Program-made: the position numbers and the translations under genes
Shown: positions 1-46,987 of the stretch, in pieces
How positions within the stretch are numbered: the stretch's first letter is position 1
Layout: every line of letters starts with the position of its first letter
Notes under the pieces: generated by a model
What the model saw: only the letters and a program-made list of their open reading frames with translations
The model's database searches: none
Told to the model about the DNA's origin: nothing
NCBI GenBank assembly: GCA_029558715.1
Contig: JAKQEA010000187.1
Span: forward strand, 1 to 46,987
DNA length: 46,987 nucleotides
Source of the DNA: Bacteroidota bacterium
Lineage (GTDB): Bacteria; Bacteroidota; Bacteroidia; Chitinophagales; Chitinophagaceae
Direction of reading: 5' to 3'

Positions 1-1
1 T

Positions 2-394
2 GGTTTGCTTGAGTCAGCTTATGTAATCGCATTAATCAAAGAATTAACTCTGAGAGGTATAAAAACCCGGGTACAGGTACCAGTTGAGATGGAATACAAA
101 GGCGAACCACTTGGTAAGGTTTATGTGATGGATATACTTGTAGAAAACGAAATAATTCTGGAGATAAAATCAGTTGATGCTATAGAACCAATATTTAAAG
201 CCCAGTTAATAACTTATTTGAAACTGGCAGGCAAAAACCTTGGATATTTAATCAATTTTAATGTACCGCTGCTGAAAGAAGGTTTTCAAAGAATAGTATA
301 CAATTTTAACTCCGCGAAACCTCCGCTTCTCCATTTCTCTGCGGTGAAAAAAATAAAAAATGATCATCGACTTAAAAGAACTAAAACCGGCTGA
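2..394 (+). CDS. GxxExxY family protein, 5'-truncated by the window edge
   Basis: The frame is already open at base 2 and reads G-L-L-E-S-A-Y, the conserved stretch that gives the GxxExxY family its name, so the true start lies before the window and about 20 residues are missing. The core continues with the usual EIKSVDAIEPIFKAQLITYLK segment, related to PD-(D/E)XK nuclease-like folds (the DILVEN...ILEIKS strand pair). The biochemical role of the family is unsettled. The last 25-30 codons (from about 310) do not look like family sequence: they are translated from a CT-rich, repeat-like DNA tail and overlap the next gene by 35 bases. Family members normally stop just after a FNVPLLKEGFQRIV-like motif, which ends here near base 297. 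The family call is confident; the function is not known. Confidence 0.8.
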   Translation, partial: GLLESAYVIALIKELTLRGIKTRVQVPVEMEYKGEPLGKVYVMDILVENEIILEIKSVDAIEPIFKAQLITYLKLAGKNLGYLINFNVPLLKEGFQRIVYNFNSAKPPLLHFSAVKKIKNDHRLKRTKTG

Positions 395-1238
395 AAAACA
401 ATACTACCTGCAGCATGTTGTTGCACCAAGACCTATATGTTTTGCTTCTACCATTGGTAAAGATGGAAATGTAAATCTCAGCCCCTTCAGCTTCTTCAAT
501 CTTTTTTCTTCTAACCCTCCTATTGTGGTATTCTCCCCTTCGAGAAGAGTGAGAGATAATACAACAAAACATACACTGGAAAATGTACTGGAAGTGCCGG
601 AGGTGGTGATCAATATTGTAACCTATGATATGGTACAGCAGACCTCGCTGGCTAGTTGTGAGTTTCCTAAAGAGGTTAACGAATTTACCAAAGCAGGTTT
701 CACAGAAGAACCCGCCACACTGGTAAAACCGCCCATGGTAAAGGAAAGTAAAGTGAAAATGGAATGTAAGGTCGTTGAGGTAAAATCATTGGGAAATGAA
801 GGTGGCGCAGGCAACCTGGTCATTTGCGAAGTGTTGCGTATGCATATTGACGACTCCCTGCTTGATGAGAACAGGAAATTAGATCAGCGAAAAATCAATC
901 ATGTGGCAAGGCTTGGCGGGGACTGGTATTGTGTGGTCAATAAACACAATTTGTTCCAGGTAGAAAAACCCAATGTTCAATTAGGAATAGGCATTGATGC
1001 ACTGCCGGCTTCCATCCGAAACAGCAAGATATTATCCGGAAATAATCTTGGTCAACTGGCCAATGTGCATGATATGCCGGTTGTAGAACCTTCTTTTGAT
1101 GATAACCACCTGAAGCAGATCATCCAGTATTACAATATCAATCCTGACGAAATGGAGAAAGAGCTCCATTCTTATGCTAAAAAATTACTTGATGAAGGCA
1201 AAGTAAAAGAGGCCTGGCAGGTATTGCTTGCCATTTAA
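360..1238 (+). CDS. Flavin reductase family protein (FMN-binding split barrel)
   Basis: A 292-residue soluble protein. Residues about 18-180 carry the pattern of the flavin reductase-like, FMN-binding split-barrel family: RPICFASTIGKDGNVNLSPFS near the N terminus, then NPPIVVFSPSRR, and a central VVINIVTYDM strand. Related proteins bind FMN and act as flavin reductases or as oxidoreductases of small molecules. The C-terminal 90 residues (LGIGIDALPASIRNS onward) form an extension often seen in Bacteroidota members, and no signal peptide is present. The ATG at 360 fits the start of the family and lies inside the 3' tail of the upstream GxxExxY frame. No partner enzyme adjoins it, so the substrate cannot be named. 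Confidence 0.85.
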   Translation: MIIDLKELKPAEKQYYLQHVVAPRPICFASTIGKDGNVNLSPFSFFNLFSSNPPIVVFSPSRRVRDNTTKHTLENVLEVPEVVINIVTYDMVQQTSLASCEFPKEVNEFTKAGFTEEPATLVKPPMVKESKVKMECKVVEVKSLGNEGGAGNLVICEVLRMHIDDSLLDENRKLDQRKINHVARLGGDWYCVVNKHNLFQVEKPNVQLGIGIDALPASIRNSKILSGNNLGQLANVHDMPVVEPSFDDNHLKQIIQYYNINPDEMEKELHSYAKKLLDEGKVKEAWQVLLAI

Positions 1239-1310
1239 TAAACTCTTTAACTGTTTATAATATCGGGATAGTTTTCTACCTTTAAAGAGGCCCGAAAAGT
1301 ATACATACTT

Positions 1311-2204
1311 ATGCAAAGAGCCTTGCTTTCATACCTGCTGCTTGTCTTTATCATCACTATCTCCCTTTTGTCATGTGTACCCAAAAAAGGTGTTACTGAT
1401 GCGAAGAAAGAGCTTACCGGGATCAATAGCCAGCTTCAGCAACAGACAGCCACGTTAAAAAACCTTGAAGCACAGCGAAAGAAAAAAGAGCAGCAAAATG
1501 AAATAGATGATACAGCCAATGCCCGCATTAAAAAGTTTATTGAAAAGACAAACAAAGAGATCGATACTCTTATTAACAAAAATACTATTGTGATCGGTGA
1601 AACAGTGGTGGAAAAAGCTGATTGGGACAGGCTCAAAAAAACCTTGTCATTCTCCCGCAAGGCTTCAAAGAATATCAATGACAGGATATTATTATTATCC
1701 GATCTTATTAACCGTAATATGGTGGTAAGAATTGACCAGGATGTTGTATTTGAACCCGGTAAGTATGATATTTCTCCCACTGTTGCCTCTGCTATCGGGC
1801 GGCTTTTTGAACCCGCCTCCAAAGAAATAGATCTTTTCATTAAAAAATATCCCAACTTTCCTCTCTCTCTTGTCATTACAGCAAAGGGCTATTCTGATGC
1901 TACATCTATTGCGGAGGGTTCTCAGTTGTATAAAGAATTAAAAGACCGCTTAAAACTGCAAACTGACAATCCCAATACCAAAGAACTGAATAAGGAGCTT
2001 TCTGTAGCCCGTGCGCAGGCAGTGATAGATCTCTTTAAATCATATACTGTAAACCGGGGAAGTGATGGAGGTAATATCAAAAACATCCTATACTTGCATG
2101 AGGGTAAAGGAGAAACGTTACCTGATCCTAAAGTGAAAGATTACCGGACAGATGACCCACGCAGAAGAGTAGTACTGCTTTTCTGGAGTGTTTTCCCTGA
2201 ATAA
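1311..2204 (+). CDS. OmpA-like lipoprotein with coiled-coil stalk
   Basis: A 297-residue putative lipoprotein. A hydrophobic signal runs from residue 4 to 21 and ends in a lipobox (L-L-S-C, Cys22). Residues about 28-85 are rich in Lys, Glu and Gln with heptad-like spacing, consistent with a coiled coil. The C-terminal half resembles a divergent OmpA/MotB peptidoglycan-binding domain: a VVFEPGKYDISP strand, a helix of the ELSVARAQAVIDLF type and an ending DDPRRRVVLLFW like the usual RRVEI. It probably tethers the outer membrane to peptidoglycan. A long, poorly aligned insert (about 205-240) makes the domain assignment tentative. It stops 4 bases before the convergent DUF4197 gene. Confidence 0.6.
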   Translation: MQRALLSYLLLVFIITISLLSCVPKKGVTDAKKELTGINSQLQQQTATLKNLEAQRKKKEQQNEIDDTANARIKKFIEKTNKEIDTLINKNTIVIGETVVEKADWDRLKKTLSFSRKASKNINDRILLLSDLINRNMVVRIDQDVVFEPGKYDISPTVASAIGRLFEPASKEIDLFIKKYPNFPLSLVITAKGYSDATSIAEGSQLYKELKDRLKLQTDNPNTKELNKELSVARAQAVIDLFKSYTVNRGSDGGNIKNILYLHEGKGETLPDPKVKDYRTDDPRRRVVLLFWSVFPE

Positions 2205-2208
2205 GGTT

Positions 2209-2922
2209 TTATTGCCCGAATACTTTCTTCAAAATATCGGTCGTCCTTGCAACAGGATTGGCCCTGATATTAGCCTCTTCTTTTGCTACCTGGTCAAATA
2301 ATGCGTCTACGGCTTTACCAACAACATAAGAAGTCAGATCCGGGTTAATTTTTTTGAAAGTGGTCGGCAGTTTATTGTATGAAGTAATTAAATCGGAATA
2401 ATATTTTGTGGCATCCGTTTTATCAAGAGAACTTTTTACAGAGGGTGTAAAAGCAGCGATCAATTTTTCTTTTGTTTTATCCTTAAAGTAATTGGTAGCC
2501 CCGTCTTTCGGACCTTTAAGAATGTTCAGGGCATCTTTCAGTGTCATTTCTTTTATAGCATCCACAAAAATGGGTTTGGCAAATCCTACTGCATCTTCTG
2601 CCCCCCTGTTTATTGCCAGGATCGCCTTATCCACCTGGTTGCCCATGCCGAGATTACGTAAGGTACTCTCTACTTTTTTGGCATCCGGGGGCAGAAGCAT
2701 TTTATAAAATTCACTTCCAAAAAACCCATCTGTTTTATTCAGGTTCAGCACAGCCGTTGTTACTCCTTGCGTTAATGCCTCTTTAATTCCTTGTCCTGCT
2801 TCATTTTCAGAAATACCGGAACCTGATTTTTTGGTTAATACATCTTTCAATTTTATTTGCGCAGAAGAAGCAGCAGGAACAAGTAAAAAGCCTGCGGCAA
2901 TAAAGACAAGTAGTGTTTTCAT
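2209..2922 (-). CDS. DUF4197 domain-containing exported protein (copy 1)
   Basis: A 237-residue exported protein of the DUF4197 family, function unknown. The signal peptide is MKTLLVFIAAGFLLVPAASS. The family signature follows: EAGQGIKEAL, LNKTDGFFGSEFYKMLLPP, AILAINRGAEDAVGFAKPIF and a C-terminal FDQVAKEEANIRANPVARTT. A start eight codons upstream (base 2946) is possible, but ATG 2922 begins directly with the signal peptide and leaves the strong hairpin at 2942-2993 outside the gene. It is a tandem paralogue of the next gene upstream on the same strand. The two differ at the N terminus: this copy has no lipobox, so the mature protein should be soluble in the periplasm. Confidence 0.85.
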   Translation of the reverse strand: MKTLLVFIAAGFLLVPAASSAQIKLKDVLTKKSGSGISENEAGQGIKEALTQGVTTAVLNLNKTDGFFGSEFYKMLLPPDAKKVESTLRNLGMGNQVDKAILAINRGAEDAVGFAKPIFVDAIKEMTLKDALNILKGPKDGATNYFKDKTKEKLIAAFTPSVKSSLDKTDATKYYSDLITSYNKLPTTFKKINPDLTSYVVGKAVDALFDQVAKEEANIRANPVARTTDILKKVFGQ

Positions 2923-2941
2923 TTGTAGTGATTGTATATGA

Positions 2942-2993
2942 GTCAAAAATAACAGCCTTTCTGCAGTGCAAAAAGGCTGCCGGTTATTTTGAC
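2942..2993 (-). terminator. Hairpin between the two DUF4197 genes
   Basis: The inner stem CAGCCTTT (2953-2960) pairs with AAAGGCTG (2972-2979). An outer AT-rich stem is possible between 2942-2953 and 2983-2993 with one bulged A. Read on the minus strand, the inner hairpin is followed by a T-rich run, as in a rho-independent terminator for the upstream paralogue. Confidence 0.55.
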
Positions 2994-3022
2994 GTTATTT
3001 TAAGGTTTTCTTTGCAGCTATA

Positions 3023-3721
3023 TTAAATTCCACCAAATACTTTACGCAGTATCTCTGTGGTTCTTGCTACGGGATTTTCCCGGATATTAGCTTCTTCCTT
3101 GGCAATCTGATCAAAAAGAGCATCCGTCGCTTTCTCCACCACAAAACCAGGCAGATCCGGGTTTATCTTTTTTATTGTTGTCGGAAAGTTATTATAAGTA
3201 GTAACGATATCTCCGTAATACTTTGTAGCATTTACTTTATCCAGGGAAGATTTTACAGAGGGCAGAAAAGCAGCCAGCAATGCATTTCTTGTTTTATCCT
3301 TAAAATAATTAGTCGCTGCGTCTTTAGGCCCCCTCACAATATTAATTGCATCCATTAAAGTCATATCCTTAATGGCATCCACAAAAATGGGTTTTGCATA
3401 ACCTACTGCATCCTCTGCAGCCCGGTTAATAGAAAGAATGGCTTTATCCACCATCTTGCCCATACCCAGGTCTCTTAATGTGTTTTCAATTTTCACCGCA
3501 TCGGGTGGCAATAATACTTTGTAAAACTGGCTTCCGAAAAATCCATCTGTTTTATTGAGATTTAATACGGCTTTTACCAGTCCCTGGCCAAGTGCTTCCT
3601 TAATACCTTGCCCTGCTTCCGCTTCTGTTACACCTCCCCCGGTGCCGGTTGGCAATTTAGAAAGCACATCACAACTGCTCAAAGCTGCGGATACGAATAA
3701 AACAAAGAGAATTTTTTTCAT
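3023..3721 (-). CDS. DUF4197 domain-containing lipoprotein (copy 2)
   Basis: A 232-residue protein closely similar to the downstream copy over its whole mature length (same EAGQGIKEAL, LNKTDGFFGS and VDAIKDMTL blocks). It has a lipoprotein signal instead: MKKILFVLFVSAALSSC, with Cys17 in the lipobox L-S-S-C, followed by a short Thr/Gly-rich linker. One copy is therefore predicted to be anchored and the other free. DUF4197 proteins have no established function; a helical, dimeric envelope protein is a reasonable guess only. The start is clear because the signal peptide begins at the ATG. The hairpin after its stop suggests the two genes may not be strictly co-transcribed. Confidence 0.85.
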   Translation of the reverse strand: MKKILFVLFVSAALSSCDVLSKLPTGTGGGVTEAEAGQGIKEALGQGLVKAVLNLNKTDGFFGSQFYKVLLPPDAVKIENTLRDLGMGKMVDKAILSINRAAEDAVGYAKPIFVDAIKDMTLMDAINIVRGPKDAATNYFKDKTRNALLAAFLPSVKSSLDKVNATKYYGDIVTTYNNFPTTIKKINPDLPGFVVEKATDALFDQIAKEEANIRENPVARTTEILRKVFGGI

Positions 3722-3753
3722 GATTTTTCATTTTTGGACTAAATGTTAGCTGT

Positions 3754-4755
3754 TTATGCTTTGAGGCTTTCTTTCCTGTTATTGATCCTGTCACGGATGA
3801 TTCTAAAAAATTTTGCTCTTTCTTTTTCGCTCACTTCACTTATCAGTGTAGATCGTCGCAACTGGTTCTGAATATGGTTATACATATTTTCATTAAAAGC
3901 CGGGTCTCTGGTGAGCATAAAATTAATCGTTGAATGCGAAACATAAGACAATTTTGTACCATCAAGTTCTACCAGCATATTATTGTCTCCCATCAGTACT
4001 TCGTTGAAATACATTTTAAATTCCCCGATGCGTTTTTGATCCGGATCACCATAATTGAATTTATATCCTAAGGATGCCTGTTTTTCCAGGTGATCCCATA
4101 ATTTTCCAATAGCATCATATAACCGATATACATCTTCATCAGATTCAAATACCTGCCCGTCACGATAAAACTCTATCTGCCGGAAGAACATATTCATGGT
4201 TTCCATATTCCAGACTTCCACACTCGGTATCTGGTTGTACAGGTCCAGTACTTTTTTTTCTAACTCAAACAATTCAATGGGATGATCTGCATACCTGAAT
4301 TTCTTTCTTTCAAACTCAGGAAAGTGAAAATAGGTTTTCAGGTAAAAGAACCATTTAAAAGCTGCCGTTTCCTGTAAATGATACTGGTGAAAGATCGGCA
4401 GGTCCTTGCACATATAATAAAAGCTCTTCTCCTTAAAACTATTGATATATGCAAGATTATGCATCATACTGGTAACAAACTCCTCAAACCGGAATGTCTT
4501 TTTATCAAGATACTGTCCCTGGAATACGATTCCCCCTGATTGTAATCCCAGTAATTGATCTACCGATACTTTATAGTGTGTACAAAGAACCTGCAGCTCA
4601 TCAAGGGAGATTGTTTTTTCTCCCCTCATACGCCGGTAAGCGCTGTCGGCGCTTATGTCTAGCAGCTTTGCAATTTCATCCGCTGCAGAAAGGTTTTCAC
4701 CAATCTTGTTTTTAATAGCCTTAAAAAGCAGTTGTTGAAGTTCCCCGGTTGTCAT
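3754..4755 (-). CDS. HTH regulator-like protein (tandem copy A)
   Basis: A 333-residue cytoplasmic protein. Residues about 20-65 contain a helix-turn-helix of the XRE/BetR-like type (DEIAKLLDISADSAYRRMRG then TISLDELQVLC), with the Bacteroidota-typical S-A-Y-R-R recognition-helix motif. The remaining 250 residues are a helical domain rich in aromatic residues and with no cysteine cluster. No known ligand-binding fold is recognised. The upstream gene is a paralogue with the same layout and stops only 2 bases before this start, so the two are probably co-transcribed and could form a heterodimer. DNA binding is inferred from the HTH; the target is unknown. Confidence 0.7.
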   Translation of the reverse strand: MTTGELQQLLFKAIKNKIGENLSAADEIAKLLDISADSAYRRMRGEKTISLDELQVLCTHYKVSVDQLLGLQSGGIVFQGQYLDKKTFRFEEFVTSMMHNLAYINSFKEKSFYYMCKDLPIFHQYHLQETAAFKWFFYLKTYFHFPEFERKKFRYADHPIELFELEKKVLDLYNQIPSVEVWNMETMNMFFRQIEFYRDGQVFESDEDVYRLYDAIGKLWDHLEKQASLGYKFNYGDPDQKRIGEFKMYFNEVLMGDNNMLVELDGTKLSYVSHSTINFMLTRDPAFNENMYNHIQNQLRRSTLISEVSEKERAKFFRIIRDRINNRKESLKA

Positions 4756-4757
4756 AC

Positions 4758-5753
4758 TTACAAGTTTCTTTTACGATCACCGATTTTAGACAATATAATG
4801 TTGAAAAAAATATTCCGTTGTTTCTCGCTGCTCTGGCTTATCTGTGTTGACCGTCGTATCAGGTTTTCAAAGTCGCTGTATAATTCTTTACAAAAACCCT
4901 CATCAGTCGTAGTGATGTAATTGAGATGACCATAATTGATAAAGGCCGCTTTTACAAAATCCGTCAGCACCATTATAGTATTGTCGCCTAATACCACCCT
5001 GTTGAAAAAGAATTTAAAATTACTTTTCCGGCTTTGGGGATCTTCGCCGGGTATAAATTTACAGCCATACTCAGCCTGTTGTTTCATGTGATAGACTGTT
5101 TCTTCCAATGCATCATAAATGGCCCTTATATCGGCTGATGACTGAAAATGACCGGAGTCTTTCGAAAATTCGATCTGTGAAATAGTACTGTTTATACTCT
5201 CTGTATTCCACATTTCAGTTGAGGGCACCCTGGAATACTTTTTCGTAAGATCGAAACTCATTTGCTCAATATCCGGAGGCAACAGGCCAAAATCAAATTG
5301 TTTATTTTCAAAATCAGGATGCTGTAAGTGAGTTTTCATCCAGAAGAAATACCGGAATGCGATCAGGGGTCTGTAATAAAAATTGTGAAAGATGGGCAGG
5401 TCTTTCGACATATAGATGATCTCCTTCTGTATAAAATTGCTGATCGAATCAAGTTTCTCGTGTAACCCTGACAGGTATTGCCGGTAATCATACTGGTGAT
5501 TTTTTATCCGGTAATCCCTGAAAAGAACCACTCCCTTTTTAGTTTCCAGCAACTGATCCAGTGAAAGGTTAAAATGCTGGCATAAAATCCTTGCTTCATC
5601 CAACACCAGCGGAGTTTCACCCCTTATACGGCGATAAGCACTATCACTGCTTACATGTAATATATCAGATATAGTATCAACAAGGGAATCATGCTGAGGC
5701 AAAATTTCCTTAATGCGCTGAAACAAAATATCCTGTGAACTGGTAGTTGGCAT
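4758..5753 (-). CDS. HTH regulator-like protein (tandem copy B)
   Basis: A 331-residue paralogue of the following gene, with the same architecture. The N-terminal HTH lies at about 20-65 (DTISDILHVSSDSAYRRIRG) and is followed by a long helical domain with shared blocks such as YMSKDLPIFHNFYYRPLIAFRYFF and SQIEFSKDSGHF. Both proteins end in a conserved block (LIRRSTQIS...EKQRNIFF). It is the first gene of a two-gene unit transcribed away from the TonB-receptor operon. The shared 278-base intergenic region makes it a candidate regulator of that operon, but this is inference from position only. Confidence 0.7.
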   Translation of the reverse strand: MPTTSSQDILFQRIKEILPQHDSLVDTISDILHVSSDSAYRRIRGETPLVLDEARILCQHFNLSLDQLLETKKGVVLFRDYRIKNHQYDYRQYLSGLHEKLDSISNFIQKEIIYMSKDLPIFHNFYYRPLIAFRYFFWMKTHLQHPDFENKQFDFGLLPPDIEQMSFDLTKKYSRVPSTEMWNTESINSTISQIEFSKDSGHFQSSADIRAIYDALEETVYHMKQQAEYGCKFIPGEDPQSRKSNFKFFFNRVVLGDNTIMVLTDFVKAAFINYGHLNYITTTDEGFCKELYSDFENLIRRSTQISQSSEKQRNIFFNIILSKIGDRKRNL

Positions 5754-5897
5754 GTGGTGGTTTATGGTTCAGTTCAACATTATTTTTTGCAAATAATGCA
5801 CCCTGTCTATGAAGTGAGTAAAAGGTACTTGATTTTATGCAAATCATCAATACCGGCTACATGGTATTTAGTAAAAACTGCAAATAAGGGAAATGTT

Positions 5898-5913
5898 AAG
5901 GCAAAATTCAGTT
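5898..5913 (+). promoter_or_regulatory. 16-base box shared with 13934-13949
   Basis: AAGGCAAAATTCAGTT occurs here and again, identically, at 13934-13949. Both copies lie upstream of a gene that carries the conserved leader motif. The distance to the motif differs (about 40 and 260 bases), so it may be a separate operator or upstream promoter element. The role is unknown. Confidence 0.4.
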
Positions 5914-5951
5914 ACTGCCCGGCGCATTATCATTCTACTTTGGTACTAAAC

Positions 5952-6012
5952 AGGAGTAACCGGAAAATCCTTAACAGAGTACGGCGCCTTTCCGAAAAGC
6001 GACAGGAGTAGG
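5952..6012 (+). promoter_or_regulatory. Conserved structured leader motif, copy 1
   Basis: Four blocks lie in fixed order: CCGGAAAATCC (5960-5970), AGAGTACGGCGCC (5976-5988), CCGAAAAGCGA (5992-6002) and GAGTAGG (6006-6012). The second copy, at 14207-14274, has the same blocks. AGGA (5952-5955) can pair with TCCT (5968-5971). In the other copy the same positions are GGGA and TCCC, a compensatory change. The motif ends 19 bases before the TonB-receptor ATG, as expected for a cis-acting RNA or an operator. I could not match it to a riboswitch family that I know. Confidence 0.6.
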
Positions 6013-6031
6013 AAAATTAAAAACCTTTGTT

Positions 6032-8749
6032 ATGAGAAAGTACTATGTAACACTGATCCTTATAAGCAGTTTTGCATGCTTACCTGCTTTTTCACAAAAA
6101 AAACCGGTAACTGTTAACGGAAAGATAAAAGACATAGCAGCGGGGGAAGGAATAACAAGTGTTTCTATCCGGGTGAAGGAAACCGGTCATATTACCATTT
6201 CAGATTCAACAGGTAAGTTCCGGCTTATACTTGCAGACCTGCCAGTAACACTATTAATAAGCCATGCCGGGTATGAGAAAAAGGAAATAATGGTAAATAA
6301 CCCTGATGAAATATCTGTCCATCTGGTACCGTTCGCCATTCTTTTGAACGGAGTGGTCCTGGAATCAAAGGGTATCACTACTAAAATACTTGATGCCGCA
6401 TTTTCTGCTGAACTTATCAGTCAAAAGCAGATTACTCAGTTACCAACTACCAGTGTATATGACGCAACTGTCTATACAAAAGGCGTCGATCTTACAACTT
6501 CAAGCCTTACATTCAAAACCCCCAGTACAAGAGGTTTTAATGGAAGCGGCAGCACCCGGGTCAACCAGATCATTGATGGAATGGATAACCAGGCCCCCGG
6601 GTTAAATTTCTTTGTCGGGAATTTCACAGGGCCCACTGACCTTGATATAGAGAGCATAGAATTGCTGCCCGGTGCTTCTTCTGCCCTGTATGGCCCGGGT
6701 GGAATGAATGGCACTATTCTTATTAACAGCAAAAGCCCATTCAAATACCCGGGATTGAGTATGCAGGTAAAACAGGGTGTTATGCATATTGATAAGCGGC
6801 AGCGGGACAATGCATCTTCCTATTACGACTACTCTTTTCGGTGGGCCAGGTCTTTTAAGAACAAATTTGCTTTCAAATTTGGCGCACAATTCTTAAAAGC
6901 AACAGACTGGCTGGCCAATGACAGCAGTAATTACCTGAGAAGCGGCACTTCTGGAAAATTGATACCGGGCACCCGCATGACAGATCCTAACTATGACGGA
7001 GTAAACGTATACGGAGATGAAACATCTGTCGATCTTCGCCAGTTTATAATCGGCATAGCAGAAAATTACCCTCCGGGCCACCCATGGCGAGATGCCTTTA
7101 TGCAGTTGTACAATTCCATGCAAAACCCAACGCCTGTTTCCAGAACCGGTTATGCAGAAAAAGACCTGATTGATCCGCAAACAATGAATGTAAAACTATC
7201 CGGGGCCCTTCATTATAAATTATCGAAGAATATTGAGGCAATTTTAATGGCGAACTGGTCAACAGGTAACACTGTTTATACAGATGATAACCGGTATTCA
7301 TTAAAGGGAATAAAGATTGGCCAATACAAACTTGAGTTAAAACATAAAGACTGGTTTTTCAGAACGTATACCACACAGGAAGATGCCGGGGAGGCCTACA
7401 GCGCAACCGTGGCCACACAAATTTTTAACGAAGCATGGAAAAGAAGTTATGACTCAGCCAACCCAACAGGTAGTTGGTATCCTCAGTATGCAGGAGCTTA
7501 TGCACAGGCAAAATTTGGTGGTGCCAGTGATATCATAGCACATAATATGGCAAGGGCATTTGCTGACCAGGGTCGTCCCGAAGCCGGTTCCGTACAGTTC
7601 AGGCAAATTTTTGACCAGGTAAGAAAGACCCCTATTCCAAATGGTGGATTATTTAAAGAAAAATCGCAATTATGGATGTCAGAAGGTCAATACCGTTTTG
7701 GAGATGCAATAAAATCAGCTGAGGTAATCGTTGGCGGAAATTTTAAACGATATATTCTTAATTCATCCGGTACATTATTCATTGATACTTTAAAAGCTAT
7801 TGCCATCAACGAAACAGGAGGATATGTACAGGTAACAAGAAAATTATTGAATGATATATTAACGCTTACCGCTTCGGGACGGTTTGATAAGAATGAAAAT
7901 TTCAAAGGGCAATTTACTCCCCGTGCCGCTGCTCTTGTACGACTGGCAAAAGATAATAACCTGAGACTATCTTATCAAACAGCTTATCGGTTTCCCGGTA
8001 ATCTTTCGCAGTGGATCCGGCTGAATGTGGGCGGCGACTACCTGTTGCTTGGCGGTCTTTCATGGGTAATGGATTATATGAAGGCTGATAAAGACCCTGT
8101 TTTCCAGTTAACAGAGGCCGGGCCATCAACTATTCCTTATGTATATAAAGACCTCAAACCTGAAACGATGCGTTCATTTGAACTGGGCTATAAAGGTCTT
8201 ATCAAAAATAAATTATTGATAGATGCTTACCTGTACCTGGGTAAATATGAAGATTTTGTTGGCAGAATTGGTCTTTACCAGCCAGCAACAGATGAAGCTT
8301 ACTCAATTGTCGTAAACAGTTCGAATAAAGTAAAAACTCATGGATTTGGATTGGGTATGGATTACAGGATGAAAAATAATTTTTCAACGTTCTTTAATCT
8401 TTACTCAGATATGATAACAGATGTTCCTGCAGGTTTTAAATCGTATTTCAATACACCCAAATACAGGCTGAATGCAGGTTTTGCTAACTCAGGATTAGGG
8501 AAAAACGAAAGACTGGCTTTTAATGTAATGATGCGCTGGCAGGATACGTTTGAATGGGAAGGTGAATTGGCAAATGGAACACTGCCCTCTTTTGCCACTG
8601 CGGATGCCCAGGTAAGCTATAAACTGCCCCGCATCAAATCGGTCATTCGCATAGCTGGTACAAACATTTTTAACCGGTACTACAAGAATGCGTATGGTAA
8701 TCCTGCCATCGGGGGAATTTATTATACCAGTTTTATTTATGGGCTTTAA
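6032..8749 (+). CDS. TonB-dependent receptor with CarboxypepD_reg-like N-terminal domain
   Basis: A 905-residue outer-membrane receptor. The signal peptide (about 1-21) ends ACLPAFSQ. Residues about 27-105 form the carboxypeptidase-regulatory-like domain of Bacteroidota receptors (VNGKIKDIAAGEGITSVSI). The plug follows at about 115-235 (TRGFNGSGSTRVNQIIDGMD, then IESIELLPGASSALYGPGGM). The rest is a 22-stranded-type beta barrel that closes at the C terminus with an aromatic-rich last strand. No SusD partner follows, so it is probably a siderophore, cofactor or lipid-type importer rather than a SusC glycan transporter. It is preceded by the conserved leader and heads a closely packed five-gene unit. 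The substrate cannot be deduced. Confidence 0.9.
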   Translation: MRKYYVTLILISSFACLPAFSQKKPVTVNGKIKDIAAGEGITSVSIRVKETGHITISDSTGKFRLILADLPVTLLISHAGYEKKEIMVNNPDEISVHLVPFAILLNGVVLESKGITTKILDAAFSAELISQKQITQLPTTSVYDATVYTKGVDLTTSSLTFKTPSTRGFNGSGSTRVNQIIDGMDNQAPGLNFFVGNFTGPTDLDIESIELLPGASSALYGPGGMNGTILINSKSPFKYPGLSMQVKQGVMHIDKRQRDNASSYYDYSFRWARSFKNKFAFKFGAQFLKATDWLANDSSNYLRSGTSGKLIPGTRMTDPNYDGVNVYGDETSVDLRQFIIGIAENYPPGHPWRDAFMQLYNSMQNPTPVSRTGYAEKDLIDPQTMNVKLSGALHYKLSKNIEAILMANWSTGNTVYTDDNRYSLKGIKIGQYKLELKHKDWFFRTYTTQEDAGEAYSATVATQIFNEAWKRSYDSANPTGSWYPQYAGAYAQAKFGGASDIIAHNMARAFADQGRPEAGSVQFRQIFDQVRKTPIPNGGLFKEKSQLWMSEGQYRFGDAIKSAEVIVGGNFKRYILNSSGTLFIDTLKAIAINETGGYVQVTRKLLNDILTLTASGRFDKNENFKGQFTPRAAALVRLAKDNNLRLSYQTAYRFPGNLSQWIRLNVGGDYLLLGGLSWVMDYMKADKDPVFQLTEAGPSTIPYVYKDLKPETMRSFELGYKGLIKNKLLIDAYLYLGKYEDFVGRIGLYQPATDEAYSIVVNSSNKVKTHGFGLGMDYRMKNNFSTFFNLYSDMITDVPAGFKSYFNTPKYRLNAGFANSGLGKNERLAFNVMMRWQDTFEWEGELANGTLPSFATADAQVSYKLPRIKSVIRIAGTNIFNRYYKNAYGNPAIGGIYYTSFIYGL

Positions 8750-8779
8750 TCTATTCCATTAACCATTAAACCTTATTTT

Positions 8780-9463
8780 ATGATCCCCGCAATTATCTAT
8801 TTACTGTTAAGAAAATACAGGATTTCTCATCCGGACAAAGCACAAAAAATCTTTAGCGGAGTAAAGAAATTCAGCCAGGTCATCCTGCTAATCGTACTAT
8901 TTCTTGCTGTTCCGCAAATTGCCGGTTCACAGAACCACACATTGGAATATGTTATTAAACGAAAAGGCTGCAATGTGGGTTCCCTGTATTTTACCCAACA
9001 AATTGCCGGGAGTAAGCTACTACTGAAACTGGAGTCAGAAGTTAAAACCCGGATGATCTTTTTATTTACTGCCAGGGCGAAGGAAGAGAGTATTTATGAA
9101 AACGGCATCATGACCTGGTCAAGCATTTACAGGAAATTGAATGGGAATGAAAAAGTCAACAAGAAGACAAGCCTGTCTGGCAAAAATTATATTATCAGCC
9201 ACGGCTCAAGGTCCGAGTCCCTGAACAATTATCCTATTCAATATAATATGATTTGTCTGTATACCAAAGAACCGGTAGGTATCAAAACTGTGTATTCCGA
9301 CAATTTTGAACGATTTATCAATATAGAGATCATGGCCGCACACCACTATAAAATCAGGTTTCCGGATGGCAATTACAATGAATATTTCTATGTCAATGGC
9401 ATTTGTACAAAGATAAAAGTGAATCATTCCTTGTATAGTGCCATCATTGAACTCAAATCATAA
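8780..9463 (+). CDS. Exported protein, possibly DUF6134-like
   Basis: A 227-residue protein with an N-terminal hydrophobic segment at about 33-50 (VILLIVLFLAVPQIAGS), preceded by a long basic stretch. It is either an unusually long signal peptide or an anchor. The mature part is beta-rich and starts HTLEYVIKRKGCNVGSLYF, a pattern like the DUF6134-type exported proteins (a backbone-conserved K-G-x-x-V-G turn followed by alternating strands). I am not certain of the family name. It lies 30 bases after the TonB receptor and ends 4 bases before the likely start of the membrane protein, so it belongs to the same operon. A periplasmic binding or lipocalin-like accessory role is possible but not shown. 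Confidence 0.5.
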   Translation: MIPAIIYLLLRKYRISHPDKAQKIFSGVKKFSQVILLIVLFLAVPQIAGSQNHTLEYVIKRKGCNVGSLYFTQQIAGSKLLLKLESEVKTRMIFLFTARAKEESIYENGIMTWSSIYRKLNGNEKVNKKTSLSGKNYIISHGSRSESLNNYPIQYNMICLYTKEPVGIKTVYSDNFERFINIEIMAAHHYKIRFPDGNYNEYFYVNGICTKIKVNHSLYSAIIELKS

Positions 9464-9467
9464 TGCA

Positions 9468-10154
9468 ATGCCCGCCTTAAGCATCATATTAATGATATTT
9501 CTGTGCTTTCCCTTTCTGATAACCACTGACGCATGGGCTAAATCCCAAAGAAGCCGCAGTTTGGCTGATATACTGGCAGGAAGAGGAAAGATAAGTGCAT
9601 TAAACAGCAAATATTTAACCTGTAGCATTGCTTTTATGTGTGGATGCCTGTTTTACACACTAATGCCTGGCAATGACACACTGATCTTTGAGCCAGTGTG
9701 GAATAATCCATATTCATATCTCAGTATTGCTTTCACAGTTGCAGCATTGGTAGTTGGTTACACGGCAGCCGTAAATATTGCAAAAAAACAGGTCTTTTTT
9801 TTATCCGGCTATGTAGTGAGAGTACTGCCGGTTTTCATTTATTTGTTGCTACGAATAGTATTTCTATTTCTATATGAGTGTTTCTTTCGGGGTATATTAT
9901 TATTCACTTTCGTGGACACATTAGGTGTTTCCTTTACCATTTCTCTTAATATAGCACTCTACACACTTGCCCATGCTTATAGCAGCAAGGAAGAGTTCTT
10001 CGGGGCTATTCCGTTTGGTTTATTGCTTTGCGCAATCACCTTACTGCACCATTCTGTTTGGCCCGCTATCATCATTCACCTGGCATTGGCTATGAGTTAT
10101 GAAATAAAACTGGTTGTAATTAGTAATTCAACAATTAAATCAAAGAGACTATGA
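9468..10154 (+). CDS. CPBP-type membrane protein (Rce1/Abi family), altered active-site motif
   Basis: About 228 residues with six or seven hydrophobic segments. The C-terminal half shows the three CPBP intramembrane-protease motifs in order: YECFFRG, LYTLAHAYSS and IIIHLALAM. In typical members the first motif is E-E-x-x-x-R-G. Here the first of the two glutamates is Tyr, which should weaken or abolish glutamate-type proteolysis, while the two later His residues remain. A GTG start at 9438 would overlap the previous gene. ATG 9468 lies 4 bases after that gene's stop and starts directly with the first membrane segment, so I prefer it. The stop overlaps the next start (ATGA), indicating translational coupling. 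Confidence 0.65.
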   Translation: MPALSIILMIFLCFPFLITTDAWAKSQRSRSLADILAGRGKISALNSKYLTCSIAFMCGCLFYTLMPGNDTLIFEPVWNNPYSYLSIAFTVAALVVGYTAAVNIAKKQVFFLSGYVVRVLPVFIYLLLRIVFLFLYECFFRGILLFTFVDTLGVSFTISLNIALYTLAHAYSSKEEFFGAIPFGLLLCAITLLHHSVWPAIIIHLALAMSYEIKLVVISNSTIKSKRL

Positions 10155-11143
10155 AAATCATGATAACAGGTGCCACCGGGTATATCGGGCATAAACTGGC
10201 CCTGGCAGCCGCCAAGAGAAACTATATTGTTCATGTTTTAGTAAGAGATATTCAATCAAAGTTTCTTCCTGTACACCCCAATATTGTCCCTTTCAAAGGG
10301 GATATTACAGAAAAAGAAACTGTTGAAGAAGCTATGGCAGGATGTGAAAAAGTGATTCATGCAGCGGCTATTGCAAAATTTACCGACAAGGACAATTCTG
10401 TTTTTTACCAGGTTAATGTAGGGGGTACAAAAAATGTACTGGATACAGCATTGAAATTTGGTATAAAGAAATTAGTATTTACCAGTACAGGAGCTGTATT
10501 AGGGCCTTCGGGAAAAAATCCTGTTTGCGAGAATGACCCCCGGACAATAGCTTTTGAAAATGACTATGAAATATCAAAACACTGGGCTGAGCAAATAGTG
10601 AAAGAATATGCCCGAAAAGGTTTATTTGCCATTATTGTGGCAGCACCCAGAGTATATGGACCCGGTTTGTCAGTGAATGGTAATGTCTTCGGTCGCCTGA
10701 TCGGTAATGTTCTGTCATCGGGCCTTGCGTTTATGCCTGCTGACAAAGAAGTAGTTGCGAACTATGCATTTATTGATGATGTGGTAGAGGGTCATTTCCT
10801 GGCCATGGAGAAAGGATTGGGTGGTGAAAAATATATACTCGGGGGTGAAAATATTTCGTATAGCATTTTTTTTAACAGTATCAGGAAGAATGCCGGGAAA
10901 AAAATTCAGATCATTACAATACCGGCTTTCCTGCTAAAAGTATTCAGCTTATTCTATATGATGATAACAAAGCTGAGAGGAAAAGAAACTAATATTTCTC
11001 CAAAGGTTATTCAACGAATCCTGCAAAACCGGGCATTAAGCTGTGACAAAGCCATTAAGCAATTAGGATATACTATCACTCCTTTTTCCGAAGGTATCAG
11101 GCAAACCATTCTCCATCTCAAAAATAAAAGTTATGGCTTGTAA
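10151..11143 (+). CDS. NAD-dependent epimerase/dehydratase family protein
   Basis: A 330-residue extended short-chain dehydrogenase. The Rossmann motif GATGYIG is at residues 7-13, VIHAAA follows at about 68-73, and the catalytic Tyr139-x3-Lys143 lies in the DYEISKHW segment. The C-terminal third contains a hydrophobic stretch (about 255-275, FLLKVFSLFYMMI) found in members that act on lipophilic substrates such as sterol-type or dihydroflavonol-like compounds, and less often in sugar-nucleotide epimerases. Its start overlaps the preceding stop by 4 bases, and its end overlaps the following SDR start by 11 bases. It may work on the compound brought in by the TonB receptor; the substrate is unknown. 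Confidence 0.75.
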   Translation: MKIMITGATGYIGHKLALAAAKRNYIVHVLVRDIQSKFLPVHPNIVPFKGDITEKETVEEAMAGCEKVIHAAAIAKFTDKDNSVFYQVNVGGTKNVLDTALKFGIKKLVFTSTGAVLGPSGKNPVCENDPRTIAFENDYEISKHWAEQIVKEYARKGLFAIIVAAPRVYGPGLSVNGNVFGRLIGNVLSSGLAFMPADKEVVANYAFIDDVVEGHFLAMEKGLGGEKYILGGENISYSIFFNSIRKNAGKKIQIITIPAFLLKVFSLFYMMITKLRGKETNISPKVIQRILQNRALSCDKAIKQLGYTITPFSEGIRQTILHLKNKSYGL

Positions 11144-11990
11144 ATATTATACGCTGATTACAGGCGCCAGTGAAGGTTTTGGCAAGGCGCTTTCGGTGGA
11201 ATGCGCAAAACGAAAAATGAACCTGATACTGGTCGCATTACCAGGCGAAGAGTTATACAACCTGGGCCGCTATATCGAAAAGGAATTTAAGGTTCATACT
11301 ATCTGTCTTCCCCATGACCTGGCTAACAAAGAAGAGTGTGATCAGCTCTACCATGAAGTAAAAAGAACAGGAGTTAAAGTAAACATGCTTTTCAATAATG
11401 CCGGTACTGGTGGTACTCATTTGTTCAAAGAGAAGGATGCTGGTTACTATCGCCGTCAGATAGAACTCAATATTATTACTCCGACTTTGCTGACACATTT
11501 ATTCATGGAAACTCTTCAGCAAAATAGCCCTTCATATATTCTAAATGTTAGCAGCCTTGCTGGTTTTATCAACCTTCCGCTAAAGCAGGTATATGGCGGC
11601 ACCAAATCGTATATCCTTTCATTCTCTAAAAGCCTTGGGCAGGAGCTAAAGGAAAAAAACATTAATGTCAGCATTGTTTGCCCCGGCGGTATGAATACAA
11701 CATTGGCATTGACATTACATAATCGAAGCCTGAATGGCATCGGACGCTGGTCTATTATGAACCCCGAAGATGTGGCAAGAATTACGATAGAAAGTCTCCT
11801 GCAGAATAAGGAAGTGATTATACCCGGCTTCTGGAACCGTATTTTTTTAGTACTTAACAGGCTATTGCCCGAAAAATTGAAAAGAATACTATTGAAGCTG
11901 CACACCAGGCGCTACCATTCTTTTGCTAAAAATAAAACCGCAACAGAAGGTAATTATGGTATTAGAAATATATATCCTGCAACGAATTAA
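11133..11990 (+). CDS. SDR family NAD(P)-dependent oxidoreductase
   Basis: A 285-residue classical short-chain dehydrogenase. It has the cofactor motif TGASEGFG (10-17), NNAG (88-91), Ser140/141, and Tyr154-x3-Lys158. After the catalytic core it has a C-terminal extension (about 225-285) with a hydrophobic, basic helix (NRIFLVLNRLLPEKLKRILL), like microsomal 17-beta-hydroxysteroid or acyl-type dehydrogenases that sit at membranes. This points to a lipophilic substrate, in line with the adjacent epimerase-like enzyme, but it is only inference. The start lies inside the preceding gene (11-base overlap). It is the last enzyme gene of the TonB-receptor unit. Confidence 0.8.
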   Translation: MACKYYTLITGASEGFGKALSVECAKRKMNLILVALPGEELYNLGRYIEKEFKVHTICLPHDLANKEECDQLYHEVKRTGVKVNMLFNNAGTGGTHLFKEKDAGYYRRQIELNIITPTLLTHLFMETLQQNSPSYILNVSSLAGFINLPLKQVYGGTKSYILSFSKSLGQELKEKNINVSIVCPGGMNTTLALTLHNRSLNGIGRWSIMNPEDVARITIESLLQNKEVIIPGFWNRIFLVLNRLLPEKLKRILLKLHTRRYHSFAKNKTATEGNYGIRNIYPATN

Positions 11991-12000
11991 ACAACAAAGT

Positions 12001-12543
12001 ATGAAAGCAATTTGCATGTCTCCTTTTTTAATAGCTGTATGCTACCTGTTAATAGCGGTAGGCTGCAAAAAAGATAACCCTCAGTCTGAACTGGTAACCG
12101 TAAACGGTCAAACCTTTGGTTGCCGGGTAAATGGCAAACCCTTTATTGCCGATAAATGGGATTTTGGGAATAATATTCCGCCTATAAGAATAAGATTTAG
12201 ATATAGCCCAGTGCTACAAACTAATACTTTGCAAGTATTGGCAGAAAAGGAAAACCAATTGATTGAACTGTGGGTTAATAGCCCAGTTACTGTTGGAATT
12301 AAAAATTTAATATCTAATACATTGAGTCATCCAACAATAGTTAACCCCTTAGATTATGGGTCATACGAAACTTTTAGCCCTTTTAGGGAATATATAACTA
12401 ATAATATAGCTGGTGGTCATATAAATATTCTAGTTGCTGATACGATTAATCAAAAAGTAGAGGGAACATTTGAATTCACCGGAACTGATAGAACTACCGG
12501 TGAAAAGGTAACTGTTACTAACGGATATTTTAAAAAATTTTAA
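12001..12543 (+). CDS. DUF6252-like lipoprotein (tandem copy 1)
   Basis: A 180-residue lipoprotein. The likely start is ATG 12001, giving the signal MKAICMSPFLIAVCYLLIAV and lipobox Cys22 (V-G-C-K-K-D). Upstream in-frame starts would overlap the SDR gene and leave no clean signal peptide. The mature protein begins with ELVTVNGQTFGCRVNGKPF and ends with EGTFEFTGTDRTTGEKVTVT, the strand pattern of small Bacteroidota lipoproteins that I associate with DUF6252; the family label is tentative. The downstream neighbour is a paralogue. A 56-base block just after the lipobox is nearly identical between the two, while the rest is clearly diverged. It starts 10 bases after the SDR gene and may be read with it. 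Confidence 0.6.
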   Translation: MKAICMSPFLIAVCYLLIAVGCKKDNPQSELVTVNGQTFGCRVNGKPFIADKWDFGNNIPPIRIRFRYSPVLQTNTLQVLAEKENQLIELWVNSPVTVGIKNLISNTLSHPTIVNPLDYGSYETFSPFREYITNNIAGGHINILVADTINQKVEGTFEFTGTDRTTGEKVTVTNGYFKKF

Positions 12544-12563
12544 CGCCATTTAAAATATGTAAT

Positions 12564-13106
12564 ATGAAAAAGATGCCAGTTGTACAGTTTTGTATTATCA
12601 CAGTGGTAAGTTTATCATCTTTTTCCTGTAAAAAAGATAACCCTCAGTCTGAACTGGTAACCGTAAACGGCCAAACCTTTGGTTGTAGGTTAGACGGTAT
12701 TCCTTTTATTTCTGATTTGTGGGATTATGGAAACAATATTCCTCCTGTAAGAGTGGATTTTTGGTATAGCCCGGTTTTAAGAACCATGGAAGTTCAAATA
12801 ATTGGGAAAAAAGGAAATCAATATATTGAAGTTTGGCTTGCAAGTCCCGTAATAGCTGGAAGAACTCTCTTAAGGGCAACGACTTTACCTTCTCCGACTA
12901 TAGCACATCCTCCTAATTATGGGCTTTATCAAATAATATCGCCTAATCAAACATTTATTACTAACTCAAACATCGGAGGTTTTGTAGACATCCTGAGTGT
13001 GGACACCGTGACACAAAAAATTGAAGGAAGATTTGAGTTTATCGGAACTGATCAGATAACAGGAAAAATCGCAACTATAACAAACGGATATTTTAAAAAA
13101 ATTTAA
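12564..13106 (+). CDS. DUF6252-like lipoprotein (tandem copy 2)
   Basis: A 180-residue paralogue of the preceding gene, 20 bases downstream. The signal MKKMPVVQFCIITVVSLSSFS leads to lipobox Cys22 (S-F-S-C-K-K-D), and the same SELVTVNGQTFGC block follows. The C terminus repeats the EGRFEFIGTDQITGK...ITNGYFKK ending. Overall it looks like a small beta-sandwich anchored in the outer membrane or facing the surface. The function is unknown. The very high DNA identity of the block after the signal (12630-12685 against 12067-12122) stands out against the divergence elsewhere. Confidence 0.6.
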   Translation: MKKMPVVQFCIITVVSLSSFSCKKDNPQSELVTVNGQTFGCRLDGIPFISDLWDYGNNIPPVRVDFWYSPVLRTMEVQIIGKKGNQYIEVWLASPVIAGRTLLRATTLPSPTIAHPPNYGLYQIISPNQTFITNSNIGGFVDILSVDTVTQKIEGRFEFIGTDQITGKIATITNGYFKKI

Positions 13107-13174
13107 TGCTGATTAACCAATTTGCCGATGGCATTGAAATATTCCCTCTTTATATAAAACACTAAAAAAACATC

Positions 13175-13924
13175 ATGAGAAAAATCTCCACCTGGGCAAA
13201 AGCCCACAAATGGCCCGCAAGAATTATCCTTGTCCTTAGTTTATTGCTCCTGAATATAACAGGGATTCTAACCGGCTATTTGCTTAAAGACTTGTCAGTT
13301 ATTATTCCCGGTTCCGTCCTCTTATTAACTATTCTTATCTATGTATGGGCCATGTTATCTTACCCGGCCAGGTCCACCAGGTCCGGGTATGCTCCCGGCC
13401 GGTATTATACAAAGCAAAAAACAAGGGATTTTATTCTGGCGGGAACAGCTTTTATACTATTTGCATGTATCAGTAATAACAATAAGCTTGTTTCTGCTTC
13501 TTTCCTGTCATTGCAAGCGGCAACAAATGCACATCCACCCGACAGCCAGGGCAGGGCTTATAAACCTGTCTGGAAATTCTCCGCTTCAATGAAAGATGAA
13601 AATGGTAAAATGCTGAAATGGAAAGAAAGAAAAAAATTACTCAAAGAGCAGATCAGGGGGATCAAAAAATCCAATGAGCTGAGTAAGGGAGAAAAAGTTG
13701 CCCTTACCATACTGGCTGTACTGGCAGCTCTTGGTCTTTTATTCCTCGTAGCATCACTGGCCTGCAATCTGTCCTGCAGCGGATCAGATGCGGGGGCCGT
13801 TATTGTTGGCCTGGGTGGAGGAGCACTGGTTATTGTATTGCTGGTAGTTGTCATAAGAGCCATTTACAATAAGAAAAGAAAGGAGCTCCGAAAGCAGGAA
13901 AAGGAGGCAGCCACTGGAGGCTAG
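13175..13924 (+). CDS. Unrecognised membrane protein
   Basis: A 249-residue protein of no family that I recognise. Two hydrophobic segments lie at about 17-38 and 42-65, a third at about 88-105 (DFILAGTAFILFACIS), and two more near the C terminus (about 178-200 and 208-232). Between the third and fourth is a charged, Lys-rich loop of about 70 residues (KWKERKKLLKEQIRGIKKSNELSKGEK). The C-terminal tail is strongly basic (KKRKELRKQEK), so it probably faces the cytoplasm. It follows the lipoprotein pair by 68 bases. No conserved catalytic motif is visible. Confidence 0.55.
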   Translation: MRKISTWAKAHKWPARIILVLSLLLLNITGILTGYLLKDLSVIIPGSVLLLTILIYVWAMLSYPARSTRSGYAPGRYYTKQKTRDFILAGTAFILFACISNNNKLVSASFLSLQAATNAHPPDSQGRAYKPVWKFSASMKDENGKMLKWKERKKLLKEQIRGIKKSNELSKGEKVALTILAVLAALGLLFLVASLACNLSCSGSDAGAVIVGLGGGALVIVLLVVVIRAIYNKKRKELRKQEKEAATGG

Positions 13925-13933
13925 ACAGGTTTC

Positions 13934-13949
13934 AAGGCAAAATTCAGTT
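13934..13949 (+). promoter_or_regulatory. 16-base box shared with 5898-5913
   Basis: Identical copy of AAGGCAAAATTCAGTT, starting 10 bases after the stop of the membrane-protein gene. Both copies precede genes with the conserved leader motif. The role is unknown. Confidence 0.4.
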
Positions 13950-13996
13950 TACCTTACCCGGAGGATTTAAAAAAAACGATCCTCTACATCCGGAAT

Positions 13997-14080
13997 CCCC
14001 AAAATTCATTGATAAAATGGGTTTTGGGGGTCTGTTTTATATGCCAAAATTGCTGATTTTCACCTGTTTTAGCCCCAAAA
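13997..14080 (+). repeat. CCCCAAAA-TTTTGGGG-CCCCAAAA alternative hairpins
   Basis: CCCCAAAA occurs at 13997-14004 and 14073-14080, and its reverse complement TTTTGGGG lies between them at 14022-14029. The middle arm can pair with either outer arm but not both. The first pairing, followed by TCTGTTTTAT, could end transcription of the upstream gene. Confidence 0.4.
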
Positions 14081-14131
14081 TAATCCTGCATGAACTTTTA
14101 AGGTAATAGCGGAAGATTTGAGAAACTAAAA

Positions 14132-14139
14132 TATCTTTG
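14132..14139 (+). promoter_or_regulatory. -7 promoter box (TATCTTTG)
   Basis: A perfect match to the Bacteroidota -7 consensus TAnnTTTG. The -33 TTG is not at the usual distance: the nearest one (14118-14120) is only 11 bases away, so the promoter may need an activator. Transcription from here would give a leader of about 150 bases carrying the conserved motif at 14207-14274. Confidence 0.4.
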
Positions 14140-14206
14140 CGCCGAAACAATCAAACCGGTAAATTCATATCTTAGAATTGATTTACTGATTGTTAAAGGA
14201 TAAGAT

Positions 14207-14274
14207 GGGAGAAATCCGGAAAATCCCCAGGAGAAAAGAGTACGGCGCCGATACCGAAAAGCGATAAGAGTAGG
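14207..14274 (+). promoter_or_regulatory. Conserved structured leader motif, copy 2
   Basis: Same four blocks as at 5952-6012: CCGGAAAATCC (14216-14226), AGAGTACGGCGCC (14237-14249), CCGAAAAGCGA (14254-14264) and GAGTAGG (14268-14274). Inter-block spacings are 10, 4 and 3, against 5, 3 and 3 in copy 1. GGGA (14207-14210) pairs with TCCC (14224-14227), replacing AGGA/TCCT of the other copy. The motif ends 18 bases before the ATG of the beta-barrel gene. Confidence 0.6.
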
Positions 14275-14292
14275 TGAACCAAAAAAACTGTT

Positions 14293-14961
14293 ATGAAAAA
14301 AGTGCTATTCATTTTGGCTGTTTCTGTTCTTTGCCTGCAAATAGATGGCTTTTCCCAAAAAACAAGAGTAGGTGTTGCCGCCGGAATTACATCCGCTAAT
14401 ATGTATGGAGAAATTGGTGGCGAAAAAATACAAGATGACAGCAAAACTGGAATCACTTTTGGGATGATACTTGATGCCCCACTCGGTAAAAGTAAAATTA
14501 GCTTCCAGCCAGGCTTACATTATGTACAAAAAGGAAGATCACTGGTAAAAACCAATTCTCAAAAAGATTGGATTGCTCTCCGTTATGCTGAACTGCAGGC
14601 AAATTTCCTGTTTAATACCGGCGGCGAAAAAGGAAATTTCTTTATCGGCGGAGGACCTGCTGTTGCACTTGATTTCCCATCAGCCAGGATTTCAAAAACC
14701 TTAGTAAGAGATCCTGATGAACCAGACTACTGGTTAAGGGCGGAAACAAATATCAACTTTGGCAAGGAGTCAAACTCTGATTTCAAAGGATTGGACTATG
14801 GCGCTAACCTCGTAACCGGTTACCGCCTGAAGAATGGCTTCTCTCTTGCTGTTAACTATACTATCGGTATTAGAAACCTTGTTCCGGTTGAGAATGGCAG
14901 TGATGAAATCAGGAATCATTGTTTTGGTATCCGTTTGGGCTACCTGGTCAATAACAAGTAG
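14293..14961 (+). CDS. Outer membrane beta-barrel (porin-family) protein
   Basis: A 222-residue exported protein. The signal peptide (1-22) ends QIDGFSQ, and residues 23 onward form short amphipathic strands with the pattern of the PorT-like beta-barrel family of Bacteroidota (RVGVAAGITSANMYGE, SFQPGLHYVQKG, FGIRLGYLVNNK). The barrel is probably of 8-10 strands. It carries the same leader motif as the TonB-receptor operon, so the two may belong to one regulon. A clear terminator follows at 14981-15011 before lysS. The exact role (adhesion, pore or envelope assembly) cannot be read from the sequence. Confidence 0.75.
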   Translation: MKKVLFILAVSVLCLQIDGFSQKTRVGVAAGITSANMYGEIGGEKIQDDSKTGITFGMILDAPLGKSKISFQPGLHYVQKGRSLVKTNSQKDWIALRYAELQANFLFNTGGEKGNFFIGGGPAVALDFPSARISKTLVRDPDEPDYWLRAETNINFGKESNSDFKGLDYGANLVTGYRLKNGFSLAVNYTIGIRNLVPVENGSDEIRNHCFGIRLGYLVNNK

Positions 14962-14980
14962 TAATAACTTTATATATTCA

Positions 14981-15011
14981 AAAAGCCTCCCCTTCTTCCG
15001 GGAGGCTTTTT
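14981..15011 (+). terminator. Rho-independent terminator after the beta-barrel gene
   Basis: The stem AAAAGCCTCCC (14981-14991) pairs with GGGAGGCTTTT (15000-15010) around an 8-base loop and is followed by T residues. It separates the porin-like gene from lysS. Confidence 0.85.
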
Positions 15012-15070
15012 GTCTTTGTACCCTTAAAGCTAACCAGTACCTTTGCCGCTTCAAATTATCATTACTATTC

Positions 15071-16615
15071 ATGAGTACACAACATTTATCTGAACAGGAG
15101 CAATTGCGCCGGGAGAAACTGGCAGAACTGATTATGATGGGTATTGAGCCTTATCCTGCTCCCCTTTTTCCGGTTAACAGCAATTCTGTTTATATAAAAG
15201 CGAATTATAAAGAAGAAACCAAAGACCAATTCCAGGATGTATGTCTTGCAGGCCGTGTAATGAGTGTTCGGGATATGGGCAAGGCTAATTTTGCAGTTAT
15301 ACAGGATGCTTACGGACGTATACAATTATATCTTAAAAGAGATGACATCTGTCCCGGGGAAGATAAATCGCAATATGATATTGTATGGAAGAAACTGACG
15401 GATATTGGTGACATAATTGGCATCCGTGGTTATGCTTTTATTACCAAAACAGGAGAAACTTCCGTGCATGTAAAAGAACTTACTATTCTCAGTAAGTCTC
15501 TGCGTCCATTACCCATTGTAAAAGAAGCCGACGGCCAAACATTTGATGCAGTGACTGATCCTGAATTCAAATACCGTCAGCGCTATGCAGACCTTATCAT
15601 CAATCCTGCGGTAAAAGAAACATTTATAAAAAGAACAAAGCTGATCAATTCCATCCGTGAATTCCTGAATAACCAGGGGGCACTGGAAGTAGACACTCCT
15701 GTATTGCAAAGTATCCCCGGTGGTGCTGCGGCCCGGCCATTCGTTACACACCATAACGCATTGGATATCCCTTTATACCTGAGAATAGCCAATGAACTTT
15801 ATTTAAAAAGGTTAATTGTTGGTGGTTTCGACTGGGTATACGAATTCAGCCGCAATTTCCGCAATGAAGGGATGGATCGTACACATAATCCTGAGTTTAC
15901 TATCCTTGAATTTTATACAGCGTATAAAGATTACTTCTGGATGATGGAAACCACGGAGCAATTGCTGGAAAAAGCAGCGATGGATGTATGTACCACTACT
16001 GATGTAACCGTTGGTGACAAAACTATTTCGTTTAAAGCCCCCTTCAAACGTATCAGTATATATGATGCGATCCGGGAACATACCGGCTTTGATGTAAGCC
16101 GTATGAATGAAGAGCAACTCCGTTCTGTGTGTAAACAACTGCATATACAGGTTGACAATACAATGGGCAAGGGCAAACTCATTGATGAGCTCTTTGGCGG
16201 AAAATGTGAACACCATTATGTACAACCCACCTTCATTATTGATTATCCTGTAGAAATGAGCCCCCTGACAAAAAAACACCGGGATAAACAAGGGTTGGTT
16301 GAGAGATTTGAGCTTATCATCAACGGAAAGGAAATTGCAAATGCCTATAGTGAATTGAATGATCCTATTGATCAGCGGGAACGATTTGAAGAACAGGCAA
16401 AATTGATGGAAAGAGGAGATGATGAAGCCATGTTCATCGACTATGATTTTCTGAGGGCATTGGAGTATGGTATGCCCCCTACGGCAGGTATCGGGTTTGG
16501 TATCGACAGGCTTTGTATGCTGCTCACCAATAATGTATCAATACAGGATGTATTGTTATTTCCTCAAATGCGACCGGAGCAGAGGCAGGAAGCTGCTGGT
16601 GAAACAAAAGAATAA
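15071..16615 (+). CDS. lysS: Lysine--tRNA ligase (class II)
   Basis: A 514-residue class II lysyl-tRNA synthetase that charges tRNA-Lys with lysine in the cytoplasm. The N-terminal OB-fold (about 55-145) contains VCLAGRVMSVRDMGKANFAVI. The catalytic core has motif 1 around NNQGALEVDTPVL, motif 2 FRNEGMDRTHNPEFT and motif 3 GIGFGIDRLCMLLTN near the C terminus. An in-frame upstream extension to 14834 would overlap the previous gene and the terminator. ATG 15071 starts with MSTQHLSEQEQLRREKL, the normal beginning for the family, and the length is normal. The gene stands alone between two terminators. Confidence 0.97.
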   Translation: MSTQHLSEQEQLRREKLAELIMMGIEPYPAPLFPVNSNSVYIKANYKEETKDQFQDVCLAGRVMSVRDMGKANFAVIQDAYGRIQLYLKRDDICPGEDKSQYDIVWKKLTDIGDIIGIRGYAFITKTGETSVHVKELTILSKSLRPLPIVKEADGQTFDAVTDPEFKYRQRYADLIINPAVKETFIKRTKLINSIREFLNNQGALEVDTPVLQSIPGGAAARPFVTHHNALDIPLYLRIANELYLKRLIVGGFDWVYEFSRNFRNEGMDRTHNPEFTILEFYTAYKDYFWMMETTEQLLEKAAMDVCTTTDVTVGDKTISFKAPFKRISIYDAIREHTGFDVSRMNEEQLRSVCKQLHIQVDNTMGKGKLIDELFGGKCEHHYVQPTFIIDYPVEMSPLTKKHRDKQGLVERFELIINGKEIANAYSELNDPIDQRERFEEQAKLMERGDDEAMFIDYDFLRALEYGMPPTAGIGFGIDRLCMLLTNNVSIQDVLLFPQMRPEQRQEAAGETKE

Positions 16616-16636
16616 ATATTGTCTCAATAAATTTTT

Positions 16637-16666
16637 AAAGCCTTTCCCTATAACGGAAAGGCTTTT
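16637..16666 (+). terminator. Rho-independent terminator after lysS
   Basis: AAAGCCTTTCC (16638-16648) pairs with GGAAAGGCTTT (16655-16665) around a 6-7 base loop, just after the lysS stop at 16615, and is followed by T/A residues. Confidence 0.8.
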
Positions 16667-16760
16667 AATTGCACAAATTAGAAACAACCCAAAATGAGTT
16701 GTTGCAACATCCATAAATTTTTTGTAGGTTTCGGTAATCAAAACCAATAGTATAAAATGA

Positions 16761-16811
16761 ACCATAAAATTTTCGAGCTATTATACCAACCGGCGATGAA
16801 AATTTTATGGT
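16761..16811. repeat. Perfect 14-bp inverted repeat
   Basis: ACCATAAAATTTTC (16761-16774) and GAAAATTTTATGGT (16798-16811) are perfect inverted copies, 23 bases apart. The repeat lies 40 bases before the DoxX-like gene. It could be a stable RNA hairpin, a two-site operator or the remnant of a small mobile element. Confidence 0.6.
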
Positions 16812-16851
16812 GAGTAACATGTGGCAAATTCTCAAAAACTAAAATATACAC

Positions 16852-17199
16852 ATGAAACCGTTTATTCCCTCTAAACTTGCTGAAGTTGTATTTGCTCTTG
16901 TAATAGCTTATTTCGGTTACCTACATTTAAAAAATGCCGGGGCTATGAGTGGCATGGTGCCGGATTATTTCCCCGGTGATGGAAAAATCTGGATTTACAT
17001 AACAGGCGCAGGATTTGTTTTAGCAGCTATTGCTATCCTTACTGATATACAGAAAGTGCTGGCTTGCTATTTACTGGCGGCTGTGCTGTTAATCTTTGTC
17101 TTTACCATTCATCTTAAATCCTTTGATACGAATGCTTCAGGGGTATTAAAAGATACAGCCATGGCCATGGCGGCCATCCTGATTGGCAATAAGAAATAA
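16852..17199 (+). CDS. DoxX-like small membrane protein
   Basis: A 115-residue protein with four hydrophobic segments (about 8-27, 46-64, 68-86 and 98-112), and a GMVPDYFPGDGKIWIYITG loop between the first two. This matches the DoxX/DoxD-like family of four-helix membrane proteins. In several bacteria such proteins are linked to thiol or redox balance, but the function of this subtype is not established. It is a single gene between an inverted repeat upstream and a strong terminator downstream. Confidence 0.75.
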   Translation: MKPFIPSKLAEVVFALVIAYFGYLHLKNAGAMSGMVPDYFPGDGKIWIYITGAGFVLAAIAILTDIQKVLACYLLAAVLLIFVFTIHLKSFDTNASGVLKDTAMAMAAILIGNKK

Positions 17200-17222
17200 T
17201 TACTGGTTAGTGGCCCTCTGTA

Positions 17223-17250
17223 AAAACATCCCGCCGAGGCGGGATGTTTT
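17223..17250. terminator. Perfect 13-bp bidirectional terminator
   Basis: AAAACATCCCGCC (17223-17235) and GGCGGGATGTTTT (17238-17250) are perfectly complementary. A run of A before and of T after lets it work in both directions, for the DoxX-like gene on the plus strand and the gene ending at 17296 on the minus strand. Confidence 0.85.
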
Positions 17251-17295
17251 GTTCTAATCCTCACGGATTCCAATTTTAAGCATTTAGTAAATACA

Positions 17296-17871
17296 TTAGT
17301 GATAGCTCTGCTTATGGTAAAATGCATTTGTCCTTAAAATTATTATCGGTCGTAAAAAAACACACTGAATACCCAATAGTCCCTTTTCACTTTCGCCTGC
17401 ATCGTAAAGTCCGTTGTGGTTAAAATTTAAATTTGCTTCCCAGTTAACAGTATCTAATTTAGAAATTTTAAAACATAAGCATATTTGCCCATTCACCATT
17501 TTTGCGTCATGAAAAAAATTAAACTCCAAAGGCTGAACGTACCAGGTACTTTTTGAAAACTTGCCTTTGGCAATTGCCGGCATTCCTTTTAAGGTATGCT
17601 CCACCGCTTCAAGCATAATAGCAGGTCTCTTTACAGAAAAGCGGATACTGTCAATAAAACCACCTTCATTAATCTTGAATCTTACATAAAAGTTGTAATA
17701 GCTGTCCAGACTTTTACATAAAGTGTCATGGTATTTATTTATTTCCTTGTGAAAATAAAGCTTGTATTCCTCCTCTGATTGAATTTTAATTTTTCCCTGA
17801 CAAAATCCCGGGTTAAAAAATAAAGCAGTCAGAGCGGAAAGAAGGACAATTTTATAGCCGTTAATTATCAT
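17296..17871 (-). CDS. Exported protein with possible TonB C-terminal-like fold
   Basis: A 191-residue protein with a signal peptide (about 1-24, ending NPGFCQG). The middle region (about 60-125) reads YNFYVRFKINEGGFIDSIRF, then AVEHTLKGMPAIAKGKF, then VQPLEFNFF. This is the strand-helix-strand order of the TonB C-terminal (energy-transducer) domain seen in many Bacteroidota exported proteins. The N-terminal membrane anchor and proline-rich linker of real TonB are absent, so it is not a classical energy transducer. The last 25 residues (LGIQCVFLRPIIILRTN) are hydrophobic and unexplained. The domain match is suggestive only. Confidence 0.45.
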   Translation of the reverse strand: MIINGYKIVLLSALTALFFNPGFCQGKIKIQSEEEYKLYFHKEINKYHDTLCKSLDSYYNFYVRFKINEGGFIDSIRFSVKRPAIMLEAVEHTLKGMPAIAKGKFSKSTWYVQPLEFNFFHDAKMVNGQICLCFKISKLDTVNWEANLNFNHNGLYDAGESEKGLLGIQCVFLRPIIILRTNAFYHKQSYH

Positions 17872-18063
17872 AAAAAAAATATTTTGATATAATAAGATTA
17901 ATTCAACTTGAAATTTCTTCCGGTAGCTTTTATCGTGCCTCTGCCAGGAAGTTCTCCATTTTTTAAGTGTAAAAAGAGTATAAATTTAAAATTATAGCCG
18001 GATTAACAATTCCTCTATTTTACTTTAACAGAGTTGATGTTTTCTTTACGAAAACAAACCATC

Positions 18064-18651
18064 ATGCAAAAGAAACTTTTACTCATCATCACCAGCTGCC
18101 TGTATAGTTTTATTAGTTTCAGCCAGGTAAAAAAAGGAACGATAACAGGCAATTTTAAATTCAGTGACCTGCAATCTGCCAGGCTGAGAAACAGCAACAA
18201 CTATACAAATACCAATCTAAACGCTACTCCCGGAATAGGGTACTTTATTAAAGATAATCTTGAAATTGGTGTTGGATTTAATTATAATCTGTTCCGTTAC
18301 AAATTCAATGGTGTAACAGGCATATATTCCCAACGAAGTAATTCGTTTGGAATTAATGCGTACAGCAATTATTATTTTGGTAAAGGGAGATTCAAACCCT
18401 ATTTAACTTTTCAAACAGGCTGGCAATACACCGATGGCTCTTACACAGAGTCTGGGATTAAAAATAATTTTAGCAGCAACCGGTTTTATATTGGCTCCGG
18501 CATCGGGCTAAACTATAATATCAGTAAAAAGATAGCCCTGTTTACTGAGGCTACTTATCAAGTAAATAATCCCTTAAAAGATAATAGCAGTGGTCACTTT
18601 AACCTTGGCGGTGGAATACGTATTTTCTTTAACCGCAAGAAGAAAAACTAA
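18064..18651 (+). CDS. Outer membrane beta-barrel protein
   Basis: A 195-residue exported protein. The start ATG 18064 gives the clean signal MQKKLLLIITSCLYSFISFSQ; the frame is open to 18034, but that would add ten residues before the signal. The mature protein alternates short strands and turns (ATPGIGYFIKDNLEIGVGF, FGINAYSNYYFGKGRFKPYL, FNLGGGIRIFF) and ends in an aromatic strand, typical of small OmpW/PorT-like eight-stranded barrels. Its stop codon overlaps the stop of the convergent SDR gene by 4 bases. The function is unknown. Confidence 0.7.
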   Translation: MQKKLLLIITSCLYSFISFSQVKKGTITGNFKFSDLQSARLRNSNNYTNTNLNATPGIGYFIKDNLEIGVGFNYNLFRYKFNGVTGIYSQRSNSFGINAYSNYYFGKGRFKPYLTFQTGWQYTDGSYTESGIKNNFSSNRFYIGSGIGLNYNISKKIALFTEATYQVNNPLKDNSSGHFNLGGGIRIFFNRKKKN

Positions 18652-19466
18652 ACAAACAAATCATTATATAACTGTGCTCCCGGCACCACCGAATAAGCTG
18701 AAAGATCAGTAATGCCTTCTTTGGCCAACACCTGCTCATCAATAAACAGGTTACCGGTACATGCGGTAGAAGTTTGGCGTAAAATATAATAAGCAGCATC
18801 AGCCAGAATATCCGGCGTACGGCTCATATTAGCCAGCATGGCACCGCCTAATAAATTTCTTACAGCAGCTGTGTCAATGGTAGTTCTTGGCCATAGGGCA
18901 TTGGCGGCTATCCTGTCTTTGGCCAATTCCTTAGCCCAGCCAATCGTCATCATGCTCATATTATACTTTGTAATGGTATAGGCCACATGCTTTTCAAACC
19001 ACTTTGGATCCAAATTGATGGGTGGTGACAAAGTAAGTATATGCGGGTTAACTGATTTTTTTAAATGCGGAATACAGGCTTTGGTTACAAAAAATGTTCC
19101 CCGCACATTAATATCATGCATCAGGTCAAAACGTTTGGGTTCCGTTTGTTCTGTCGTAGTTAAAGAAATAGCAGAAGCATTGTTAACCAGTATATCTATC
19201 CCGCCAAAAGCTGCTACGGTTTTATCAATCACATTTTGCACCTGGTCTTCAAAGCGGATATCACATTGCACAGCTAATGCTTTACCCCCCGCAGCTTCTA
19301 TTTCTGCAGCAGCTGAAAAAATAGTTCCTCCGAGTTTTGCATTTTCTTCCACACTTTTGGCAGCTATTACAATATTGGCTCCTTCTTTTGCCAATCGCAA
19401 AGCAATGGCTTTTCCTATTCCTCTTGTAGCTCCGGTAATGATGGCGGTTTTGTTCTGAAACAACAT
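18648..19466 (-). CDS. SDR family oxidoreductase, HSDL2-like
   Basis: A 272-residue short-chain dehydrogenase. It has cofactor motif TGATRGIG (11-18), NNASA in place of NNAG, and a YTITK (Tyr-x3-Lys) catalytic pair preceded by LTLSPPINLDP. This resembles the hydroxysteroid-dehydrogenase-like protein 2 group, in which that segment is conserved (SPP with KWFEKHVAYT). The substrate of the bacterial members is unknown; acyl- or steroid-like compounds are suspected. The frame opens at 19556, but ATG 19466 starts at MLFQNKTAIITG, the usual N terminus. It lies 46 bases downstream of the aldo/keto reductase on the same strand and is probably co-transcribed with it. Confidence 0.85.
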   Translation of the reverse strand: MLFQNKTAIITGATRGIGKAIALRLAKEGANIVIAAKSVEENAKLGGTIFSAAAEIEAAGGKALAVQCDIRFEDQVQNVIDKTVAAFGGIDILVNNASAISLTTTEQTEPKRFDLMHDINVRGTFFVTKACIPHLKKSVNPHILTLSPPINLDPKWFEKHVAYTITKYNMSMMTIGWAKELAKDRIAANALWPRTTIDTAAVRNLLGGAMLANMSRTPDILADAAYYILRQTSTACTGNLFIDEQVLAKEGITDLSAYSVVPGAQLYNDLFV

Positions 19467-19512
19467 ATAGTTCTCTTTTAAATTAATTAATCGGCACAGC
19501 CAGGAGGAAGTC

Positions 19513-20502
19513 TTAATGTTCCGGCAATACAGGTTTGGTTTGTACAATATCTTCAATTTTCTGCATCACTTCTTCATTCAGTTTTGGCAAAGCATCCAGT
19601 GCTTTCAGGTTTTGCAGTAACTGTTCTTTTTTGGTGGCTCCCAATATCGCTGTTGTTACATTCGGGTTTTTAATACACCAGGCTATGCTCAGTTCTGCCA
19701 TTGATATGCCCAGCTCTTTTGCTAACACTGCCAAGCCTCTTACTTTACTCAGCATATCATCTTTCAGCCAGCGATCTTTCAACCAGTCAAATCCTGTAAG
19801 GCCAAACCTGCTTCCCTCGGGAATACCATCATTATATTTACCACTTAGTAACCCGGAAGCAAGGGGGCTCCAGATAGTAGTTCCCAGTCCAACCGTTTTG
19901 AACAGCATTAAGAATTCATTTTCGATTTTATTTCTCTCCAGCAAATTATACTGTGGCTGCTCCATAGAAGGACCAATCAATCCATACTGTTGTGCCACCC
20001 GGTGTGCTTCCATAATTTCCACCCCGCTCCATTCACTGGTGCCCCAGTATAAAATCTTTCCCTGTTGTATAAGGTTATGCATTGTCCATACTACTTCCTC
20101 AACAGGCACTTTCTTATCAGGGCGGTGACAGAAATATAAATCAAGATAATCTGTTTGCAGTCGTTGCAGTGCTTCGTGGCAGGCTTCTACCAAATGTTTT
20201 CTGCTTAATCCTGTTTGATTGGGTTTATTAGCCGTTCCCCGCCAGCCCCAAAAAGCTTTCGATGAAACCGTATAGGAAGTCCTGTCCCAATTTTTCTTTT
20301 TCAACACCCTTCCCATCATCTTCTCACTTTCACCCAGGGCATATACTTCTGCATTATCAAAAAAATTCACTCCGTGATCATACGCAATACCCATCAGTTC
20401 ATCCGCGATAGTATCATTGATCTGTTTGTGAAAGCTTACCCAACTGCCAAAAGATAATACACTCAGCTGCAGACCGGTTTTGCCCATGTAACGATATTCC
20501 AT
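19513..20502 (-). CDS. Aldo/keto reductase (potassium-channel beta-subunit-like)
   Basis: A 329-residue aldo/keto reductase that should reduce aldehydes or ketones with NADPH in the cytoplasm. The catalytic tetrad is complete: Asp49, Tyr54, Lys82 and His126 (FFDNAEVYALG, VSSKAF, YFCHRPD). The sequence resembles the AKR6 / Kv-beta group (MEYRYMGKTGLQLSVLSFGSW, then SPLASGLLSGKYN). The length is full. It precedes an HSDL2-like SDR on the same strand. Several AKR6-like bacterial proteins act on methylglyoxal and other aldehydes, but the substrate here is not evident. Confidence 0.88.
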   Translation of the reverse strand: MEYRYMGKTGLQLSVLSFGSWVSFHKQINDTIADELMGIAYDHGVNFFDNAEVYALGESEKMMGRVLKKKNWDRTSYTVSSKAFWGWRGTANKPNQTGLSRKHLVEACHEALQRLQTDYLDLYFCHRPDKKVPVEEVVWTMHNLIQQGKILYWGTSEWSGVEIMEAHRVAQQYGLIGPSMEQPQYNLLERNKIENEFLMLFKTVGLGTTIWSPLASGLLSGKYNDGIPEGSRFGLTGFDWLKDRWLKDDMLSKVRGLAVLAKELGISMAELSIAWCIKNPNVTTAILGATKKEQLLQNLKALDALPKLNEEVMQKIEDIVQTKPVLPEH

Positions 20503-20588
20503 ATACTCTTATTCTGAATTGTAATAGAAGCTGAACTACAAAAACCGAAGGTAAGCGAAGTTAATAACAGAACTGTGCTGTTGCGTTG

Positions 20589-21167
20589 TTATTCCGGAAA
20601 ACCGTTTTGTGAAACTTTCATATTACCGGTAGATTCTTTGAACATGATCCTTTTGAGGTCCTGTGTGGCTTCCAGGCCTTTTCCTCCATAGATATTTTTT
20701 CCAATGCCATGATAAGTAGCATACTTATCTGTATAGAACATCCGGGTGGTTTGGTCCCACCAAAGGTCTGGCGACCGGAGTGTATCACCTTTCAACGTAA
20801 TTACCACCACACTATCCCTGAGGTACACTTTATTCAGGTTCTCATAATAGATACCATATTTACTATCCAGCCAGGTTTCTAATTTGGTACTATCATCATA
20901 AAAATCACAATGCAGTTTTTTAGGAAACTCGACAGATATAGTATCTCCTGCTACCCTTATCATCAATGGAGCTGTCAGTTTTGCTTTTAGTTTTCCATCC
21001 TGGCTCAGGTAACTTTCAATATTGGTGGCTTCTTCTTTTAATACCACCCTTTTTGTCCAGTCTTGCAATACCTTATCATCATTTTCGCAGGCCATAACAA
21101 AAAAACAGCCGGCAATGATATAGGCTGTTTTTACAATTATTTTATATGAAAACGACATGCAAGACAT
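20589..21167 (-). CDS. lptC: LPS export ABC transporter periplasmic protein LptC
   Basis: A 192-residue LptC-type protein, which passes lipopolysaccharide from the LptBFG transporter to the periplasmic LptA bridge. The N-terminal hydrophobic segment (about 9-26) ends in a lipobox-like V-M-A-C, as in many Bacteroidota LptC lipoproteins. The periplasmic part has the OstA-like strand series: ESYLSQDGKLKAKLTAPLM, then VEFPKKLHCDFYDD, then AKYGIYYENLNKVYLRDSV-type repeats, then GDTLRSPDLWWDQTTRMFYT. It follows the outer-membrane-protein gene and coaX on the minus strand, the common local order in this phylum. Confidence 0.85.
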   Translation of the reverse strand: MSCMSFSYKIIVKTAYIIAGCFFVMACENDDKVLQDWTKRVVLKEEATNIESYLSQDGKLKAKLTAPLMIRVAGDTISVEFPKKLHCDFYDDSTKLETWLDSKYGIYYENLNKVYLRDSVVVITLKGDTLRSPDLWWDQTTRMFYTDKYATYHGIGKNIYGGKGLEATQDLKRIMFKESTGNMKVSQNGFPE

Positions 21168-21212
21168 ACAGGTATTCTTGTAAGCCTTTTGTTAAGTAAA
21201 GGCCTGAAGGAC

Positions 21213-22631
21213 TTAATCGTATTTCCGTTTTACAAACCAGATATCGCTGAGTGAAAACCCGAGAGAGAACCTGAACAGATTTTCCCTGAGGACATTATCA
21301 TCATTTCCTCTTTTCAAATACTCAAAAGCCATATTGATAAAGGTAACCTGGTTAGGCGCCTGCCGGCTGATGCCTATTGGCAATCCCAATCCAAAGCTTC
21401 CGCCAAACTGGGGCAGCTTTTTACCCACTTTTACATAATCAGGACCGGTGATGAAGCCAAACCGATAAGCAATATTGCTGAAATAATTTCTCTTGGGAAC
21501 AGGGCTGATTTGTGCACCTACTCTTAGTTCCCATTTATTCTGTACAGAATCTGATTGTCCGTAAAAACGATAGTTATCCCAGTTTTGATTATTAAAATCA
21601 ATCCCCAGCATCCAGCCTCCTTCCTTATTAGGCACGGCAAATTTTTGCAGCATGAACCCAATAGTATATGAAGAGGGCAGTTCCACTTTTCCTTTCAGAT
21701 CCCGCAGATCAGAAACGCTGTCAAGTCTTACATTACCGAGGTTTTCGTCATACACATAAGTTTCCCTTAACCTGTCCTGAGAGCCATTTAGTTTTTGCGA
21801 CCAGTTGCCATATGCACCAAGAGTAAGCATCATTTTTTCTGTTATTGGAAGCCTGTATTGAACACCGGCATTAAAATATAAATTGCCGTAGTTGGTTCTT
21901 GTTTCATAGTTGGCCCTGTAGTATTCTACTGTATCATTAATTAATACCCTTCTTGTGCTATAATCTTTTTCACCAAAGAGGTATCCTGCGTTGAATCCAA
22001 CACTAAGTTTTTCTTCCAGTCCTTTCTTTTCTCTTCTATACAGGCCGAATCCTGTTCCTATTGAAGCGAGATAAGAACCCCCATCGCCTTCAAACAAAGT
22101 GCTTGCATTTTCAATGGGCAAACCAGTAACAGGATCTTTTAGTACTTCGTTACGGATGATCTTGTAACTGATTCTTGAAACCGGCCTCAAACCAAAACTC
22201 AATCCCCAGTTCTGCTTCAGTGGTACACCTACCTGCACGTAAGAGAACAATGCATTACTGGTAGTAAACTTTTGCGCTACAGAAGGTTCTCTGAGTGTGC
22301 GGTTTTCAAAATTTAACCCGAGGTCCAGAACAGCCCTGCCCGAGCTTAATTTTTTTGATTTCTTTTCCCGGTAAGCCTGGAAAGAGGAATAAGAAGCCGG
22401 GTTGCTGAAATTAATAGCCATATTGTCAATATAGCCGGCTGAAACACCGGCCATACCACGGTTGACAATATTGGTAGAAGGAACCAGGTCGCCTATACCA
22501 TACCGGGAATAAGGGGAGTTATCCTGCGAAAAAACAGGGGAAACAGCAGCCAGGATCAAAACCACAAACGTCCACTTTTTGCTGTGTAACGCCTTGATTT
22601 TCTTAGGGGTTATTAACTTCACTAATTGCAT
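21213..22631 (-). CDS. Outer membrane protein of the coaX-lptC locus
   Basis: A 472-residue beta-barrel protein. The signal peptide ends AVSPVFSQ near residue 36, and the mature N terminus NSPYSRYGIGDLVPSTNIVNRGMAG is the hallmark of a widespread Bacteroidota outer-membrane protein encoded between coaX and lptC. The rest is a long FadL/OMP_P1-like barrel with many strands ending in aromatic residues (LYFNAGVQYRLPI, GWMLGIDFNNQNW). Its start overlaps the end of coaX by 29 bases; no later ATG retains the signal peptide, so the overlap is probably real. Its place next to lptC hints at an envelope-assembly or lipid role. Function is not proven. Confidence 0.75.
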   Translation of the reverse strand: MQLVKLITPKKIKALHSKKWTFVVLILAAVSPVFSQDNSPYSRYGIGDLVPSTNIVNRGMAGVSAGYIDNMAINFSNPASYSSFQAYREKKSKKLSSGRAVLDLGLNFENRTLREPSVAQKFTTSNALFSYVQVGVPLKQNWGLSFGLRPVSRISYKIIRNEVLKDPVTGLPIENASTLFEGDGGSYLASIGTGFGLYRREKKGLEEKLSVGFNAGYLFGEKDYSTRRVLINDTVEYYRANYETRTNYGNLYFNAGVQYRLPITEKMMLTLGAYGNWSQKLNGSQDRLRETYVYDENLGNVRLDSVSDLRDLKGKVELPSSYTIGFMLQKFAVPNKEGGWMLGIDFNNQNWDNYRFYGQSDSVQNKWELRVGAQISPVPKRNYFSNIAYRFGFITGPDYVKVGKKLPQFGGSFGLGLPIGISRQAPNQVTFINMAFEYLKRGNDDNVLRENLFRFSLGFSLSDIWFVKRKYD

Positions 22632-23331
22632 ACAGACCTTTAAATATTAAATCAGGGTCTGCAAATATCTTGTTTTTAAGGTGTGAAGCCAAATAGACTA
22701 TATCACCCCCGGTTAAAAGGACGTTAATGTTCCGGTATTTCTCCCGGTATGCTTCAATAAACCCATCCATTTCCTTAGCCATACCCAATACTACTCCGGA
22801 GAGAATATTGGTCGTTGTATCATAGCCAATCAGCGGCACATTGCTGTCAGCCTTTACTAAAGGAAGTTTGGCTGTGTAATAATTCAGCGACTTTAACCGC
22901 ATTTCCAGTCCGGGTGAGATAGCGCCACCTACAAACTCATGGTATTTATTAATGAAATTGTAAGTAATACAAGAGCCCATCCCAATTACCAGGTTATTAA
23001 AAGCAGGGTAATAATGAACGGCTGCCGCACACAAAGCCAGCCTGTCTGCACCAATCGTTTCCGGTTTGCCTACCGGTGTGGTAAAAGCTACTTTGGTAAG
23101 ATGGCTTAACTTATGAAATTTAGTGGCAGCAGATAATAAATCCTCTACTTCCGGATTATGATTGACCACTGATGACAGAATAGATTTAGCCGGCTTGAAA
23201 GTTTGGAGAAGTGATTGAATGGTCGTTGCCTGGTCATCTGCCAGTACAACTGCTTCTTTCATTTCTGCTCTATGAAAGACGGCTACTTTTTTTCGTGTAT
23301 TACCAAAATCAAAGCAAAGGGTGATTGACAT
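22603..23331 (-). CDS. coaX: Type III pantothenate kinase
   Basis: A 242-residue ASKHA-fold kinase that makes 4'-phosphopantothenate, the first step of coenzyme A synthesis, and is not inhibited by CoA. Motif 1 is FDFGNTRKK (Asp8) and motif 2 is PETIGADRLA (Asp96). The third motif, usually D-x-G-T-x-x-T-x-D, reads IGMGSCITYN (about 116-125), so its acidic residues are replaced. As far as I recall, Bacteroidota enzymes often have a G-T-C-I-T-Y-N variant, so activity is still likely. A -7 box (TACATTTG) ends only 4 bases before the ATG, so the mRNA may be leaderless. Confidence 0.9.
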   Translation of the reverse strand: MSITLCFDFGNTRKKVAVFHRAEMKEAVVLADDQATTIQSLLQTFKPAKSILSSVVNHNPEVEDLLSAATKFHKLSHLTKVAFTTPVGKPETIGADRLALCAAAVHYYPAFNNLVIGMGSCITYNFINKYHEFVGGAISPGLEMRLKSLNYYTAKLPLVKADSNVPLIGYDTTTNILSGVVLGMAKEMDGFIEAYREKYRNINVLLTGGDIVYLASHLKNKIFADPDLIFKGLYAISEVNNP

Positions 23332-23335
23332 GCAA

Positions 23336-23343
23336 CAAATGTA
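23336..23343 (-). promoter_or_regulatory. coaX: -7 promoter box before coaX (TACATTTG)
   Basis: Read on the minus strand, TACATTTG matches the TAnnTTTG consensus and is followed by only 4 bases before the coaX ATG. No TTG lies at the usual -33 distance. Transcription would begin at or next to the start codon. Confidence 0.35.
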
Positions 23344-23463
23344 AGGCCTTCTTATAATTTTTTCTTTTCCACTGACAACAAGAAGACTTTTCCTTGTCTT
23401 CGGATTAATTCCACCTGATTATTATGAGCTTTAGAGGGGCCTTAAAAAAGTTGAAGAGAAATT

Positions 23464-23991
23464 TTACTGTTTAATTAATGTGAAAGTAGCTGGTAAAGTC
23501 ATTCCCGGTTGCTGGTTATCTTTCGTTAAGGTTTGATGCTTGTATTTCAGCGTAACTACAATCTGTGCTGGAGAACTTCCGGGTATATATTCCATTAGTA
23601 TTTCTAAATCTTTATGTTTTGAAATATCTTTTATTGCTCCTTCTATTTCAAACTGGCTAACTGTAGGGTCGTTCCATGCATAAATACTACGATCCTTATG
23701 GTTGTTTCCTAAAGTATTAAACTTATCCAATGAACTCTCTATTAGATTTCCATTTTGGATATAAGAATGTGAACCCAAAATAATATCCTCATCGTAATTA
23801 GTAACAGTGTGTCTAAATTTGGCAAGTTTAAAAATAATCTCATCATTTCCAGATGTCCATTTCCATGTGCCGGCAAATTTATCAACATGGGAATTTGTTA
23901 CATAACTACCAGGCGCAGGAGGTTGAGCAACACAACAACCCAATAATAAAAAACTAAGCAATCCAAATATAATATTTCTCATAATGTTCAA
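23464..23991 (-). CDS. Small exported protein, possibly DUF6705-like
   Basis: A 175-residue protein with a signal peptide (about 1-22, ending LLLGCCVAQ); Cys19 and Cys20 could form a lipobox. The mature part starts DKFAGTWKWTSGNDEIIFKL, which resembles Bacteroidota proteins that I associate with DUF6705; this label is uncertain. The sequence is predominantly beta (alternating strands and a C-terminal PGMTLPATFTLIKQ), consistent with a small lipocalin-like barrel. It starts only 10 bases after the JAMM-like lipoprotein gene, so the two are very likely co-transcribed and may act together, for example as an enzyme and its binding or protective partner. Confidence 0.5.
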   Translation of the reverse strand: MNIMRNIIFGLLSFLLLGCCVAQPPAPGSYVTNSHVDKFAGTWKWTSGNDEIIFKLAKFRHTVTNYDEDIILGSHSYIQNGNLIESSLDKFNTLGNNHKDRSIYAWNDPTVSQFEIEGAIKDISKHKDLEILMEYIPGSSPAQIVVTLKYKHQTLTKDNQQPGMTLPATFTLIKQ

Positions 23992-24001
23992 GTTTTAAGA
24001 T

Positions 24002-25654
24002 TTAAGTGCAGGGTGTAACTATAAGTTGACCATTTCCTGCTAATGTTAATTTTTCGTATTGAGTAAAGTCACTGTTTGCTTTTAACAATTCTATTCCCGT
24101 GCCATTTTGTCCTTTTAAAAAATCAAGAAATAATTTTTCATTTTGAGCAGCTGAGTTTGATAACGACAACTTATAGGCCTTAAAAACTTTGGTGAGGTCT
24201 TCTGGATCCTTCGGGCTGTCTTCGAGAAAGTATTTGCTCCCAAACTCATCAAATGCTGCAGGATCATTAATTACCATAACATAATTGCCCTGAGCAGTAG
24301 CAACAGCAAAAACAAATGGATATATAACTTTATTTGTCTTGTATAGCTCAAAAGCTAATTGAATATCACCGGGGGAAAATATTGGTTCAGGGCAACCGGG
24401 ATAATGGCTATGCATATATGCTTTTACTGGGAGCATATTCATAGTTTTTTGTTCAATCTCACATTTATTTGGCTCTCCAGCAACAGGACCAATCATATAG
24501 CCGTCTGCTTGATATTTATAAATATATTCTCTATTTTCTGGATTAGGCGCACTGGGATTAGCCTTATTCTTTAAATCAGTAAAAGCATTTTTAAAATAAG
24601 AGTCTGTTGTAAAAGGAGACAATTTGATGCAAGGATCCTCCGTGGAATATGTAGGATCTGGCTCCCAACCCGGCCCACAAGGGTCAATCAGGTTTGTTCT
24701 TCCGGGAAGGGTACTGCCACATTCTGGCGGGGTACCACCACCGCCAGATCCACCGCCCCCGCTACCTCCTGATCCAGAACCGTTTCCGCCACCACTTCCA
24801 CTTCCTGGAATATCTACCCATACTGTTGTACAAATTGTTTGAGTCACAGAAATCAAACAACAACCAAAAGGCCCATAGTTTGCCCTTCCTAGTCGTAAAC
24901 ACTGGGAACCAGTTCCTATCTCAAGGCAAGTAGAATAATCTTCACAAATAAGTACTTGGTAAAGTATATTATTTCTGCTGCTTCTGCCTCCTGTTGTTAA
25001 AGGCTGGTAGGTACAAATGACTTCCGTTGAATCAAAATTAATACCGGCCGATGACAAAGCAGCCTCTTCCTGGGTTGTCAATAAATTTTGATCTTTTATT
25101 CTGAATTTATTCCTGTTAAAAACACTTCTGTCAAGCATGGCAAAAACATGAAAAACATTCCTTGCATTCCACCCCGTTTGGGCAGTGTCAAAGCCAAATT
25201 CCGCATATTGCCAGTCGCACAAGTATTGAAAAGAAGTATCAGATGGTGTAGTTTTGACCAACAGTGAAGCATTCACGAATTGCTGACTATCTCTTACAAA
25301 CGGGATATAGGTAACACTTACAGAGTCCCCTGAATTACCTCTACCTGCAGAATTTTCGTCTGTTTTTGCGAAAGTCATTGATTTATCCCAATAAGGAAAG
25401 CCGATTTGATTTACAGTTTTGCCGACAAACTGATGCTTGCTGTTAAATTTTTTGAAATAAATATTAATAGCCTGTACAAGCGGGTCATCTGACCTGTGCT
25501 CGTTAAAGAACTTGTTTTCTGTTTCACTTATTGTATTTTCTTCAGCTCGCTGGTCAGTTTTACGACAAGCATTAATTATAATGATGCCCAATGCAAAAAT
25601 TAAAAGAAAAGAAACAAGAGTCCGAAGCCGTTTAATTGATAAGGTTTGTGGCAT
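24002..25654 (-). CDS. Lipoprotein with Gly/Ser linker and C-terminal JAMM-like motif
   Basis: A 550-residue protein. An N-terminal membrane segment (about 12-28) ends in I-N-A-C, a lipobox. Residues about 30-285 form an exported domain that I do not recognise, with several Cys (ICEDYSTCLEIGTGSQCLRLG). A Gly/Ser-only linker of about 25 residues follows at about 290-315. The C-terminal domain contains MHSHYPGCPEPIFSPGD: His415, His417, Ser427 and Asp430, like the H-x-H...S-x-x-D zinc site of JAMM/JAB isopeptidases, but with 9 rather than 7 residues between His and Ser. An upstream Glu (NREYIYKY) could be the catalytic one. A secreted or surface metallohydrolase is plausible but unproven. Confidence 0.5.
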   Translation of the reverse strand: MPQTLSIKRLRTLVSFLLIFALGIIIINACRKTDQRAEENTISETENKFFNEHRSDDPLVQAINIYFKKFNSKHQFVGKTVNQIGFPYWDKSMTFAKTDENSAGRGNSGDSVSVTYIPFVRDSQQFVNASLLVKTTPSDTSFQYLCDWQYAEFGFDTAQTGWNARNVFHVFAMLDRSVFNRNKFRIKDQNLLTTQEEAALSSAGINFDSTEVICTYQPLTTGGRSSRNNILYQVLICEDYSTCLEIGTGSQCLRLGRANYGPFGCCLISVTQTICTTVWVDIPGSGSGGGNGSGSGGSGGGGSGGGGTPPECGSTLPGRTNLIDPCGPGWEPDPTYSTEDPCIKLSPFTTDSYFKNAFTDLKNKANPSAPNPENREYIYKYQADGYMIGPVAGEPNKCEIEQKTMNMLPVKAYMHSHYPGCPEPIFSPGDIQLAFELYKTNKVIYPFVFAVATAQGNYVMVINDPAAFDEFGSKYFLEDSPKDPEDLTKVFKAYKLSLSNSAAQNEKLFLDFLKGQNGTGIELLKANSDFTQYEKLTLAGNGQLIVTPCT

Positions 25655-25705
25655 AAATAAAGGGTTTCATAAATTCTTGAATAAATAAGAATATTATGCA
25701 AATTA

Positions 25706-25716
25706 CCCCCCCCCCC
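25706..25716 (-). repeat. Homopolymer of 11 C (G on the coding strand) in the promoter region
   Basis: Eleven consecutive C lie 51 bases upstream of the JAMM-like lipoprotein start. On the minus strand the run is followed directly by TAATTTG, a near-consensus -7 box, and preceded by a TTG 22 bases upstream of that box. The tract would therefore set the promoter spacing. Confidence 0.6.
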
Positions 25717-25783
25717 ATTCAAATAAACAATACCCTTTAAGTAGTATTTTTTTGGCACTATAGTTGAAGTCAGCTCAAATCAA

Positions 25784-26584
25784 TCATATCAGCACCATTT
25801 CAGGTATGAAAAATTCCATCGCGGCTTCAGAAGCATAATAAAACCCGCCCATGAGCATTTTCATTTTTTTATCCAGCCACACACGACATATATGATGTAC
25901 ATGGATATTATCTTTTGCCAGTGTTATTTCTTTTCTTACCGGTGTAGTAAGAGAATCGAAGATTTTTTCCACTTCATTTCTGCTGACAAAAAGACGCTTC
26001 CAGTCTGCTATAACCATTGATTGAGGATCAATTTTAGCTCTCAGTTTACCAGGTAGTAACTTCAATAAAAATCTTTTAATTTTTTTTCTCATCCAGACAT
26101 GTTCAGTATCCACAAATGACTCTGCATCCACCAATGTGAAGAAGAGGAACCCGCCGGGGTTCAGGCTACCAACCATTTTTTCCAGGATTTCCTTTGTAAA
26201 CTTACAGTATTCGCCAAGGGTTCCGATGGAATAAATAAAGTCATACTTCTCATCGGGATTAAACTCTTCCAGGCTGGAATGTACCAATGTAGTAACCGGC
26301 TGTAATGCCGGATTTGACTTAACAAATTCTTCAGCAATGGCCAGCATATCTTTCGAAATATCCACTCCTACTAATTTCTTCACATTATTCAGGTATAAAA
26401 AATACCTCCCTGTTCCGCAACCTAACTCCAATACCGACACTTTACCTTCGGGTCGGGAACATCCTGCTGCAAGGTTTTCAATATATACTTTATGGTTATC
26501 ACCATCAGGCACTGACGTGGGATATAGCTTAGCTATTTTTCCTGAGAAAAATCTTTTTGCCTGATAATTAGATAATTTCGTCAT
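25784..26584 (-). CDS. Class I SAM-dependent methyltransferase
   Basis: A 266-residue methyltransferase with the SAM-binding motif VLELGCGTGR at residues 51-60, the acidic end of strand 2 (LVGVDISKDML), and post-motif segments FDFIYSIGTLGEY-like and LNPGGFLFFTLVDAE. The C-terminal 100 residues (FVDTEHVWMRKKIKRFLLKLLPGKLRAKI) form a basic, amphipathic cap that could contact a membrane or lipid substrate. No conserved partner defines the target. The gene stands alone, about 125 bases downstream of the LON-domain gene on the same strand. Confidence 0.8.
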   Translation of the reverse strand: MTKLSNYQAKRFFSGKIAKLYPTSVPDGDNHKVYIENLAAGCSRPEGKVSVLELGCGTGRYFLYLNNVKKLVGVDISKDMLAIAEEFVKSNPALQPVTTLVHSSLEEFNPDEKYDFIYSIGTLGEYCKFTKEILEKMVGSLNPGGFLFFTLVDAESFVDTEHVWMRKKIKRFLLKLLPGKLRAKIDPQSMVIADWKRLFVSRNEVEKIFDSLTTPVRKEITLAKDNIHVHHICRVWLDKKMKMLMGGFYYASEAAMEFFIPEMVLI

Positions 26585-26708
26585 GTTTTAATTTTAAATA
26601 AGCTACAAGATATTTTCTAATGACCAGACTTTCAAATTAATAAAATAATTTATCACTCAAAGTCAAAAAATATTGTTTGCATTCCTGCAAGTCAGCCATT
26701 TACAAAAA

Positions 26709-27344
26709 TCACCAGTCAAACCCACTAAGGTTCTTAAAATGACCATTTAATTTTATTTTTTTCTTTAACTGCTCCATCCCGGCCAGCATTGGTATTGCCT
26801 TTATCAAATGACGCTTCAGGTATTCCTGCCTTTGTCTTTCATCGAATAACCCCAGCAACTCGTATTCTTCCTCCAGCGAAAGCCCTATATGATGTGCCAC
26901 ATCATAGGATTTAATTTTATCATCTTCTTTTATAAAGTCCTTACTTACTTTAAGCAACTGGTGCAACTCACGGATACCACTCATTACTTTCCGCATTACT
27001 TCAGGATTACCTGATTCATAATTATCCGGATAGGTTACAATAGCGCCGCTGTACAATTTATCCGGCACTTCCTTTATTACTTCCAGTATGCAGAAAATCT
27101 TTATCCCCTTTGTTTTAATATCCATTTCTCCATTCTCATGTACCCTGGTTAGTTCTGAAATTTCAACCAGTGACCCATATTCCTGCAGCCTGCTATCAAT
27201 AATAGTAGGAATTCCAAAAGGCCGCTTGGCTGTATGACATTCGCTGATCAGTTGTTTATATCTCGGCTCAAAAATGTGCAGGTTCAGATTTTCTCCCGGA
27301 TACACCACGATACCGAGGGGAAATATGGGAATGAAATTGGTCAT
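26709..27344 (-). CDS. LON substrate-binding-domain protein
   Basis: A 211-residue protein corresponding to the stand-alone N-terminal (substrate-recognition) domain of Lon protease. It starts with IPIFPLGIVVYPGENLNLHIFEPRYKQLI and continues with FGIPTIIDSRLQEYGSLVEI, the core PUA-like signature, followed by a helical half. There is no ATPase or protease domain, so it is not a Lon protease itself. Such proteins are common in Bacteroidota and their function is not established. It lies between a methyltransferase and a glycosyltransferase on the same strand, with gaps of about 50-125 bases. Confidence 0.85.
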   Translation of the reverse strand: MTNFIPIFPLGIVVYPGENLNLHIFEPRYKQLISECHTAKRPFGIPTIIDSRLQEYGSLVEISELTRVHENGEMDIKTKGIKIFCILEVIKEVPDKLYSGAIVTYPDNYESGNPEVMRKVMSGIRELHQLLKVSKDFIKEDDKIKSYDVAHHIGLSLEEEYELLGLFDERQRQEYLKRHLIKAIPMLAGMEQLKKKIKLNGHFKNLSGFDW

Positions 27345-27394
27345 ACTAAATACAAATACTGTTGTTGAAATACGAATTTCAGTAATTTATTGCG

Positions 27395-28156
27395 TCATTC
27401 CTTACCCATCTGTTGCAGTTCTTTTAGTCTTGCATACTTTAACAAAGTGTACCATGCCGTCATCCTGGCACATACATAGCCTGTATACCCATCGAGAAAG
27501 CCGCCTTTTAGTATATAATAATTAAAAAATGTAAACCCTGGTGATAGTCTTAGTTTGATCCATGAAGCCTTTTTACCCTGGCTATTATACTTTTCTGCAT
27601 TCAGCATAGCATACTTCACCATTTTTGATGCATAATCAGAAAGATCCTTCATCGACTTGTGCAGTACATATCCTTTCAGTTTTTTAATGATTGCACCGGG
27701 TGGCAACACTACTTTTTCATGAACGGCTGCATCATCCCAATGAGCAACTTTTTTATTGAAAAAACGAATATGAGGAACAGCCCGCCATTCTCCGTACTTT
27801 AAGTATTGATTACCCAGAAAGTTTTTGAAACGAATGGTATACACTGTCAGATTATTCTCAGGCCTCCATTGTTGTAATGATTGTTTAAGTTCTTCATCAA
27901 TGCCCTCATCTGCATCCAGGCTGAGTATCCAATCATTCTTTGCCAGGCTATTAGCCCTGTTCTTCGTTTTACCGAACCCTTCCCAGTTTCCTTCATGGAG
28001 TTGTACGTTGAATTTCTTCACTACTTCCTGTGTTCCATCCGTACTGCCATTGTCGTACACTACAATATCATCTGTAAGTCCGTGCAGGCTTTGCAATGTG
28101 TTGGCAATCACGGAAGCTTCATTGCGACAAATAATAACAATAGAAAAGGCTGCCAT
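27395..28156 (-). CDS. Glycosyltransferase family 2 (WaaE/KdtX-like)
   Basis: A 253-residue GT-A fold glycosyltransferase. The start FSIVIICRNEASVIANTL is the nucleotide-sugar-binding strand, and DDIVVYDNGSTDGTQEV and LSLDADEGIDEELKQ (metal-binding D-x-D-like DAD) follow. The C-terminal part, LRLSPGFTFFNYYILKGGFLDGYTGYV, matches the WaaE / beta-1,4-glucosyltransferase group that acts on the LPS inner core. It probably adds a sugar to a lipopolysaccharide or other surface glycan at the inner membrane. The upstream gene on the same strand is an O-antigen-ligase-like protein, which supports an LPS role. Confidence 0.88.
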   Translation of the reverse strand: MAAFSIVIICRNEASVIANTLQSLHGLTDDIVVYDNGSTDGTQEVVKKFNVQLHEGNWEGFGKTKNRANSLAKNDWILSLDADEGIDEELKQSLQQWRPENNLTVYTIRFKNFLGNQYLKYGEWRAVPHIRFFNKKVAHWDDAAVHEKVVLPPGAIIKKLKGYVLHKSMKDLSDYASKMVKYAMLNAEKYNSQGKKASWIKLRLSPGFTFFNYYILKGGFLDGYTGYVCARMTAWYTLLKYARLKELQQMGKE

Positions 28157-28178
28157 AATTTCGCAAAGATTACACCTT

Positions 28179-29405
28179 TTATTGTTTTAACCACTTCCAC
28201 CACCATAAAACAATAAACGACCAGATGAACACACCAAACTGCACTTCCAGCCCGATATCAAACAAAAAACTGAAAGCGGCAGTGCCATTCATCATATACC
28301 AAAGCAGCCTTTCCTTTACCTGAATAAAAAAAGGTAAGAACATAACAGCAGTAAATATAAGCAGGCCCGGAATGCCACTGCCGGCACCATGTATCATCCA
28401 TTCACTTCCCGGGTATATTTTATCCTCTTCGGTCATTTGCGGGTAATTCAGTTCATACCATTTTTTTGCTTCAATCAATATATCACCAAACCCCGTTCCT
28501 GTCACCGGGTTTTCTTTTGTTATTTCCCACCCGGCCCTGATTGATATTACCCGGATGGCATCATTACCTCCTGGCAGGTAATGGACCTTTTTAAAATATT
28601 CAAAATCGTAATTGATGTACTTCAGCCTGTTTTGAAATGTTGGAAATAAAAAGTACGCCACCAGTGGCAGTGAACCAAGCAGAATAAGTAATGAAATACT
28701 ATATCTCCAGTTTATTTTTTTTATCAATAGCCATATGGCTAAAGCGAAAACTATCAGGTATAATGAAAACAGACCCGTACGTACAGCCAGGATATGCAAA
28801 AAAATTACCAGCCAGCCTGTCACCATGATCAAAACAACCGAAATAGTTTTGTTATTCTTTTGTTTTAATATGGCAAACCATCCACCAAGCAATGCTGCCA
28901 CACTTATAAGCCAGCTAAATCTTACTCTGTCATTTCCCAATGGCGTAAGGAGGCTTTTGGCTCTCAGGTATCCCTCGTTCACTTCATTTGCATGCGGCAG
29001 GTAATGATACATGCACCATAGTGTACCTGTTGTAATAAGCGCAATAAAAATATAAACCAGTAGCTCTCCTTGTTTTTTTGAAATCACAAATGGTCCTGCA
29101 AACGCCAATGGTAAAAAAAGCAAAGGGAGTTTTACACGGATAACATCCAGCCATTGCTGTTTATCGTCGCTCCATAAACCGGATAAAAGAGGAATGATAA
29201 ATAACAAACTCATTCCCCACAGCAGAGGGGTCAGAAGAAATGTACGTAGTTGTTTTTTCCACCCGGGATGAGAAAAAGTTACCAGTATAAATACCATCAT
29301 ACTTGCGGAAAGAAAAGTGCGGGAAACAAACAATGCTGTCATCATTATGATGATCAAAATAAAAATGATGGTGCTTCTCCCTTCATTCTGTAATTTATTC
29401 AGCAT
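28179..29405 (-). CDS. O-antigen ligase family (Wzy/WaaL-like) membrane protein
   Basis: About 408 residues with ten or more membrane segments and the long periplasmic loop typical of the O-antigen ligase/polymerase family. The conserved segment WEITKENPVTGTGFGDI lies in that loop. Such proteins transfer or polymerise lipid-linked glycans at the outer face of the inner membrane. The frame is open to an ATG at 29435, but that start would leave 3 bases to the divergent meaB gene; ATG 29405 (MLNKLQNEGRST) gives a normal N terminus. Both are possible. It is followed by the family 2 glycosyltransferase 22 bases downstream. Ligase and polymerase cannot be told apart from the sequence. Confidence 0.75.
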   Translation of the reverse strand: MLNKLQNEGRSTIIFILIIIMMTALFVSRTFLSASMMVFILVTFSHPGWKKQLRTFLLTPLLWGMSLLFIIPLLSGLWSDDKQQWLDVIRVKLPLLFLPLAFAGPFVISKKQGELLVYIFIALITTGTLWCMYHYLPHANEVNEGYLRAKSLLTPLGNDRVRFSWLISVAALLGGWFAILKQKNNKTISVVLIMVTGWLVIFLHILAVRTGLFSLYLIVFALAIWLLIKKINWRYSISLLILLGSLPLVAYFLFPTFQNRLKYINYDFEYFKKVHYLPGGNDAIRVISIRAGWEITKENPVTGTGFGDILIEAKKWYELNYPQMTEEDKIYPGSEWMIHGAGSGIPGLLIFTAVMFLPFFIQVKERLLWYMMNGTAAFSFLFDIGLEVQFGVFIWSFIVLWWWKWLKQ

Positions 29406-29412
29406 ACTTTTG
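29405..29412 (+). promoter_or_regulatory. meaB: -7 promoter box before meaB (TACTTTTG)
   Basis: TACTTTTG matches the TAnnTTTG consensus and ends 26 bases before the meaB ATG. No TTG lies at the usual -33 distance. The box touches the preferred start codon of the divergent O-antigen-ligase gene. Confidence 0.4.
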
Positions 29413-29438
29413 TAAACGTACAACATCCGGTTCATTCT

Positions 29439-30335
29439 ATGTGGCAGGAATTATTAAAACAGGTTCAGCAAGGTAATATCAAAGCATTGGCCCGCAGCAT
29501 TTCACTGGTAGAGAATGAGTACCCCGGATATGAAATGTTGCTTCAGTCTCTTCCTGCCACTACGGCCAGGATAATTGGCATCACAGGCCCTCCTGGTGCC
29601 GGTAAAAGCACTTTAGTTGATTCACTGATCGGCTTATTGGTAAATAGTGGTAAGAAAATTGCTGTACTGTGTGTTGATCCTTCCTCGCCATTTAATCATG
29701 GGGCTTTGTTAGGCGACAGGATCAGGATGAATGACTGGTATGTACATCCCAATGTATTTATCCGTTCACTGGCCACCAGGGGTTCGATGGGTGGTTTGCA
29801 TCCGAAGATCATTGAAATAACTGATCTGCTGAAAGCATTTCAGTTCGATCATATTCTTATAGAAACAGTGGGGGTTGGTCAGAGTGAAGTGGAAATTGCC
29901 GGCCTGGCTGATGTAACAGCTGTGGTAGTAGTGCCTGAAGCAGGTGATGAAGTGCAGACCATGAAAGCCGGCCTGATGGAAATTGCCGATGTGTTTGTCG
30001 TAAATAAGGCTGATCGTCCTGATGCAGATCTGTTTGTAAAAAATTTAAGATTAATGCTGGCCCCTTCTTTCAGCAAACATTATAATGAAGTGCCGATAGT
30101 AAAAACAGTGGCTTTGCAAAAAGAAGGTATTAACGAATTGCTGGATATTATTCTTAATCTGCTGCAGAAAGCACACCTGAATGATAAAACATTCTGGCTA
30201 CTGGCAGAAAAAGCATTCTACCTGATCGAACAAAAGAGAATGAAAGACATTAATAAGGGGCAATTAAAAAAGGAAATAGAAGACTGCTTTAAAAAAGGCA
30301 GTTTTAATCTTTATAAATTCATATCGGACAAATAA
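29439..30335 (+). CDS. meaB: Methylmalonyl-CoA mutase-associated GTPase MeaB
   Basis: A 298-residue G3E-family GTPase that protects and loads adenosylcobalamin-dependent methylmalonyl-CoA mutase. The P-loop GPPGAGKST is at residues 50-58, VDPSSPFNHGALLGDRIRM provides the switch region, and VVNKADRPD gives the guanine-specific motif. The SLATRGSMGG and ETVGVGQSE stretches are also typical. The length is slightly shorter than the usual 310-330 residues. The mutase genes are not in this window, although MeaB is often encoded next to them. Older annotations name this protein ArgK. Confidence 0.93.
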   Translation: MWQELLKQVQQGNIKALARSISLVENEYPGYEMLLQSLPATTARIIGITGPPGAGKSTLVDSLIGLLVNSGKKIAVLCVDPSSPFNHGALLGDRIRMNDWYVHPNVFIRSLATRGSMGGLHPKIIEITDLLKAFQFDHILIETVGVGQSEVEIAGLADVTAVVVVPEAGDEVQTMKAGLMEIADVFVVNKADRPDADLFVKNLRLMLAPSFSKHYNEVPIVKTVALQKEGINELLDIILNLLQKAHLNDKTFWLLAEKAFYLIEQKRMKDINKGQLKKEIEDCFKKGSFNLYKFISDK

Positions 30336-30368
30336 CCGGCTGCCAGATAAACCTCAAAGTCTGATAAT

Positions 30369-32264
30369 ATGAAAAACAGGAACCGTTATAAAAAAGGTTT
30401 CATCGTTTTGCCTTGCTGGCTGTTGTTTCTTTTCACTTCACTATTTGCAACAGCTCAAACTACTAATATCAGTGGTATAGTAAATACGTATCACCGGGTG
30501 GTAGAGATCATTCCTGCAAAAGCCTGTGTAAGAGTTGCCAGCGTGGCCGGTCTAAACCTGAATACAAAAATACTGCTGGTGCAAATGAAGGGTGCAACGA
30601 TAAACACTTCCAACAACAGCAGTTTTGGCACTATTACTTCACTTAATGAAGCAGGTAATTATGAAACGGGTACTATTTGTTCCATCATTGGTGATTCAGT
30701 CTTTTTATTTCACAACCTGTTAAACACTTATTCACCGGCTGCAGGAAAAGTACAACTGGTACAGTTTGCCGAATATTATTCTGCCAATGTAACAGATACT
30801 GTAAAAGCTGCTTCCTGGAATAATACAACAGGCACAGGTGGCGTAATTGCCCTTTATGCTGACCAGGATATATCATTGAACGCACCAGTGTATGCTGACT
30901 CAGCCGGATTCAGGGGAGGAAGTTTTCTTCAAAGCAATGGAACCTGCAGCGATGCATTTCCTGCCAATGGTTATATCTATACAGGGTCGAACACCAGTCC
31001 TCAAAACGGAGCTTATAAAGGAGAGGGCATTGCAGATGTGACAAGCGGACAAACCGGTGGTCGTGGTGCACCGGCTAATGGTGGTGGTGGTGGAAACAAT
31101 CATAATAATAGTGGTGGTGGTGGTGGAAATTTAACAGCCGGGGGAATTGGTGGTGGAAATTCAAGTAATGGTGTTGCCTGTACTGCCACACTAAGGGGCG
31201 AAGCCGGAAAAGCATTAAGCAGCAATACGGGTTTAAAAATATACAGTGGCGGAGGTGGTGGTGCGGGTCATTCAAACAATGGACTTTCTAATGTATCTGG
31301 TGGAAACGGGGGTGGTATTATTTTTATCTGGGCAACGGAATTAAATGGAAACAATCGTTCTATATCTGCCAATGGTGGCAGAGGCGGCAACTCCATATCT
31401 GACGGAGCAGGCGGCGGTGGTGGGGGCGGAACCATTATCATGCATGTAACAAACTATACCGGTGCTGTAACTATTGAAGCCAATGGCGGTAATGGCGGTA
31501 ATTCTGATGACGGGGGTAATATTGGTCGTTGTTTTGGCGGCGGCGGCGGCGGTAGTGGCGGTGCTATATACTTCACTGCAGCTGTGCCCGCCATAACAAC
31601 AAATATAAACGGCGGGGCGGCAGGCATTGAAAGTTCAAGAGATGTTTCCTGCGATCCTGTTCCGCAGGCGGCAGGTGACGGAGCCAATGGGCTGATTACT
31701 TCAAATTATACTTTTTCAAGGTCGATGGATCCGGCGGGATATTGTACTTTTCTTTTATCCTCTGGTCTTATCTACTTTAATGTTGCTGTGATTGATAAAA
31801 AAGTATTACTTAAATGGAAAACAGCAAATCCTTTACCAATACAATATTTTGAAGTAGAAAAAAGAACAGGTACAAATAACTGGACCAGCTTATTAACAGT
31901 TGGCAGTACTGATATGATAAGTGAGTACGCTGCCACTGACACACACCCTGATCAGGGTTACAATCACTACCGGTTAAAAATAACAGGCAAGAACAATATT
32001 GTTTCCTACTCCGAAATAAGAAGGGTCTATGTAAATTTATCAGGAGCAGGTTTTGAAATATTTCCCAATCCTGCTACAACCCGGATCACCATCAACAGGA
32101 AAAATAATTCGCCTGCAGAACTGAGAATTACAGATACCTATGGCAGGGTAATTTTTCAGCAGAAAATTACTACCGGCTCAGCTGAAATAATTTTACCTCC
32201 CCTTTCAAAAGGTATATACTTCGTAGTAATAGATAATGCGGTAAAGAAACTGGAGATCAGGTGA
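30369..32264 (+). CDS. Glycine-rich secreted protein with T9SS sorting domain
   Basis: A 631-residue secreted protein. The signal peptide (about 1-29) ends FTSLFATAQ. An N-terminal domain (about 30-200) follows. A long Gly/Asn-rich region (about 215-410) has many G-G-G-G runs (GGNGGGIIFIW, GGAGGGGGGGTI) and beta-helix-like spacing such as SANGGRGGNS. A fibronectin-like stretch comes next, and the C-terminal 75 residues (FEIFPNPATTRITI onward) are a type A sorting domain for the type IX secretion system. The protein is thus expected on the cell surface, possibly as an adhesive or structural layer. Beyond the export signal, function is a guess. Confidence 0.75.
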   Translation: MKNRNRYKKGFIVLPCWLLFLFTSLFATAQTTNISGIVNTYHRVVEIIPAKACVRVASVAGLNLNTKILLVQMKGATINTSNNSSFGTITSLNEAGNYETGTICSIIGDSVFLFHNLLNTYSPAAGKVQLVQFAEYYSANVTDTVKAASWNNTTGTGGVIALYADQDISLNAPVYADSAGFRGGSFLQSNGTCSDAFPANGYIYTGSNTSPQNGAYKGEGIADVTSGQTGGRGAPANGGGGGNNHNNSGGGGGNLTAGGIGGGNSSNGVACTATLRGEAGKALSSNTGLKIYSGGGGGAGHSNNGLSNVSGGNGGGIIFIWATELNGNNRSISANGGRGGNSISDGAGGGGGGGTIIMHVTNYTGAVTIEANGGNGGNSDDGGNIGRCFGGGGGGSGGAIYFTAAVPAITTNINGGAAGIESSRDVSCDPVPQAAGDGANGLITSNYTFSRSMDPAGYCTFLLSSGLIYFNVAVIDKKVLLKWKTANPLPIQYFEVEKRTGTNNWTSLLTVGSTDMISEYAATDTHPDQGYNHYRLKITGKNNIVSYSEIRRVYVNLSGAGFEIFPNPATTRITINRKNNSPAELRITDTYGRVIFQQKITTGSAEIILPPLSKGIYFVVIDNAVKKLEIR

Positions 32265-32269
32265 AAAAT

Positions 32270-32491
32270 TTAGCCATTCTTATTATTCTTCCACCAGCGA
32301 TAGCCAATAAAGCCAACAATAGCAAAAGGCGCAAACGCCAGGTATAATATTCCGCTGTTCATCCCTTTTGCCGGTTTCTCACCCAACTGCTGGGCCGTTT
32401 TCGTACAAATGGAACATTGTGCTGCAGCATATTCAACAGAAACCAGGAGGGTCAGAGAAACAAGAAATAATATCAGCACACACTTTTTCAT
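32270..32491 (-). CDS. Small exported CxxC membrane protein
   Basis: A 73-residue protein: signal peptide (about 1-24, ending VEYAAAQ), then CSICTKTAQQLGEKPAKGM with a C-x-x-C pair, and one C-terminal membrane segment (GILYLAFAPFAIVGFIGYRWW) ending with basic residues. This compact layout is conserved in Bacteroidota, and the two cysteines could bind a metal or form a disulfide in the periplasm. Its role is unknown. It ends 5 bases from the convergent T9SS protein gene, and typA lies upstream on the same strand behind a terminator. Confidence 0.65.
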   Translation of the reverse strand: MKKCVLILFLVSLTLLVSVEYAAAQCSICTKTAQQLGEKPAKGMNSGILYLAFAPFAIVGFIGYRWWKNNKNG

Positions 32492-32556
32492 ACTGTGGTA
32501 TTACCAGACAAAAGTACAACGAAAAACAATGGGGAAGAGTTCACCCGCATCAATAA

Positions 32557-32593
32557 AAAAACCCTGCCTGGTTCAGATACAGGCAGGGTTTTA
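32557..32593. terminator. Terminator downstream of typA
   Basis: AAAACCCTGCCTG (32558-32570) pairs with CAGGCAGGGTTTT (32580-32592) around a 9-base loop. It lies 15 bases past the typA stop and has A and T runs on both sides, so it can act in either direction. Confidence 0.85.
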
Positions 32594-32607
32594 TAACTAA
32601 TTCTGTC

Positions 32608-34419
32608 TTATACCGCTTCTGCTTCCATTTTTTTCTGCACTTTTTTCCTTTCCTCTTCATTCAGTATAACTTTCCGCATACGAATGAAGTTTGGCGTTAC
32701 CTCAATACATTCATCCTGCTGGATATATTCCATACATTCTTCCAGTGTCATCTGTGTTTTTGGTGCGATGCGGGTAGCATCATCACTGCCGCTGGCGCGG
32801 TGGTTGGTAAGTTTTTTGCCCTCCGTTGCATTTACTACAAGATCACCGGGTTTGATATTTTCTGCAATGATCTGCCCGGCATACACATCTTCTCCGGGAT
32901 CTACAAAAAAGGTTCCCCTGTCCTGCAGCTTATCTATTGAATAACCTGTTGTTTTATCCTGGAATTTAGAAATAAGTACACCATTGTTCCTTCCGGGGAT
33001 TGGACCTTTCCATGGTTTATAATCATGAAAACGATGCGCCATTACAGCCTCACCGGTAGTAGCAGTCAGCATCTGTGTACGCAAGCCGATCAATCCTCTT
33101 GATGGAATTTCAAATTCGAGGTGCTGCATCTCTCCTTTCGTTTCCATTATATGCAGTTCGCCTTTTCTTCTTGTCACCAGGTCAATTACTTTACTGGCGA
33201 ATTCCTGTGGTACATCCACCACCAGGTTTTCATAAGGTTCGCATTTTACACCATTGATCTCTTTCACAATAACCTGGGGCTGACCAACTGTTAGTTCATA
33301 TCCTTCCCTGCGCATCGTTTCGATCAATATTCCCAGGTGAAGGATACCACGGCCATAAACCATCAGGCTGTCGCCATCCTGGCTATCCTCTACTTTTAAA
33401 GCAAGGTTCTTTTCAGTTTCTTTCATCAGCCTGTCACGCAAATGCCTGGAGGTAACAAATTTTCCGTCCTTACCAAAAAATGGTGAGTTATTAACGGAAA
33501 ACAACATATTCATAGTTGGTTCATCAACGCTGATAACAGGTAACGCTTCCGGGTTTTCTGCATCGGAAATGGTATCGCCGATATTAAAATCTTCAATCCC
33601 CACAACGGCGCAAAGATCACCGGCAACTACTTCCGTAACTTTCTTCTTACCCATTCCTTCAAACACATAGAGCTCTTTTACTTTTGTTTTCCTGATCGTA
33701 CCATCAGCCTGCATCAGTACCACATTTTGTCCTTCCTTTAGTACACCGCGGCTTACTTTTCCTACGGCAATACGACCAAGGAATGAAGAATAATCCAATG
33801 AAGTGATCTGCATTTGCACAGGCCCTTCATTCACTTTTGGCGGAGGTACATGCTTCAGAATACCATCCAGCAGCGGATTAATATTATCTATCTGCTCTAA
33901 TGAATCATTGAACCAGCCGTTCTTTCCGCTCCCATAATAAGTAGCGAAATGAAGTTGCTCTTCTGTTGCATCCAGGTTAAAGAATAATTCAAAAACTGCA
34001 TCATGCACTTCATCCGGACGACAGTTAGGTTTATCTACCTTATTTATAACAACAATCGGATGAAGGTTGAGGTGCAATGCTTTCTGCAGCACAAATCTTG
34101 TTTGTGGCATCGGCCCTTCAAAAGCATCAACCAGCAGAATAACACCGTCGGCCATTTTCAATACCCTTTCCACCTCACCGCCAAAGTCGGCGTGCCCGGG
34201 AGTATCGATTACATTGATCTTTACACCCTTGTACACCACCGCAGCATTTTTACTGAAAATAGTAATGCCCCGTTCCCTTTCCAGGTCGTTGCTGTCCATG
34301 ATCAATTCACCCGTTTCCTGGTTATCCCGGAATACCTTGGTGGCATGTAAAATCTTGTCAACCAATGTAGTTTTCCCGTGATCAACGTGGGCTATAATGG
34401 CGATGTTTCTTATTTCCAT
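32608..34419 (-). CDS. typA: Translational GTPase TypA (BipA)
   Basis: A 603-residue ribosome-associated GTPase of the EF-G-like family, involved in ribosome assembly and stress or low-temperature growth. The G1 loop AHVDHGKTT is at residues 10-18, followed by DTPGHADFGGEVERV (G3) and VINKVDKPNCRP (G4). Domains II and III and the TypA-specific C-terminal domain (DVYAGQIIAENIKPGDLVVN, then RASGSDDATRIAPKTQMTLEE) are complete. Length and start are normal. It has a well-formed promoter (34442-34472) and a strong terminator, so it is probably a single-gene unit. Confidence 0.97.
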   Translation of the reverse strand: MEIRNIAIIAHVDHGKTTLVDKILHATKVFRDNQETGELIMDSNDLERERGITIFSKNAAVVYKGVKINVIDTPGHADFGGEVERVLKMADGVILLVDAFEGPMPQTRFVLQKALHLNLHPIVVINKVDKPNCRPDEVHDAVFELFFNLDATEEQLHFATYYGSGKNGWFNDSLEQIDNINPLLDGILKHVPPPKVNEGPVQMQITSLDYSSFLGRIAVGKVSRGVLKEGQNVVLMQADGTIRKTKVKELYVFEGMGKKKVTEVVAGDLCAVVGIEDFNIGDTISDAENPEALPVISVDEPTMNMLFSVNNSPFFGKDGKFVTSRHLRDRLMKETEKNLALKVEDSQDGDSLMVYGRGILHLGILIETMRREGYELTVGQPQVIVKEINGVKCEPYENLVVDVPQEFASKVIDLVTRRKGELHIMETKGEMQHLEFEIPSRGLIGLRTQMLTATTGEAVMAHRFHDYKPWKGPIPGRNNGVLISKFQDKTTGYSIDKLQDRGTFFVDPGEDVYAGQIIAENIKPGDLVVNATEGKKLTNHRASGSDDATRIAPKTQMTLEECMEYIQQDECIEVTPNFIRMRKVILNEEERKKVQKKMEAEAV

Positions 34420-34441
34420 ATTTTATTTTTCAAACGAGCGG

Positions 34442-34472
34442 CAAAGGTACGCCAATTAAACGGGGGGAGCAA
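34442..34472 (-). promoter_or_regulatory. typA: Bacteroidota-type promoter of typA
   Basis: On the minus strand, TTG (34472-34470) is followed after 20 bases by TACCTTTG (34449-34442). Both match the TTG-N(17-23)-TAnnTTTG consensus. The start codon lies 22 bases after the -7 box. Confidence 0.75.
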
Positions 34473-34546
34473 ACGAAACAGGCATTTAATAGAGGCTTAA
34501 CCTGTTTTAAACAGAGAATTAATGTAGTTTTAAGGAAATAGTTTTC

Positions 34547-35539
34547 ATGAAATTCCTCAAATGGCTAGGTATCATCCTGTTGATACTGATCGTTGTTTAT
34601 TTTTTAGGCCCCCGTCCTTCCACGCCAAAATATACAAACAACCTGCCTGCCCTGCCAGTTGAACCGCCTGCATTAGAGCAGTTTATTCAAACAAATGAAG
34701 CCCGGCATAAACTGAAGCCTGATAATGAAGCAAGGATCATCTGGTATAATGATTCGGTAAAACAAAAAACGGAATATGCAGTGGTTTACCTGCATGGTTT
34801 CTCGGCCAGCCAGGAAGAAGGCGACCCTGTGCATTATGATTTTGCCCAAAAATTCGGATGTAACCTTTACCTAAGTCGTTTAGATGCACATGGCATAGAT
34901 ACCACAGAACCGCTCGGCAATTTTACTGCTGAAGGCATTTGGAATTCAGCTAAAGAGGCTTATGCAATCGGCAAGCAGTTAGGAAAAAAAGTAATCCTGA
35001 TGTCCACCTCAACAGGGGGTACATTAGCATTAAAATTAGCTGCGGAATTTCCCGAAATAGCAGGATTGATCCTTTTATCACCCAATATTGCCATTAATGA
35101 TCCTAATGCATGGTTATTGAATAATCACTGGGGATTACAAATTGCACATTTGGTTACAGGCAAACACAGGACCGTTGAAGATACGACTGCTATATATGCT
35201 CAGTATTGGAATAACCGGTATGTTACCAAATCGCTGGTACAACTGGAAGAACTGATCGAGAGCACTATGAAAGCATCTGTTTTTGAAAAAGTGACACAAC
35301 CAACTCTGTTGTTGTATTATTACAAAGATGAAGAACACCAGGACCCGGTGGTAAAAGTAGCTGCTATGAAAAGAATGTTCAAGCAATTAGGTACTACGGA
35401 AAATTTGAAGAGGCAAGTGGCAGTACCGAATGCCGGCGACCATGTGATAGGGTCTTATGTAAAATCAAAAGATGTGGAAACCGTACAGGCAGAGTGTGAG
35501 AAGTTTGCTATGGAGATACTGAAAATTAAAGATCCTTGA
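34547..35539 (+). CDS. Alpha/beta hydrolase
   Basis: A 330-residue hydrolase with an N-terminal membrane anchor or signal (about 5-21, WLGIILLILIVVYFLG). The oxyanion-hole strand VVYLHGFSASQEEGDP, the nucleophile elbow MSTSTGGT (Ser in the S-x-S-x-G context, near residue 154; the first Gly of G-x-S-x-G is replaced) and the C-terminal NAGDHVIGSY with a likely catalytic His near 299 are visible. Lipase or esterase chemistry on a small ester is likely. The last 63 codons (35343-35530) are almost identical to a stand-alone copy at 38073-38269, so its 3' end was duplicated when the two genes that follow were inserted. Confidence 0.85.
   Translation: MKFLKWLGIILLILIVVYFLGPRPSTPKYTNNLPALPVEPPALEQFIQTNEARHKLKPDNEARIIWYNDSVKQKTEYAVVYLHGFSASQEEGDPVHYDFAQKFGCNLYLSRLDAHGIDTTEPLGNFTAEGIWNSAKEAYAIGKQLGKKVILMSTSTGGTLALKLAAEFPEIAGLILLSPNIAINDPNAWLLNNHWGLQIAHLVTGKHRTVEDTTAIYAQYWNNRYVTKSLVQLEELIESTMKASVFEKVTQPTLLLYYYKDEEHQDPVVKVAAMKRMFKQLGTTENLKRQVAVPNAGDHVIGSYVKSKDVETVQAECEKFAMEILKIKDP
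35343..35530 (+). repeat. Duplicated hydrolase 3' end, left copy
   Basis: Bases 35351-35490 (140 bases) are identical to 38081-38220. Similarity extends 8 bases to the left and about 40 bases to the right. The right flank differs mostly at third codon positions (GCA/GCC, GAG/GAA, GCT/GCA), like two diverged alleles of one gene. Confidence 0.9.
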
Positions 35540-35631
35540 AATTTTCCCAAGTATTTTTTCTAATAAAAAACAATAAAACACTAATATTATTGTTTAATAA
35601 AAACTTACTTTCATTGAAGTAATTTATCCTG

Positions 35632-36117
35632 ATGAAAAAACAGTTATTAATAATTTTAGTAGGCCTATTTTTTTTTAGTGCATGCAAAAAAGAAAAAACA
35701 GATAAACCGTATGTTCCAATAACCCGCTGTGCGGATATGACACGGAATATGGATACTATCAATATGTATATACAGGGTAATTGGGAGTGGGTGGAGGAAT
35801 ATAGAGTGACAAGGACTTTTCAGGGATGGGTTACTCCTAATACTCCCGGAGAGAATCACTTGAGTTTAAAATTATATGGGGATACCTTGCAATTTTTTAC
35901 AAACAACAGGCCGGATTCTTTGTATAACTTTCGCATCCGTCTTTTATCCGATTTAACCAATTACCCAGGTGATTCATTACCCATAATTTATTATACTAGT
36001 TTTTATACTGGTATGGGTGGGGGCGTTATTCCAATAAAAATATGTAAGAACCAGTTGCTAATGCAGCACCAGTATGTTTCAAGTATAATAGGTGAAAGGT
36101 TATGGATAAGAAAATAG
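35632..36117 (+). CDS. Small lipoprotein in inserted cassette
   Basis: A 161-residue lipoprotein with signal MKKQLLIILVGLFFFSAC (lipobox F-S-A-C, Cys18) and the KKEK start common in Bacteroidota lipoproteins. The mature part has WEWVEEYRVTRTFQGWVTPN and NHLSLKLYGDTLQFF, resembling the lipocalin-like small lipoproteins of the phylum, with a predicted beta barrel. No precise family is recognised. Together with the metalloprotease gene it lies between two copies of the hydrolase 3' end and was probably acquired as a unit. The local sequence is visibly richer in A and T than its neighbours. Confidence 0.6.
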   Translation: MKKQLLIILVGLFFFSACKKEKTDKPYVPITRCADMTRNMDTINMYIQGNWEWVEEYRVTRTFQGWVTPNTPGENHLSLKLYGDTLQFFTNNRPDSLYNFRIRLLSDLTNYPGDSLPIIYYTSFYTGMGGGVIPIKICKNQLLMQHQYVSSIIGERLWIRK

Positions 36118-36184
36118 CAGAAAAAGATTAGAATTCATAAGTTGATATCCGCACACTATTGAAGTAAGCAATTTTGATCTGTAT

Positions 36185-36212
36185 CATAATATTGTAAAAA
36201 AATAATATTATG
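36185..36212 (+). repeat. Inverted repeat covering the metalloprotease start codon
   Basis: CATAATATT (36185-36193) pairs with AATATTATG (36204-36212), whose last three bases are the start codon. A hairpin would hide the start, but it contains only A-T pairs apart from one G-C, so its stability is doubtful. Confidence 0.35.
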
Positions 36213-38018
36213 AATAAGTTTTTTGTATTTACAGTTTTGCTTATTGTATCTAAAAGTTTCTCACAAGACTTTACAAACAGATGTGGAACTATTGCAGACA
36301 TGAATTTAATTCAGACGAATGCCCTAAACGTTTATCAGAGTTATCTTGATATAGAAGCTTTCACAGCCAATTATATTACAAATCAAACACAAACTAATAA
36401 CAGGCTAATTAATGGTGCAGGCCTGATTGTAATACCTGTTGTGATACATGTTTTGCACAATGGCGAAGCTGAGGGAACAGGTCTAAATATTAGTTTAGCG
36501 ACTATTCAATCGCAACTTGATGTATTAAATGAAGATTTTAGACGCCTAAATCCCGATGCTATTAATACTCCTTCTACTTTTCAAGGGATAGCCAGCGATT
36601 TTGGTATCGAATTTAAGCTTGCTTGTATAGATCCAAATGGAAATGTTACAAATGGGGTGGTTAGAAAACAAGTCAGTGCGTCACAATACAATATCAGTGT
36701 AAGGACTGATGGAAGTTATGATGACGATGCAATAGGTATTAAAAAAAGTAGTACAGGTGATGCAGCATGGCCAACAGATCATTATTTAAACATATGGGTA
36801 TGTAAATTGGGTAATGGGACTGCTGGTTATGGGACTTTTCCATTTCATTATTCAACCTATCCTCAGTTTGATGGCATTGTTATTGACAAAGGTGCATTTG
36901 GTAGAAATGGTGGAACAGCATCAGGTTTTGATAAAGGCAGAACAGCCACTCATGAAATTGGCCATTGGCTTAATTTATCACATTTATGGGGTAACACAAT
37001 TAGCCCACAGTTTAATTTTGATTGCTTTAGCGATGATTTGGTAGGCGATACTCCGCAACAAAAAACTTATAACTCTGGCTGTCCCTCCTTTCCGGAAACC
37101 CTTCGTAAATGTAATAGTGCCGACCCGAGTTCTATGTTTATGAACTATATGGATTACACAAACGACCAATGCTATAACCTTTTCACTAACGGTCAACGAC
37201 TAAGAGCAAGAGCATTGTTTGCAACTGGTGGTCCAAGAGCAGCATTTCTAAATAATTATTTTCAAATACAACCGCCAGCAAAGGTCTCTTGCAATGGAAG
37301 TGTTATAAAATTGTTTAATCCTACTTGTGCTACACCTACCTGGTCAATTGTTTCAGGTAATGCAACTATTGTAAGCGGTCAAAACACAAATAGCATAACA
37401 GTTTCAACCCCTTCCCCCGGTTCATTTGTTTTAAGGGCTACTGGCGGCAATTATATTGAGGATAAAACAATAGATGTTGTACCCTTTACAAGCTCAGATT
37501 ATGCTCTTGTTGGCAATAATGGGTCTATGTATTGGTGTCCTAATCAAACCACTTCATTTAGCGTTTCGGGGCTAGGTGCAACAAATTATAATTGGTCGCT
37601 TCCTACTGCATGGACAATGATTAACAATGGGGGTAGCTATGTAGTAGTAAGGGCCCCATCCAGTACTTACCCTCCAACTGGAACACTTTCTGTTAGTGTT
37701 ACAGAGCCTTGCGGTACACTTATCACTATAAACAAGTTTCTTGCCTATAGCAGTAGTGCTTGTTCACCGAATATTCCTTATAACCTATATCCTAGCCCGG
37801 CATCTTCATATGTTAATATTGAAGTAACTAACTCTCAAACAAATATTGCAGCAGTTCAAATAACAGATATGTATGGAAACATATTGATTAATAATCAATA
37901 TTCGGGCAATTATACTGGAGTACAAATTGGTGTATATGCATTACAAAATGGCCCTAAAATAGCTAAAATATATAGTGGGACTCAATGGTATTCAATTCAA
38001 TTCACAGTGACACATTAA
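36210..38018 (+). CDS. Secreted M43-family zinc metalloprotease with T9SS sorting domain
   Basis: A 602-residue secreted protease. The signal peptide (about 1-19) ends VSKSFSQ. A propeptide (about 20-70) precedes the catalytic domain. The zinc motif is HEIGHWLNLSHLWG (His248, Glu249, His252, His258), and the Met-turn MNYMDYTNDQCYN fits the pappalysin (M43) group. Residues about 355-515 form PKD/Ig-like beta domains, and the C-terminal 75 residues (YNLYPSPASSYVNIEV onward) are a type IX sorting domain. It should act outside the cell on proteins. It is the larger gene of the cassette flanked by duplicated hydrolase ends and is AT-rich. Confidence 0.88.
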   Translation: MNKFFVFTVLLIVSKSFSQDFTNRCGTIADMNLIQTNALNVYQSYLDIEAFTANYITNQTQTNNRLINGAGLIVIPVVIHVLHNGEAEGTGLNISLATIQSQLDVLNEDFRRLNPDAINTPSTFQGIASDFGIEFKLACIDPNGNVTNGVVRKQVSASQYNISVRTDGSYDDDAIGIKKSSTGDAAWPTDHYLNIWVCKLGNGTAGYGTFPFHYSTYPQFDGIVIDKGAFGRNGGTASGFDKGRTATHEIGHWLNLSHLWGNTISPQFNFDCFSDDLVGDTPQQKTYNSGCPSFPETLRKCNSADPSSMFMNYMDYTNDQCYNLFTNGQRLRARALFATGGPRAAFLNNYFQIQPPAKVSCNGSVIKLFNPTCATPTWSIVSGNATIVSGQNTNSITVSTPSPGSFVLRATGGNYIEDKTIDVVPFTSSDYALVGNNGSMYWCPNQTTSFSVSGLGATNYNWSLPTAWTMINNGGSYVVVRAPSSTYPPTGTLSVSVTEPCGTLITINKFLAYSSSACSPNIPYNLYPSPASSYVNIEVTNSQTNIAAVQITDMYGNILINNQYSGNYTGVQIGVYALQNGPKIAKIYSGTQWYSIQFTVTH

Positions 38019-38072
38019 AGTAATTTTAATAGCACTACATAGTGAAACAACGGTATTTCTCCAATTTATTTT

Positions 38073-38269
38073 ACCCTGTAGTAAAAGTAGCTGCTATGAA
38101 AAGAATGTTCAAGCAATTAGGTACTACGGAAAATTTGAAGAGGCAAGTGGCAGTACCGAATGCCGGCGACCATGTGATAGGGTCTTATGTAAAATCAAAA
38201 GATGTGGAAACCGTACAGGCCGAATGTGAAAAGTTTGCAATGGAAATACTCAGGATGAACCAGAAATAA
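38073..38269 (+). pseudogene. Duplicated 3' fragment of the alpha/beta hydrolase gene
   Basis: A right copy of the last 65 codons of the hydrolase at 34547-35539, with the frame intact and its own stop (38267-38269). It lacks the rest of the gene and has no start; a GTG 30 bases upstream is not meaningful. Bases 38081-38220 are identical to 35351-35490, and the last 49 bases differ mainly at synonymous positions. It probably marks the original end of the gene next to the oxidoreductase, since the native-looking ending runs directly into the following start at 38282. It is unlikely to make a functional protein. Confidence 0.85.
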
Positions 38270-38281
38270 AAAATAATTGCT

Positions 38282-39649
38282 ATGCCTACTAATTTCTCCC
38301 GTCGTGATGCATTGAAAGCAATCAGTTTCGCTGCTGCATCATTTCCTCTTTCTTCATGGGCCATGAACGAAAGAGATGAAAAAATCATTTTACCGGATAA
38401 TCCCCTGCACCAAAAATTAAAAAAGCCGGTTACCGCCATTACACTCGGAGCAGGCAGTCGTGGTAATGTGTATGGAAATTATGCAGTGCAGTATCCTGAT
38501 CAATTGGATATTGTTGGTGTGGCTGAACCTGTTCCTCTCCGTAACGAACGATATGCCAAAAAACATAGTATACCAGATGCTAACCGCTTCACAACCTGGG
38601 AAGAAGTCTTTAAGAAACCAAAGTTTGCTGATGCTATTATCATCACCACACCGGATAACCTGCACTATGGTCCTTGCATGGAGGCACTGAAGATGGGGTA
38701 TGATGTGCTGCTGGAAAAACCCATTTCCCCCAGTGAAAAAGAATGTAAAGATATTTTACGGCTGGCCAAAAAAACCGGGAGAATTGTAGCAGTTTGTCAT
38801 GTACTCCGTTATGCCCCTTACTTTATCAAATTAAGAGAACTGATGAACAGCGGCGCCATAGGGCAAGTGATCAGCGTACAGCATCTCGAACCTATTGGCC
38901 ATGTGCACATGAGTCACTCCTATGTGCGGGGTAACTGGCATAACAGTAAGCAAACCACTCCTATCATACTGGCCAAGTCATGTCATGACCTGGATATATT
39001 AAAATGGATGATCAATAAGCCTTCTGAAAAAATACAGGCCTTTGGTGATCTGAAATGGTTTAGAAAAGAAAACGCACCGGAAGGAAGCACTGAACGTTGT
39101 ACTGATGGATGCAAAATAGAAAACGAATGCCCTTATTCAGCACTGCGAATTTATCACCGCAACAGGAGCTGGTTACATGTACTGGATATGCCCGAAGACA
39201 AAGAGAAACATGCTGCACATATCCTGGAAAAATTAAAGACCACTAACTATGGCCGTTGTGTATACCGAATGGATAATGACCAGCCTGATCATTATATCTG
39301 CAATATCCAGTTTGCAGACAACATCACGGCCAGCTTTTCCATGGAAGCTTTTACTTCTTATGAGGGCCGCAGAACAAGAGTGATGGGAAGTATGGGTGAT
39401 ATTGTCGGCGACATGAATTCTTTTGTACTTACTGATTTTCGCACTGGTAAAAAGGAAGAGTGGAAAAACAGTACGGATATGCATGGCGGTGGTGACTGGC
39501 GATTGGTGGCCGACTGGATACAGGCTGTTAATCAGCAAAATCCATCTTTACTCACTTCTACCATCGATGCTTCTATTGAAAGCCATATAATGGGTTTTGC
39601 GGCGGAAGAAAGCCGGAAGGAAAATAAGGTGGTGGATATAAAGATGTAA
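38282..39649 (+). CDS. Gfo/Idh/MocA family oxidoreductase, Tat-exported
   Basis: A 455-residue NAD(P)-dependent oxidoreductase of sugar-derivative type. The Tat signal SRRDALKAISFAAASFPLSS (residues 6-25) suggests folded export to the periplasm with bound cofactor. The Rossmann segment is ITLGAGSRGNVYG, and the typical LLEKPISPS (E-K-P) follows. A catalytic-domain stretch is KSCHDLDILKWM, the usual H-D site. The C-terminal part contains a Cys-rich insert (ERCTDGCKIENECPYSAL) found in a subgroup of these proteins. The substrate is unknown; secreted members act on sugars or polyols. It was probably the original downstream neighbour of the alpha/beta hydrolase. Confidence 0.88.
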   Translation: MPTNFSRRDALKAISFAAASFPLSSWAMNERDEKIILPDNPLHQKLKKPVTAITLGAGSRGNVYGNYAVQYPDQLDIVGVAEPVPLRNERYAKKHSIPDANRFTTWEEVFKKPKFADAIIITTPDNLHYGPCMEALKMGYDVLLEKPISPSEKECKDILRLAKKTGRIVAVCHVLRYAPYFIKLRELMNSGAIGQVISVQHLEPIGHVHMSHSYVRGNWHNSKQTTPIILAKSCHDLDILKWMINKPSEKIQAFGDLKWFRKENAPEGSTERCTDGCKIENECPYSALRIYHRNRSWLHVLDMPEDKEKHAAHILEKLKTTNYGRCVYRMDNDQPDHYICNIQFADNITASFSMEAFTSYEGRRTRVMGSMGDIVGDMNSFVLTDFRTGKKEEWKNSTDMHGGGDWRLVADWIQAVNQQNPSLLTSTIDASIESHIMGFAAEESRKENKVVDIKM

Positions 39650-39701
39650 TGCTACCATTTCAACTTAAAGAAAGGGTTGAACTTACAGGCTGTGTTAAGA
39701 A

Positions 39702-40631
39702 TTATCTGTCCTGCTCAATCAATGATATTTTAGGCTTTCTGTCTGAATAAAACAATCCCCAGTGCTTCTCCGGCTCATTAAGATCTGGTGAACCTTTCCA
39801 GTTTTCATCAAACGCTTCAAAGAAAAAAGTAAGCACTTTATTTTTTTCAGACCAGTGCATTAAGTCTTCGTAATATATACACTGGTTATGCTCACTTACA
39901 TTCTCAGGATTAATACCCCTGCCATTAGAATTGGTAGCCCATCCGGCTTCGGTTATCACCACCGCCTTATCCGGGTATAAACCAGCAACTGCTCCATAAT
40001 TAGACTGGGTGTAATCAATAGCTTCATGTATATGTTTATACTCCCACACAGGATATGTATGGATAGAAATAAAGTCAACTACTTCAGCAAGGGGTTTTAG
40101 TTTGTTTAACCAGGGAACATAATTTTCGCAAAAAGTAACAGGCTGCTTAGCATGTTGCTTTACTTTTTTGGCGAACTCAACTACCCTGTTCACCGGCACA
40201 TAATTGCCCGACCAGTCAACACAGGCTTCGTTGCCCACTGAAAGCGAGAAAATGGTTTCCGGATATTCATTGGCCCACTCAATCAGCCGCTGAATTTTTT
40301 CGTCGTTCCTTTTCCGGTTAATCTCTAATTGCTTTTCTTCATACACACCACCGCCCCAGGGGCAACCAAAATTGTTCATCTCCGCTTCAATATATGCACC
40401 GAGCATTAGTTTTAAATCAAGCTGTTCATTACGGATTACGTCTATGACTGTCCAGGCATGTTCGTCACAATCATATAATCGCAGGTACTTCCAGTGCCGC
40501 TGAAGCAACAGCAAATCTTCTTTTACTTCATCATAAGAGGGATAAAGGCCGCCGGGCTTTTGCCCGTCCCTGAATCCGGAATAACAAATGGCCCTGGCGG
40601 AAGGCAATCCAAACCGTTCAAAAAAATTCAT
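39702..40631 (-). CDS. GH17-like glycoside hydrolase, cytoplasmic
   Basis: A 309-residue TIM-barrel glycosidase of the GH17 (beta-1,3-glucanase) clan. The likely acid/base Glu135 lies in SLSVGNEACVDW and the nucleophile Glu228 in VVITEAGWATN. There is no signal peptide, so it should act in the cytoplasm. It is more distant from the other two GH17 proteins of the operon and has an insertion around EAEMNNFGCPWGGGVYEEK. It lies 2 bases after the next gene upstream and is the last gene of the operon. GH17 enzymes cut or transfer beta-1,3-glucan chains with retention; the exact linkage here is unknown. Confidence 0.8.
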   Translation of the reverse strand: MNFFERFGLPSARAICYSGFRDGQKPGGLYPSYDEVKEDLLLLQRHWKYLRLYDCDEHAWTVIDVIRNEQLDLKLMLGAYIEAEMNNFGCPWGGGVYEEKQLEINRKRNDEKIQRLIEWANEYPETIFSLSVGNEACVDWSGNYVPVNRVVEFAKKVKQHAKQPVTFCENYVPWLNKLKPLAEVVDFISIHTYPVWEYKHIHEAIDYTQSNYGAVAGLYPDKAVVITEAGWATNSNGRGINPENVSEHNQCIYYEDLMHWSEKNKVLTFFFEAFDENWKGSPDLNEPEKHWGLFYSDRKPKISLIEQDR

Positions 40632-40633
40632 TG

Positions 40634-41530
40634 TCAGAATTTCAGTTTTTCATTTTTATCCCAAATGCCCCAGTAAGCACCAACAATTCCTTCTGCTCCT
40701 ACTTTCCATGATTCATCAAAAGAAGAAAAATAAAACACCGGAATATTTTCGTTTGATGACCATAACTGTGTATTGATAAAATAATCCCTCGCAGCTTTCA
40801 TGGAAGGAACAGAGCCTTTCAGACTTTCACCCATACTGGGCCAACCAGTTTCAGTAATGATTACTTCTTTACCATTTCCTGCAGCTTTTGCCTGGTAGTA
40901 CATCTGTTTCATATAGTCCAGTGAATTTTCAAAAGGACATCCTTCCCAGAACGGATAACAGTTACACAGTATCACATCACATAGTTCGGTAATACGTGGC
41001 CGGTGCGAAAATTCATAATACGCATCCACATAACCAACCGGTATATTTGGAATTTCCGCTTTTACTTTATTTATAAACTCCAGCAACTCATCCTCACTTA
41101 AATCTTTACGGTACATTACTTCATTGCCCACAGCTGCAATATCCACCAGCCCTTCTTTTGCCAGTTTGATCAAACCCGCAATTTCCCGCTGATTGATTTC
41201 ATCATCATTTCCCAACCAGGCACCAACTAATGTTTTTATGCCAAGGTCTTTTGCTACTTTGGGTATCCATTCATTTCCTTCGGTACAGGAAAATGAACGA
41301 ACCCATTTGGTATGCGGTTTTATTATTTGCATGCGGCGTCTTACCTGTGCTTCTGAAATAATATCACCCGGTTTCTGTCCTTCTTCATACAGGCTGAAGC
41401 AAAAGCCATGTACACCATTATTCAAAATTTCGGTAAACAGATCTTTTAATGCTTCTTCTGATTCGCCTGCCACATAGCTGCCTTCAGACTCGGGTCGCAG
41501 GGAAAGTATATGGTCTTTTCTGTATGACAT
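40634..41530 (-). CDS. GH17-like glycoside hydrolase, cytoplasmic
   Basis: A 298-residue GH17-type protein, full length of the catalytic domain only. The candidate acid/base Glu137 lies in IAAVGNEVMYR and the nucleophile Glu228 in VIITETGWPS. Other shared features are PHTKWVRSFSCTEGNE and CNCYPFWEGCPFENSL. It closely resembles the C-terminal domain of the upstream transporter fusion, with shared blocks throughout (for example IPVGYVDAYY), so one is a recent duplicate of the other. No signal peptide is present. It follows the fusion gene after only 4 bases, so the two are translated from one message. Confidence 0.85.
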   Translation of the reverse strand: MSYRKDHILSLRPESEGSYVAGESEEALKDLFTEILNNGVHGFCFSLYEEGQKPGDIISEAQVRRRMQIIKPHTKWVRSFSCTEGNEWIPKVAKDLGIKTLVGAWLGNDDEINQREIAGLIKLAKEGLVDIAAVGNEVMYRKDLSEDELLEFINKVKAEIPNIPVGYVDAYYEFSHRPRITELCDVILCNCYPFWEGCPFENSLDYMKQMYYQAKAAGNGKEVIITETGWPSMGESLKGSVPSMKAARDYFINTQLWSSNENIPVFYFSSFDESWKVGAEGIVGAYWGIWDKNEKLKF

Positions 41531-41534
41531 ATAA

Positions 41535-43877
41535 TTAGAATTTTAAATTTTCATCTTTATCCCAGATTCCCCAGCGGGCACCCAGCTCGCCTTCTTCTTT
41601 TATCTTCCATGTTTCATCAAAAGAAGAAAAGTAAAATAATTCAATTCCTTCTTTCTGGGCCCACTCCTGTACCTGCAGAAAATATGTCTGTGCATTGACA
41701 GCTGAGGGTTCCGCCCCATTTACTTTACCGCCTTTGCTTGGCCAGCCGGTTTCTGATATCATAATCCGCTTGCCCTGCGCCACATTTTTGGTAACAGCAT
41801 ACATACGGCGAAGGTCTTCTAAAGATTGTTCGATGGTTGAACCTTCCCAGAAGGGATAGCAGTTTACCAATATGACGTCGCTGGCAGCTGCTAGCTCAGG
41901 GTTCTCAACAAACTGGTAATAGGCATCCACATATCCCACAGGTATGTTGTTAATTTGTTCCTTAGCTTTTTTCATATAAGCTGTCACTTCATGGGCACTC
42001 AATTCACCCCGTAATAATACTTCATTGCCAATAACGGCAATATCCACCAGGCCTTCACGGCACAATTTAATTAATGCATTTATTTCCTTTTCATTTCTTT
42101 CCCTGTCGTTGCTTATCCATGCACCCACCATTGTTTTCAACCCCTTCTCTTTTGCAAAAATGGGAATCAGTTCATTTCCCTTGGTGCAGGAAAAGGAACG
42201 GACCCAGCGGGTATGCGGTGATACAATAGCCATTCGTTGTTTTATTTCACTTTCTATCAATACATCTCCTGAATCCTGGCCTTCTATATAAGGGCTGAAA
42301 CAAAGGCCATAGACACCTTTACCAAGTTGCTCACGGAACAAAACTGATAAAGCTCCTGATTGTTTATTACTGAAATCAGTACCGGCATAGGCCGGTAAAT
42401 GAATTCCGTTGATTAATGGTTTCAGTTTCCCAGCCTGGTAAGCGGATGAAAGCCGTGGCGCTTTTCTTCTTTCAAGTTCTTTTTTAATCTCATTTGCCTT
42501 TTTTTCATTGAGATCATAACCCCACATCACCCAAATAGCACCAAGTGTTCCTAAAATAGGAATGCCGGAAAAAAACAATCGTAACCCGGTAATGGCTCCA
42601 TCAGCTTGTGTTGCCGCACTTGCATCAAACCCAACAAGTGACATGATTACTCCTGTTAATAATCCTGCAACGGCAAAACCAAATTTTACCATCCACCAGT
42701 AGATGGCGCCGAAAATTCCTTCTCTTCTTTTACCTGATGTCAGTTCATCCATATCACAAACATCTGCTGTCATTGACATCATTAATGTAAACAAACTGCC
42801 GATACCAAATGAAAAGAAAGGCAGCGCAAACAAGAACATATAGGGTTTTCCTGGAACAAAAAGGAACCAAAACAATATATAACCGAAAATGGATATACCC
42901 TGGCAAATCAAAAAGGCCTTCTTTTTTTCCATTTTTTTTGAAATCCATGCCACAATGGGTATTACAATAAAAGTAGTAGCTAAAGCACCCACACTGCCAA
43001 AAAGTGTAGGCCATACTCCGGCATCGGCTGAATTTCCGTTAAACAGGTAGTATACAACTATAAAAAAAGTAAACCCTGCTACTGTATTAAATGCGTTAAA
43101 AATTAAGAAGGTGGCAATACAAAGTTTTCTGAAAGGTTTAATAATAAATGCCTCTTTAAAACTTTTTAGAATATCCACTAAACTACCCCCGATTGTTTTG
43201 AAAGAAAGATGTTTTAAACTGGTGTCATTTAATGTTGATCTGCTTTTAATAAAGATAGCAGGTACCATTGCCAGTATCATACAAATAACACCTACCCATA
43301 TGGCAAGGGTTCTTGTGGCTGTATCAGCATTGGGAAACCATTCTGGATCGTACATAACCACCCAGAACCAGGGTGCAATTACCCAGGCCCACTGACCAAT
43401 CCACTGAGCCACCGCCATTATACTTGTCCGTTCATGAAAGTCATCACTCATTTCATAACCCATCGCCACATAAGGAACGCTAAACAGTGTTAACCCCAGG
43501 TAAAATAAAAACGACCAGATAAGGAAAAAGATGAAATTATAGGATACACCGTTATCTCTGTACAACTGCCACATGATTACAAAGGATATTCCCATTACAA
43601 TTGCTCCGGCAAACACATAATGTCTTCGTCTTCCCCATTTAGAACGGGTATTATCAGAAATGTAACCCATGATAGGATCTGTAAATGCATCAAATACTCT
43701 TGGAAGAAAAAACAAAATCCCCCACATCCATCCTGGAAATTTTAAATCCTGAACCAGCACCACCATAAAAATGCCTAAGGCAGCAGGAAACATCTGGTTG
43801 GCCAGCATACCTAACCCAAATGCTATTTTTTGGCCCATAGGAACTTTATTTACAGCGGCTGAATTTGTATTTGACAT
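41535..43877 (-). CDS. GPH-type sugar:cation symporter fused to a GH17 domain
   Basis: A 780-residue protein in one uninterrupted frame. Residues about 1-465 form a twelve-segment transporter of the glycoside-pentoside-hexuronide family (FLPRVFDAFTDPIMGYISDN, then SVPYVAMGYEMSDDFHERT, and the charged loop DELTSGKRREGIFGAIYW). After a polar linker (about 465-495, KKELERRKAPRLSSAYQAGK) comes a complete GH17 domain with acid/base Glu619 (VIGNEVLL) and nucleophile Glu709 (MISETGWPS). GPH carriers have both ends in the cytoplasm, so the glycosidase should cut imported oligosaccharides as they arrive. The gene begins 22 bases after the GH30 gene. I know of no characterised example of this fusion. 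Confidence 0.9.
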   Translation of the reverse strand: MSNTNSAAVNKVPMGQKIAFGLGMLANQMFPAALGIFMVVLVQDLKFPGWMWGILFFLPRVFDAFTDPIMGYISDNTRSKWGRRRHYVFAGAIVMGISFVIMWQLYRDNGVSYNFIFFLIWSFLFYLGLTLFSVPYVAMGYEMSDDFHERTSIMAVAQWIGQWAWVIAPWFWVVMYDPEWFPNADTATRTLAIWVGVICMILAMVPAIFIKSRSTLNDTSLKHLSFKTIGGSLVDILKSFKEAFIIKPFRKLCIATFLIFNAFNTVAGFTFFIVVYYLFNGNSADAGVWPTLFGSVGALATTFIVIPIVAWISKKMEKKKAFLICQGISIFGYILFWFLFVPGKPYMFLFALPFFSFGIGSLFTLMMSMTADVCDMDELTSGKRREGIFGAIYWWMVKFGFAVAGLLTGVIMSLVGFDASAATQADGAITGLRLFFSGIPILGTLGAIWVMWGYDLNEKKANEIKKELERRKAPRLSSAYQAGKLKPLINGIHLPAYAGTDFSNKQSGALSVLFREQLGKGVYGLCFSPYIEGQDSGDVLIESEIKQRMAIVSPHTRWVRSFSCTKGNELIPIFAKEKGLKTMVGAWISNDRERNEKEINALIKLCREGLVDIAVIGNEVLLRGELSAHEVTAYMKKAKEQINNIPVGYVDAYYQFVENPELAAASDVILVNCYPFWEGSTIEQSLEDLRRMYAVTKNVAQGKRIMISETGWPSKGGKVNGAEPSAVNAQTYFLQVQEWAQKEGIELFYFSSFDETWKIKEEGELGARWGIWDKDENLKF

Positions 43878-43899
43878 TTGAGTTGGTTTTAAATTTTGA

Positions 43900-45393
43900 T
43901 TAGAATCTGATTACCGCAGTTTGAATTGCTTTCGCACTGATTGAAGTATTCAGTTCGTTATTATTAAGTTGAATTTTTACTGGTTTAGTTTTTCCGGTTG
44001 CATTAAAAAGAATAACTATTAGACTACCATCCGGGTTTTGTGCTGCTGTTACCATCAGTTCCTTATCAGGATTTTCAAAACCAATACGCACCGCACCGGG
44101 CCGGATGAACTTGCTGAAGTGTGCCATCGTGTAATACAATGGAGTGAAGTACACTTCATCTTTTTCTTCATCTACAATAACGGGTGCAGTACACCAATTC
44201 TTAAACCAGTTGGGGCCACCCTGTCTGTTCAACACCATATTCCAGTCTATCCATCCGTCTACATAATTATTTAAACAGCCGATAATATCACCGGCATATC
44301 GGAACACCGGAACATATTTCGGGTGCAGGTATTTGTCTTTTTCACTGGCCCAATCCCATCCCCAGTCGGTTGCTTCTTTGCTCCAGTACCAATTATCATC
44401 ATTCCAATGGGGTACATCAGCATCAATACATGCTTCTGTATTGATTAAATATTTATCGGGAGCTAATTGATGTGTGAATTGAAGCGATGCCGGAAAATAG
44501 TCATAGGTACTTGCATACCAGTGAACAGCCGTTCCTCCAAAGTAATTGGCGGCTTCTTTATCTTCAAACATAGTTCTTGCCCATTTCTCTAATTCATTTC
44601 CACGGTTTTGGTCGTAACCCAGAATGGGAATATGTGACAATCCGGTTTTTTCAAAATGAGGCCCCAAGTAATCCCTTACAAACGCAGTCATTTCCTCCGG
44701 TGTAAAGTGCATACTCTCCCAGTTCTTATCATTACCCAGCGGTTCATTCTCCACCGTAACAGCCCAGATATCGATCCCTTCGTTTTTATACGCCTTAATG
44801 TACTTTGAAAAATACAAAGCCCATGTTTCCCTGTATTCAGGCAATAGTTTTCCTCCACGCCAATCGTTATTATCTTTCATCCATGGCGGTGCCGTCCAGG
44901 GTGAGGCAATGATCTTAAACCCTTCTTTGGAAAATCTTTGTGCCCCCTTTATCATCGGTATCAAATCATTTCGGTCTTCGTCAATGCTGAAATGCTCCAG
45001 ATTTTTATCCCCGGCAACATTAGCATATGCATAATTACTTAATGAAAAATCACAGGAATTGATATGTGTACGGGTAAGCGTATAATTCGCTCCTTCTTCA
45101 CTGAAATAGGCTTTGAGAATTTTATCCCGGTTGGCCTTGCTTAGTTTATTCAAAAGATATGCCGATGCTTCCGTAAAAGAGCCGCCAAAGCCGGTGATTT
45201 TCTGGTATCGCTCTTCAGTATTGATTGTAATATTCAGCGCACTGGCAAAAGGTGCTGCTTGATTAACAGGCGTTAATTTTTTGCCAGCAGCTGATGTTTC
45301 AAAAATCTGTACAGTCCATGAGGTATTTTGTGAAGCAGCAACCATTGCAATTAAAATCAAATTTATCAGGCAAAGAATAATTTTACTTTTCAC
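43900..45393 (-). CDS. GH30 family glycoside hydrolase (beta-1,6-glucanase / glucosylceramidase type)
   Basis: A 497-residue secreted TIM-barrel glycosidase. The signal peptide (about 1-21) ends LIAMVAAS. The acid/base Glu217 lies in AVTVENEPLG and the nucleophile Glu320 in YLINTEACID. The start of the barrel, ITGFGGSFTEASAYLL, and the C-terminal beta domain (MVTAAQNPDGSLIVILFN) are typical of GH30 subfamilies 1-3, whose members cut beta-1,6-glucan or beta-glucosides. It would work in the periplasm or outer membrane to release short chains for the transporter fusion. It starts 12 bases after the stop of the upstream gene. Confidence 0.92.
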   Translation of the reverse strand: MKSKIILCLINLILIAMVAASQNTSWTVQIFETSAAGKKLTPVNQAAPFASALNITINTEERYQKITGFGGSFTEASAYLLNKLSKANRDKILKAYFSEEGANYTLTRTHINSCDFSLSNYAYANVAGDKNLEHFSIDEDRNDLIPMIKGAQRFSKEGFKIIASPWTAPPWMKDNNDWRGGKLLPEYRETWALYFSKYIKAYKNEGIDIWAVTVENEPLGNDKNWESMHFTPEEMTAFVRDYLGPHFEKTGLSHIPILGYDQNRGNELEKWARTMFEDKEAANYFGGTAVHWYASTYDYFPASLQFTHQLAPDKYLINTEACIDADVPHWNDDNWYWSKEATDWGWDWASEKDKYLHPKYVPVFRYAGDIIGCLNNYVDGWIDWNMVLNRQGGPNWFKNWCTAPVIVDEEKDEVYFTPLYYTMAHFSKFIRPGAVRIGFENPDKELMVTAAQNPDGSLIVILFNATGKTKPVKIQLNNNELNTSISAKAIQTAVIRF

Positions 45394-45405
45394 TTCATCC
45401 TGGTT

Positions 45406-46987
45406 TTATTTTATTAACCGTGATTCCTGTATATGCACCTTAATTAGTTTGACAGCCCCCGTCCTGTTCAATACCGATACAGTATCTGTTTCATTCAATG
45501 CGAAATGGCCGTATGAATTTTTTGAGCCGTCAGTCCTTTCTATATCAATGCCTTCGCTATCACTTATGATATACATTACTGGCACCTGGCAGTATGTAAA
45601 CAGCAACGCATCTTTCTCAATAGTAATCGCTTGTTTTCTGCCATTCACATCAATTAATTCAACCTCTTTTTCTTCTTTTAAAAATTCATTTTTGCAAAGC
45701 AGTTGCGGATGAAAATATAACCGGCCATCTTGTACCTGCACACCCAATTCCCCAATGCGACAAAGAATATCCTCCTTTACCTGTCCCGTCATGCCGGGCT
45801 GCTGTGCACCCCTGTGCAGGGGTGTATGAGAATATGGTGTGATAGGAAATGCCCCAAACAGTTCTGGTGATTTATGCACTCCGATTCCTTCGTTGATTGC
45901 ATAATAATGCTCAATCAAACAGCTAATTGTTTCCTTCTTTGCATTTTCGCTAACAGCCTGCAAGCAGGTCTCTTCAACAGCAAGTGCTAATTTTGAGACC
46001 ATATGCCAATAAATAGAACCTAATCCTTCATACCCGTAAAATGTTCCTGAACGACCGGTAAATTCTTTATGATTGAATACTTCTTCAAAAATCTGCAGTA
46101 CTCGTTCTTTTTCTTTTGCAACCTGCAACTGGTATTTTGCTCCCAAACTATTTAAAGCCTGTTTGACGTCTTCTGCATTTCTGAAATTGCCATTGAAATG
46201 ATAAGTCCCCTTGATGTCTTTTTCAATAACGGAAACATTACCATCGGTAACCAGCTTGCTAAGCAATTGAGAACTTTCAACGTCTTGTTTAGGTAAATTA
46301 TTTTTCTGTAAGAACCCGGGCAGTGCTTTATTCGGATAAAGAATATAACTGTTTTGGTCTTTGCGATATAGAGAACTTTGCTTTAATGCATCGAGGAGCT
46401 GCAAACTTTTATCTGCCGAAAGATAACCGGAGCTTAATACCGCCACCTGTCCTTCAAGCATTTCACTTAAATAAGAAATTTTTATCCCGGTTTCTTCATA
46501 ACTCAGCAAATTGTAAGCATGGTATAAATTATCGTTCCGTTTATTAGCTTTTATGGAATGTTCCAGGAATTGTAAAGAAGTGGTGAAAAAAGCTGATAAT
46601 TCATGTACTGATACATTCTTTTTCTCACCGGAGAACCCTTGAGAATAGATTTGATTCCTGTAATTGCTGCCGGCCATACCCAACGCATCAGTTATTTGCT
46701 TTCTTGTTGCATCATCAATGGCAGATGAGAGAACAGTGGAATATTTTTCAAATGTTTGAACTAATTCAGTGTAGAAAGTATGCAGCTCAGAAGAAATATC
46801 AATGTTCTGCCCATTTACATTCTGCAAAACAGATTGTAAGAACTTCAAAAATCTTCTTAAGTAATACAAGGTGACCATGGAAACGCCATTACCCACCAGT
46901 GCATTGTTGGCATCATTCCATTCCGGTCTTTGTGTATTCATCCAGATACCGCCTTCAGGAATGAAATTGGAAAGCTTCGACAAGAGC
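45406..46987 (-). CDS. C-terminal part of a large unrecognised protein, cut by the window edge
   Basis: The frame is open to the last base of the window, so about 526 residues of a longer protein are seen and the start is missing. The visible N-terminal end has IPEGGIWMNTQRPEWNDANN and ALVGNGVSMVTLYYLRRFL, a pattern like the (alpha/alpha)6-barrel hydrolases and phosphorylases (GH94-like or amylo-alpha-1,6-glucosidase-like), in which W-N-D-A-N-N lies in the active-site region. The remainder is mostly helical, with a C-terminal beta part (VELIDVNGRKQAITIEKD). As part of the beta-glucan operon it is probably a carbohydrate-active enzyme of uncertain type; I cannot name the family. Confidence 0.5.
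   Translation of the reverse strand, partial: LLSKLSNFIPEGGIWMNTQRPEWNDANNALVGNGVSMVTLYYLRRFLKFLQSVLQNVNGQNIDISSELHTFYTELVQTFEKYSTVLSSAIDDATRKQITDALGMAGSNYRNQIYSQGFSGEKKNVSVHELSAFFTTSLQFLEHSIKANKRNDNLYHAYNLLSYEETGIKISYLSEMLEGQVAVLSSGYLSADKSLQLLDALKQSSLYRKDQNSYILYPNKALPGFLQKNNLPKQDVESSQLLSKLVTDGNVSVIEKDIKGTYHFNGNFRNAEDVKQALNSLGAKYQLQVAKEKERVLQIFEEVFNHKEFTGRSGTFYGYEGLGSIYWHMVSKLALAVEETCLQAVSENAKKETISCLIEHYYAINEGIGVHKSPELFGAFPITPYSHTPLHRGAQQPGMTGQVKEDILCRIGELGVQVQDGRLYFHPQLLCKNEFLKEEKEVELIDVNGRKQAITIEKDALLFTYCQVPVMYIISDSEGIDIERTDGSKNSYGHFALNETDTVSVLNRTGAVKLIKVHIQESRLIK

Follow-up and report, generated by a model that had tools for sequence, protein, structure and literature searches.

Candidate cis-acting tandem-pseudoknot RNAs, divergent relatives of the Rfam DUF805 clan, ahead of two outer-membrane-protein genes of a Bacteroidota bacterium

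The DUF805 (RF03081) and DUF805b (RF02914) motifs form Rfam clan CL00115, a set of little-understood RNA elements of Bacteroidota bacteria and phages, which reportedly go back to a 2017 paper and are catalogued as cis-regulatory; no function for the clan was found in the literature searched. Two other RNAs are relevant here: the preQ1-I riboswitch, which folds about 35 nt close to the start codon into an H-type pseudoknot, and the bulged-G fold (sarcin-ricin, loop E), often a protein site, whose consensus consists of opposed AGUA and GAA strands right beside a Watson-Crick helix. According to two published studies, Shine-Dalgarno pairing is rarely used in Bacteroidia (PMC9976891, PMC8710568), so there is room for other signals to direct initiation.

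The window, that is, the whole stretch of 46,987 nt analysed here, carries two copies of a motif that a sequence-only reading had described, and rereading found that description exact to the base. Copy 1 reads CCGGAAAATCC-5-AGAGTACGGCGCC-3-CCGAAAAGCGA-3-GAGTAGG, the numbers being spacer lengths, and copy 2 has identical blocks in the same order with spacers of 10, 4 and 3; both were found where claimed. Searched with zero mismatches, the 13-mer AGAGTACGGCGCC has just these two sites across the 4.02 Mb genome. GAGTAGG ends at 6012 in copy 1 and at 14274 in copy 2, and the ATG lies at 6032 and 14293, leaving 19 nt and 18 nt, in agreement with the reported 18-19 bases. Pfam likewise bore out the outer-membrane proteins said to lie behind both copies: a TonB-dependent receptor (6032..8749, forward strand like all features given here; Plug, TonB_dep_Rec_b-barrel and CarbopepD_reg_2) behind copy 1 and an outer-membrane beta-barrel protein (14293..14961; OMP_b-brl_2) behind copy 2.

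The sequence-only reading had also called for a comparison with Rfam, and the outcome is twofold: at gathering scores no family reaches its cut-off anywhere in the window, but the motif is not new to Rfam, since both copies are divergent relatives of clan CL00115, significant by E-value and below both gathering scores (best E-values 9.6e-5 for RF03081 and 2.2e-5 for RF02914, 211 bases being searched against 4227 families in each case). RF03081 scored 33.5 bits in copy 1, where the match spans 5948-6018 end to end (E 9.6e-5), and 22.9 bits in copy 2, against a gathering score of 51.1; for RF02914, whose gathering score is 35.6, the second half of copy 2 scored 25.4 bits and a match in copy 1 (5952-5981) scored 19.9. 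The RF02914 features, a stem P1 closing a CCGAAAA loop followed by a GAGUAGG tail, were found, although two of the four model pairs in its alignment to copy 2 are non-standard (columns marked v), the second-half stem there being CGC/GCG. The structure line printed by the Rfam search shows P1 alone, with no second helix.

From its sequence, each copy is predicted to consist of two abutting H-type pseudoknots, each with a stem P1 and a helix P2 flanked by the loops GAAAA and GAGUA, whose constancy is partly by construction, as the search patterns enforced them and the models favoured them. Module 1 of copy 1 (5952..5984) and of copy 2 (14207..14245) were delimited from sequence, tandem pairing and covariation. 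The compensatory change of the sequence-only reading recurs in their first stems, P1a, which are AGGA/TCCT (5952-5955/5968-5971) and GGGA/TCCC (14207-14210/14224-14227), and P2a is CCG/CGG in both (5960-5962/5982-5984 and 14216-14218/14243-14245). Their loops are GAAAA at 5963-5967 and 14219-14223 and GAGTA at 5977-5981 and 14238-14242. Module 2 occupies 5985..6013 in copy 1 (sequence, RF03081 match and model R1 match) and 14246..14275 in copy 2 (sequence, RF02914 match and model R1 match), with P1b as CGC/GCG (5985-5987/5999-6001; 14246-14248/14261-14263), GAAAA at 5994-5998 and 14256-14260, and GAGTA at 6006-6010 and 14268-14272. P2b is TCC/GGA in copy 1 (5991-5993/6011-6013), extendable to TTTCC/GGAAA, and ACC/GGT in copy 2 (14253-14255/14273-14275). 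Model R1 gave 26.8 bits (E 1e-4) and 42.9 bits (E 9.7e-10) for these second modules, both copies being among its 70 training sequences. An A-rich spacer (6014..6031), defined by sequence and distance statistics, separates copy 1 from its start codon.

Many homologues were found beyond the two copies, and comparison among them shows the predicted P1 and P2 of each module, as well as the use of the module singly or in tandem. A crossing second helix with compensatory changes, the hallmark of an H-type pseudoknot, was recovered with the exception of the third P2 pair of the short-loop DUF805 class, which is absent (7/31 against 7.4 shuffled). When the two outer P2 bases were left unconstrained in the pattern, 80 of 114 pairs formed against 43.3 after shuffling (0/2000 shuffles), and none of 15 neighbouring offsets stood out. 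Within the long-loop class, P2 pairs in 66/72 cases against 29.1 shuffled, with all four Watson-Crick types and with pairing not imposed by the search, and the outer P1 pair in 70/72 against 40.4. A second outward P1 pair is weak (43/72 against 37.1; 329/5000 shuffles), whereas a third (27/72 against 31.2) and a fourth P2 pair (21/72 against 23.8) are unsupported, as are P1 pairs past the first outer one in the short-loop class. From the free-outer-base, class covariation and upstream-gap counts, 11 genome-contig loci were excluded by hand for their title or GC-rich coding context (L038, L074, L088, L101, L103, L104, L111, L112, L132, L133 and L143). Two of them, L074 (Pseudomonas huaxiensis) and L133, nonetheless resemble true members.

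Other sets of sequences gave similar values. Alignment A2, a hand-picked 70 of 109 sequences that left out mostly short-loop and near-identical ones, had 94.8% of cells paired and a covariation of 0.386 against 0.080 shuffled. Relatives found by a model lacking P2, a few training members included, showed P2 in 48/51 cases against 32.7 (4 of 55 distinct rows of alignment A3 could not be parsed), and viral contigs matched by the free-outer-base pattern in 77/79 against 40.1. Among new tandem matches to a second P2-less model, with training genomes excluded and 7 of 46 unparsed, the outer P2a pair formed in 39/39 against 18.2 and the inner one in 30/39 against 17.8 (each 0/5000), while the outer P2b pair was weaker (32/39 against 27.8; 3/5000) with six A-C mismatches. 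P2a also pairs at all three positions in 15/15 pattern-found tandems, both window copies counted, of which 12 were used in alignment A5. The further covarying helices that the sequence-only reading had hoped for are therefore present, above all in P2 of the long-loop class and P2a of the new tandems. By contrast, plain folding of single strands found no unusual stability in four cuts (z +1.05, +1.42, +1.19 and +1.67) or in a further calculation (z +1.40), the program being blind to pseudoknots.

Of 146 places, 116 have 17-28 nt between motif end and ATG (median 22), a count that keeps the 11 loci excluded elsewhere; without them it is 17-28 nt in 90 of 109 pattern-found and 22 of 27 Rfam-found places. 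By comparison, the gap to a same-strand upstream gene varies widely: genome contigs have values of 5 to 730 nt, and viral contigs of -10 to 880 nt. Because of the many homologues, the covarying helices and this tight distance, the structured cis-acting leader RNA proposed at the outset is well supported. As to the proposed control of translation or termination, the second half is not sustained: no terminator-like site was found in 5800-6130 or 14050-14400, around the two copies, and a transcription attenuator was rejected. Also rejected was an upstream reading frame that would use the TAG of GAGTAGG as its stop codon, since spacers of 3-8 nt would, by eye, disrupt the frame.

The genes behind the module are diverse. 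Among 121 downstream proteins scanned (of 130 references), OMP_b-brl matched 7 and OMP_b-brl_2 matched 6, in lists that may overlap, so that the expectation of a motif placed as a rule before outer-membrane genes fails and control specific to such genes was rejected. In 81 of 82 matching genomes there are 1-9 module copies and in one there are 16, numbers that are lower bounds, with 23 candidates scored per genome; so few copies are easier to reconcile with a regulon than with a general translation signal. Of 20 viral single-module sources tested, 19 exceed the RF02914 gathering score and the twentieth matches DUF805. In phages the module often fills the gap between co-directional genes: the 106 viral places examined, with near-identical contigs in the sets, include 84 same-strand cases, 47 of which are preceded by a reading frame whose end lies no more than 45 nt from P1. 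One step of the viral analysis covered 88 of 120 viral loci. At 41 viral places, three of them likely chance matches in coding sequence (L282, L293 and L385), that frame ends within about 14 nt of P1, its stop codon often touching or inside P1. Among five of these upstream phage proteins tested, two match exonuclease VIII, one a portal protein, one an unknown-function family and one nothing, and the genes behind the module include those for a DNA methyltransferase, a ParB-like protein and small proteins of unknown function. A promoter may also be situated within the 3'-terminal part of the preceding phage gene, and two of the 47 places (L333 and L392) show by eye a clear TATCTTTG-like box, with the module starting about 10 nt after it.

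A TATCTTTG box at 14132..14139, which we take from the consensus to be a Bacteroidota -7 promoter box, probably serves copy 2; it is kept in orthologous leaders, namely L394, with a module, and eight without. It would put the promoter some 70 nt ahead of the modules, with transcription starting near 14144-14146, and a long hairpin (14146..14193; z -2.35, 6/200 shuffles as stable) lies at the probable 5' end of the leader. Among 21 orthologues of the copy 2 gene picked by protein search, the window's own counted, the second module is present in 12, some having ACC/GGU and others GCC/GGC as P2b, degenerate in one and missing in eight, and is therefore dispensable. None of ten homologues of the copy 1 receptor has a module within 110 nt upstream of the script-chosen start, which in two (L441 and L443) is 14 codons upstream of the likely one, and none was found from -200 to +90 in four of the ten.

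We consider it probable that each copy is a cis-acting tandem-pseudoknot RNA that controls translation initiation of the gene behind it, most likely by helping to set its translation strength. The pseudoknot pair would end 18-19 nt before the start codon, where GAAAA and GAGUA, whose pattern fits a bulged-G fold, could stack on P2 as a rigid knob; this knob would sit where the mRNA leaves the 30S platform, with the initiation region uncovered. A trans partner, be it a protein, the 30S platform itself or a small molecule, might read the knob and alter 30S recruitment, and tandem modules might make the effect sharper or stronger. Since the element leaves the initiation site open, we lean towards activation or gating as the sign of the effect. 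A more specific version, in which the rigid pseudoknot docks at the 30S mRNA exit as a dedicated Bacteroidota translation-initiation element that phages adopted as a portable intercistronic signal, with tandems stronger, is put forward only tentatively.

Who reads the RNA could be otherwise. A site for a dedicated RNA-binding regulatory protein, activator or repressor of translation, is somewhat doubtful; it would agree with the few module copies per genome, with the frequent role of bulged-G folds as protein sites and with the fact that a group of relatives with small genomes has lost the module before the copy 2 gene, as expected on loss of a trans factor. However, RRM_1, the sole candidate class tested, is not a necessary partner: it is missing at E<=1e-3 in 4 of 38 relatives, two of which carry modules nonetheless (G171 with five matches at E<=0.05, two below 1e-9, and G170 with one at 1.6e-4), while the other two (G174 and G182, 75% and 57% complete) have none, and RRM_1 is present in G162 and G168, neither of which shows a module match. 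A riboswitch in which the pseudoknot, single or tandem, is the aptamer and a small molecule alters translation of a scattered regulon is unlikely; the compact module of about 35 nt with constant loops, the tandem copies and the diverse downstream genes, which riboswitches for signalling nucleotides also have, speak for it. Yet those genes suggest no obvious pathway, an unsystematic look noticed no alternative structure reaching the start codon, terminator-like sites are missing around both copies, and a metabolite switch would not usually sit before phage genes of the kinds listed above. An mRNA-stability or processing element, acting between genes and at 5' ends, would suit the intercistronic position in phage contigs and the leader position in hosts, but would not need to keep a set spacing from the start codon that follows, and is quite improbable. 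A DNA operator or promoter-proximal element merely resembling RNA, suggested by the box-to-module spacing in the two viral contigs, is barely credible and was rejected, as P1 and the crossing P2 covary, spacers vary, the motif keeps its distance from the start codon while that from the upstream gene changes, and the probable copy 2 promoter lies well upstream and is kept in module-less orthologues.

Under the preferred reading, translation control by an RNA becomes a testable claim, built on the pseudoknot, its probable bulged-G core, the start-codon distance and the phage use, in a phylum largely indifferent to Shine-Dalgarno sequences. As a module is only about 35 nt, its function could be tested by single and compensatory base changes, and, should it raise expression, it would be a useful part for Bacteroidota genetics.

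Compared with known RNAs, the window copies share with DUF805b (Cis-reg) the same module ahead of a gene, with its P1, CCGAAAA loop and GAGUAGG tail, and differ in being tandem and below its cut-off and in the P2 missing from its printed structure. DUF805 is also a two-part element of similar length with the same terminal module, its short-loop class lacking the third P2 pair; its first part, however, consists of a hairpin GUGG-AGACCAGAAA-CCAC and then ACGG. In the window a second GAAAA/GAGUA pseudoknot takes that place, with a CCGGAAAA loop, an AGAGTACGG tail and a stem that is AGGA/TCCT or GGGA/TCCC, and it shares only ACGG with the DUF805 hairpin part. The resemblance to the bulged-G motif lies in the sequence pattern, AGUA and GAA strands adjoining a Watson-Crick helix, although here the motif would sit inside a pseudoknot. 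To preQ1-I the likeness is one of working principle, a small H-type pseudoknot near the start codon, while the module has other loops, another gene set and no overlap with a Shine-Dalgarno sequence.

Both copies of the motif that the sequence-only reading had described ahead of exported outer-membrane genes are present precisely where and as it described them: copy 1 (5952-6013) precedes the ATG at 6032 of a TonB-dependent receptor gene, and copy 2 (14207-14275) the ATG at 14293 of a gene for an OMP_b-brl_2 protein. Each consists of two modules back to back, the module being an H-type pseudoknot of a stem (P1) and a crossing helix (P2) flanked by the loops GAAAA and GAGUA; the 3' strand of the first module's P2 (P2a, CGG) abuts the 5' strand of the second module's P1 (P1b, CGC). 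Across the 4.02 Mb own genome, the 13-mer common to both copies has no zero-mismatch match besides these two. In the same genome, model R1 (70 sequences, both copies included, with P1 and without P2) reached E<=1e-4 at four modules; apart from the window copies, one lies ahead of an exported protein and one ahead of a membrane protein judged Yip1-like by eye. Locus L027 looks like a fifth. The window also holds two adjacent pairs of genes similar by eye (2209-2946 and 3023-3721; 3754-4755 and 4758-5753), one pair coding for exported proteins and the other for putative helix-turn-helix regulators, and similar exported proteins in tandem (11923-12543 and 12564-13106), the second matching DUF6252 under its cut-off.

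Scanning species genomes with the pattern CCGAAAAGC-N3-8-GAGTAGG matched at least 116 stretches, and 72 of the 80 listed titles were Bacteroidota by name. Among 114 distinct matches (11 loci removed by hand), the third P2 pair, between the base 5' of CC and the base 3' of GG, formed in 80, against 43.3 after shuffling (0/2000 shuffles); the 15 neighbouring offsets tried on the same matches gave no such signal. Further covariation, the support that the sequence-only reading had asked for, was found in larger alignments for P2 and the outer pair of P1 in the long-loop class (66/72 vs 29.1, with UA, GC, AU and CG all frequent, and 70/72 vs 40.4, respectively); the third P2 pair had no support in the short-loop class, mostly of the DUF805 type (7/31 vs 7.4). 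The same pair formed in 48 of 51 relatives found by R1, a few of them training members (32.7 expected from shuffling), and in 77 of 79 viral contigs from the same pattern (vs 40.1). For 70 hand-selected sequences, 94.8% of cells in the named structure were paired, and the covariation score was 0.386, compared with 0.080 when shuffled and at most 0.079 when the structure was slid. A single module (L216) carries GCU/AGC instead of GCC/GGC, a compensated change at the inner P2 pair. The constant letters GAAAA and GAGUA, which the searches themselves favour, adjoin P2 on both strands and would fit the bulged-G consensus, GAA/AGUA.

The pattern found 15 tandems in 392 loci, both window copies counted, with P2a paired at 3/3 positions in all 15 (CCG/CGG, GCU/AGC, UCG/CGA, CCU/GGG and ACC/GGU were seen) and the second module's P2 (P2b) in 14. 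Model R2, built without P2 on an alignment of 12 tandems (A5), matched at E<=1e-4 in 68/394 genomes of the family; by our own count 49 places exceeded 44 bits, four of them training members, and some lower-scoring matches were previously found DUF805-type elements. In the 39 tandems parsed out of 46 distinct new matches, the outer P2a pair formed in 39 (18.2 shuffled) and the inner in 30 (17.8), the outer P2b pair being weaker (32 vs 27.8; 3/5000 shuffles); in L471 the middle P2b pair is switched to A-U. At L208:682-1538, L478, L108 and L135, several adjacent genes each have their own module or tandem.

Homologues are numerous across genomes of the phylum and viral contigs: R1 matched at E<=1e-3 in 82/296 phylum genomes (at least 1-9 copies in 81 and at least 16 in one, lower bounds from 23 candidates scored per genome), and at E<=0.05, weak matches counted, in 29/38 relatives. 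The expectation that they would precede outer-membrane genes did not hold as a rule, the 121 downstream proteins scanned being diverse instead: OMP_b-brl (7), AHSA1 (6), OMP_b-brl_2 (6) and TM2 (3) were the commonest families, bacteriorhodopsin-like proteins, DUF805, aquaporin, caspase and others were also present, and inspection by eye added numerous short peptides carrying a GG motif. A DUF805-type leader occurs in Pseudomonas huaxiensis (L074:5995-6015), where the gene that follows resembles, by eye, the one that the same leader precedes in viral contigs L300, L314 and L347; this may reflect horizontal transfer.

The near-constant spacing to the start codon extends beyond the two copies, since the first open-frame ATG lies 17-28 nt from the motif end in 116 of 146 places (152 matches; median 22; measured from GAGTA in Rfam-found loci), and the distance to the upstream gene has no comparable constancy in genome or viral contigs. 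Of 106 places examined in viral contigs, 84 follow a same-strand gene, and in 47 of these the distance is at most 45 nt; in genome contigs this is so for 11 of 58 places behind a same-strand gene. In 41 viral places the ORF upstream, at least about 80 codons long, stops no more than about 14 nt from P1, its stop codon often in contact with P1; of five such proteins tested, two matched exonuclease VIII, one a portal protein and one an unknown-function family, and one had no match. The phage module thus in many cases takes up the space separating two genes of one apparent operon, although a promoter may lie within the upstream gene.

Orthologues of the 14293 gene, picked by protein rather than RNA (the window's own counted, the distant paralogue L414 excluded), have the second module in 12 of 21 cases, a degenerate one in 1 and none in 8; the last come from assemblies of 1.5-1.9 Mb, some incomplete, and G153, also 1.9 Mb, has the module. 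P2b is ACC/GGU in some module-bearing orthologues and GCC/GGC in others. All eight module-less orthologues keep a TATCTTTG box 75-76 nt ahead of the start codon, like that at 14132 in the window, so that copy 2 transcription probably starts upstream of the modules. Several of these module-less orthologues from small genomes (L400-L403, L405-L408) have a short inverted repeat, CCTAAG...CTTAGG, instead of the module. The copy 2 leader probably has at its 5' end a long hairpin, 14146-14193 (AACAATCA...TGATTGTT; z -2.35, stabler than shuffles). For copy 1, the association with the receptor looks recent, because 0/10 receptor homologues have a module within 110 nt.

Control of termination, also suggested previously, was not borne out, as neither copy has a terminator-like site in its vicinity. 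The element is found mainly in Bacteroidota, for which passages of two papers describe little use of Shine-Dalgarno pairing (PMC9976891, PMC8710568). This, its probable location inside the transcript, its tie to the start codon and an initiation region left free together point to a translational control element, which may be read by some partner. An RRM_1 protein was rejected as a required partner, as no match to it reaches E<=1e-3 in two module-bearing relatives, G171 and G170.

At curated Rfam thresholds nothing in the window matched. The Rfam comparison that the sequence-only reading had recommended, run permissively on 211 bases spanning each copy, related copy 1 to DUF805 (RF03081; 33.5 bits, E 9.6e-5, cut-off 51.1) and copy 2 to DUF805b (RF02914; 25.4 bits, E 2.2e-5, cut-off 35.6), both catalogued cis-regulatory RNAs of clan CL00115. 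A limited literature search found no published description of the P2 pseudoknot, the tandem form or the phage intercistronic use; the clan and its P1 hairpin are already known. Clan matches reached the gathering score in 3 of 20 sources chosen for the tandem form (L108, L451, L467) and in all 20 of the viral sources tested that carry single modules (19 DUF805b, 1 DUF805). With both best families in one clan and both scores below cut-off, the window element is, judging from these similarities, a divergent relative of clan CL00115.
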